This document shows, one piece after another, positions 1-34,635 of a stretch of 34,635 bases of DNA (position 1 is its first letter; every line of letters starts with the position of its first letter). The notes below the pieces were generated by a model. The model was not told the origin of the DNA, made no database searches, and saw only the letters and a list, made by a program, of their open reading frames with translations. Position numbers and translations under genes: made by a program. Origin of the DNA: a virus; IMG/VR virus record IMGVR_UViG_3300012532_000009, positions 1 to 34,635 of that record. One strand, 5' to 3'.

Positions 1-74
1 ACACTCCGCGAGAGACCTCTCAGGCTAGATCGCGCGCGCTTGACCAGAATTCTAGTCAGAAGGACGCAGAATGA
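1..74 (+). CDS. HNH endonuclease, 3' end (gene wraps around the window ends)
   Basis: This is the C-terminal end of the HNH gene that starts at 34356. The frame open at base 34635 continues over the junction (last base C plus bases 1-2 form one codon) and runs without a stop to TGA at 72-74. That stop overlaps the terminase start as ATGA, the coupling used throughout this genome. The tail is basic and polar with no recognisable domain. The whole gene would encode 117 residues. The continuity implies that the window is a full circle cut at an arbitrary point. Confidence 0.8.
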   Translation, partial: TPRETSQARSRALDQNSSQKDAE

Positions 75-1423
75 CCGAATCGCTCCAGGGGTTTGCGAAG
101 TTCTGCGAGAAACTGAAGATCGAGTCGGGAGCGCCGTTCCGCCTACTCTCGTTTCAGCGGGCGCTGCTAGCCGACTACTTTGGGGGCACGCGGCAAACCG
201 TAGCCATTGTCCCGAAGAAGAATGGCAAGACGACCCTCGTGGCCGCGCTCGCGCTGTACCACCTCTGGAACACCGAGAATGCGGACGGGATCATCGTGGC
301 CGCCGCCCGAGACCAGGCACAGAAGATCCTCGACCAGGCGCGGATGTTCGTGCGCTCCTCGGACGAGCTGACCGCCCGGTTCAAGGTCATGCAGCGGACC
401 ATCACCTACCCGGATCAGAACGGGAAGATCGAGGTGCGGGCCTCGGATGTGGACAAGGTGGACGGCGTGCTTCCCACGCTGGCCATCATCGACGAGCTTC
501 ACCGGCATCGCACGGCCGAGTTGTATGGCGTCATCTCAGACGGCCTAGTTGCTCGAGGCGGGAAGATGATCACCATCTCCACCGCCGGCTGGAATATGGA
601 CTCCCCACTGGGGAAATTGCGGGAGAAGGCTCATGCACTGCCGACGTTCACGCGGGTGGGGATGTACAACCACGCGACTGGGCCGGGGTTTGTCTTCCAT
701 GAGCTCTGTCTCGAGGATGGGGACAACCTCGATGACCTGAAGCTGGTGGGGCTGGTGAACCCGCTTCCCCAGAAGCGGAAGGCCTTGTGGGAAATCAAGA
801 ACGCGCCGGACATGACACCCGGCCGGTGGGCCCGGTTTCACTGTGGAATCTGGACTCATGGGGAGGAACCCTGGCTGACGGCGGCGGACTGGGAGGCGTG
901 CCGCGCCGACATCGGCACACTTGCCGAAGGAGAGTCCTGTTACGCCGCAGTGGTCTACGGACATGGAGCCGCGGTGGCGCTGGCCGCACCCAGGCACGAC
1001 GGTGAGGGCGCGGCGGTTGCCGCGAAGATCTGGCCAGAAGGGCCGCCGCTGGCGGAAGTCGAGAGATACGTCGTCGAGCTGGCTCATAGATACGTGCTGA
1101 CTCAGGTGGCCTTTGACAAAGTGTTTACGCGCTCGGCGGAAATCCTGGCCGAGCAGGGAGTCGGGATGGAATCAGTGCCGCTCTCGACCGAGCTCCTGAC
1201 TGTGGCGACATCCTCACTTCGCCGGATCATCGACGAGCGGAAGCTGGTCCACGACGGCGACCCGGCGCTGAGACAACACGTCTTGTCCGGCGCGACGAAG
1301 GACACGCAGCGCGGATGGCACCTCATCCCGACGCCTGAATCGAGAGGACTGATCGCCATGGCGGTAGCCGTCAATCTAGCTACGCAGGTGCCGGCCGAGG
1401 CTCCGGCTTATATCGCCCTATGA
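71..1423 (+). CDS. terL: Terminase large subunit (ATPase intact, nuclease site degenerate)
   Basis: DNA-packaging motor, 450 aa. It docks on the portal and pumps DNA into the prohead. Walker A PKKNGKTT is at residues 48-55 and Walker B IIDELH at 139-144, as in HK97/lambda-type actinophage terminases. The C-terminal RNase H-like nuclease domain is recognisable (LVHDGDPALRQHVL near 398-411, VAFD ending at D349). However, the motif I acidic residues are replaced (VVYGHGAAVAL around Y296) and the final motif reads GLIAMAVAV with A429 where the family has Asp. Of the usual acidic set only D349 is evident. The start is ATG 71, overlapping the HNH stop. No small-subunit gene was recognised next to it. 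The family call is firm; loss of nuclease activity is an inference from motif reading. Confidence 0.93.
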   Translation: MTESLQGFAKFCEKLKIESGAPFRLLSFQRALLADYFGGTRQTVAIVPKKNGKTTLVAALALYHLWNTENADGIIVAAARDQAQKILDQARMFVRSSDELTARFKVMQRTITYPDQNGKIEVRASDVDKVDGVLPTLAIIDELHRHRTAELYGVISDGLVARGGKMITISTAGWNMDSPLGKLREKAHALPTFTRVGMYNHATGPGFVFHELCLEDGDNLDDLKLVGLVNPLPQKRKALWEIKNAPDMTPGRWARFHCGIWTHGEEPWLTAADWEACRADIGTLAEGESCYAAVVYGHGAAVALAAPRHDGEGAAVAAKIWPEGPPLAEVERYVVELAHRYVLTQVAFDKVFTRSAEILAEQGVGMESVPLSTELLTVATSSLRRIIDERKLVHDGDPALRQHVLSGATKDTQRGWHLIPTPESRGLIAMAVAVNLATQVPAEAPAYIAL

Positions 1424-2688
1424 GGCTGTTCGGTATCCCGATTGGGAAGGAACGCCACTCGCTCGACAAGATGAAGGTCTGGGGGGAGGGGGGTTCCCCG
1501 GAAGATCCTAGCTATTCCGGTATGGCCGTTTCGCAGGAGACGGCCCTTCGTCTGACGGTGGTGTGGCGTTGTATCCGCCTCATCTCGGAGACGCTGGCAG
1601 CGCTGCCCGTGGACATTGTGCGGAAGCGGGGCGAGGTTCGCGAGCCAGTGGCACGACCACCGTCGTGGGCCGAGGTGCCGAATCCTGAGCAGACGTGGTT
1701 CCAGTTCGCGGAGCGGGTCTTCGAGTCCCTGGCTATGGATGGCAATGCATTCATCGCTATCACGTCGGTGGATGCGATGGGTTTCCCCCAGGAGCTCTGG
1801 GTGCTGAACCCCCGTGCAATCCAAGTGAAGTCGGAAAGCGGCAGAACGTACTTCTTGTGGGGCCCGACGAACCAGAGGCTATCTCGATATGGGCCAGCCG
1901 ATTTCACGGGGGACGTGCTGCACATAGCGCTTGCTACGGCCGGCGGATCGCGGGGGATGTCGCCGCTGGAGCAGGCGCGGCAGGCCATCGGGCTGGGATT
2001 GGTGACGGAGAAGACCGGGGCCAAGTTCTTCGGTCGGGGCCAGCAGATGTCCGGGGTTATTCAGCTGCCGGCTTCGCAGCGAGGTCCCGGCGAGTCGAAG
2101 GAGTACATCTCGCTAATGCGAGAGACGTGGGAGGCCGAGCACAGCGGGAGCGACAAGGTTCATCGTCCGGGGATCCTGAGCGGTGGGGCCACGTGGCAGC
2201 AAATCTCGATCACGAACGAGCAGGCACAGTTTCTTGAGACGAGACGGTTCCAGGTGGAAGAGATCGCCTCGCGGGTGTATGGCATCCCGCCGCATATGGT
2301 GGGACTTCAGGGCTATACGTCGAACTTCGGGACGGGCATCGAAGCTCAGTCCCTCGGGTTCGTGCGGTTCACCCTGCTGCCGTGGATCGTGAGGTTCGAG
2401 CAGGCGATGAGCCAGCTCCTTCCGCGAGGCCAATACGTCCGTTTGAACCAGCGCGGGTTGGTGCGGGCCGATTCGGCGACTGAGATGGATCTCTTGGTGA
2501 GGGCTTCGAACAACGGACTCATGAGCCGGAATGAGGCGCGGGCCTTTTTGGATATGGAGCCCGTGCCCCGGGGAGACAAGTTCTGGATGCCGCTCAACCT
2601 AGCCGAGGTCGGTTCGCCCCCCACCCCATCCCCGGCGGGTAACGGGCAAGTTCCAGTTCCAGTAGGAGGAGACAATGCGCAACCGTGA
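1420..2688 (+). CDS. Portal protein, HK97 family
   Basis: 422 aa. It forms the dodecameric ring at the capsid vertex through which DNA passes and on which terminase and neck assemble. Family features are TVVWRCIRLISETLAALP near residue 46, a central YGIPPHMVG segment at about 287-295, and a C-terminal NGLMSRNEARAFLDMEPVP segment that matches the usual end of HK97-like portals. The start codon overlaps the terminase stop (ATGA at 1420), indicating translational coupling. The last residues are Pro/Gly-rich. Length is normal for the family. Confidence 0.95.
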   Translation: MRLFGIPIGKERHSLDKMKVWGEGGSPEDPSYSGMAVSQETALRLTVVWRCIRLISETLAALPVDIVRKRGEVREPVARPPSWAEVPNPEQTWFQFAERVFESLAMDGNAFIAITSVDAMGFPQELWVLNPRAIQVKSESGRTYFLWGPTNQRLSRYGPADFTGDVLHIALATAGGSRGMSPLEQARQAIGLGLVTEKTGAKFFGRGQQMSGVIQLPASQRGPGESKEYISLMRETWEAEHSGSDKVHRPGILSGGATWQQISITNEQAQFLETRRFQVEEIASRVYGIPPHMVGLQGYTSNFGTGIEAQSLGFVRFTLLPWIVRFEQAMSQLLPRGQYVRLNQRGLVRADSATEMDLLVRASNNGLMSRNEARAFLDMEPVPRGDKFWMPLNLAEVGSPPTPSPAGNGQVPVPVGGDNAQP

Positions 2689-3646
2689 GTTTGCCAGCCT
2701 GGGTGTAGAGATGGCCGAGGCCAAGGTGGTAGAAGGCCGGACGCTGGAGGGGTATCTGTCGGCGTTCAACTACCCCATTGACGAGTCATGGGGACGGCAG
2801 AAGCGGACCCTGTTCATGCGGCCGGGCATGTGGAACAAGACTCTCCAAGAAAACCGTGATCAGATCCAGATGTTGTTCAACCATGGGATGGGAAGCCACG
2901 ATGTTCCCATCGGCGTGTGGACGGATCTCGAGCCAGACACGCGGGGATTGTACGGGCGGGGGACGCTCCACGACGGGCCGGCCAACCAGGACGTGATTGC
3001 TGCGCTGGCCGCAGGGGCACTGCGGGCCATGTCGGTGCAGTTCGAGGTCACCGATGATTCTTTCAACGAGGACCGTACCGAGCGGTACATCCATGCGGCC
3101 AAGCTGTATGAGGGCGGGCCGGTGACGTTCCCCAAGAACCTGGGGGCGACGGCCAGCCTGCACTCCATGGCGCAGATGGCGACGCTCCTTGCCGAGGAGG
3201 AGGTCGCTGAGAAGGAGCTTCACTGGGACGGAGCTGCGGCCATGCAGAGCGCAAGCTCCGCGGCCGAATTCCGTAAGATCGCATTTGAACGGGACAACGA
3301 CTCCGACCCAGACACGGCGGCCCATTGGGCGCTGCCCCACCACCCGAGTCCGGGCGCGGATGCCGACCCGGCCGGAGTCGCCGCCGCACTGGCCGCGCTC
3401 CACGGTGGTCGGGGTGGAGTACCCGACCTGAAGAATTCCGCAGCCGCGGAATCGCATCTCAATGCGCATCGAGCCGAAGCATCGTCTCAGGGGGCCGGCA
3501 CCAAGGCCACCCCCGAGGACGACCGCCTCACTCGCATCCGTTACGAGCTGCATGTCAGCCAGTCCTCGCTGAAGGAAGCGGAGGACTGGCTTGCGAGAGA
3601 GGAGAAGGCAAATGAGCGTACAGGAGCTCATGCGGACCCTTCTTGA
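2675..3646 (+). CDS. Prohead protease, HK97 (S78/U35) family, with C-terminal extension
   Basis: Serine protease that matures the capsid by cleaving scaffold segments. The catalytic core covers about residues 20-175: His70 in LFNHG and Ser120 in AMSVQFEV correspond to the family's His and Ser, and EGYLSAFN is the usual N-terminal strand. At 323 aa it is longer than a bare protease. Residues ~205-275 add a module with WALPHH, GVAAALAALHGGRGG and HLNAH, a type I associate with other actinophage proteases, followed by a charged helical tail. It overlaps the portal end by 14 bases and has a good AGGAGGA ribosome site. The tail may serve as scaffold or capsid contact (inference). Confidence 0.9.
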   Translation: MRNREFASLGVEMAEAKVVEGRTLEGYLSAFNYPIDESWGRQKRTLFMRPGMWNKTLQENRDQIQMLFNHGMGSHDVPIGVWTDLEPDTRGLYGRGTLHDGPANQDVIAALAAGALRAMSVQFEVTDDSFNEDRTERYIHAAKLYEGGPVTFPKNLGATASLHSMAQMATLLAEEEVAEKELHWDGAAAMQSASSAAEFRKIAFERDNDSDPDTAAHWALPHHPSPGADADPAGVAAALAALHGGRGGVPDLKNSAAAESHLNAHRAEASSQGAGTKATPEDDRLTRIRYELHVSQSSLKEAEDWLAREEKANERTGAHADPS

Positions 3647-4898
3647 CGAGAAGGGGAAGCTAGTCGCCAAACAGCGAGAGCTGCACACAAGCCTCGAGGC
3701 GACCGGGGAATGGAAGGCTGAGGACGAGGCGGAGTGGGTTGCGATCTCGAGGGAGATCGACGAGAAGTCTCGCCGTTTCGATCAGCTGAAGCAGATGCAG
3801 GAGATCGAGAAGGAGAACGCGGCTCAGCGTGAGGCGTTCGTTAAGATGATCGGGGCCGACCCGGTCGACAAGGCGAAGGAAGACCTTAACGCCCGGGTTC
3901 GGTCGTTCATGCGGGCCTCGCTTCCTGGTTCGCTGGAGTACGCCCCGAAGGCCATCGACGTCAGTATCTCTGACACCTACGGTGTCATGACCGATGGTCG
4001 CAGCGTGATGCGCGAGTACCACACGCTGACCAAGGGCGTGACCACGGCCGGTGGCTACCTGGTTCCCCAGGACTTCTCGCGAACCCTGATGATTCACTTG
4101 GTCAACATGGCGGCAGTTCGCCAGACCAATGCCAGGGTTCTTCGGACGTCCAACGGCCAGGCCCTGCCCGTGCCGAAGACGACCAGCTACGGCGCGTCTG
4201 CGATCGCAACTGAAGGTACGGCGCTGGCGGCCTCCGACCCGGCCTTTGGTCAGGTCTCGCTGGGAGCCTTCAAGTACGGCCAGATCATCCAGCTCTCGCG
4301 TGAGCTGGTTGAGGACGAGGCCGTGGATATCGTCGGATTCCTGGCGGAGAACGCCGGCCGCACGGTCGGACTCGCCAACGGGGCCGACTTGGTTGTGGGT
4401 GGCGGCTCGACCGCACCGCAGGGCGCGGCTGTTTCGCCGGTTCAGGGCATCGGTGGCAACATCGCCAATGCTGCGGCGCTGTCCGCCGACAACCTGATCG
4501 ACCTGTTCCACGGCATTAACGGCCCGTACCGGGCCAACGGATACTGGCTCATGAACGACCTGACGCTTGCGCAGGTGAGGAAATTCAAGGACACCACGAA
4601 CCAGTACCTCTGGCAGCCCGGGCTTACCGCCGGTGAGCCGGACAGCCTGTTGGGTAGGCCGATCGTGACCGACCCCAACGTGCTTCGTGCCGGTGCAGGT
4701 GCGGCCCTCGTGCTATTCGGGGACTTCAGCCTGTTCTACACGATTCGCGACGTGGATGGGATCCGGTTCGAGCGCAGCGACGACTACGCATTCGGGAACG
4801 ATCTTATCAGCTTCAGAGTGATTTTCCGCTCTGACGCGAAGCAGATCCTGAATGACACGACCAACTCGGCCGTGAAGGCAATCATCCTTACTGCGTAG
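3612..4898 (+). CDS. Major capsid protein, HK97 fold
   Basis: 428 aa. Residues 1-~95 are a charged coiled coil typical of the delta (scaffolding) domain removed by the protease. The HK97-fold body follows, with TAGGYLVPQDFSR, FKYGQIIQLSRELVEDEA, YWLMNDLTLAQVRKFKD, LLGRPIVTDPN and VLFGDFSLFYTIRD, the normal order for this family. ATG 3612 is preferred over a TTG at 3591 because GGAGAAGG lies just upstream. The gene overlaps the protease by 35 bases in another frame. Confidence 0.96.
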   Translation: MSVQELMRTLLDEKGKLVAKQRELHTSLEATGEWKAEDEAEWVAISREIDEKSRRFDQLKQMQEIEKENAAQREAFVKMIGADPVDKAKEDLNARVRSFMRASLPGSLEYAPKAIDVSISDTYGVMTDGRSVMREYHTLTKGVTTAGGYLVPQDFSRTLMIHLVNMAAVRQTNARVLRTSNGQALPVPKTTSYGASAIATEGTALAASDPAFGQVSLGAFKYGQIIQLSRELVEDEAVDIVGFLAENAGRTVGLANGADLVVGGGSTAPQGAAVSPVQGIGGNIANAAALSADNLIDLFHGINGPYRANGYWLMNDLTLAQVRKFKDTTNQYLWQPGLTAGEPDSLLGRPIVTDPNVLRAGAGAALVLFGDFSLFYTIRDVDGIRFERSDDYAFGNDLISFRVIFRSDAKQILNDTTNSAVKAIILTA

Positions 4899-4912
4899 CT
4901 CGGAGGGTGGGC

Positions 4913-5413
4913 ATGCGTGAGCTAGCCTGGGCGGCGGGTCTCTTCGAGGGCGAGGGATGCTTCGCTTTTAAGAAGGACTCGGCGCCCAGGGCGCTCGCGC
5001 AGATTCAGATGACGGATGAAGATGCGGTGCGGCGGTTTCATCAAGCCGTGGGCATCGGAAGCGTTAGTGGCCCCAGATCCTACGGCGATCGTCGTCCGTC
5101 ATGGGTGTGGAATGTTCAGAGTAATGAGGAGTTCCAGGCTATCGTGGCGATGCTCTGGTACGGGTTGGGGCAACGTCGCCGCGAGAAGGCAAGAGAAATC
5201 CTTGCAGCCGTTCGCCCCCATATGCGGCCACGCCGAGGCCGATCTCTATGCCGGAGGGGGCATTCGGATTGGTACCAGCGCCCAGACGGAGGCCGGCGCT
5301 GTCGCCCCTGCACACTTGAGCGGGTGCGAGATTGGGTGATGGCTAATCCCGACAAGCGGCGAGAAGCCGTGCGGCGTTACAACGCGAAGCGAAGGAGTGC
5401 AACATGGCACTGA
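4913..5413 (+). CDS. LAGLIDADG-type homing endonuclease, free-standing
   Basis: 166 aa. Residues ~4-17 carry one LAGLIDADG-like motif, AWAAGLFEGEGCF, followed by a mixed alpha/beta region normal for single-motif enzymes that act as homodimers. The C-terminus adds a zinc-finger-like CxxGH plus CxxC unit (LCRRGH, CRPC) and a basic helix, probably for DNA binding. ATG 4913 has GGAGGG five bases upstream. It lies between the capsid gene and the next virion gene and overlaps the latter by 10 bases, so it reads as an invader that kept the operon intact. Virion function is unlikely. Confidence 0.85.
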   Translation: MRELAWAAGLFEGEGCFAFKKDSAPRALAQIQMTDEDAVRRFHQAVGIGSVSGPRSYGDRRPSWVWNVQSNEEFQAIVAMLWYGLGQRRREKAREILAAVRPHMRPRRGRSLCRRGHSDWYQRPDGGRRCRPCTLERVRDWVMANPDKRREAVRRYNAKRRSATWH

Positions 5414-5775
5414 TTCAATCCGGCGGGGGTAGTCAGGGCGGTGTCGTGCTTTCCGCAGCCCAAACCGGGAACGGCGATAGCACGAACACCGTGCAGCGCA
5501 GCCCCGGCGGTGCTGGCGCCGTCGTCATCACGTCTGCCGTCGGCGCAACCCCGACCGTCACGGTGAACATCCAGGGGTCGGTAGACGGCACGAACTTCTT
5601 CAACATCCCCTATGCGTTGGTCGCCACCCCGGAGACGCTGAGTGTGGCCGCCATCACCATCACGACGGCGGTTACCACGACGTATCTCCTGCGGCCCAAC
5701 TCGCCCTGGCAGTTCCTCAAGCTCGCCTACAGCGCCAATACGAATGTCACGCTGACGGCAACGGCGTTCGTCTGA
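5404..5775 (+). CDS. Small virion protein, candidate capsid decoration protein
   Basis: 123 aa, rich in Thr, Val and Ala with alternating beta-strand pattern (VTVNIQGSVDGTNFFNIP). No catalytic motif. Position immediately downstream of the capsid gene, ignoring the inserted nuclease, suggests a head decoration or accessory protein. ATG 5404 has AAGGAG at good spacing inside the end of the homing endonuclease gene. Family not recognised; the role is inferred from context. Confidence 0.75.
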   Translation: MALIQSGGGSQGGVVLSAAQTGNGDSTNTVQRSPGGAGAVVITSAVGATPTVTVNIQGSVDGTNFFNIPYALVATPETLSVAAITITTAVTTTYLLRPNSPWQFLKLAYSANTNVTLTATAFV

Positions 5776-5786
5776 AAGGAAGAGAC

Positions 5787-5999
5787 ATGCCGAAGTTGAA
5801 GATTCTCGATTCGGTTGCAATGTTCAAGCTCGGCATCAGGGCCGAAGAGGGGGAGGAGTACGACGCCTCTCCCACCGAGGCTGCCCTGGCGTTGAGCATG
5901 GGCTGGGCCGAGAAGGCCAAGGAGAAGCCCAAGGAGATCGAGCCCGACGAGGAGAAGAAGCCCGAGAAGCGCCCGGTAGGCCGGCCGCGGAAGGCCTAG
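5787..5999 (+). CDS. Small head-region protein with AT-hook-like tail
   Basis: 70 aa. The N-terminal part (KLKILDSVAMFKLGIRAEEG ... AALALSMGWAEKA) is a small domain often seen in phage head modules. The C-terminus is a charged Lys/Glu tail ending RPVGRPRKA, which resembles an AT-hook (GRP flanked by basic residues). Strong AAGGAAG ribosome site. Possible DNA or capsid contact; the biochemical role is unknown. Confidence 0.75.
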   Translation: MPKLKILDSVAMFKLGIRAEEGEEYDASPTEAALALSMGWAEKAKEKPKEIEPDEEKKPEKRPVGRPRKA

Positions 6000-6002
6000 C
6001 GC

Positions 6003-6545
6003 GTGGCAGACTTCGCCACCGCCGCCGAACTCGAGACATTCACCGGCGGGCTGATCACCGATACGCCCCGGGCGACGGCACTCCTGGGATATGCATCGGC
6101 CTGGATCCGGAAATACACCGGCCAGACGCTGAGCCAGGTGGCTGGCGATACGGTGATCTTCGGGGGCTCCCCCGCGAACGTGCTGTATCTCCCCCAGCGC
6201 CCGGTGACGGCGGTTACCTCGATCCTGGTGGACTCAGTGGCCACCACGTCGTTTGTGTGGAGCCGATGGGGGACGGTGTACCGCCTTCCCAGAGATACGG
6301 ACTGGATCTTCTCCGACCACATCCAGGTGGTCTACGACCACGGCTACGCCACCACGGAGCCTGAGTATCAGGGGGTCAAGGCGGTGTGCCTCAACGCCGC
6401 CAGCCGGTTGTGGACGATCAACAAGGCGGCACAGTTCGACCAGTACGGCAACCCGACCGAGGCGGCGGGGTTCGGCCCCGAGATGTTCCTGTCGGTGGCC
6501 GAACGGGAACTGTTGAGAGACCTCGGCAACGTGCCAGTGGGCTAG
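6003..6545 (+). CDS. Head-tail connector (HK97 gp6-like adaptor)
   Basis: 180 aa with GTG start three bases after the previous stop. The N-terminus (ATAAELETFTGG ... LLGYASAWIRKYTGQ) and the central LPQRPVTAVTSILVD followed by VYDHGY are the usual marks of phage connector/adaptor proteins that bind under the portal. The C-terminus (FLSVAERELLRDL) is also typical. Gene position after the capsid agrees. Confidence 0.87.
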   Translation: MADFATAAELETFTGGLITDTPRATALLGYASAWIRKYTGQTLSQVAGDTVIFGGSPANVLYLPQRPVTAVTSILVDSVATTSFVWSRWGTVYRLPRDTDWIFSDHIQVVYDHGYATTEPEYQGVKAVCLNAASRLWTINKAAQFDQYGNPTEAAGFGPEMFLSVAERELLRDLGNVPVG

Positions 6546-6580
6546 CGGTGGCGGACAGCAGGACCACCGCATTGCGGTTG

Positions 6581-7051
6581 ATGTCTGAGAATCCCATCAC
6601 GCAGAAGTGGTGCAGTAAGTGTGGCGAGGCGAAGCGGATAGATGAGTTTGGGTCCAGTCCGACATGTTGCGATGGGCGAGATCCGCGCTGCTTGATCTGT
6701 AAGCGTGCTGCGAGTGCTGGCTACTACCAGCGCTGGTCACCAGAGCAGCGAATGAAGCACCGCGAACGCGTTCTCCGAACGCGCTACGGGATGAATATTG
6801 CTCAGGTAGAGGCACTTTATAAGAAGCAGGGAGGGCGGTGCACCATTTGCGGACGCTCAGGTGATCGCCCGGCTGTTCACGAGAAACGGCGAAGCAACGC
6901 CGGGATATTGCACGTGGACCACGACCATCTAGATGGTAGTCCGCGTGGGCTTCTGTGTGGTCAGTGCAACAAGATGCTGGGGTTTGCTGGAGATGATGTA
7001 GGCGTGCTGACAAGGGCAGCGGCATACATCACCGGACACCGAAGGGTGTGA
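6581..7051 (+). CDS. Endonuclease VII-like HNH nuclease, free-standing
   Basis: 156 aa from ATG 6581; a GTG at 6548 in the same frame is an alternative. Zinc-binding cysteine pairs (WCSKC, CTIC, CGQC) surround a core HVDHDH followed by RGLLCGQCN, the signature of recombination endonuclease VII-type nucleases. It probably nicks or cuts DNA and acts as a homing enzyme, as it interrupts the structural operon. Codon use is visibly less GC-biased than in flanking virion genes. No strong ribosome site is seen. Confidence 0.87.
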   Translation: MSENPITQKWCSKCGEAKRIDEFGSSPTCCDGRDPRCLICKRAASAGYYQRWSPEQRMKHRERVLRTRYGMNIAQVEALYKKQGGRCTICGRSGDRPAVHEKRRSNAGILHVDHDHLDGSPRGLLCGQCNKMLGFAGDDVGVLTRAAAYITGHRRV

Positions 7052-7064
7052 TGCCGCTATCGCC

Positions 7065-7493
7065 GTGACCCATCAATGGTTTGCACAGGCCTTCGTCACG
7101 ATGGCCAACAAGGAAGCCGACTGGGATACCGATGTGGTGAAGACCATGATCTCCACGGTCACTTACGTCCCCAACCAGAACACGGACAAATACAAGTCGA
7201 GCGTGACCAACGAGGTTACGGGGACGAACTACACCGCCGGCGGGGCCACCATCTCGCCGCTGACATCGGCCGAAGCTGCCTTAGTGTGGAATCTAGACGG
7301 TGCCGACGCCGCCTGGACGACCGTCACCTTCACGGGTGGCCGGATCGCCGCGACCTACGACAACTCCCCCGCTACCGACGCCACGCGGCCTCTCTTGTCC
7401 TACGTCAACTTCGGCGCGGACCAAAGCCCTGCCGGCGTTAATTTCACGATTCAGTGGGATGCAGCAGGCTTGGTCCGCGTGACCGTGTCATAG
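7065..7493 (+). CDS. Virion structural protein (head/tail region), unassigned
   Basis: 142 aa from GTG 7065; ATG 7101 is an alternative. The segment EVTGTNYTAGGATISPLT is typical of a widespread phage structural protein of about this size that starts with a strand-rich domain and has a conserved G-Y-T-x-G-G turn. It is bracketed by two inserted nuclease genes. Exact virion position cannot be told from sequence. Confidence 0.75.
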   Translation: MTHQWFAQAFVTMANKEADWDTDVVKTMISTVTYVPNQNTDKYKSSVTNEVTGTNYTAGGATISPLTSAEAALVWNLDGADAAWTTVTFTGGRIAATYDNSPATDATRPLLSYVNFGADQSPAGVNFTIQWDAAGLVRVTVS

Positions 7494-7514
7494 TAAGTGT
7501 TACATTAGTGGGGC

Positions 7515-8012
7515 ATGGCAAAGATTGAGATCGACGATGAAGGCCAGCGGTGGTACGTCTTTTCAGGCCGCCGTGCGCGAATGGAAGAACGTTCCTGTCA
7601 TGCCTGCGGTAGGGCTTTCTGGGTAATGCCCCATAGGACGCAGCGGCTGCACTGCTCACACTCGTGTTCTTGGCGCTGTTCAGAGCTGTCGTGCAAGAAG
7701 GTAAACGCCGCCCGTGGGTTTAAGGGGATACCGGGCGCTGAGCACTATCGCTGGCGCGGCGGACGCCTCACTGATAACGAGGGATACGTTCGTGTCTGGG
7801 TGGCCCCTCAGCAGTATCGACTGGAGCATCGGATGGCGATGGAGCAGGTTCTTGGTCGCCCCCTGTTGTCGACAGAGAACGTGCACCACAAGAACGGCGT
7901 TCGGAATGACAACCGTCCAGAGAACCTAGAACTTTGGGTCAAGAGCCAGCCCCCCGGTCAGCGCATCCACGAGCAGAAGCACTGCCCAACCTGTACCTGT
8001 AACGGAGGATAG
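7515..8012 (+). CDS. HNH endonuclease, free-standing homing type
   Basis: 165 aa. The N-terminal zinc-finger-like pairs (CHAC and the CSHSC area) are followed by the HNH core LEHRMAMEQVLGRPL and VHHKNGVRNDNRPENLEL, a very common phage homing form in which HH, N and the late N/E build the metal site. The C-terminus has a further HCPTCTC cysteine cluster. It ends one base before the next virion gene. Poor ribosome site. It is one of three nuclease insertions within 3.1 kb. Confidence 0.92.
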   Translation: MAKIEIDDEGQRWYVFSGRRARMEERSCHACGRAFWVMPHRTQRLHCSHSCSWRCSELSCKKVNAARGFKGIPGAEHYRWRGGRLTDNEGYVRVWVAPQQYRLEHRMAMEQVLGRPLLSTENVHHKNGVRNDNRPENLELWVKSQPPGQRIHEQKHCPTCTCNGG

Positions 8013-8273
8013 ATGCCGGACATCGAGTCCATCTTCACGCCGCACCACCCGGACATCAGCAAGTCTCCCAACGGCGACATCACCATCATGCCGCCCGCGG
8101 CCGTCGCCGCGTCTCAAGCCCTGATTCCGCCTGAAGCCCGAGGGGGGAAGGAGCTCATCGCGCAGGTGGTTATCAACGTCCCGCTGGGCAAGCTTGAGCG
8201 GTTCCTCAAGGACGTGCAGGCCATGCTCACGGATGACAACTGGCGGGGACCGGGCACCGGCCTGGTTCCCTAG
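8013..8273 (+). CDS. Small hypothetical protein of the structural operon
   Basis: 86 aa, ATG directly after the HNH stop with GGAGG upstream. The C-terminal part (ELIAQVVINVPLGKLERFL) could form a strand plus helix. No known family recognised. Operon position makes a head-tail joining or virion role plausible, nothing more. Confidence 0.65.
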   Translation: MPDIESIFTPHHPDISKSPNGDITIMPPAAVAASQALIPPEARGGKELIAQVVINVPLGKLERFLKDVQAMLTDDNWRGPGTGLVP

Positions 8274-8282
8274 GAGGAGTAC

Positions 8283-8726
8283 ATGGGTTTTCATGAAGCC
8301 GGCGCGCTATCTACGGCCCCTGCGGCTACGGCGGACACCGCGTATTTTAGCATCTGGAATGGCTCGGGCGGGGCGATCCGGGTGCGGGAGATCGGCGTGT
8401 ACAACACCGCCGCCACCGCCGGGAAACTTGCCATCAAGCGGATCACGGCCAGGGGAACCCAGACCGGGACCATTGCCTTTGAGAAGCTGGATGCGGGTGA
8501 CGTTGCGGTGACGGTTAACCTCGACTTCACCTATTCGGCGCAGCCCACGGTCTCCGGCGGGTATATCCGCCGCTCCCACATCGCCGCCGCCGTCGGGGCG
8601 GGTTTCGTATGGACGTGGTGGGCTGGCATGGGCCTGCGGGTCGAGAACGGTGCCGGGATAGCCATTGTGGTTCCAACCGCCGTAGCGGGGCCGGCTTGTG
8701 AGGTCTACGCGGTGATCGGCGAGTGA
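8283..8726 (+). CDS. Putative virion protein, beta-rich
   Basis: 147 aa, strong TAGGAGGAG ribosome site. The sequence alternates hydrophobic strands with Gly/Ala/Thr (AYFSIWNGSGGAIRVREIGV, GIAIVVPTAVAGPACEVYAV), similar in style to phage decoration or tail-surface proteins. Its stop overlaps the next gene's GTG (GTGA). No family recognised. Confidence 0.7.
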   Translation: MGFHEAGALSTAPAATADTAYFSIWNGSGGAIRVREIGVYNTAATAGKLAIKRITARGTQTGTIAFEKLDAGDVAVTVNLDFTYSAQPTVSGGYIRRSHIAAAVGAGFVWTWWAGMGLRVENGAGIAIVVPTAVAGPACEVYAVIGE

Positions 8727-9025
8727 GATACGTCTTTTCCCTCGCACCCAACGAAGAGTGGCGCTGGCCCTGTTTGGATAACGCCAACATCGTCTTTGCG
8801 TCGGCATCCTCCCGGGGTGCGGCAGCGCGGATCGCCATTTGGGTCGAGCGGGCCGGTGGTGCCATAGAACAACAGGATCGGGTGACTCTTTCGGCTCCTC
8901 ATTCGTGGTGGGCCGGGGCCCAGCAGCCGCTATGTGAGGACTTGTTCAAGAACGACGTCCTGGTCATCAAGGCAGAGGCCGGTATCGATACGATCGATGT
9001 AAGGGTCGACCTACTAGGGCGCTGA
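8723..9025 (+). CDS. Putative virion protein
   Basis: 100 aa from GTG 8723, coupled by GTGA overlap. Mixed alpha/beta composition with two Cys and several Trp. It belongs to the run of small genes between connector and major tail protein where phages usually keep stopper, tail-terminator or decoration genes, but I cannot assign it. Confidence 0.65.
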   Translation: MRYVFSLAPNEEWRWPCLDNANIVFASASSRGAAARIAIWVERAGGAIEQQDRVTLSAPHSWWAGAQQPLCEDLFKNDVLVIKAEAGIDTIDVRVDLLGR

Positions 9026-9032
9026 GGCAGCA

Positions 9033-9941
9033 GTGACTGCCCAAACCCCTACTCCTCGAGTATTCCCGAATACCAATACGCCCTGGCTCTTTGGTGGGGC
9101 CGGTACAGGGCCCACGCGGGACGCAGATCCTTCCGGTGGGGTCGAGCTAGCCAGGTGGCGGCTGCGTCCGCGCCGATACATGGAGTTCTCGCGGATCCTC
9201 GAGACGTTCGAGGTTCCGGCGGGACCGATAACGATCGTGCCCGGCGTCGCGGCTGCAGCGGGCGATGGGTTAGTGCCGACTCCCCGGTGGACGGTTATAG
9301 GCGTCCTGGCGACCGCGACGGGCGTCGGGTTAGCACCAACCGTAAATTGGACGGTAGTGCCCAGCGCGGCCACTGCCACGGCAGCTGGTTTGCCGCCGAC
9401 CATCATCGTGCCCATCACCATCGCGCCGGCGGCAGCGACCGCGGCGGGTGTCGGGCTAGTACCAACGGTGCGCGAGGCGGTGGTATCCCCGATCGCGCTT
9501 AGCACGGCTGCGGGATTGGCACCGACGCCGCGCTGGACCGTCATAGGAACGCTGGCAACGGCCACGGCCACTGGGTTGGCACCGACCATTCAGTGGGTAG
9601 TTCTTCCGGCTGCGGGGCTTGCAACGGGATCCGCGCTTGCCCCGACGCTGGTAACCGGTGGTGGGGCCATCACGATCCTTCCCGGTGCGGCAACGGCAAC
9701 GGCATTGGCGCTCACGCCGACCGTACTGGTGCCGATAGTGATCTTCCCCGGCGTGGCTTCGGCCAACGCCTCGGGTCTGATTCCGACAGTCGCGGGCACC
9801 GTGGTGGTATTCATCATCTCGGAGACAAGCGTCGTGACCGGGGGTGCTCCCTCGGGAGACAGCGAGACCGTATCGGAGACCGGCGTGGTATCAGGAGCAC
9901 CGGCGTCGGGACAGCAGGTAATCATCTCGGAAACCGGATAG
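9033..9941 (+). CDS. Tandem-repeat structural protein
   Basis: 302 aa, GTG start. Residues 1-64 are a unique N-terminal segment, possibly the anchor. Residues 65-260 are nine degenerate units of about 21 residues with core A-x-A-T-A-x-G-L-x-P-T followed by a hydrophobic strand (for example LATATGVGLAPTVNWTVVP). Residues 263-302 hold a second short repeat built on SETxVVxGAPxSG. There is no Cys and little charge. The regular strand-turn pattern suits an extended beta fold on the virion surface, such as a decoration or fibre protein. Similar Ala/Thr/Pro repeats occur in actinophage tail proteins; the exact role is unknown. Confidence 0.75.
   Translation: MTAQTPTPRVFPNTNTPWLFGGAGTGPTRDADPSGGVELARWRLRPRRYMEFSRILETFEVPAGPITIVPGVAAAAGDGLVPTPRWTVIGVLATATGVGLAPTVNWTVVPSAATATAAGLPPTIIVPITIAPAAATAAGVGLVPTVREAVVSPIALSTAAGLAPTPRWTVIGTLATATATGLAPTIQWVVLPAAGLATGSALAPTLVTGGGAITILPGAATATALALTPTVLVPIVIFPGVASANASGLIPTVAGTVVVFIISETSVVTGGAPSGDSETVSETGVVSGAPASGQQVIISETG
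9225..9812 (+). repeat. Degenerate ~63-bp coding repeats
   Basis: Nine diverged copies of a unit of about 63 bp encode the 21-residue motif of the 9033-9941 protein. Conservation is at protein level (GLxPT and ATAT) more than at DNA level, so the array is old rather than a recent slip expansion. Confidence 0.75.
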
Positions 9942-9950
9942 GAGGAAGGC

Positions 9951-10277
9951 ATGGCAACACTGACAACTGTTCCAATTACGCAAGCGGGGGTGAACCCCGG
10001 ATTCGTAGCAGCCAACGCTGGCGGGGACAAGGTAGTTCCCGGTGATACAACCTGGCTGCATGTAAGGAATGCCTCCGGCGTATCTGTCACCGTCACCATT
10101 ACGGCGGTGGGATCCTGCTCCGAGGGATTTTCTCATAGTTCAGTGGTCGTGGTCCCCGCCGGTGGTGATCAGGCAATTGGCCCGATCAAGTCTAAATTCG
10201 CCGGAGCTTCAGACGGGCTGGCGGCGGTCACTTACACCGCGGTGACCTCCGTTACCGTGGCGGCCTGCCGACTGTAA
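9951..10277 (+). CDS. Small virion protein before the tail tube gene
   Basis: 108 aa, ribosome site GGAGGAAGG. Beta-rich, with WLHVRNASGVSVTVTI and a Gly/Pro turn VVPAGGDQAIGPI, a pattern I associate with small phage head or tail proteins often found one gene upstream of the major tail protein. No enzyme motif. Context supports a structural role. Confidence 0.75.
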   Translation: MATLTTVPITQAGVNPGFVAANAGGDKVVPGDTTWLHVRNASGVSVTVTITAVGSCSEGFSHSSVVVVPAGGDQAIGPIKSKFAGASDGLAAVTYTAVTSVTVAACRL

Positions 10278-10300
10278 GGCGATTAGAGAGGAGGAATTAG

Positions 10301-10714
10301 ATGACCAAGTATCGCGGCGCAGATATCACCTTTGCGCGGAACACCACCGGCTCAACGTACGTGAACGTCACCCAGGTTTTGGAGCTGGGTGCTCCGGGGT
10401 TCTCTCGGAGCACGATTGATGCGACTGCATACGGTAATACGTGGAACGATTACCTTCCGCAGTTGAACGATGGCGACGAGTTCACCATGAAGCTGGCGTT
10501 CGACCCAGCCGATGCTCAGCACCTCGCGCTCAAGGGCGATGTGGACGCGGGGCTGGTGAAAAAATTTCATCTGGTGAACACAGCCATCACCCCTACGCGG
10601 ACGCTGGAAATCTCGGCCATCCCGATCAACTGGAGCGAGGGCGGCGAGAAGGATGGGGTCTACGCGATGTCCACCACGTGGAAGATCGTGAACCCGGGTG
10701 TTGTGATCGTATGA
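10301..10714 (+). CDS. Major tail protein (tail tube)
   Basis: 137 aa, ribosome site GAGGAGG. It opens with an ADITF segment and has LGAPGFSRSTIDATAY, then LNDGDEFTMKLAFDPAD, then WKIVNPGVVIV, the standard order of strands in short siphophage tube proteins. Location just before the G/G-T chaperone genes is diagnostic. It polymerises into the tail tube. Confidence 0.87.
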   Translation: MTKYRGADITFARNTTGSTYVNVTQVLELGAPGFSRSTIDATAYGNTWNDYLPQLNDGDEFTMKLAFDPADAQHLALKGDVDAGLVKKFHLVNTAITPTRTLEISAIPINWSEGGEKDGVYAMSTTWKIVNPGVVIV

Positions 10715-10839
10715 GCCTGACGAGGGACAAAGAGCGGAGGCGCGAACAGTATCGTCAATACCACCGGGCGCACTGTGAAGCCAGACGCGAGCAGTCTCGT
10801 CAATACTATTGGGCATATCGAACAGACTGGAGGGGCTAA
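10711..10839 (+). pseudogene. Short basic ORF, likely remnant of a homing nuclease
   Basis: 42 codons, ATGA overlap with the tail protein stop and TAATG overlap with the next gene. The protein is almost only a basic, Tyr-rich helix (RREQYRQYHRAH, then RREQSRQYYWAYR). The same spaced Tyr/Arg pattern occurs in the DNA-binding stretch of the intact HNH gene at 23079-23642, yet here the Cys/His nuclease core is absent. I read it as the leftover of an inserted nuclease; a functional micro-protein cannot be ruled out. Confidence 0.5.
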
Positions 10840-11207
10840 TGGGGCTTACGAGAGAGCAGATCCTTGCCACCCGGAATCGGCGCAAGCCCATCCCGGTGGA
10901 GGTTCCCGAGTGGGGTGGCACCGTGTATATCAAGGTGCTCTCTGTGGGCGATCAGGTTGCGATGTCCTCAAACGGCCACAAGGAGGCCGAATTGCCGGTG
11001 TGGCTGCTGGCCGGCTGCCTCGTCTCGGAAGACGGGAAGAGACTGTTCACCGACGAGGATATACCCGCCCTGCTCGAGGAAGAGTTCCCCATCATCATGC
11101 GGGTGTTCAGCGAGGCGGCGCGGCACAACGGCCTCTCCACGAAGGAGCTGGATGAGGCGATGCAGTCTTTCGGGACAACCCAGGCCGGCGATTCCTCTTC
11201 CGAGTAG
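10839..11207 (+). CDS. Tail assembly chaperone (gpG-like)
   Basis: 122 aa from ATG 10839 with GGAGGGG upstream. It lies between the tube protein and the tape measure, as in lambda-like phages. It starts TREQILATRNRRKPIPVEVPEWGG and carries acidic helices to the C-terminus (STKELDEAMQSF). It should bind the tape measure with the G-T fusion while the tube grows and is not kept in the virion. The frame ends at 11205-11207 inside the segment where the T frame is already open. Confidence 0.83.
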   Translation: MGLTREQILATRNRRKPIPVEVPEWGGTVYIKVLSVGDQVAMSSNGHKEAELPVWLLAGCLVSEDGKRLFTDEDIPALLEEEFPIIMRVFSEAARHNGLSTKELDEAMQSFGTTQAGDSSSE

Positions 11208-11518
11208 CGCTCGCCCTGGGTATTCCCGCATACACCCTTGCCGAGGAGATGATCTCAGCCGAGCTCACGGAATGGGCTGCCTATGAACAGGTGGCGGGGC
11301 CCATCATCGTCCATGAGCACGTCGATGTCGCTGCGGCCATCATCGGCACGCTGATCGCTCGGCTCGGAGGAGACAAGCGAACCCGGCCGGAAGACCTGAT
11401 CCCGAAGTGGGGCACGATATCATCTCCCGCTGACGGATGGGCGGCGCTGGAAAGGATGGCCCGCAAATCTTCGCCTACCAGCGATAGCGGCAGTTCTGGC
11501 ATAGCCACTTCTTCTTGA
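11156..11518 (+). CDS. Tail assembly chaperone T segment, expressed by -1 frameshift from G
   Basis: The frame is open from 11156 (after TGA 11153-11155) to TGA 11516-11518. Conserved-looking T sequence begins well before the first ATG at 11249: RFLFRVALALGIP, then AEEMISAELTEWAAYEQV, which matches the usual gpT start with an AEFTEW-type motif. Because no good start precedes this sequence, it is most likely made as a G-T fusion by a -1 slip between 11156 and 11204. No textbook XXXYYYZ heptamer is present; TCTTTCGGG at 11166-11174, where a Phe tRNA could re-pair from TTC to TTT, is my best candidate. Confidence 0.72.
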   Translation, partial: GDAVFRDNPGRRFLFRVALALGIPAYTLAEEMISAELTEWAAYEQVAGPIIVHEHVDVAAAIIGTLIARLGGDKRTRPEDLIPKWGTISSPADGWAALERMARKSSPTSDSGSSGIATSS

Positions 11519-11663
11519 AGGCGTACCAGATAGCCACGACCGGGATGAGCGCGGCCGTGCGATTCAGCTCCTCGCGCTCCACGTCGGAAGAGCCACAGGT
11601 CGGGCAACGTGGCGTGTATTGCTTCTTGAGTTGTGCCTGGGGGTCAACTGCGAATCCCATCAT
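11475..11663 (-). CDS. Zinc-ribbon protein encoded against the late operon
   Basis: 62 aa on the minus strand. Two CxxC knuckles (CPTC near residue 20 and CQNC at about 55-58) flank a hydrophobic segment TAALIPVVAIWYAF; it ends CRYRW, typical of zinc-ribbon domains. The ribosome site reads GGGAGGAGAC just before the start, as strong as any in the genome. Its 3' end overlaps the T segment by 44 bases in antisense. Upstream (11664-11735) is a short non-coding gap with a perfect palindrome TGTAATTACA at 11699-11708. The opposite orientation suggests expression separate from late genes, perhaps in the lysogen. Confidence 0.72.
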   Translation of the reverse strand: MMGFAVDPQAQLKKQYTPRCPTCGSSDVEREELNRTAALIPVVAIWYAFKKKWLCQNCRYRW

Positions 11664-11735
11664 GTCTCCTCCCTAGCTCATAGCGTAGACCCTCATCCTG
11701 TAATTACACACTGCCGATGATGAAGGAGGCGGGGC

Positions 11736-12062
11736 ATGCCCCAGGGCAATGACTTTGTTGTGGTCAAGAACGACTTCCCGAAGATCGCGGCAGAGCTCCA
11801 TGAGGGAGGCCGCCTAGCCGAGGATCACGCGGCCGCTCAGATCGTGGCCAAGGCCCAGGCTGCTGCACCAGTCCTGACGGGCAAGCTACGTAGTTCCCTT
11901 CGGCATGAAGGCGGTGAGGTGTTCACCGACGTCTCATATTCGCGCCATCAGGAATACGGGACTCGGAAGATGCAGGCTCACCCATTCTTCTTCCGCGCCG
12001 TGGAGGAGCAGGCCAGGCTGTTCGAGTTGGAGCTGTTTGCCATCTTGAAGAGGCGCGGCTAG
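11736..12062 (+). CDS. HK97 gp10-like tail/neck protein
   Basis: 108 aa, ribosome site GAAGGAGGC. The VLTGKLRSSLRHEGG motif, then YSRHQEYGTRKMQAHPFFFRA, is the hallmark of the HK97 gp10-like family, which acts at the head-tail joint or tail completion. In most phages this gene precedes the major tail protein; here it follows the chaperones. Family call is good, position is unusual. Confidence 0.85.
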   Translation: MPQGNDFVVVKNDFPKIAAELHEGGRLAEDHAAAQIVAKAQAAAPVLTGKLRSSLRHEGGEVFTDVSYSRHQEYGTRKMQAHPFFFRAVEEQARLFELELFAILKRRG

Positions 12063-13759
12063 TGCCTACAGCGATTCTGCGAGCAGTCGCTAAGGCTGAG
12101 ACCGCCCAGGCTGAAGCGAAGCTGACCACTCTGGGCAAGAAGATCAATGCCATCGGCACGGCTGGTGGCAAGAAGATGTCGGCATTCGGTGTGGCCGCAC
12201 GGCTAGGGTTCGCCGCTGCCGGCGTGGCCGCGCTCGCCTTCGCCGCCAAGTCGGTGAAGAGCTACCAGGAGCATCAGGTTGCGATAAATCAGCTGCAGAA
12301 CGTCTTGAAGAACAGCCCCAAGTTGGCCAGTGCCACGACCGCGGAATTCGAGAAGCAGGCCACGGCCTTACAGAAACTCACCGGCTTCCAAGACGAGGAG
12401 ATCCTCGCGGCTGATACCGTCCTCGCCCGATTCAACCTCACGGCGAAACAGCTCCACGAGGTTACGCCGCTGGTACTGGATTATGCCAGGGCCACTGGCA
12501 AGGATGCGAACGAGGCTGCGGGGCTGATTGGGCGGGCCCTGCTGGGGAATGCGCGGGCGCTGAAGCTGGTCGGTATCAACTTCAAGGCCACCGGGGACAC
12601 GGCCAAAGACACGGCCAAGATCATGGACCTCCTCCGGGGCAAGGTGGGAGGGACAGCCGAGGCATTCGGCAAGACAGCGGTGGGCAAGGTGGCCATCCTG
12701 AAAGCCGAGTTCGATGACTTCCAGGAGGTCGTCGGCAAGCTGGTGACCGATGCGCTGGTGCCGGTCATAGGGTTCATGAACAAGTTCCTCGGCGTCATCA
12801 ATGTTCTCCCCGGTCCAATAAGGGCAGGAGTGGTCATCACCGTGGGCCTCACCGGGGCCTTCGTGGGACTAGGATTGGCCCTACGCGTCCTCCGTACCTC
12901 TCTTGCCGAGTTCAGAGTCGGCCTAGGTACTACCGCTGCGGCCGAGGGAACCGCAGCAGGTGCCACCACTGGCATGACTGGGGCACTGGGCGGCCTGCGA
13001 GCCGGGCTGCTGACGACTACTACGGCGGGGCTCGGGCTTGCTGGTGCAATCGCCCTCATCGGACTTGGAACAAGCGAGGCGATCGGCGGCCAAAAACGCC
13101 ACGCCGAGCACATTCGGGCTGTAAGCGTTGAGGAGCAGAAGCTCACTGCTGCGCTGAATGCCGGGAAGATCAGCCTGCGAGATGTGACCTCCGCAGCCGG
13201 GGGCAATCAGGCAGCACTGAAGAAGGTCGCCGCCGCCGCCGGCATAGCGGTCGATGTCACGGAGAAGTTCACACCCGACACCTGGCATCTACGCGAGGCA
13301 CTCGCAGCGGTTGGGAAGACGGCCCCCAAGACGCCGAATGCTATCACCGCGACTGGCGACGCCGCGGCGGCAGCCGCTCCACACATCAGGAGCGCTGCAG
13401 ATGTTCTGGATTACTACGCCCGCATCGCTGCCAGTGTCAAAGCCGTAAGGTTCCTCGGCGGTATCCCCGGGCATACTCAGCGAGCCCACCGGGCCCAGCA
13501 TGGCGGCTTCTACCGTGGCCTCACTCTCGTTGGAGAGGAGGGGCCCGAACTGGTCAACTTCGGTCGGTCTGGGGCCTATGTCCACACGAATACACAGACC
13601 CGGGCAATGGAGACGGTCATCCCATCGGGCGCGGCGTCGGCCGGCAGTTCCATCTCAGGCGACATCATTCTCCAGGTCGGTGAGAGGGAACTCGGGCGCA
13701 TCTCCCGAGATGCCTTGCTCAAGCTGAAGCCCTCGAGGGTGAACCTGGGGTTAGCTTAA
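12062..13759 (+). CDS. Tape measure protein
   Basis: 565 aa, GTG start overlapping the previous stop. Ala/Lys-rich helices at the N-terminus are followed by hydrophobic stretches near residues 40-62, 262-285 and 325-345, and a C-terminal LTLVGEEGPELVNFG motif typical of tape measure proteins. By the usual rule of about 0.15 nm of tail per residue it predicts a tail near 85 nm, short for an actinophage siphovirus. It sets tail length and may help DNA cross the membrane. Confidence 0.93.
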   Translation: MPTAILRAVAKAETAQAEAKLTTLGKKINAIGTAGGKKMSAFGVAARLGFAAAGVAALAFAAKSVKSYQEHQVAINQLQNVLKNSPKLASATTAEFEKQATALQKLTGFQDEEILAADTVLARFNLTAKQLHEVTPLVLDYARATGKDANEAAGLIGRALLGNARALKLVGINFKATGDTAKDTAKIMDLLRGKVGGTAEAFGKTAVGKVAILKAEFDDFQEVVGKLVTDALVPVIGFMNKFLGVINVLPGPIRAGVVITVGLTGAFVGLGLALRVLRTSLAEFRVGLGTTAAAEGTAAGATTGMTGALGGLRAGLLTTTTAGLGLAGAIALIGLGTSEAIGGQKRHAEHIRAVSVEEQKLTAALNAGKISLRDVTSAAGGNQAALKKVAAAAGIAVDVTEKFTPDTWHLREALAAVGKTAPKTPNAITATGDAAAAAAPHIRSAADVLDYYARIAASVKAVRFLGGIPGHTQRAHRAQHGGFYRGLTLVGEEGPELVNFGRSGAYVHTNTQTRAMETVIPSGAASAGSSISGDIILQVGERELGRISRDALLKLKPSRVNLGLA

Positions 13760-15615
13760 TGCCCATGCCCACCCTTGTGGTGGAGATCGACTGGACCTCC
13801 AACCCACTGGATCTTCCCTCCAACTGGACGGACGTAACGTCCCGCGTTAGGGGATTCTCCTTCAACTACGGTCGTCAGCGCGAGCTGGATCGCACCGAAG
13901 TGGGGTCGGGGACGATCGTATTCAAGAACTTGGATCGCGCCCTGGATCCTTCTCACACGGGGAGTCCGTACTACCCCAACGTCGTCCCCATGCGGCACGT
14001 CCGTATCCAGGCCACCCACCACGGAACAACCTACGCCGTCGCTCGCGGATTCATCCGCTCATTTCCCCAAACCTGGCCCGGAAAGGTCGGGGCCGAGGTG
14101 GCGGTGGAGTTCGAGGACGCCTTCTCCGTCCTGGCCCGCACGGACCTCACGGCGTATTCGGCGGAAGTCCTTGCTGACAACCCACTGGCCTACTGGAGAC
14201 ACCGGGAATCTTTGGGAACCACAGCGCTGGATGAGGCGGGGAACTCCGCGGGGCCGTTCAACGGAACCTATACGGCTGGCGTCACCCTGGGCGCGGCGGG
14301 GCCGCTATACGGCGGCAGCACGGCCGTGGATGTCAATGGCAGTACCGGCTATGTGGACGCCGGAGCCCCGGTGCCGCTGAGGCTTACCGGGCCGATGACC
14401 GCGGAGGCATGGGTTAGGGCAGATACGTCGCCCGGCCTGGCTAGCATCGCTGGCTATGCCGACGAATCCATCACCCCGGTCCAGCTGGCCTTCTTCCTGT
14501 TCTCGGTCAATGCTGGCTATCCCACGTTGCAGTGGGGTGCGAATAGTACGTTCCAGAGCGTCAGCGCATCCTCCTCCATCGGCACGGGTAGCTGGCATCA
14601 TGTGGCCGCAATTCGAGATGTCCAGGTGGTCAGGCTGTACATCGACGGACAGCTAGCCGGATCAGCGACAGCGGATACCAGTGTGAGGACGGGAACCACG
14701 GCCAAGCTATTCCTCGGCGCCGACTGGTCGGGAAGCGCGGCGACCCATTTCTTCGATGGCCAGATTGCCCATGTGGCCATCTACGATTATGCGCTCTCGC
14801 CCGACCGGATCAGTGCCCATTACGCGGCCAAGCACGACACCCTCGTCGCTCAGAGAACCGACCTCGCCATCGGTAGAATGCTCGACGCGGCGGGGTGGCC
14901 CGCGGCACTCAGAGACCTACGTGTCGGACGAAGCACCCTCGTTGAGAACACCCCGAATGGGCCGGTTCTAGATTGGTTGCTGAAAGCCGCGGAGGAGTCC
15001 GAGGGGGGGTTCCTCTTCGTCCAACCAGACGGGAAGATCACATTCCGCCAGCGCCTCGACCCCTTTGCCTCTCAAGGCACTTATGGGGACGGCCCGGGTG
15101 AGCTGGGGATGCAGGACCTGTCCCTCGATTACGGCGACGACCAGTTGTGGACCGTGGTGGAAGGCACCCCCTTCGGCGGGGTGGCCACGCAGGTGGAGGA
15201 TGTTACCGCCAGTACTAAATACGGTCGGCGGTGGCTGTCGATTTCGGGCATCTTCTTGAATGCGCTGGACATGTGGGATCGGATCAACGCCCTGCTGCAG
15301 AGATTCTCCACCCCCCGCCTACGCCCCGAGAGCCTAGTGATGCGGCTGGGTGCTACATCCTCCGACGCGGCTTGGAACCAGGCATTGGCACGGTGGCTTA
15401 CGGCCGTGATAACGGTGAACCGCCGGCCCCCTGGGGGAGGGGCGGCCATCAGCATGCCCTCGCGGATCATCGGGGTATCGCACGACGTGGGTCCGTCTGT
15501 GTGGCAAACGACCTTCAACCTCATGTCCGCGCAGGACACCGTATCCACGGACTTCTGGGTTCTGGGAACGGCCGGGGCTTCGGAACTCGGCCAGACCACG
15601 AGATTGGGCTATTAG
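13759..15615 (+). CDS. Minor tail / tail-tip protein with LamG-like lectin insert
   Basis: 618 aa, TAATG coupling to the tape measure gene. Residues 1-133 look like the distal-tail type N-terminus (RELDRTEVGSGTIVFKNLDR). Residues ~134-357 form a LamG/concanavalin-like module: NPLAYWRHRES, GYVDAGAPVPL, MTAEAWVRAD, WHHVAAIRD, LYIDGQLAG and FDGQIAHVAIYDYALS occur in the order seen in laminin-G domains. Residues ~360-618 return to tail-tip-like sequence. The insert probably binds host surface glycan. The central fold call is strong; the ligand is unknown. Confidence 0.87.
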   Translation: MPMPTLVVEIDWTSNPLDLPSNWTDVTSRVRGFSFNYGRQRELDRTEVGSGTIVFKNLDRALDPSHTGSPYYPNVVPMRHVRIQATHHGTTYAVARGFIRSFPQTWPGKVGAEVAVEFEDAFSVLARTDLTAYSAEVLADNPLAYWRHRESLGTTALDEAGNSAGPFNGTYTAGVTLGAAGPLYGGSTAVDVNGSTGYVDAGAPVPLRLTGPMTAEAWVRADTSPGLASIAGYADESITPVQLAFFLFSVNAGYPTLQWGANSTFQSVSASSSIGTGSWHHVAAIRDVQVVRLYIDGQLAGSATADTSVRTGTTAKLFLGADWSGSAATHFFDGQIAHVAIYDYALSPDRISAHYAAKHDTLVAQRTDLAIGRMLDAAGWPAALRDLRVGRSTLVENTPNGPVLDWLLKAAEESEGGFLFVQPDGKITFRQRLDPFASQGTYGDGPGELGMQDLSLDYGDDQLWTVVEGTPFGGVATQVEDVTASTKYGRRWLSISGIFLNALDMWDRINALLQRFSTPRLRPESLVMRLGATSSDAAWNQALARWLTAVITVNRRPPGGGAAISMPSRIIGVSHDVGPSVWQTTFNLMSAQDTVSTDFWVLGTAGASELGQTTRLGY

Positions 15616-16104
15616 ATGGCGAAGATATGGACACCCCTGAGAACGTGGGCGACCGGCGAGCTTTCCACCGCGGCCATGTTCAACGCGCAGCTCCGCGACA
15701 ATCTTGACTACACGGGCGACATTGCCTACGTTGAGTTCACCGCAGATGTGAGCGTTACGGGCACGGCCTTTGTAGACGTGGTTTCTTCGGGAGCGATCAC
15801 CTATGCGGCCACGCCGATCATGATCGAGTTCTACGCACGTGCAGTGGGGGCCGGTGGGTCGGGGGGTTTGACCTTGAACCTGCGGGACTCCACCACGGAC
15901 TTGGGCAAGTTCTTCGGACTCTCCACCAGCGGGATCGCCAATGGGGTCTATGTAGCCAGGAAGCTAACCCCCAGCGCCGCTTCTCACACCTATGTCATCA
16001 GCGCCCAGAATGTCATATCCCAGACATCCACCGTCTACGCCGGCGCGGGTGGGGCAGGGAACTACATGCCGGGGTTTATCCGCATCCGGGGTATTCCCTC
16101 GTGA
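15616..16104 (+). CDS. Minor tail protein
   Basis: 162 aa. The N-terminus (WTPLRTWATGELSTAAMFNAQLRDNL) is the common opening of small actinophage tail proteins that dock on the tail tip; the rest is a beta-rich, Gly/Ala/Thr domain that may be exposed. It directly precedes the lysis genes. Confidence 0.75.
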   Translation: MAKIWTPLRTWATGELSTAAMFNAQLRDNLDYTGDIAYVEFTADVSVTGTAFVDVVSSGAITYAATPIMIEFYARAVGAGGSGGLTLNLRDSTTDLGKFFGLSTSGIANGVYVARKLTPSAASHTYVISAQNVISQTSTVYAGAGGAGNYMPGFIRIRGIPS

Positions 16105-16325
16105 ACCTCGCCGAAGCACTTACCGAACTAAACGATGCGCGCAACCAGCTGCAAGACTCGTTGGCGGGGCCGAGTACCGACTCCGTTCTGATCCGCCGAG
16201 CCTGTCGGGTGATCCTTCGCCTCTGCGCGGTGGTGTTCGTTGTGGCCGGGGGGCTCAGGGATACCCGCGTGGATTTACAACAATTGCGCGCCGACTTCGA
16301 CACCTACGTGTCAAGCCATCCGTGA
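16101..16325 (+). CDS. Small helical protein before the lysin
   Basis: 74 aa, GTG 16101 coupled by GTGA. Two amphipathic helices surround a hydrophobic stretch RVILRLCAVVFVVAGGL that might cross the membrane. No family recognised. Position between tail and lysin leaves both tail chaperone-like and lysis roles open. Confidence 0.6.
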   Translation: MNLAEALTELNDARNQLQDSLAGPSTDSVLIRRACRVILRLCAVVFVVAGGLRDTRVDLQQLRADFDTYVSSHP

Positions 16326-17155
16326 CCCAGGCCAACGGGCTTGACTACCACTGGGCCAAACAATCGCCCTCCCTGAAGCTGATCGACTTCGCGTTTCTCA
16401 AGGCCTTTCAGGGCATGTCCTACGGACATGAAGACTGGTTCTATCCCGAACAGCAGCGCATCCGCGCAGCTGGCCTTGCCGCCGTGGGTTACTACCACTT
16501 CGCCACCTACGGGAGCGGTGCCGATCAAGCCGACCTGTTTCTAGCTCGATGCAAGCCCCTTCCGGGAGAGTGGTTGTGGCTGGACTGGGAGTGGTCGCTC
16601 AGCGGAACCGGGATTCCAGACATGACCACCGCCCAGGCCGCGGCGTGGCACCAAGGTGTTGCGGCGCGGTTCCCCAACAATCCGCGTGGGACATACACGT
16701 CCAAGAACTTCCTCGGCGGTCGCTCCCTACCCGCCACCATCACTTCGGGGGCACTCTGGTACGTCTACGCCCACGGTAAACCCCCCCAGTGGGACGGGTG
16801 GGACTTCTACCAGGAGGTCATCAACAATTTCGACCACGACACCTATAACGGCACGTGGCAAGAACTCGCGGCCCGCTCGGGCCAATCAGGAGGCGACGAC
16901 ATGACAGACGAAGAACACGAATGGCTGCAGCGCGACACCCGGATCATGAACGGGATCCTTACCGTCTTCGGATCTGATCCCGTAGCCGCCGGCGCAGCCC
17001 TGGCCAATACCATCAAGACGATCGCGGGGCCGGCCTACGTCCAGGCGATCGCGCAGGCGGTTGTCGCGGCCCTGCCGCCGGGTGGGGCACCCGTGGACCT
17101 CGATGTCCTCGCCGACCTCATCGTCGCCAAGATGGGCGGGAAGCTCTCGACATGA
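16322..17155 (+). CDS. Endolysin, GH25 lysozyme with C-terminal helical domain
   Basis: 277 aa, GTG 16322 coupled by GTGA to the upstream gene. Residues 1-~190 form the GH25 muramidase domain: Asp8 in GLDYHW and the DxE pair Asp88/Glu90 in WLDWEW are the expected catalytic carboxylates, with AVGYYHFA in between. It cleaves the MurNAc-GlcNAc bond of peptidoglycan. Residues ~194-277 are a helical domain (ALANTIKTIAGPAYVQAIA and DLDVLADLIVAKMGG) probably for wall binding or oligomerisation. No signal peptide, so holin-dependent release is expected. An in-frame start with a strong ribosome site at 16901 would make the C-terminal domain alone. Confidence 0.9.
   Translation: MTQANGLDYHWAKQSPSLKLIDFAFLKAFQGMSYGHEDWFYPEQQRIRAAGLAAVGYYHFATYGSGADQADLFLARCKPLPGEWLWLDWEWSLSGTGIPDMTTAQAAAWHQGVAARFPNNPRGTYTSKNFLGGRSLPATITSGALWYVYAHGKPPQWDGWDFYQEVINNFDHDTYNGTWQELAARSGQSGGDDMTDEEHEWLQRDTRIMNGILTVFGSDPVAAGAALANTIKTIAGPAYVQAIAQAVVAALPPGGAPVDLDVLADLIVAKMGGKLST
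16888..16903 (+). promoter_or_regulatory. Internal ribosome binding site and ATG within the lysin gene
   Basis: AGGAGG at 16888-16893 is followed seven bases later by ATG 16901-16903, in the lysin frame and exactly at the inter-domain linker. It would give an 84-residue wall-binding-domain product. The site is stronger than that of the full-length start. Confidence 0.6.
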
Positions 17156-17541
17156 CCGAACCTCCCAACGATCTCAAGATCTCCTACACGGCCAGGGAGC
17201 TGCTCAAGGCTGTTGGCGATCAGGTCGTGGACATGGATCGGAAGCTCGACCTCATCCTCCAGGAGCTGAATCGCAAGGCCGAGAAGACTGAACTGGAGGT
17301 TCTGCGGAGCCGGTTCGATGAGCAGAATCAAATGCTGTGGAAGCATGAGCAGGTTCAGGTTCAGTACGTCCCGCTCTTCAATGAGGTCAGAATGGCGCTC
17401 GACGAGCACCTTCGCGCACCCCATGCAGTCGCCTCTCGTTTAACAGAGAGGATAGAAAGCCTCGAGAACTTTCGCTGGTACATCATTGGTATCTCGGCCG
17501 GTATCGGGACGGCCATCGGGCTCATCACGCGATTCGCGTAA
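17152..17541 (+). CDS. Coiled-coil protein with C-terminal membrane anchor (lysis cassette)
   Basis: 129 aa, ATGA overlap with the lysin. Residues ~20-105 are a long charged helix with heptad character (DQVVDMDRKLDLILQELNRK); residues ~108-127 (WYIIGISAGIGTAIGLI) are a single membrane span. This design resembles XhlA-type holin partners. It probably works with the holin encoded next. Confidence 0.72.
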   Translation: MTEPPNDLKISYTARELLKAVGDQVVDMDRKLDLILQELNRKAEKTELEVLRSRFDEQNQMLWKHEQVQVQYVPLFNEVRMALDEHLRAPHAVASRLTERIESLENFRWYIIGISAGIGTAIGLITRFA

Positions 17542-17550
17542 GGAGGGATC

Positions 17551-17754
17551 ATGCGGAAGAAGAAGCCTGTTAGTGCTGCGCTGAAACCATCGGCCAGTCC
17601 GGGCGAGGTTTCGGCCATCGGGATCTGGGGGGCGCTCTCGGCCCTGCTGATCGCATTCGGCGTGGACGCCGCTCGGGCTGCCGCGATCGGCGGGATGGTC
17701 GGCGCGGCCACGCCATATCTGGTGAAAGCGTTCCTAGCCTGGCGGAAGAAGTGA
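17551..17754 (+). CDS. Holin candidate
   Basis: 67 aa with a basic N-terminus (MRKKK), two hydrophobic segments (AIGIWGALSALLIAFGV and AAAIGGMVGAATPYLV) separated by a short turn, and a basic C-terminus (AWRKK), fitting a two-span holin. Good AAGGAGGG ribosome site, directly after lysin and the anchored coiled-coil gene. Confidence 0.75.
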   Translation: MRKKKPVSAALKPSASPGEVSAIGIWGALSALLIAFGVDAARAAAIGGMVGAATPYLVKAFLAWRKK

Positions 17755-17793
17755 GCCGGGCTTTCTATCACCTTCTGGTTGGGATGGATAGGG

Positions 17794-17967
17794 ATGTTCG
17801 CAGGACTCGAGTGGTGGGGCCTGCGGAACAAGGCCGACCGCTGGGCCCCGCTGACCCAGCTCATCAAGACCTGGATGAAGTCTCCGTTCGATCCCCGCTA
17901 TTGGGTGTTCGTGGGCCTGTTCCTCTGGGCAGGGGTTCACTTCTTCCTCCGCGGCTGGACGTGGTAG
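17794..17967 (+). CDS. Small membrane protein of the lysis cassette
   Basis: 57 aa from ATG 17794 (a TTG at 17779 is also in frame). Trp-rich N-terminus (LEWWGLRNKADRW), then one membrane span YWVFVGLFLWAGVHFFL. It may be a second holin or an antiholin; no family recognised. It overlaps the next gene's likely GTG. Confidence 0.6.
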   Translation: MFAGLEWWGLRNKADRWAPLTQLIKTWMKSPFDPRYWVFVGLFLWAGVHFFLRGWTW

Positions 17968-18278
17968 CTCGAGAGGACTGGAAGGCCCCCGAGAGGGAAC
18001 TCCGAATCCTGGATGCCGCGGGTGTCCAGTCCGGTAGACACTTAGGCAGGCCGGTCGTCGTTACCTGGGAGGACATCTTCTCTGTGACCGAGGAGTCGGA
18101 CGGCCGGCCCCCAGGACAGTGTTTGTGCCGCACCTATGGTTTATGCACCTATGACGGGCCCGATTACCTCTCCGTAGCCGCCGAGGAACTCTCTAATCCC
18201 GGCGGGGGGATGGCATCCTACCGCGGGACAACCCACATCATCCGTGCGGTTATCCGCAACATCACCGAACTCACCTAA
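17961..18278 (+). CDS. Hypothetical protein
   Basis: 105 aa if GTG 17961 is the start; the frame is open much further upstream, but only as a shadow of other genes. It contains a small Cys cluster (QCLCRTYGLC) and a C-terminal helix. Overlap with the preceding small membrane gene fits the operon style. Function unknown. Confidence 0.55.
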   Translation: MVAREDWKAPERELRILDAAGVQSGRHLGRPVVVTWEDIFSVTEESDGRPPGQCLCRTYGLCTYDGPDYLSVAAEELSNPGGGMASYRGTTHIIRAVIRNITELT

Positions 18279-18305
18279 CCCCGCCCCCGCCGAAGAGGAG
18301 GTTCT

Positions 18306-18533
18306 ATGGGGAATGAGTTTCTGGAAGCACGACCGCGGGTCAATGGTCGTTGCTGGGCCTGCATGCTCCCTGAAGAGATCCAACAGAAGATGGAAGAGGC
18401 ACATAAGGCTGGGGTGGGGCCGACGCTGATCGTCCGCACGCTTATAACGCGGTTCTGCTATTCACCCCAGGAAGTCACAAAGGGCCGCGTACAGCATCAC
18501 CTCTATAACCACGTCGGTGATCAGCGTGGGTGA
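18306..18533 (+). CDS. Small Cys-pair/helix-turn-helix-like protein
   Basis: 75 aa, strong GAGGAGG ribosome site. A CWAC pair precedes two helices (PEEIQQKMEEAHKAG and PTLIVRTLI), and the end reads VTKGRVQHHLYNH. That layout resembles small DNA-binding modules in which the last helix is preceded by a histidine-rich turn. It overlaps the metallophosphoesterase gene by 17 bases. Assignment as DNA-binding is inferred. Confidence 0.65.
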   Translation: MGNEFLEARPRVNGRCWACMLPEEIQQKMEEAHKAGVGPTLIVRTLITRFCYSPQEVTKGRVQHHLYNHVGDQRG

Positions 18534-19383
18534 GAACGAGTTCATCGAAGTAGCCGCAGAAGAGCTCAAGGACGACGAACTCATCCACCTCGCCGAACAG
18601 CGCGGGTACGTCATCCACAAGCCGCGCCCAATCGAAACTCCCGTTCTGGACGTATCCAGCCTCACGGGGAGAGATCGGCTCAAATTCGCCGTGGTCAGCT
18701 GTACCCACTTTGGAAGTAAGTACCAACAACTCACCGCCCTGCGTGAATTTACTCAGTACGCCGACCGCGTAACCAAGGTAGATCTGTTCATTCACGCGGG
18801 AGACTTCGGGGATGGCCCGACCGCTCGGCACAAGAATCCCCAGGATGTGTTCAAACACGACTACGAGTCCCACCTGGACTACTACGTCGAGACCCTTCCC
18901 CGAACCCGGAAACCCTGGAAGATCATCTCTGGCAACCACGACGATTGGTGGGGCATCGATGGCGGGCCCGACATCATCAAAACCCTGTGCGAACAACGGG
19001 ACGACTGCGAATACCTAGGGAAGTCGCTCGGATATCTGAACTTCAAGGACACCCTGATCGAGGTGACCCACCTCAACACCGGTTCCGCGTATGCCTACTC
19101 CTACAAGCCCCAGAAGCACATCGAATCGCTGTCCGTGGAACGCCGGCCCAATGTGTCCCTGATCGGCAACTTCCACAAGTTCTGCGCCATCTACTACCGC
19201 AATGTCCTGGCGATCCAGCTGCCGTCCTTCCAGGCTCAAACCCCGTGGATGGCCGGCAAATCCCTGGTATCGGAGGTCGGCGGGGTCATTGTGGAGGTGG
19301 GTTTGCACCGCAAGGGACTCACGCCGTCCACTCAGTTCGAGGTCGTCTACACCTTCACGCCGAGAGCCAACGACTGGCCATGA
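18517..19383 (+). CDS. Calcineurin-like metallophosphoesterase
   Basis: 288 aa, GTG 18517 preferred. The two-metal phosphoesterase motifs are in order: CTHFGS (usually DxH), FIHAGDFGDG, SGNHDDWWG, VTHLNTG and IGNFHK (usually GHxH). It likely hydrolyses a phosphodiester or nucleotide. The first metal-binding Asp is read here as Cys and the last GHxH as GNFH, so metal coordination may differ from the classical enzyme. The N-terminal ~50 residues are an extra acidic segment. Substrate unknown; phage copies are often near replication or lysis genes. Confidence 0.85.
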   Translation: MISVGENEFIEVAAEELKDDELIHLAEQRGYVIHKPRPIETPVLDVSSLTGRDRLKFAVVSCTHFGSKYQQLTALREFTQYADRVTKVDLFIHAGDFGDGPTARHKNPQDVFKHDYESHLDYYVETLPRTRKPWKIISGNHDDWWGIDGGPDIIKTLCEQRDDCEYLGKSLGYLNFKDTLIEVTHLNTGSAYAYSYKPQKHIESLSVERRPNVSLIGNFHKFCAIYYRNVLAIQLPSFQAQTPWMAGKSLVSEVGGVIVEVGLHRKGLTPSTQFEVVYTFTPRANDWP

Positions 19384-19438
19384 CCCCGCAGACATCCTCA
19401 GACATCCTCCTGTCCCTACGTATCTGGAGCCCATAGCC

Positions 19439-19603
19439 ATGATGTACTCAATTAAGACCCTCGTATTCGACAAGGATGAGGACAAGGACCACTTCAACTG
19501 GCATGGTTTGCCTGTGCCCGAGAAGGTTGTGGCTGTGCTGAACGCCGAAAACCCGGCACCCTGGAAGCGCTGGTACGTGACGGTGCTGGTGGAGCAGCCC
19601 TGA
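19439..19603 (+). CDS. Small hypothetical protein
   Basis: 54 aa from the first of two tandem ATGs (19439/19442). Compact, with two Trp and a terminal strand WYVTVLVEQP. It follows a tandem 10-base repeat AGACATCCTC near 19387-19407. No family recognised. Confidence 0.5.
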   Translation: MMYSIKTLVFDKDEDKDHFNWHGLPVPEKVVAVLNAENPAPWKRWYVTVLVEQP

Positions 19604-19692
19604 TTGCCTCTATTCTCCTCGCCTTCGCAGCCGGGGTCTCCTTGGGGTTCACGCTGGGCCGCGTATTCGAGCGCTGGCCGCGGCGGCCGTGA
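19600..19692 (+). CDS. Possible 30-residue membrane peptide
   Basis: The frame reads a membrane span (ASILLAFAAGVSLGFTLG) followed by a basic tail RVFERWPRR, the inside-positive arrangement common in phage micropeptides. There is no ATG/GTG/TTG start; only CTG 19600 or ATT 19603, overlapping the previous stop, could serve. The amino-acid pattern is convincing, the start is not. Confidence 0.35.
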   Translation: MIASILLAFAAGVSLGFTLGRVFERWPRRP

Positions 19693-19699
19693 TTTGAGT

Positions 19700-19838
19700 C
19701 GCGTTAATTTGTTTAGCCCTGACGACACAATCCGATTCGTTAAGTCGTGGGGTCGGGTCGACGCAATAGATGGGTGAGGGCCTACTGTGGCCTTTAGCCC
19801 GCAAAGATTAAGGCCCTGCTCGGGTAGAGCGCGTTAAT
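19700..19838. repeat. Two direct copies of CGCGTTAAT in the non-coding segment
   Basis: CGCGTTAAT occurs at 19700-19708 and again at 19830-19838, 130 bases apart, on the flanks of the structured region. Short spaced repeats of this size near an integrase can be arm-type integrase sites or repressor sites; no test is possible here. Confidence 0.45.
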
Positions 19839-19849
19839 CGACCCGACCC
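19750..19849 (+). ncRNA. Structured non-coding segment with 12-bp outer stem
   Basis: GGGTCGGGTCGA (19750-19761) and TCGACCCGACCC (19838-19849) are exact inverted complements, extended by CGC/GCG across a TTAA bulge. Inside are a second stem (GGGCCT with AGGCCC) and a hairpin GCTC-GGGTA-GAGC, giving a plausible three-way junction of ~100 nt. No protein frame is evident on either strand. It may be a small RNA, a processing element or part of the integrase attachment region. Strand is arbitrary. Confidence 0.45.
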
Positions 19850-19891
19850 TACTCCCCATGTAACTTACCCCCTACGTAGCTTACGTCTGAG

Positions 19892-19937
19892 GTGGGTAGT
19901 GGGTCGGTTTGAATCAGCGCTATCGGCGGCTACCCAC
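19892..19937. repeat. 8-bp inverted repeat in the same non-coding segment
   Basis: GTGGGTAG at 19892-19899 and CTACCCAC at 19930-19937 are perfect inverted repeats around a 30-base loop. The segment 19693-19984 holds no gene that I can support. These repeats and the structured element are its only features. It could serve as a terminator region between the plus-strand genes and the minus-strand gene at 19985. Confidence 0.4.
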
Positions 19938-19984
19938 GAAACAAGGGATGGGGGTGGTGGGCGGAGGCGCGCCGGGTGCCAAAG

Positions 19985-20158
19985 CTAGGCGGGACACTTA
20001 CGAACAAAGCGAGGGCGATAGACACCTACGGGCTTACCCGCACGTGCCTTGCGGCCCTCTTCCCGAGCCTCTTTGGCCCCCTCGATCTTCGTCGCCCAAT
20101 CGGCGTCTATTTGGGGAGGCTTTGTGATGATCCCCTTGTCAATGCTCTTTGGTGGCAT
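19985..20158 (-). CDS. Small basic protein, minus strand
   Basis: 57 aa (58 codons). It opens MPPKSIDKGIITKPP and continues with a charged helix WATKIEGAKEAREEGRKARA and a basic tail. Its ribosome site GGAAGGATGGAG is well placed before ATG 20158. A plus-strand 36-codon ORF in the same place (20127-20237) looks less protein-like. Transcription direction matches the lysogeny genes further right. No family recognised; the composition fits a nucleic-acid-binding or structural mini-protein. Confidence 0.6.
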   Translation of the reverse strand: MPPKSIDKGIITKPPQIDADWATKIEGAKEAREEGRKARAGKPVGVYRPRFVRKCPA

Positions 20159-20245
20159 GGCTCCATCCTTCCCAGGTATGCCGATCGTATCACCCGATCA
20201 AGACGGGGCGCTCATTCAAACTGATCTATCACCCTGAGGTGGCCC

Positions 20246-20464
20246 ATGTTTCCCTGGATTTTCTGGCAACCGATCGAACGAACCGAGGCGGGGGAGTCAG
20301 TCCTCCCCACCCAGGCCCAGGAGCCCGACGAAGACGACGTGGCCTATGCCAAGGCCGGATGTAAGGGAGACCCGTGTCCCCGATGCCTAGAACCGACAAA
20401 CGAGCACCTGCGAGCAGGCGGAGTGCAGTTGTGTCCTGCCTGCTTTTACTCCTGGTCGTCCTAA
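20246..20464 (+). CDS. Small zinc-knuckle protein
   Basis: 72 aa. Two CxxC pairs (CPRC and CPAC) about 24 residues apart near the C-terminus form a probable zinc ribbon, after an acidic linker (QEPDEDD). Ribosome site GAGGTGG. It overlaps the lipoprotein gene by 91 bases in another frame. Confidence 0.6.
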   Translation: MFPWIFWQPIERTEAGESVLPTQAQEPDEDDVAYAKAGCKGDPCPRCLEPTNEHLRAGGVQLCPACFYSWSS

Positions 20465-20736
20465 CAGCGTGCGGGAGGGGAGGGACTGGCCCGTCAAAGA
20501 CGGGTAGGCAAGTAGGGAAGGTCGCCGTCCCCCAGGGTTCTTCTCTCCCGTACTCCCGCGACAACGCGGCCCTCGAGGCCACGAACAAGCAGCTGAACGA
20601 CATCATCGAGTTCGACCGGGATATCCAGCTGGCGCTTGCCGTCTATCTGAACCACCGGCTGGCAACCAAGGACCGGCAATTTCTATGCGCCGTCCTCCAC
20701 ACGAAGGCGGCCAAGCAATATTTCAAGTGTCCGTAG
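20374..20736 (+). CDS. Predicted lipoprotein (lysogen-expressed cargo candidate)
   Basis: 120 aa from GTG 20374 (or ATG 20383). A basic n-region with RR is followed by SAVVSCLLLLLVVLTAC, a classical lipoprotein signal peptide with lipobox LTAC and lipidation Cys33. The mature part is polar with a Gly/Ser linker and a helical C-terminus that contains two Cys. It would be anchored outside the cytoplasmic membrane. In phages such proteins can block superinfection or act in lysis; here distance from the lysis genes and closeness to the integrase favour the first (inference). Confidence 0.75.
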   Translation: MSPMPRTDKRAPASRRSAVVSCLLLLLVVLTACGRGGTGPSKTGRQVGKVAVPQGSSLPYSRDNAALEATNKQLNDIIEFDRDIQLALAVYLNHRLATKDRQFLCAVLHTKAAKQYFKCP

Positions 20737-20789
20737 TGCCCCGGCGCTGATCCGTGGGCCAGCTTCCGCGTGCTCCAGATCGTGCCCTG

Positions 20790-21104
20790 CTAGCGGATCC
20801 AGGCGCGCCCCACCAAGATCAGAATGTCCGTAGAATCGGATGGCGGAGCCGGCGCATCCTGAATATCGCATTCCGGCGGCAGAGGGTCGTCGCAATCTGG
20901 GGATGAAGGTGGCTCTTCGGGCACGATACCGTCAGGCAGATCATCGCCAAAGAAACCGTAAACCACGTCTCCGCAGTCTAGCGCCGACCCCACTTCGGCC
21001 TCTAGGGGCGTGCACTTGGGGGCGGGTGACTTGGCTTGTGCCATGGAGGGAAGGGACAGAAGGAGCCCCAGCACTAAGCACGGGGCGAGAATTCTCGCCT
21101 TCAT
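20790..21104 (-). CDS. Predicted secreted protein, minus strand
   Basis: 104 aa. The start is chosen at 21104 because AGGAG lies eight bases upstream and a signal peptide follows at once: MKAR, hydrophobic LAPCLVLGLLLSLP, cleavage site AQA. The mature protein is acidic, Pro- and Cys-rich (PECDIQDAPAPP), with about four Cys that could form disulfides. It is co-oriented with integrase and repressor, so it may be expressed from the prophage. No family recognised. Confidence 0.72.
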   Translation of the reverse strand: MKARILAPCLVLGLLLSLPSMAQAKSPAPKCTPLEAEVGSALDCGDVVYGFFGDDLPDGIVPEEPPSSPDCDDPLPPECDIQDAPAPPSDSTDILILVGRAWIR

Positions 21105-21164
21105 CTCGTCGACTCCTCTCGAATAGTTGAAACAGGATAACAGGCGTGCGAGAATCGCGCACCC

Positions 21165-21347
21165 ATGTCGGATACCGAAGTGATTTTGTTGGCGGCAGGG
21201 GTCAGCGTCCTGACCGCGCTGATTGCCAGCGCGGGGTGCCAATTGAGCCACCGAACGCGGAACCAGCAGATGGACGAGCTTATCGCGATTCTGTCGGAGT
21301 TGTATCTTCGAAGGTCAGGCGGTTCACCGCTTCCCGAAGACGGGTAG
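21165..21347 (+). CDS. Small single-span membrane protein
   Basis: 60 aa. Residues ~5-23 (EVILLAAGVSVLTALIASA) form a span, followed by a charged helix (RNQQMDELIAILSEL). It is a plus-strand gene between two minus-strand genes and its 3' end overlaps the integrase 3' end by 68 bases. No ribosome site is seen. TTGAAA at about 21126 might be a promoter element. Moderate support. Confidence 0.42.
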   Translation: MSDTEVILLAAGVSVLTALIASAGCQLSHRTRNQQMDELIAILSELYLRRSGGSPLPEDG

Positions 21348-22194
21348 GACGGATCCGCGTGTAGATTGCCGTGACGGCTGGGGAAGAGTGTCCCAGGAAT
21401 TCTTGAACCGTTCGTAGGTCGCTGGTAGCCTCGAGAAGCATCGTTGCCGAGGTATGCCGAAGGATGTGGGGATACAGCCCCTCGATCCCTGCAGCCCGCC
21501 CCACCTTCCTCACGATCTCCTGGGCGGTGGTTTTGGACAGGGGCCGGCTCGAGTTGAAGGGAGAGGGGAAGATCCACTCCGCGCTCTGTTCGTGGACTTC
21601 CCATCGCCTAAGCGCCGCCACCGCGTCGGGGTGAAGCGGGATCTCCCGTTCCTTCTGACGCTTGCCCTTGAACCTCAGCCAGGCCTCCTCGACGTAGACC
21701 CATTTAAGAGTCCGACATTCTGTTAGCCGAAGGCCGGCGTAGAGGAACATGTGCATCATGGCGTTTGCCATCGGGCCGAACGCCGGTGCCACCACCAGGA
21801 GGGCTCTTGCTTCCTGCGCCGTGAGCGCCTTTGGAAGGGCCCTTGGTTCCTGGAGCCTGGGAAGGCCGAGGGCGTGGTTTACCTCTCCCATCTCCTGAGC
21901 CAGCATGAAGGCCCCGAAGGCCACGAGTGCTTGACGGCGGTTGTTCCGCGACCGCGGGTCGGGGGTGGTGGAGAACAACCACGCTTTCATATCGCGTGTC
22001 GTCGCCCAGAGCAACGACCTCCCGCGGTTCTGCTGGAGCCAGTGATCCGCGATCACAACGGTTCGGTAGTACTTGTCCCGCGTATTCGGCAGCCACCCTC
22101 TCTCGTCGAATCCCCAGCGTTCGAACTCCATGAAGATCCTCTCGCGGGCACGCACTGACATATCCTTTCTGATCTGTGCCCGACGTATCGGCAT
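21280..22194 (-). CDS. int: Tyrosine-type site-specific integrase
   Basis: 304 aa if the start is ATG 22194; ATG 22161 with AAAGGA is an alternative. The catalytic set is complete: Arg156 in YAGLRLTE, a basic beta-hairpin FKGKRQKEREI, His243-x-x-Arg246 in HILRH, His269 in LGHSS and nucleophile Tyr278 in AIYTR. The N-terminal ~115 residues form a SAM-like core-binding domain (TRDKYYRTVVIADHW). It would recombine attP with a chromosomal attB. The upstream repressor frame runs into this gene by about 490 bases. Confidence 0.93.
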   Translation of the reverse strand: MPIRRAQIRKDMSVRARERIFMEFERWGFDERGWLPNTRDKYYRTVVIADHWLQQNRGRSLLWATTRDMKAWLFSTTPDPRSRNNRRQALVAFGAFMLAQEMGEVNHALGLPRLQEPRALPKALTAQEARALLVVAPAFGPMANAMMHMFLYAGLRLTECRTLKWVYVEEAWLRFKGKRQKEREIPLHPDAVAALRRWEVHEQSAEWIFPSPFNSSRPLSKTTAQEIVRKVGRAAGIEGLYPHILRHTSATMLLEATSDLRTVQEFLGHSSPAVTAIYTRIRPTRLREAVNRLTFEDTTPTESR

Positions 22195-22531
22195 GAGAGG
22201 CCCCCCACTGGAGTGTGACAAACATGGCCGCGAGCAAGACGGCGGTCCGAGCTGCGTTCCACCGCCTGTTGGTGGAAGCGGAATCGGGAAGATGCTGGTC
22301 AGGAGCGACACTTCCGCAATATAACTTCCCGCTGGCCGCCATATGCTCAAGGAAATCGGGGGGCGATTCGCCGAAGTGGAAATAGATGTTACTCAGCTGC
22401 CGAAGGCTCGGTTGCCCTCCATGCTCCCACCGGCGCACGGTCATCACCGAGATTCCCAGCGCCCGCGCTAAGCCCTCCTGAGAGAGCCCGTACTTCGTCC
22501 GCAGGGCCCGGATCCACTCGGCGTAGCTCAT
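21704..22531 (-). CDS. HTH repressor candidate whose frame overlaps the integrase
   Basis: The N-terminal ~55 residues form an XRE/cI-type helix-turn-helix (KYGLSQEGLARALGISVMTV, then RRWEHGGQPSLRQLS). ATG 22531 is preferred since a promoter places the transcript start on it. The frame has no stop until 21704 (275 aa), but only the first ~110 residues look protein-like; the rest is the shadow of integrase coding. Either the gene truly overlaps by about 490 bases, a stop was lost by an indel, or the 3' end is changed upon integration. Opposite orientation to the early operon fits an immunity repressor. Confidence 0.68.
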   Translation of the reverse strand: MSYAEWIRALRTKYGLSQEGLARALGISVMTVRRWEHGGQPSLRQLSNIYFHFGESPPDFLEHMAASGKLYCGSVAPDQHLPDSASTNRRWNAARTAVLLAAMFVTLQWGASHADTSGTDQKGYVSACPREDLHGVRTLGIRRERVAAEYAGQVLPNRCDRGSLAPAEPREVVALGDDTRYESVVVLHHPRPAVAEQPPSSTRGLRGLHAGSGDGRGKPRPRPSQAPGTKGPSKGAHGAGSKSPPGGGTGVRPDGKRHDAHVPLRRPSANRMSDS

Positions 22532-22538
22532 GACCGCC

Positions 22539-22568
22539 ATCCTAGATGTTGGCACACTTACTTGTCAA
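22539..22568 (-). promoter_or_regulatory. Promoter for the repressor (leaderless geometry)
   Basis: On the minus strand TTGACA (22568-22563), an 18-base spacer and TAGGAT (22544-22539). Seven bases after the -10 lies the ATG at 22531, so the mRNA would begin at or next to the start codon. Same geometry as the divergent promoter at 22635. Confidence 0.65.
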
Positions 22569-22570
22569 GC

Positions 22571-22654
22571 TCCGTATGCCCTACGCCGAAGGGGGTATTT
22601 CTGCATCCGTACAGACATGCTCGGACTTAGATGCTTGACAAATGGATGTCCGTA
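22571..22654. promoter_or_regulatory. Candidate operators: three TCCGTA repeats
   Basis: TCCGTA recurs as TCCGTATG (22571), TCCGTACA (22606) and TCCGTACG (22649), same orientation, 35 and 43 bases apart, between and inside the two divergent promoters. Such spacing suits operator half-sites for the switch regulators. It is a pattern observation only. Confidence 0.4.
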
Positions 22655-22664
22655 CGTTTAGGCT
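22635..22664 (+). promoter_or_regulatory. Early rightward promoter (leaderless geometry)
   Basis: TTGACA (22635-22640), 18-base spacer, TAGGCT (22659-22664), then exactly seven bases to the GTG at 22672. It should drive the early operon and produce a leaderless transcript. TCCGTA at 22649-22654 lies in the spacer, a good place for repressor binding. Confidence 0.65.
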
Positions 22665-22671
22665 ACGCTCC

Positions 22672-22824
22672 GTGAACAAGACTGAGAAGGCCCGGGAACG
22701 GGAGAACGAGGTCAAGCGCCTTGAGGCTGATGGCCTGAAGGTTCTCGAAATCGCTCGAATCCTGAACATTTCCCCACAGGCGGTGTACGGCATCAAGGCC
22801 CGGATCGAGGCGAAGACGGCGTGA
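22672..22824 (+). CDS. Small HTH protein, first early gene (Cro-like position)
   Basis: 50 aa from GTG 22672. A charged N-terminal helix precedes a resolvase/Hin-type helix-turn-helix (LKVLEIARILNISPQAVYGI). It is divergent from the repressor and first in the early operon, the place of cro or excisionase in other temperate phages. No ribosome site is visible, which agrees with leaderless initiation at the predicted transcript start. Confidence 0.72.
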   Translation: MNKTEKARERENEVKRLEADGLKVLEIARILNISPQAVYGIKARIEAKTA

Positions 22825-22907
22825 TTCTCCTCGGCGCCGTGACCTGGGTTCTCTTGGTGACCCTGATCGTTCTCTTCCTCCGGGGGGCGAGCGATGAATC
22901 TGAGTGA
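22821..22907 (+). CDS. 28-residue membrane micropeptide
   Basis: GTG 22821 overlaps the HTH stop (GTGA) and the end overlaps the next gene's ATG. The peptide is nearly all membrane span (AVTWVLLVTLIVLFL) with an acidic C-terminus (DESE). Double overlap makes chance less likely. Function unknown. Confidence 0.55.
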   Translation: MILLGAVTWVLLVTLIVLFLRGASDESE

Positions 22908-23079
22908 CGAACTCGCCACCGCCTGTGGGGTGCGTTTCCTTGCCCATGCGGAGTGGTGTGAGACCTGTGACCCGGCCTGGTGGGACAAGGGGGTTCTCCG
23001 CCTATGCAACGCGGGCCGCGGGCTGTTCGGCACTTGGCTATTGGCCGTTCTCAATACCCCCGAAGAGGTGGGGGTTTGA
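22894..23079 (+). CDS. Small hypothetical protein with Cys pair
   Basis: 61 aa, purine-rich GGGGGGCGAG upstream of ATG. Contains EWCETCDPAWW and an aromatic, Leu-rich C-terminal helix. Stop overlaps the HNH start as TGATG. No family recognised. Confidence 0.6.
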   Translation: MNLSDELATACGVRFLAHAEWCETCDPAWWDKGVLRLCNAGRGLFGTWLLAVLNTPEEVGV

Positions 23080-23642
23080 TGTTGAGCCGTCCGCGGTGTG
23101 CTAAAGCCCTGCGGGCTTACAACACTTCCGACACTTGCGCTAGGCCTCAGGGACATAATGGACCGCACCATAGCGCCGCCTCGCAAAAGAAGCAGCTAGA
23201 ACGCGGGCTCCGTTATGCCAAAGAACACCCTGAGCAGCGGGCTGCGATCTATATCCGGTACAACCAGGCGCATCGACAGGACCGGGCTGAGTACGCACGC
23301 CGTCGTTATTGGTCACACCCCGAGAAGGCACGCGAAGCAGTGCGCCTTTACATGAAACAGAACCCCGAGAAGCGGGCCGAGACCCAGCGACGGCGTTATG
23401 CCCGAGCTCGCGGCGCCTCCGTAGTTGACGTTTTTACCAATCCAGAAATCTTCAAGCGGGATGGGTGGCGCTGTCATATCTGTAACCGGCGCGTTTCAAG
23501 ATCAGGCGCGAGCGTGGACCACCTGGTCCCGCTGGCGCTTGGTGGCGAACACACCAGGGCGAATGTTGCCACAGCCCACCGCAGATGCAATTCCCGCATG
23601 GGGGTCGCACGCCTAGCGGCTCAAATGAGGCTAGCCGTCTGA
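23079..23642 (+). CDS. HNH endonuclease with basic Tyr-rich spacer
   Basis: 187 aa. The N-terminus has a small Cys/His unit (RCAKALRAY, CARPQGHNGPHH). Residues ~35-115 are a repetitive basic helix with spaced Tyr (YARRRYWSHPEKAREAVRLY). Residues ~120-180 form the HNH core: RDGWRCHICNR, SVDHLVPLALGG, HRRCNSRMG. It probably cuts or nicks DNA as a homing enzyme in the early region. ATG 23079 chosen because of the TGATG overlap. Confidence 0.88.
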   Translation: MLSRPRCAKALRAYNTSDTCARPQGHNGPHHSAASQKKQLERGLRYAKEHPEQRAAIYIRYNQAHRQDRAEYARRRYWSHPEKAREAVRLYMKQNPEKRAETQRRRYARARGASVVDVFTNPEIFKRDGWRCHICNRRVSRSGASVDHLVPLALGGEHTRANVATAHRRCNSRMGVARLAAQMRLAV

Positions 23643-23791
23643 TGACGCCGCAGGTCGCCTGGGTGCTTCTGCTTTGTCCCCGGTGTCTGAATCAAGTCAG
23701 GGTGCGGCCAGGATTTACTGCGTCGTGTAGCGGGGGACGGCATCCGCGTACCGAGATGATTCAACCACCCCCTGAAAGGAAGCCCGCGTGA
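23642..23791 (+). CDS. Cys-rich mini-protein
   Basis: 49 aa, TGATG coupling. CPRC followed by a second Cys and His (ASCSGGRH) may bind one zinc. Function unknown; one of many CxxC mini-proteins of the early operon. Confidence 0.55.
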   Translation: MTPQVAWVLLLCPRCLNQVRVRPGFTASCSGGRHPRTEMIQPPPERKPA

Positions 23792-24087
23792 GTGCCACCA
23801 TCGGCCCCGGTTCTGGCATCTTGACGTCTGCCGCGAACGTAATCGTGCCCACGGAGGACACATTGTGGCGGTCTGGCGCTCGTGGCAACCAGCTAACTGT
23901 CCACCACGCCGACTGTCCTCGGCTTCGCACGGCCAAACGCAAGTGGCCGTGGCACTGGGCGAAGGGCAAGCCTCTGTGGGAGGTCTTTGATGCGCCGTGG
24001 AACTTCCCATGTCGGTGGTGCACAAGCAAGATAGAAAGCGGCCGACCACCATCGTCTAAGAGCACTTCTACGCAGGGGTCCGCGTGA
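23788..24087 (+). CDS. Hypothetical Trp/Cys-containing protein
   Basis: 99 aa, GTGA coupling. The middle has VHHADCPRLR and WHWAKGKPLWEVFDAPW, then CRWC; one His/Cys zinc site is plausible. The C-terminal tail is Ser-rich. No family recognised. Confidence 0.6.
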   Translation: MSATIGPGSGILTSAANVIVPTEDTLWRSGARGNQLTVHHADCPRLRTAKRKWPWHWAKGKPLWEVFDAPWNFPCRWCTSKIESGRPPSSKSTSTQGSA

Positions 24088-24296
24088 CCTGTCTATGGTG
24101 CGGCGACGTCCTGCTCCACATCGAATACGTGGGGTGGCGGCACAAGGACGGCACAGCGATTCGCCGTCAGTGCAACGAATGCGGTCGGCGTGTGCCCGAT
24201 CAGGGAAAGAGCCGCGTGTGTCCCATCTGTGGATGTACGGCGCTGGGTGAGCCCGACCCGGCCATACCGCAGTTCCCGATGAACAGCTTTGCCTAA
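24084..24296 (+). CDS. Double zinc-knuckle mini-protein
   Basis: 70 aa, GTGA coupling. CLWC, CNEC and CPIC pairs are spaced about 25 residues apart, a treble-clef or rubredoxin-like pattern. Probable nucleic-acid or protein adaptor. Function unknown. Confidence 0.6.
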   Translation: MTCLWCGDVLLHIEYVGWRHKDGTAIRRQCNECGRRVPDQGKSRVCPICGCTALGEPDPAIPQFPMNSFA

Positions 24297-24316
24297 TTAC
24301 AGAGAGGCGATGCGGC

Positions 24317-24613
24317 ATGCCAGAGAGTCTACGTGACGAGTGCTTGGAGGCGGCCCACGCGGAGAACCGCGAAGTGGCTGCGACTGCGGACCTGTGGATC
24401 CACGAAGGATTCGAACCAGATGAGTTGCCCTACGTCATCATGCAACTCGCCCGGGTGAACGACTGGATCCTGCAGGTCGTTGAAGCTGAGGAAACCCCGC
24501 TCGGCCGAGAACTCGTCCGTGTCTACAGCCGACCGCTTGAGAAATTCATCGGTAGTTACTCGGTCTGGCCGACGATTTCGACGCAACCCCCACCCGGGAC
24601 GGTCCTCGATTGA
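24317..24613 (+). CDS. Hypothetical helical acidic protein
   Basis: 98 aa, AGAGG ribosome site. Helices ESLRDECLEAAHAENREVA and YVIMQLARVNDWILQVVEA alternate with short loops. No recognised family; acidic character could mimic DNA but this is speculation. TTGA overlap with the next gene. Confidence 0.55.
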   Translation: MPESLRDECLEAAHAENREVAATADLWIHEGFEPDELPYVIMQLARVNDWILQVVEAEETPLGRELVRVYSRPLEKFIGSYSVWPTISTQPPPGTVLD

Positions 24614-24843
24614 CCGCCCGGGAACGCTTCCAGCGCCGCGCCGACGCACGCACGCAGGACCGGATGCGGGGACGTGCCTACTGCGGCATCTGCGGGTGGG
24701 CCGTGAGGCGAGATGGCGAACACCAAGATGACATGCTCGACACGGACCACCTTCCGCTGACCGTTGATGCGAAGTGGGCCGACATGCAGGAGCTTCGGCG
24801 TGGGTTCGTGCGCCGGCAGATTCAGCGGAAAGGACTAGTGTGA
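24610..24843 (+). CDS. Small protein with CxxC motif
   Basis: 77 aa from TTG 24610 (TTGA overlap). Basic N-terminal helix (RERFQRRADARTQDRMRG), a YCGICGW knuckle and a late helix with RRGFVRRQIQRK. It has one Cys pair and a pair of His that might complete a zinc site. Probable nucleic-acid contact. Confidence 0.55.
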   Translation: MTARERFQRRADARTQDRMRGRAYCGICGWAVRRDGEHQDDMLDTDHLPLTVDAKWADMQELRRGFVRRQIQRKGLV

Positions 24844-24962
24844 ATAAGAGTTCGGGGGTGGAGGCTACGTCCGGAGTGAGACCGGAAGCGGCCGCGCGGA
24901 GCCGAGTCAAGCGGCCAGTCGCCATCGTCCACCCCCGAATGATTCTTGGGGGATTGGAGTGA
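24840..24962 (+). CDS. 40-residue basic ORF
   Basis: Framed by GTGA overlaps on both sides, which is its main support. Contains RPEAAARSRVKRPVAIVHP. No motif recognised. Confidence 0.42.
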   Translation: MNKSSGVEATSGVRPEAAARSRVKRPVAIVHPRMILGGLE

Positions 24963-25135
24963 CCTACACCCCTCGCCCGCCGTCCGACGAAGAGATCGAG
25001 GCGGCGTTCGCCGGCCTGGAGAAGTCTTACGACCTGGACCGGTTCAAGCTGCCACCCCGTTGTCCGCTTTGCGGGCAAACATTTGATGAAGGCGAGGATC
25101 TTCGGACCGCAGAGGCGCGCCGGGAGGGGCAGTGA
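24959..25135 (+). CDS. 58-residue protein with CPLCG knuckle
   Basis: GTG 24959, GTGA overlap at both ends. Acidic helix (DEEIEAAFAGLEKSYDLDRF), then PRCPLCGQTF, then a charged tail. Too short for routine gene callers. Probably a half zinc ribbon. Confidence 0.55.
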   Translation: MTYTPRPPSDEEIEAAFAGLEKSYDLDRFKLPPRCPLCGQTFDEGEDLRTAEARREGQ

Positions 25136-25803
25136 CCAGCAAGTTCGACTTCTCCGAGTCCGACTACATCGAGGTCGCCAAGAGGATCGATGCCTTCCGC
25201 GCCAAGCACCCCGAAGGAACTCTACAGGTGCGGATAGTGGAGCTGCCTGAGGCCTTCGCGGACAAGTTCATCGCGGTAGAAGCAGCCGCCTTCCGTAACA
25301 TGGATGATACGCGTCCGGGCATCGAGCTGGCCTGGGAGCCAGTCCCAGGCGCTACTCCATTTACTAAGAATTCGGAACTTCAGAACGCGGCGACGTCCGC
25401 GATCGGGCGGGCCCTAATCGCGGTCGGCGCGGCATCTTCCAAGGGTGCATCGTTCGAGGAGGTCCGCAATCGCCGCGCCGAGAATACAAGCTTGGCGGGG
25501 GAACCGGGAGATGCTTTGCGGCCACCAGGAGTGGAGACGGCTTCCGCCCCCGCCAAAAAGCTAGCCGGGAGTGGGGCCGACCGACTTCATGAGGCCGACC
25601 TTGAAGGTGGCCTCACCCCCGGCGCCCTACCTGATTTCACCATTCAATCCGGACCCCTTAAGGGCTATCTGGCAAGCGAGGCCGCATATAAGCGGCCGAA
25701 GGTCTTCGCCGCGTGGCTTCCGAAGGCACTTGAGGAGGGGCAGATTCCAGAAGCTGACCAAGCAGCCGCAATTGCTCGGCTAAGGGAGGCAAGTGGTGAA
25801 TAG
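25132..25803 (+). CDS. Putative recombination (ssDNA annealing) protein
   Basis: 223 aa, GTG 25132. Residues ~11-100 hold DYIEVAKRIDAFRAKHPEG and then NSELQNAATSAIGRALIAVG (80-99); the latter pattern is shared by phage annealing proteins of the Erf/Rad52-like group and by an actinophage family of unnamed proteins. The linker 115-165 is low complexity and the C-terminal 60 residues form a separate small domain (PDFTIQSGPLKGYLASEAAY). Position before replication genes fits recombination. The family call is tentative. Confidence 0.55.
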   Translation: MTSKFDFSESDYIEVAKRIDAFRAKHPEGTLQVRIVELPEAFADKFIAVEAAAFRNMDDTRPGIELAWEPVPGATPFTKNSELQNAATSAIGRALIAVGAASSKGASFEEVRNRRAENTSLAGEPGDALRPPGVETASAPAKKLAGSGADRLHEADLEGGLTPGALPDFTIQSGPLKGYLASEAAYKRPKVFAAWLPKALEEGQIPEADQAAAIARLREASGE

Positions 25804-25945
25804 GGAAGAACTGATTCAGTTTTGTGGTGGATGCCGCCTACGACACTGGCTCGCTGGTGAGCGAGATCGTAGATGCCAAGGTGGACTTGGCCGCGCTGGA
25901 TGCGGACACGTTGACATGGTTTGCCCGCGTGGGCTTGATTCGTGA
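25796..25945 (+). CDS. Possible 49-residue Cys-rich overlapping ORF
   Basis: GTG 25796 has the excellent ribosome site AGGGAGG six bases upstream, better than that of the larger frame at 25824. The peptide has CGGC and three more Cys. It overlaps the start of the larger gene in another frame, so one of the two starts must be wrong or both are used. Confidence 0.35.
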   Translation: MNREELIQFCGGCRLRHWLAGERDRRCQGGLGRAGCGHVDMVCPRGLDS

Positions 25946-26303
25946 GGCGGGCGACCGCCTTCATGTTGACCGGGGTGGGCCCGATATGCTCAGTGAGAAC
26001 GACACAGCGCCTGGCCCCGCCCCCGGTCCCTCTGGACGCAACCCCCGGGCCTGGTTGTATCTGCACCACGTCAAGCTCGAGATCAATGGAGCGCTGAAGC
26101 GGCTGATCGACTTCACCGTCGAGGACGTAGACGCCTTCACCCGAGACGCAGTCCGGTATCGCCGGGCGTGGGAAGCCCGCGTGGAGTTCGGGATTGCCGC
26201 GATGAAGAAGCTCACCGCCCGGCGTAAGAACAAGATCAGCCAGCTTCCTCAGAAGGACCAGGAAGAGCTCGAGGCGCTGGCGAGTGAGGCGTGGTCCCGG
26301 TGA
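25824..26303 (+). CDS. Hypothetical helical protein
   Basis: 159 aa from GTG 25824; ATG 25986 is an alternative that would avoid overlap with the small ORF. The C-terminal half is helical and basic (AAMKKLTARRKNKISQLPQK), the middle carries LKRLIDFTVEDVDAFTRDAV. Codon third positions are GC-rich, in favour of a real gene. No family recognised. Confidence 0.6.
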   Translation: MVDAAYDTGSLVSEIVDAKVDLAALDADTLTWFARVGLIREAGDRLHVDRGGPDMLSENDTAPGPAPGPSGRNPRAWLYLHHVKLEINGALKRLIDFTVEDVDAFTRDAVRYRRAWEARVEFGIAAMKKLTARRKNKISQLPQKDQEELEALASEAWSR

Positions 26304-27328
26304 GCGTAGTGGCCGAGGATCTAACTGAGACCGACGTCGGTGGTGGCTACACGCGCTACCGGGACCACCACACCGAAGAACTGGGGCAGCTGGCCAGTGC
26401 ATTTGACCAAGTGAGGAAGACGCGGCTGGCTCTAACCCAGCGCGGGCTCATGCCCCACTCCGCAGCCATCCTCAAGACCGAAGAGGCCCTGGGCCGAGCG
26501 TTGAACAAGACGCTCCGTGCCCACGCGGCATGGCCCTGGCTCTCTCAATTCCCCGGACTGGGTGGGGTACACACAGCGCGGCTCATCTCCCGCATAGGTG
26601 ATCCCCTGCGGTTCCCGGGCCGAGTATGCGCAAAGGGCCACCACTTGCCGAGTGATTACGCCGGCGAGGTGTGTGCGAGCCCGATATGGAACAGCCCCGA
26701 AGAGGTCCCTGAGGCCGATAGCCGCGATGGGGCTGAGGGTTGGGCGGGTGCCGACGAGGCAACCTGTGAGAACGAGACCGCGAATGCTGGCACCTGCCTA
26801 GCCCCGGTCGGGCCAATACGCCGCGGCACGGGAGTCCAGTCCCTTTGGCATTTCTGCGGGGTCCACGTAGTCGGCGGCCGCGCTCCGCGCTTGCGTAAGG
26901 GCGTGAAGGCCGACTGGGATCCCATCGCCCGGACCTGCCTTTTGATGCCGGGGGGAATTGCAGAGCAGATTGTCCGTCTCCGCGTGCCCGTGTATCGACA
27001 GAAGTATGAAGAAAAGAAAGCACTGCTAGCAAGCCTGCGGGGGGCCGAATGTCGCCTTGAGCCCGAGCGGAAGGATGATCCCCCGCAAGATATTCGCGGA
27101 GCCGCCTGGAGCAATGAGACCGAGGCCTTCAATGGCTCCGCTACGGGGGGGGCCGAAGACCTCGGTGAGCCCGATCTCCGAAATGGCCCCCTCCGCCCCT
27201 TTCAGATAGAAGGGATCGCTCGAAAGGTGGCGGCGAAGGCCTTCCTGGGCGATCTGTTGACGGCGTGGAAGCGGCTGGTCCTCGAGTGCCCCAGTGAGAC
27301 CGAGAAGGACTTTGGGGGCCAGCCGTGA
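26300..27328 (+). CDS. IS110-like transposase C-terminal domain protein, stand-alone
   Basis: 342 aa from GTG 26300. Residues ~79-105 (WLSQFPGLGGVHTARLISRI, then GDPLRF) match the helix-hairpin-helix opening of the IS110/IS116/IS902 Tnp domain. LWHFCGVHVVGG at ~182-193, RKGVKADWDPIARTCLL at ~199-215 and a late ARKVAAKAFLGDLLTAW also follow that family. The N-terminal DEDD RuvC-like domain is missing and the neighbouring gene does not supply it. Residues ~108-166 are a Cys/His-rich insertion (VCAKGHH, EVCAS, ATCEN, GTCLA), probably metal-binding. No catalytic-serine SG motif is obvious. More likely a domesticated DNA-binding factor than a mobile element. Confidence 0.62.
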   Translation: MSVVAEDLTETDVGGGYTRYRDHHTEELGQLASAFDQVRKTRLALTQRGLMPHSAAILKTEEALGRALNKTLRAHAAWPWLSQFPGLGGVHTARLISRIGDPLRFPGRVCAKGHHLPSDYAGEVCASPIWNSPEEVPEADSRDGAEGWAGADEATCENETANAGTCLAPVGPIRRGTGVQSLWHFCGVHVVGGRAPRLRKGVKADWDPIARTCLLMPGGIAEQIVRLRVPVYRQKYEEKKALLASLRGAECRLEPERKDDPPQDIRGAAWSNETEAFNGSATGGAEDLGEPDLRNGPLRPFQIEGIARKVAAKAFLGDLLTAWKRLVLECPSETEKDFGGQP

Positions 27329-27420
27329 GCCTCACCGCCGTCTTCGGAGTCATGATCGCCGTCTTCTTCACCACCCTGGCGATTCTCGCCTACGTCTGGC
27401 ACGGAGATGACAGTGACTAA
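27325..27420 (+). CDS. 31-residue membrane micropeptide
   Basis: GTG 27325 overlaps the previous stop (GTGA) and the 3' end overlaps the next ATG. Single span (FGVMIAVFFTTLAILAYVW) with an acidic tail (GDDSD). Same design as the 22821 peptide. Function unknown. Confidence 0.55.
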   Translation: MSLTAVFGVMIAVFFTTLAILAYVWHGDDSD

Positions 27421-27634
27421 AGACATCCGCCACGTCGTCCTGTGTGACATGTGCGGCGTGACCACGCCGTGGGACGAGCGAGCCGAACACTGGTTCCAGC
27501 TCAGCCGCATTACGGGTGAACCGCCCAAGTGGGATCCACGCGGGCCAAGGGTGCCGCTGGATCGCTGGGCGATCTGTTCGCCTGAGTGCCTATCCGCGTT
27601 CGTGAACCTCATGTACGAGAAGGACCGCGCTTGA
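27407..27634 (+). CDS. Zinc-finger mini-protein
   Basis: 75 aa. CDMC near the N-terminus and CSPEC near the end, with WDERAEHWFQLSR between, suggest a zinc-bound fold. The stop overlaps the replication gene start (TGATG). Confidence 0.62.
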   Translation: MTVTKDIRHVVLCDMCGVTTPWDERAEHWFQLSRITGEPPKWDPRGPRVPLDRWAICSPECLSAFVNLMYEKDRA

Positions 27635-28344
27635 TGCCCTACGCACAACTCGATGACCTCTTCCCAGATCACCCGAAGGTCGTGGGTCTTTCAGACGCGG
27701 CCTTCCGCGTGCACCTCTCAGGGATAATCCACTGTGCCCGAATCATGACCGACGGATTCGTCTTGAAGCGCTTGCCGGCAGGTTGGCACAAGAAGGCGAA
27801 GCAGGCGGTGGCCGAACTTGAGGCAGCCGGCTTGTGGGAGCCGGTGGCTGAGGGCTGGCAGATTCACGACTACCTGGATTGGAACAGAAGCCGCGCCGAG
27901 ATCCTCACGCACCGGGAACAAACAAGGCGGCAGCGGGTGGATGCTGGTAAGTCCAGGGCCGCGTCTGCCCAGCGAGTCGCTGGTCGCTTCGCTGGTAATC
28001 CCGCTGGTGGCCCCGGTGGTGATTCCGCTGGTACACGCGGGACCAGCCCAAAGCCTATACCGAACTTAAGATCTTTAGATCTTCCGGCTGACGCCGGCGA
28101 AACAGGGTGGAAACCCACGCCGAACGGTTGGACAGACACCCAAACCGCCCTCGTTCGCAAGCTCCAAGAACACGATCCTGGGTGGGAAAAACTCACTCCT
28201 TCGGCGCTGAACAAGCTGTCTCGAGAATTTGGGAAACCGCTGGTTACCCAGGCCCTTCAGCATGCGTGGGAGGACCGCGTGGAAGCCAAGGAAGCCTACC
28301 CCCTCCTCGCGGCGATCTGCATGTCGATCAAGGCGAACTCGTGA
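27634..28344 (+). CDS. Replication initiation / replisome organiser protein (DnaD-like N-terminus)
   Basis: 236 aa. The opening YAQLDDLFPDHPKVVGLSDA is the typical winged-helix start of phage replisome organisers related to DnaD/DnaB-type loaders, followed by AVAELEAAGLWEPVAEGW and IHDYLDWNRSR. A Gly/Ala/Pro-rich linker (AGNPAGGPGG) at about 125-150 joins a helical C-terminal domain (ALNKLSREFGKPLVTQALQH). It should bind the origin and recruit the host helicase. An AT-rich inverted repeat inside the linker DNA may be the origin. Confidence 0.75.
   Translation: MPYAQLDDLFPDHPKVVGLSDAAFRVHLSGIIHCARIMTDGFVLKRLPAGWHKKAKQAVAELEAAGLWEPVAEGWQIHDYLDWNRSRAEILTHREQTRRQRVDAGKSRAASAQRVAGRFAGNPAGGPGGDSAGTRGTSPKPIPNLRSLDLPADAGETGWKPTPNGWTDTQTALVRKLQEHDPGWEKLTPSALNKLSREFGKPLVTQALQHAWEDRVEAKEAYPLLAAICMSIKANS
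28068..28083. repeat. AT-rich inverted repeat in the replication gene, origin candidate
   Basis: AAGATCT-TT-AGATCTT is an inverted repeat in a local AT-rich patch between GC-rich stretches, inside the linker of the replication protein gene. Some phages (lambda O is the model) keep the origin at this spot. There is only one such element, so support is modest. Confidence 0.4.
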
Positions 28345-28652
28345 CGAACGAGACCTATCTCCTGCAAAAGCGCCAGTTCTACGGCAAGGGTGCGGCGCTT
28401 TCTCTCGGGCTCTCCCAGAAGGAAGACGCCGCCGGCTTTCCCTCCGCCGTAGCCATGATTCGGATCCGCCACGGACTCCTGAAAGACCCCGAGTGGGAAC
28501 GCATGTATCACGAATACCTAGCCCTAATCCGCGCGGAAAGACGCGTGAAAAGCTCGCAAAGTCGGATGGAAGCGGAACCAATTTCGGTCGACGAAAAGGC
28601 CGTGGAAACGAAGCGCACCGCGGCGCGGAAGGCAGCCGAATTCGATGGGTGA
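28341..28652 (+). CDS. Hypothetical protein after the replication gene
   Basis: 103 aa, GTG 28341 (GTGA). Basic and helical (YLLQKRQFYGKGAALSLGLS, then HEYLALIRAERRVKSS). Position next to the initiator suggests a replication partner, for example a loader subunit; nothing in the sequence proves it. Confidence 0.6.
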   Translation: MTNETYLLQKRQFYGKGAALSLGLSQKEDAAGFPSAVAMIRIRHGLLKDPEWERMYHEYLALIRAERRVKSSQSRMEAEPISVDEKAVETKRTAARKAAEFDG

Positions 28653-28884
28653 ATTCCCCCTCAAGATCCAGCAGGCGCTTGAGGACGCCGTCGCGGAGAG
28701 CGGAATGGTTACGGCTGACGAGATTCTGGGCCGCCGACGCTTTCAACACGTGGTGGCCGCACGGCGAAACTTCGCCCGCAAGCTCCGCACACTGGGGCTT
28801 TCCTACCCGGCGATCTCTGACGTGCTTGGGATGGACCACACGTCGGTTATGTACCTGTGTGGGGCGAGGAGGATCAAGAGATGA
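28645..28884 (+). CDS. DnaA domain IV-like DNA-binding protein, stand-alone
   Basis: 79 aa. HVVAARRNFARKLRTLGLSY, then PAISDVLGMDHTSVMYLCG, mirrors the C-terminal domain of DnaA, where the helix-turn-helix is followed by a DHTSV/DHSTV signature that contacts the DnaA box; here DHTSV lies at residues 64-68. AAA+ ATPase and other DnaA domains are absent. It may bind DnaA boxes of phage or host and aid or block initiation. It overlaps its neighbours by a few bases. Confidence 0.68.
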   Translation: MGEFPLKIQQALEDAVAESGMVTADEILGRRRFQHVVAARRNFARKLRTLGLSYPAISDVLGMDHTSVMYLCGARRIKR

Positions 28885-29114
28885 AGAAGGTCGAGCGAGT
28901 GACATCGGCATATCTGTGCGACCGACTCGGGCTGTCCTACCGAATGCTGGACTATTACGCCCGGCTTGGCCTGAATCCCGGCAGGGGCAGTGGCCGCGCT
29001 CGCAAGTGGACCCGAGAGCAGGCGGAAACACTCGAGAAGATTGTTGCCCTGCAGTCGAGCGTCCGGAGGGCACGACAGGAGATCAGCAGCCTGCTTCAGG
29101 GTGGCTCTGCGTGA
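28881..29114 (+). CDS. MerR-like HTH protein
   Basis: 77 aa, ATGA overlap. A winged helix-turn-helix pattern (AYLCDRLGLSYRMLDYYARL, then GRARKWTREQAETLEKI) is close to the N-terminus of MerR-type regulators but without an effector domain. May regulate early genes or act as an excisionase. Lies directly before the WhiB-like gene. Confidence 0.65.
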   Translation: MKKVERVTSAYLCDRLGLSYRMLDYYARLGLNPGRGSGRARKWTREQAETLEKIVALQSSVRRARQEISSLLQGGSA

Positions 29115-29620
29115 GGCTCGGCCCGCTGATCCGCGAGTTCCGGTACGCCGTGAGGCCAGAGTACGCACCCTGGATGGCGGATGCGGCCTGCGCGGACATG
29201 GATCCAGACGTGTTCTTCTATCCAGACAACCGCACTGGTGGAAGTTACTACGACGAGGCCCGAGCGGCCTGCGCTTCATGTCCGGTTCTGACGGAATGTC
29301 GGGAGTGGGGAGATCGGGTGGAATCTGCGATACCGCCGAGCGGCTGGTTCGGGATGCTGGCCGGGGAAACACCGAGCGAGCGGAAGGCGCGGCGACATCG
29401 CCCGAATCAAAGCAAGTACCTAAAGCCGGCGTGCCGCCACGGGCACCCCTATGACGAGGCAAATACGCACATCCATACACGCCTTGACGGGGTTATCCAT
29501 CGGCGATGCCGCACCTGCAACAGGGCGAGGGTTTCCAGAGGAGAAGCTTCCAGGGGGCGAGCCAGGCTGACGGGGAAGGGGCCGGCTCGTTCCCTGGAAT
29601 CACCGCGGAGGTCGGCATAA
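29111..29620 (+). CDS. WhiB-family regulator with C-terminal zinc-finger extension
   Basis: 169 aa, GTG 29111 (GTGA). The four Fe-S cluster cysteines are Cys27, Cys54, Cys57 and Cys63 (AACADM; CASCPVLTEC), followed by the turn GWFGMLAG in place of the usual GVWGG-type loop and a basic stretch ERKARRHR. Actinophage WhiB proteins can bind host sigma factor and block superinfection or septation. Residues ~107-140 add a CxxGH plus CRTC knuckle (Cys108, Cys133, Cys136) of the kind seen in phage homing nucleases, so this is a fusion. It fixes the host phylum as Actinobacteria. Confidence 0.83.
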   Translation: MRLGPLIREFRYAVRPEYAPWMADAACADMDPDVFFYPDNRTGGSYYDEARAACASCPVLTECREWGDRVESAIPPSGWFGMLAGETPSERKARRHRPNQSKYLKPACRHGHPYDEANTHIHTRLDGVIHRRCRTCNRARVSRGEASRGRARLTGKGPARSLESPRRSA

Positions 29621-29634
29621 AGGCCATAATAAGC

Positions 29635-29774
29635 GTGGCCCGGGTAGGCCGGGGTAGCTCAACAGGGAGAGCACCGGGAAGCGGCGGAGAGGAACTCGGC
29701 CGATCCGCTATCACCCGTCCCCAGTACCGGATGTTGCGGGTTCGAGTCCCGTCCCCGGCTGATTCCCGGGCCAC
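29635..29774. repeat. Perfect 10-bp inverted repeat flanking the tRNA-like gene
   Basis: GTGGCCCGGG (29635-29644) and CCCGGGCCAC (29765-29774) are exact complements lying three bases before and four after the tRNA-like element. Together with the acceptor stem they would form a long interrupted helix in the precursor, perhaps a processing signal. Confidence 0.7.
29648..29760 (+). tRNA. tRNA-like gene with oversized anticodon loop
   Basis: The acceptor stem GCCGGGG/CCCCGGC is a perfect 7 bp. D-arm GCTC-AACAGGGA-GAGC has the standard GG; T-arm GCGGG-TTCGAGT-CCCGT is standard. Variable loop ATGTT, discriminator T, no encoded CCA. The anticodon stem is CCGG (29674-29677) with CCGG (29727-29730), leaving 48-49 nt where 7 are normal. 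An internal hairpin GCGGA/TCCGC sits in the excess. Removing 40 nt (29678-29717) would give a perfect CCGGT/ACCGG stem and loop CCCCAGT, anticodon CCA (Trp) but without U33. Intron-bearing tRNA, decayed tRNA or tRNA mimic; identity uncertain. Confidence 0.65.
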
Positions 29775-29792
29775 TTCGCCGAAGGGCGCGGC

Positions 29793-30311
29793 GTGACTAA
29801 GCGCCCACGCCGTCACTCTAAACGCGGCCGCTGTCATTGTGGCGACTTCCACGGCGACTCGCCCAGAACAGCCGACGCGGTGTGGGTGGACCTCGAGGCC
29901 ATCATTGGCCAGGCCAAGCTCCTTCAATCCCGCTACGCCCACGCCCACGACTACGCCTACTCGAGCCACGGCTACGGGAGCGAGTTCCAGGGCGTGGGCA
30001 AGATCCAGTCATATTGCGATGGCCGGGAAAGCGAAGGTGGCTCGACCGCCTCTCTGGGAAGCACCGACCCGGACAACCCCAAGAAGAAGCTTCGTGGACA
30101 TGTCAACAACGCGGACCAGCAAATCGCGGAGGCCTACTCCAAGATCCGGGCTGCATTCACCGCGCTGGACAAGGTATACGGTCGGCGCAACTCCGAAGCT
30201 CGGCCTGTGGCGCGGCCGGTCGTGGATGCGGGCTTCCGGTACAGCAAGGGGCCCGAGATCGAGGCCCTCAAAGAGAAACAGCGTAGCCGCTGGGAGCGGG
30301 GCGAGGAATGA
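29793..30311 (+). CDS. Hypothetical protein
   Basis: 172 aa, GTG 29793, weak GAAGGG site. Basic N-terminus with a CHC pair and His (RGRCHCGDFHGD), His/Tyr-rich centre (YAHAHDYAYSSHGYG), then helices (NNADQQIAEAYSKIRAAFTA). Metal binding is plausible. No family recognised. Overlaps the methyltransferase-like gene by ATGA. Confidence 0.6.
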   Translation: MTKRPRRHSKRGRCHCGDFHGDSPRTADAVWVDLEAIIGQAKLLQSRYAHAHDYAYSSHGYGSEFQGVGKIQSYCDGRESEGGSTASLGSTDPDNPKKKLRGHVNNADQQIAEAYSKIRAAFTALDKVYGRRNSEARPVARPVVDAGFRYSKGPEIEALKEKQRSRWERGEE

Positions 30312-30640
30312 CCGAGTGGGAGATCCGCGTGGGTGACGTCCGCGACGTGCTTAGCCTGCCGCTGCTGCGGAACCTTCGATCTGTCTGGACCATCCCGACC
30401 GAACCATTCCCCCAAGCCCACTTCGCCACATTCCCCAAGGCCCTAGTCGAGCCCTGCATCAAGGCTGGCTCCCGGCCAGGTGACCTGGTGCTTGATCCTT
30501 TCGCCGGCTCGGGAACGACCGGCGTGGTGGCCCTCCAGCCCAGTCGGCGGTTCATCGGGATCGATCTCTCGCCCGTCTACGCGGAGATGGCCGAACGGCG
30601 AATCCACAACGAATGTGGGCTTTGGTCGGTGATGTCATGA
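30308..30640 (+). CDS. DNA methyltransferase-like protein lacking the catalytic motif
   Basis: 110 aa. The start IRVGDVRDVL resembles the first strand of beta-class N4/N6 methyltransferases, and VWTIPTEPFPQAHFATFP plus DPFAGSGTTG (residues 63-72, SAM-binding motif I) and RFIGIDLSPVY belong to their last third. The segment that should lie between, including the (D/S)PPY catalytic motif, is absent, apparently by an in-frame deletion. It could bind SAM but should not methylate unless a partner supplies the motif; I see none in this window. Confidence 0.75.
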   Translation: MTEWEIRVGDVRDVLSLPLLRNLRSVWTIPTEPFPQAHFATFPKALVEPCIKAGSRPGDLVLDPFAGSGTTGVVALQPSRRFIGIDLSPVYAEMAERRIHNECGLWSVMS

Positions 30641-30915
30641 ACCGGGGCGGGGCAAGCCGTCACGTCCATACTGAGCGGGAATGGGTTGGTGGAGGACCAG
30701 GTGAGGGGGACTGGCGGCTTATGGAATGTCAGCGGTGTCTTGCCCGCGAGCACCGCATTGAGGCACTGGAGCGGGAATTAGACGATAAGCGGAATGGGTT
30801 CCCTGCCGAGCATGAACTAGCTACAGAGAACCAGCGGTTGCACAAGCGCCTCATTGAAGAGCAGGCCTATGCCGAACGTCTAGCCTCGGCCCTAGCACAG
30901 TATGACCATGACTAG
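30637..30915 (+). CDS. Coiled-coil protein with CxxC
   Basis: 92 aa, ATGA overlap. CQRC, then a long charged coiled coil (HRIEALERELDDKRNGFPAE, TENQRLHKRLIEEQAYAERL). Possibly oligomeric. Similar in style to the proteins at 30902 and 32658. Confidence 0.6.
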   Translation: MNRGGASRHVHTEREWVGGGPGEGDWRLMECQRCLAREHRIEALERELDDKRNGFPAEHELATENQRLHKRLIEEQAYAERLASALAQYDHD

Positions 30916-31114
30916 TACCACTTATGAGGAACTAGCACGGCGGCTAGAGGGGGTAGAAGCCGAGAACGTCCGCCTGCGGGAGGTGCTGGAGCGGGCCGAA
31001 GGCTTCCGTGCAGAGATTGTCATAGAGGCATTCACAGCGCCGGATGCGGATTGGGGCACCATCTTGGACTCGCTGCGTGCCCGTATTCGCGATGCAAAGA
31101 AGGTGAAGCCATGA
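30902..31114 (+). CDS. Coiled-coil mini-protein
   Basis: 70 aa, ATG 30902 or 30908. RRLEGVEAENVRLREVLERA is a clear coiled coil; the end DWGTILDSLRARIRDAKK parallels the 32658 protein, so the two are probable paralogues. Function unknown. Confidence 0.6.
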   Translation: MTMTSTTYEELARRLEGVEAENVRLREVLERAEGFRAEIVIEAFTAPDADWGTILDSLRARIRDAKKVKP

Positions 31115-31470
31115 CCAGCGCCACCCACCGCTGTGACTACGCCGACCGTCTCTTCAGGAACTACATCCGCGAACGGGACAAGACCTGCCAGATGGAAAGT
31201 CCGGGGTGTTTGGGCGAGCTTCAGGCAGCGCACTTCATCGGCCGGGGCCGGAAAAGCGTTCGCTGGAATCGGGACAACGCCTGCCTGCTCTGCGAAGAGC
31301 ACCACAGACGCCTGGACACCGATCCCATCGGGAAACACTCATTCTTCGCCGACCGCCTAGGAGAAGAGCGGTTCACCTCTCTACACATGAAGTCCCGAGA
31401 GGCGTTCGATCGCGACTATGACCGCGTGATTAGGGAACTTCGCGAACTGAAGCGCTCATTGGCGCAATAG
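31111..31470 (+). CDS. NinG/HNH-like endonuclease
   Basis: 119 aa, ATGA overlap. Cys26, Cys33, His41 (QAAHFIGRGRKSVRWN), Cys58 and Cys61 with His64/65 (CLLCEEHHRRLD) form the zinc/HNH layout of NinG/Rap-like phage nucleases, and the C-terminus LGEERFTSL follows their usual end. Likely acts on recombination or replication intermediates. Single-gene assignment; plain HNH is the alternative. Confidence 0.72.
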   Translation: MTSATHRCDYADRLFRNYIRERDKTCQMESPGCLGELQAAHFIGRGRKSVRWNRDNACLLCEEHHRRLDTDPIGKHSFFADRLGEERFTSLHMKSREAFDRDYDRVIRELRELKRSLAQ

Positions 31471-31474
31471 GGGG

Positions 31475-31503
31475 TTGACGCGGACGAGAAATGCTGGTAA
31501 AAG
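31475..31503 (+). promoter_or_regulatory. Internal sigma70-like promoter
   Basis: TTGACG (31475-31480), 17-base spacer, TAAAAG (31498-31503). It lies right after the stop at 31470, in one of the few gaps of the early operon, and would start transcripts near 31510. Confidence 0.45.
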
Positions 31504-31517
31504 GGGGTCAGTCTATT

Positions 31518-32114
31518 GTGGTGAGTTGTGCCCCGCGGTTGCCGAACATGAATCCCGAAGCCCTTACGACCGAAGACGCCATGGGCTGGATCGCGGTGCA
31601 GATATGCCCTTGGTGTAAACGCGGGCCCTTCCGTTCATTGGGGCTGCACATCTGGCAAGCCCACGGATATTCCGCCGACGAATGCCGGAAACTTTGGGGC
31701 TTGCAACATGGCCAACCCCTGGCAGATCCAGACTTATCAGCGGATCTTTCAGAGATCCATAAGCGCCTCGGCTCCGCTAAGCGACTTCCCAAGAAAACTC
31801 CTACCGAGATGGCGGAGCTAGCTCGGCGGGGTAGGGGACGACCCAAGAGGGCTCAATGGCGGCTTGCCCGGCAGCGGCCACTTGTTCACGGTGAGGGTGG
31901 TTGGGGCTATGAGCGTGGTTGCCGGTGTGCAGATTGTAAAGCAGCCCATGCTCGCCACGAGGATGCGCGGCGTCGAGCCATGGGCGTACCCAAGCGCCGC
32001 CCCGCTGAGCATGGAACGTATTCCAAATATACCGATGGTTGTCGTTGTGGGCCATGCCGTGCCGCCTCCGCTGCCTACGCTCGCGGTCTTCGTGCGCGGA
32101 AACGCATGCGGTAA
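31518..32114 (+). CDS. Multi-zinc-finger protein with Ros/MucR-like finger
   Basis: About 198 aa from GTG 31518; GTG 31521 and ATG 31548 are alternatives, and the promoter at 31475 argues against ATG 31491. A C2H2 finger CPWCKRGPFRSLGLHIWQAH resembles the Ros/MucR DNA-binding finger. Near the C-terminus two copies of a GCRCxxC knuckle (YERGCRCADCKAAH and YTDGCRCGPCRAA) each sit before a basic helix. The linker is basic and Pro-rich. Probably a DNA-binding regulator. Confidence 0.66.
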   Translation: MVSCAPRLPNMNPEALTTEDAMGWIAVQICPWCKRGPFRSLGLHIWQAHGYSADECRKLWGLQHGQPLADPDLSADLSEIHKRLGSAKRLPKKTPTEMAELARRGRGRPKRAQWRLARQRPLVHGEGGWGYERGCRCADCKAAHARHEDARRRAMGVPKRRPAEHGTYSKYTDGCRCGPCRAASAAYARGLRARKRMR

Positions 32115-32153
32115 GGACAGATCTGCCCCCAGTCTGCATTCCGTGCAAGGAAA

Positions 32154-32360
32154 TTGCCTCAAACCCGAATGATCTTTCGTACCAGTCCTCCACCCACGCC
32201 GCCAGCCGTTTGCCCTTCTTGCCTAAAGGCCATGGCCCCCCACTGCCTCACACTGACCGACCACAAGCCATGTCCAGCAAACTGGTCGGCCTGCATCCGC
32301 TGCCGGTGTGTGTGGAATGAGACCCAACGTAAGAGATACTCACCAGGAGGCACCGCGTGA
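32154..32360 (+). CDS. Small zinc-knuckle protein
   Basis: 68 aa from TTG 32154 (AAGGAAA just upstream) or 63 aa from ATG 32169. CPSC, then CPANWSACIRCRC, then VWNETQ. Probable one- or two-zinc domain. Starts uncertain. Confidence 0.5.
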   Translation: MPQTRMIFRTSPPPTPPAVCPSCLKAMAPHCLTLTDHKPCPANWSACIRCRCVWNETQRKRYSPGGTA

Positions 32361-32638
32361 CCGCCGAAGTTGTAACGGCGGTGCGGTACTCCATATTCGC
32401 GGAAGATCCTGAACTCCACCGCTGGCGAGCCGCCGCTACGTGTCACCGCTGCGCCAATGTGGACGACCTTATTCCGGTGGCGGATTTCTTCCTGTGCCGC
32501 GAGTGCAAGACAGGCGGACGCCGACTAGCACCCAAACGGACTTCTAGCGGACCACGTTTCAAGTCCGCCTCCCGCCCACGACCTCGTGGCGGATATCTAG
32601 CTTCGTGGTCTTCGCAGAGCAGCGGGACGACTCCTTAG
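32357..32638 (+). CDS. Zinc-ribbon-like protein with basic tail
   Basis: 93 aa, GTGA overlap. CHRC and CREC pairs about 24 residues apart, then a Ser/Arg/Pro-rich basic tail (KRTSSGPRFKSASRPRPRGG). Likely nucleic-acid-binding. Confidence 0.6.
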   Translation: MTAEVVTAVRYSIFAEDPELHRWRAAATCHRCANVDDLIPVADFFLCRECKTGGRRLAPKRTSSGPRFKSASRPRPRGGYLASWSSQSSGTTP

Positions 32639-32657
32639 AGTTGAGTGCGGAGGACTT

Positions 32658-32912
32658 GTGAGCGAACGACATGTTGGTGCTGCCTGGGAAGAGATTGTGG
32701 AGAGGCTCAAGGCCGAAAACGCCCGCTATAAGCATGCATTAGAGCGAGCCGTAGGCGGGAAGGCTCGGTTTGAGGCCGAGAACGCCCGGCTGCGGCAGGC
32801 GCTGAAGAATCTGGCCGAGTTCGATACGGACTGGACCCTCGACCTTGACGAGAACATGGCTCGTGCTCGTGCCGCTGCCCGCCGTGCGCTCAAGGAGCGA
32901 AGCGATGGCTGA
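32658..32912 (+). CDS. Coiled-coil mini-protein, paralogue of 30902
   Basis: 84 aa, GTG start. Repeated AENAR segments in a long helix (EEIVERLKAENARYKHALER) and an end DTDWTLDLDENMARARAAAR that parallels the 30902 protein. Function unknown. Confidence 0.58.
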   Translation: MSERHVGAAWEEIVERLKAENARYKHALERAVGGKARFEAENARLRQALKNLAEFDTDWTLDLDENMARARAAARRALKERSDG

Positions 32913-33123
32913 CATCTGGACCTTCGGTCCACCCAAAGACTCGAATACGCAGTACGGCGACGGAACCATCGTTCCCCACCGTATGTGGGTCGTCAGCCTA
33001 AACGGCGTTGCCATCGGCGAGCTCGAGCTCCACTGTCACAAGAGACACGGGCCTGACGGCGTGGTGGATGTCAGCTACGGCCTGACCGCGATTACCTATG
33101 GCCCACCGCCGGGCGGCAATTGA
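32905..33123 (+). CDS. Hypothetical beta-rich protein
   Basis: 72 aa, ATGG at 32905 overlapping the previous end. Strands MWVVSLNGVAIGELELHCH and VVDVSYGLTAITYG. No family recognised. TTGA overlap with the micropeptide that follows. Confidence 0.55.
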   Translation: MADIWTFGPPKDSNTQYGDGTIVPHRMWVVSLNGVAIGELELHCHKRHGPDGVVDVSYGLTAITYGPPPGGN

Positions 33124-33203
33124 TCGCCTGGACACTAGCCCTCGCCGTGATCTACGTGACCTTCAAGGTGGCTTGGTGGGCTGGAACCAGAAGCTGGCGC
33201 TGA
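33120..33203 (+). CDS. 27-residue membrane micropeptide
   Basis: TTG 33120 overlaps the previous stop (TTGA) and the TGATG at its end overlaps the next start. Single span (AWTLALAVIYVTFKVAWW) with a basic tail (GTRSWR). Third of its kind in the early operon. Confidence 0.5.
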   Translation: MIAWTLALAVIYVTFKVAWWAGTRSWR

Positions 33204-33346
33204 TGTGGGAATGCAAGCTTTGTGGCTGTGCCACGCTCGAGGACAGATGTTGGTATTGCGGCCGGCTCAGGTCGGGTGAGTTGGTCAAGTTCGAAGGGGA
33301 TCGGGAAGACTCCCAGTTCGAGCTCTACGGCGGCGATGGACCGTGA
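33203..33346 (+). CDS. 47-residue zinc ribbon
   Basis: TGATG coupling. CKLC followed about 13 residues later by CWYC, then an acidic tail. This is a minimal zinc ribbon. Function unknown. Confidence 0.6.
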   Translation: MWECKLCGCATLEDRCWYCGRLRSGELVKFEGDREDSQFELYGGDGP

Positions 33347-33645
33347 ATGAGCCGAAACCGGGGACCCTAGACCTGGGGGACGGGTTCTCGGCTCGCTACT
33401 ACGTCTGGTCGCCTGATCGTGATCTGAATCCTCAGTATGAGGGGATCCCCGACCAGGACCGAGCTGGCCTGATTCTCACCTGTCCGCATGGAGAGGCAGG
33501 GGTTCCATTCGCCGGCCGGGTTCCTGGAGGGGGCCAGGGATGGAGGGTTCTTTCCGAGGACCCCCTAACCCTAGAACCATCAATCCTCCCCCCGGACTGC
33601 GGTTGTCATGGCTTCATCCGAGAAGGGCGATGGATCTCGGCGTGA
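33343..33645 (+). CDS. Hypothetical protein
   Basis: 100 aa, GTGA overlap. Contains FSARYYVWSPDRDLNPQYEG, a LTCPHGE segment and a DCGCHGFIREG ending, so a Cys/His metal site is possible. No family recognised. Confidence 0.55.
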   Translation: MNEPKPGTLDLGDGFSARYYVWSPDRDLNPQYEGIPDQDRAGLILTCPHGEAGVPFAGRVPGGGQGWRVLSEDPLTLEPSILPPDCGCHGFIREGRWISA

Positions 33646-33857
33646 ACTGGGATACCAACACTTGGGTTGTGGAAGGAGCGCAGAGGGTCGTGTTCGGCGT
33701 GTACGAGAAGTTGACGCCATGCTGGGCCCACGCCGGTGACTGCTCTGCAGACGATCCATATTGCGCCGCGAGCCGCATCACCAGCGGCCACCCCTGTAAC
33801 AAGCCCGGCAGTGGTCGACTAGGTCTCTGCCCCGAGCATGAGAAGGTCGTGTTGTAA
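33642..33857 (+). CDS. Small Cys-rich protein
   Basis: 71 aa from GTG 33642 (GTGA overlap); ATG 33630 is in the same frame. Five Cys and three His (CWAHAGDC, YCAAS, HPCNK, LCPEHE) suggest one or two zinc ions. The end LCPEH is common in phage zinc proteins. Confidence 0.58.
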   Translation: MNWDTNTWVVEGAQRVVFGVYEKLTPCWAHAGDCSADDPYCAASRITSGHPCNKPGSGRLGLCPEHEKVVL

Positions 33858-34004
33858 ATGGTCAAGCCAGTAAAGACCCCGCCCTCAGGCCGCCCCCAAC
33901 GCATCGCCCCGGCTCGGCGTGGCCCTCAGCCCATCCAAAGACCACCTCAGCGTAATCCCGGTATCCCCGGTGGTCGACCCGGCCCTGCTCGTAAGGGCAG
34001 GTAG
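33858..34004 (+). CDS. Proline/arginine-rich basic peptide, 48 residues
   Basis: ATG directly after the previous stop. 13 Pro, 9 Arg, 3 Lys and no Asp or Glu in 48 residues (for example RGPQPIQRPPQRNPGIPGG). No predicted fold. Coupled to its neighbours without gaps, so probably translated. Composition suits RNA or DNA binding; it also recalls Pro/Arg-rich ribosome-binding peptides, which is only a resemblance. Confidence 0.5.
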   Translation: MVKPVKTPPSGRPQRIAPARRGPQPIQRPPQRNPGIPGGRPGPARKGR

Positions 34005-34181
34005 GTGAAGAGCGGCGTGGTCGATCCGGTGAAGTTTGATTTGGTGGTTCGCTATGGCGGCAAGAAGGTTACGCGCCAAGGTGAGATATCAGCCAATGCG
34101 GTAGTTGACCCCGACGTGGACATACTGGGGTTTCTCCTGAGCGATGCCATTCGACCAATGTTCGAGGCCCTGCTCAAATGA
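34005..34181 (+). CDS. 58-residue hypothetical protein
   Basis: GTG 34005 directly after the previous stop; ATGA overlap with the next gene. Strand-rich N-terminus (FDLVVRYGGKKVTRQGEI) and a helix (LGFLLSDAIRPMFEALL). Unknown. Two genes before the terminase region, but too short to be called a small terminase. Confidence 0.52.
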   Translation: MKSGVVDPVKFDLVVRYGGKKVTRQGEISANAVVDPDVDILGFLLSDAIRPMFEALLK

Positions 34182-34366
34182 GATGGGCGCCTTCGAAGCC
34201 GGACCATTGTGAGACTCAATACTGTTGGGTCAATGGCGTTCGGCTAGTACGGCTCGAGATACACGATGACGTTCATGGTTGGTGGCGTACTGGCTGGCGT
34301 ACCGAAGCACAGATTGCCCGGAACATACAACAGCTGCTGGCCCTTGAGTTCAACCATGGGGGGTAA
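34178..34366 (+). CDS. 62-residue hypothetical protein
   Basis: ATGA coupling. Trp/His-rich (CWVNGVRLVRLEIHDDVHGW) with a C-terminal helix ARNIQQLLALEF. It overlaps the HNH start by 11 bases. No family recognised. Confidence 0.52.
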   Translation: MRWAPSKPDHCETQYCWVNGVRLVRLEIHDDVHGWWRTGWRTEAQIARNIQQLLALEFNHGG

Positions 34367-34635
34367 CAACGCCCCCCTACTGTGGGGAAGGTGGGCCAAG
34401 AAGAGCCGGGGCACCCCCAAGAACAACTACCCACACTCCTACCAGGAGCTCCGTGTTGAGGTACTGGCTGGAGGCAGGTGCTGTGTGTGTGGTGGTGGGC
34501 CCACGATGAAGGACCCGCTTGAGGTGGACCACATAGTACCCATCGAGCTCGGCGGCACGCACGCCAGAGAGAACCTGAGACCAATGCATCGAAGCCACAA
34601 TCGTCGGCGTGGAGCCGAGCTTGCGAATCACTTGC
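34356..34635 (+). CDS. HNH endonuclease next to terminase, 5' part
   Basis: ATG 34356. The frame is open to the right edge and continues at base 1 to 74 (117 aa in all). CVCGGGPTMKDPLEVDHIVP, then IELGGTHARENLRPMHRSHN, is a classic HNH core with a CxxC zinc pair. In many HK97-like phages an HNH protein encoded beside terminase is needed for cos cleavage and packaging (HK97 gp74 is the model). Here it is directly coupled to a terminase that appears to lack a working nuclease site, strengthening that role. Confidence 0.87.
   Translation, partial: MGGNNAPLLWGRWAKKSRGTPKNNYPHSYQELRVEVLAGGRCCVCGGGPTMKDPLEVDHIVPIELGGTHARENLRPMHRSHNRRRGAELANHL

What the first reader, a model, noticed from the sequence alone, without database searches (positions are those of the whole stretch)
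29635..29774. tRNA-like gene with a 48-nt anticodon loop inside a perfect 10-bp outer inverted repeat
Acceptor, D and T arms, variable loop and flanks are all regular, but the anticodon loop is about 41 nt too long and contains its own hairpin. Removal of 29678-29717 restores a perfect 5-bp stem (anticodon CCA, but no U33). The flanking repeat GTGGCCCGGG/CCCGGGCCAC is exact. Possibilities: intron-bearing phage tRNA, decoy or mimic RNA, or decayed tRNA kept for its ends.
Basis: seen in the sequence. Interest (0 to 1): 0.62.

Follow-up and report, generated by a model that had tools for sequence, protein, structure and literature searches.

The report
Clamped tRNA-like RNA in an actinophage
A virus of actinobacteria carries a gene for an RNA that folds like a transfer RNA but has an extra 40-base piece where the codon-reading loop should be and a perfect 10-base-pair clamp around it, so it more likely imitates a transfer RNA than works as one; what it does is not yet shown.

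Summary
Window 29648-29760 is a real tRNA-like gene (Rfam tRNA 48.6 bits, cut-off 29; 0 look-alikes in 60 simulated windows). Acceptor, D and T stems are fully paired. One 40-nt insertion sits in the anticodon arm, inside an exact 10-bp flanking inverted repeat (P about 1e-4 to 1e-3).

Removing the 40 nt gives a gap-free 73-mer. Its anticodon and T half resemble tRNA-Trp(CCA), but its acceptor, D arm and U73 resemble tRNA-Thr, and the loop is CCCCAGU (no U33). No intron placement tried gives a canonical arm. Archaeal splice motif, Rfam self-splicing introns, RNA ligase and RtcB were sought in the window and not found.

It is not alone: two capped scans of viral contigs gave about 90 and 60 tRNA-like genes with anticodon-region insertions. 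One sub-family ('group A') looks like true short introns with a covarying hairpin; the window is not a member. Clamps of 9 bp or more occurred in 5 of 94 others against 0 of 661 ordinary tRNAs, but a pre-stated replication gave 0 of 59.

Best reading: a non-decoding tRNA mimic, perhaps a decoy (0.42). Rivals: relic, spliced tRNA, cis-acting element. No close homologue was found; function is inferred.

The parts
29635..29644 (+). 5' arm of the 10-bp clamp, GTGGCCCGGG
   Evidence: exact inverted repeat with 29765-29774; paired in the minimum-energy fold
29648..29760 (+). tRNA-like gene, 113 nt, discriminator U at 29760, no encoded CCA
   Evidence: Rfam RF00005, 48.6 bits
29648..29677 (+). 5' tRNA part: acceptor strand, D arm, A26 and 5' anticodon strand CCGG
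   Evidence: read from sequence; 5' acceptor and D arm as in phage tRNA-Thr genes
29678..29717 (+). 40-nt insertion with its own hairpin; edges carry the near-repeat CACCGG (29672-29677) / CACCCG (29712-29717), so the exact ends are ambiguous
   Evidence: single 40-nt gap against intact tRNAs; fold
29718..29760 (+). 3' tRNA part: rest of anticodon arm, variable loop, T arm, acceptor strand
   Evidence: similar to tRNA-Trp(CCA) in anticodon arm and T arm
29765..29774 (+). 3' arm of the clamp, CCCGGGCCAC
   Evidence: exact inverted repeat
29174..29620 (+). upstream WhiB-like gene (context)
   Evidence: Pfam PF02467, E 8.9e-12
29793..30311 (+). downstream ORF of unknown function (context); start codon is a guess
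   Evidence: open frame; no Pfam or PHROG match; no relative in viral contigs

Best explanation
It is a phage-encoded, non-decoding tRNA-like RNA of up to about 140 nt. Read in the same direction as the whiB-like gene and ORF 29793, it would fold into the usual tRNA elbow (D and T arms) and acceptor stem, with the anticodon arm replaced by a longer structured arm and the 5' and 3' ends held by a 10-bp clamp. The clamp would hinder leader and trailer removal and protect the ends; the missing anticodon loop would stop decoding and deny anticodon nucleases their cut site. It would act by binding proteins that recognise the tRNA elbow or acceptor, for example as a decoy for tRNA-cutting defences or toxins. 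Shown here: anatomy, intact pairing, exact clamp, lack of a consistent isotype, and that rebuilt anticodon regions recur in phage tRNA-like genes. Inferred: transcription, stability, partner and decoy role.
For: All 7+4+5 tRNA stem pairs and all 10 clamp pairs are intact although the sequence is about 20% or more away from the nearest tRNAs found. The elbow nucleotides (U8-A14, A15-U48, G18G19, U54-A58, C56, C13-G22-G46) are in place (read with standard tRNA numbering). The clamp is unlikely by chance and the 140-nt fold beats shuffles. Isotype signals conflict: acceptor, D arm and U73 as in tRNA-Thr, anticodon arm as in tRNA-Trp, loop CCCCAGU without U33. Other phages carry tRNA-like genes in which no canonical arm is recovered, some conserved between contigs (L060/L249, L216/L251/L260, L234/L281/L279). 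[quoted passage not shown]
Against: No close homologue, hence no covariation test for this element. No expression data. No promoter recognised. The clamp enrichment in a first set (5/94 against 0/661 ordinary tRNAs) failed a stated replication (0/59). The insert arm is no more stable than shuffles. Intact stems also fit a recently disrupted tRNA.
Confidence: 0.42

Rival explanations
1. Relic: a Trp/Thr-type phage tRNA was disrupted by a 40-nt insertion and is no longer used; intact stems reflect a recent event.
For: Single clean 40-nt gap against intact tRNAs; insert edges carry the near-repeat CACCGG/CACCCG, as after an insertion or slippage; U33, A37 and A38 of the Trp loop are changed; it is the only tRNA-like gene in the record.
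Against: None of the tRNA stem pairs is broken; the acceptor differs from that of tRNA-Trp yet is fully paired; a relic does not explain the exact 10-bp clamp.
Confidence: 0.28
2. Spliced tRNA: the 40 nt are a short intron in the anticodon stem; cutting and ligation by host or unknown enzymes give a tRNA with anticodon CCA.
For: Removal gives a 73-mer that ARAGORN calls tRNA-Trp(CCA) and that matches phage tRNA-Trp genes at E 5e-8 to 6e-7. The best split lies after position 29 or 30, close to the place used by the group A inserts of other phages, where removal leaves canonical arms.
Against: No U33, and G37 beside A36; acceptor and U73 are not Trp-like. Model R1 of group A does not match the window. 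No bulge-helix-bulge motif. No Rfam intron. No RNA_ligase or RtcB in the record, although the host could supply RtcB.
Confidence: 0.2
3. Cis-acting element: the clamp and tRNA-like fold act within the whiB-ORF 29793 transcript, for example as a processing site for RNase P or another RNase that sets the start of the downstream message.
For: It fills the gap between the two genes, 15 nt after one stop and 19 nt before the next (presumed) start, and no promoter was recognised.
Against: No relative of the downstream gene was found to test linkage; loci matching the C-terminal region of the WhiB-like protein have no tRNA-like gene nearby. A perfect clamp over the leader would be expected to hinder RNase P.
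Confidence: 0.1

Closest known systems
Phage and plasmid tRNA-Trp(CCA) and phage tRNA-Thr genes
   Same: Same cloverleaf core. Anticodon and T half as in tRNA-Trp (L155 plasmid stretch, E 3e-10; Mycobacterium phage AlleyCat, 6e-7). Acceptor, D arm and U73 as in tRNA-Thr (L172).
   Different: 40-nt insertion, exact clamp, no U33, mixed isotype signals.
Bacterial Y RNAs (YrlA; Deinococcus Y RNA, RF01053 and RF02553)
   Same: 90-150 nt, stem formed by the paired 5' and 3' ends plus a tRNA-like domain that mimics D, T and acceptor arms (PMC8394870). RF01053 matches 29637-29775 over its full length, weakly (21.8 bits, cut-off 80).
   Different: No Ro60/TROVE gene in the record. In YrlA the T arm precedes the D arm, so the tRNA-like part is permuted; here it runs in normal tRNA order and the clamp extends the acceptor stem.
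Group A inserts in phage tRNAs (defined here, model R1)
   Same: Short insertion (about 41-52 nt) in the 5' strand of the anticodon stem of phage tRNAs.
   Different: They have a covarying hairpin plus a CAGCAA or CTGCAA motif and leave canonical loops with U33; the window has none of these.
Archaeal tRNA introns (bulge-helix-bulge)
   Same: Short and in the anticodon arm.
   Different: No bulge-helix-bulge motif; gene content (whiB) points to an actinobacterial host.
Group I and II introns of bacterial tRNAs
   Same: Interrupt a tRNA in the anticodon arm (PMC4033280).
   Different: 40 nt is far too short for a catalytic core; no Rfam match.

Membership tests
tRNA (decoding) | cloverleaf with acceptor, D and T arms | tested here: met
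   RF00005 48.6 bits over cut-off 29
tRNA (decoding) | 7-nt anticodon loop with U33, directly or after removing one piece | tested here: not met
   loop region of 49 nt; best joined form CCCCAGU has C33
tRNA (decoding) | agreement between anticodon and acceptor identity | tested here: not met
   Trp-like arm with Thr-like acceptor and U73
tRNA (decoding) | processed, CCA-ended and charged | not testable with these tools
   needs RNA work
Archaeal-type intron tRNA | bulge-helix-bulge at the splice sites | tested here: not met
   0 motifs in the window; 24 of 500 shuffles have one; the strict test finds 3 of 10 archaeal genes, so sensitivity is low
Group I/II intron tRNA | conserved catalytic core | tested here: not met
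   no such Rfam match; insert is 40 nt
Group A phage tRNA inserts | covarying hairpin plus CAGCAA/CTGCAA motif, canonical loop after removal | tested here: not met
   R1 with filters off gives no match overlapping the element
Bacterial Y RNA | stem of paired ends plus tRNA-like domain | tested here: met
Bacterial Y RNA | match to a Y RNA model at its cut-off | tested here: not met
   RF01053 21.8 bits against 80; RF02553 not listed
Bacterial Y RNA | Ro60 (TROVE) gene close by | tested here: not met
   none in the 34.6-kb record; a host copy cannot be tested
tmRNA | tRNA-like ends with a tag reading frame | tested here: not met
   ARAGORN and Rfam report none in the window
Phage attachment site on a tRNA end | next to the integrase gene | tested here: not met
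   integrase at 21280-22350, 7.3 kb away; host junction not available

The most novel reading that the evidence does not exclude
Phages carry a class of stable, non-decoding tRNA mimics with a clamp stem and a rebuilt anticodon arm, used against tRNA-targeting defences or to occupy tRNA-binding enzymes; the window's RNA is one of them.
Probability: 0.25. Interest if true: 0.72.

Novelty: new variant of a known kind. Interest (0 to 1): 0.48.

Why it matters
A review describes bacterial tRNA genes as structurally uniform, with group I and II introns as the only significant exception (PMC4033280). If phage tRNA-like genes with rebuilt anticodon regions make stable RNAs, some odd or overlooked phage tRNAs are not for translation. 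That bears on the open question of why phages carry tRNAs, and the decoy idea can be tested directly. The group A inserts found on the way would be a short-intron type that this review does not list for bacteria.

Tried and rejected
Relatives through neighbouring proteins gave no locus with the element. DNA patterns of the element gave ordinary tRNAs, prophage tRNA-end fragments and unrelated long-arm tRNAs; the cellular ones with intact acceptors were mostly archaeal. Y RNA: architecture alike, membership not met (see table). Bulge-helix-bulge: the first version of my test missed archaeal positives and was relaxed. Nested mini-tRNA insert, as in L048 and L031: there is no T arm in the window's insert. 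ARAGORN intron mode calls nearly everything. Clamp as a class mark: enriched in the first set, not reproduced in the second. T4 RNA ligase 1 in group A phages: 1 of 22 records only. One search failed on wrong coordinates and was repeated.

Full report
What is there. Window 29635-29774 holds a tRNA-like gene inside an exact 10-bp inverted repeat. Rfam's tRNA model covers 29648-29760 with 48.6 bits (cut-off 29) and leaves 49 nt between the anticodon stem strands CCGG/CCGG. ARAGORN in normal mode misses it. A structural finder gives this one hit in the window and none in 60 simulated windows. Acceptor 7/7, D 4/4 and T 5/5 pairs are intact and the elbow nucleotides are in place. The whole 140 nt folds better than shuffles (z -3.3); the insert arm on its own does not (z 0.0). 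The clamp has a chance probability of about 1e-4 at local composition and 1e-3 at 80% GC.

Context. The record is a 34.6-kb virus contig with terminase, integrase, WhiB, MerR, NinG-like and DNA methylase genes. WhiB and matches to actinophage replication proteins point to an actinobacterial host. The element lies between the whiB-like gene and an unknown gene, 15 and 19 nt away. No promoter or terminator was recognised. TROVE, RNA_ligase and RtcB were not found in the record.

What it derives from. Against intact tRNAs there is one gap of exactly 40 nt and no other indel. The joined 73-mer matches annotated tRNA-Trp genes of phages (E 5e-8 and 6e-7) and an unannotated tRNA-Trp-like stretch of a Mycolicibacterium plasmid (E 3e-10), chiefly in the anticodon and T half. 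The 5' sequence GCCGGGGTAGCTCAA..GG.AGAGCAC occurs in phage genes that ARAGORN calls tRNA-Thr, and in one of them (L172) the 3' acceptor strand and U73 also agree. The would-be anticodon loop is CCCCAGU, without U33. The insert edges carry a near-repeat CACCGG/CACCCG. Isotype signals therefore conflict, and no intron placement tried gives a canonical arm.

Comparison with other phages. Of the matches, 89 genes (window included) have at least 6/7 acceptor pairs. In 24, removing one piece from the 5' strand of the anticodon stem leaves a good canonical arm, with sensible anticodons such as Asn, Thr, Ile and Lys. I aligned 18 of those with the CAGCAA-type motif: their hairpin covaries (91.7% of cells paired; 29 double changes against 7.7 in shuffles, none of 500 as high). 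The alignment was set up around that hairpin, and related sequences inflate such counts, but slid versions fall to about 50% paired. Model R1 built from them finds its own members plus weaker ones, a few in a second set of loci, and not the window's element. The Aeromonas phage Aeh1 gene annotated as a 122-nt tRNA-Val is a weak match. In bacterial and archaeal genomes, a CCGG-stem version of the pattern found mainly archaeal tRNAs among the intact ones, plus a few bacterial ones.

The clamp. Among the other 94 long-insert candidates of the first set, five have a flanking perfect repeat of 9 bp or more (L122, L119, L090, L068, L037), against none of 661 ordinary tRNAs in the same loci (p 2.7e-5). 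I wrote down a replication before the last scan. It failed: 0 of 59 new candidates and 1 of 496 ordinary tRNAs. Pooled, 5/153 against 1/1157 gives p 1.1e-4. The class claim is therefore tentative, and the counts treat loci as independent, which they may not be.

Known systems. Y RNAs combine a stem of paired ends with a tRNA-like domain (PMC8394870), and RF01053 matches the element over its full length but far below its cut-off. Ro60 was not found in the record, and in the YrlA model the T arm precedes the D arm, unlike here. I do not file it as a Y RNA, though it may work like one as a tRNA mimic. Archaeal-type and self-splicing introns were tested and not met; my archaeal motif test is strict and finds only 3 of 10 archaeal genes, so it is weak evidence.

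Verdict. Most likely a non-decoding tRNA mimic (0.42), then relic (0.28), spliced tRNA (0.2), cis element (0.1). Anatomy is shown; expression, partner and role are inferred. No homologue of this particular element was found, which limits every functional claim. The literature library holds only openly licensed papers, so the absence of reports on short phage tRNA introns there is weak evidence of novelty.

Noticed in passing
L065:2144-2211, L124:4675-4740 and 4887-4952, L009:4170-4241 (and more): Group A: phage tRNAs with a short insert in the 5' strand of the anticodon stem, holding a covarying hairpin and a CAGCAA/CTGCAA motif; removal leaves canonical arms. They look like a family of short tRNA introns; no Rfam family but tRNA was matched.
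   Followed up: partly
L048, L031, L020, L103 (positions and the loci files): Inserts near the anticodon that themselves look like a mini-tRNA (acceptor-like stem plus T arm); in L048 and L031 a CCA follows the stem, and removal leaves CTTTTAA or CTTATAA loops. Excision by RNase P plus 3' processing is an untested idea.
   Followed up: no
L096 and L242 (viral), L152 (Victivallales MAG): A third insert type sharing a motif like ACTTTCCGCTTATAGC...AAAGTTCCT...AGGA in the anticodon arm.
   Followed up: no
L060:3411-3522 and L249; L216/L251/L260; L234/L281/L279; L077/L082: Pairs or trios of different contigs share tRNA-like genes from which no canonical anticodon arm is recovered, suggesting conserved non-decoding tRNA-like RNAs.
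   Followed up: no
L130:3866-3997 (-): A YrlA-like RNA (RF02553, 36.0 bits, below cut-off 69, E 8e-6) about 1 kb from a long-arm tRNA-like gene, with no TROVE match in the 30.7-kb record.
   Followed up: partly
L007:5396-5415, L006:107-126, L008:14781-14800: Partial tRNA 3' ends that look like prophage attachment junctions rather than tRNA genes.
   Followed up: no
window 30308-30640: DNA methylase ORF of 110 aa that matches mainly the C-terminal part of the Pfam model, so it appears shortened.
   Followed up: no
window 26291-27328: ORF matching a PHROG family annotated as transposase (phrog_4285, E 1.7e-26) within the replication region.
   Followed up: no
window 29638-29657: Leader GGCCCGGGTA nearly repeats GGCCGGGGTA at the start of the tRNA-like part, as if an acceptor strand had been duplicated to make the clamp.
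   Followed up: no
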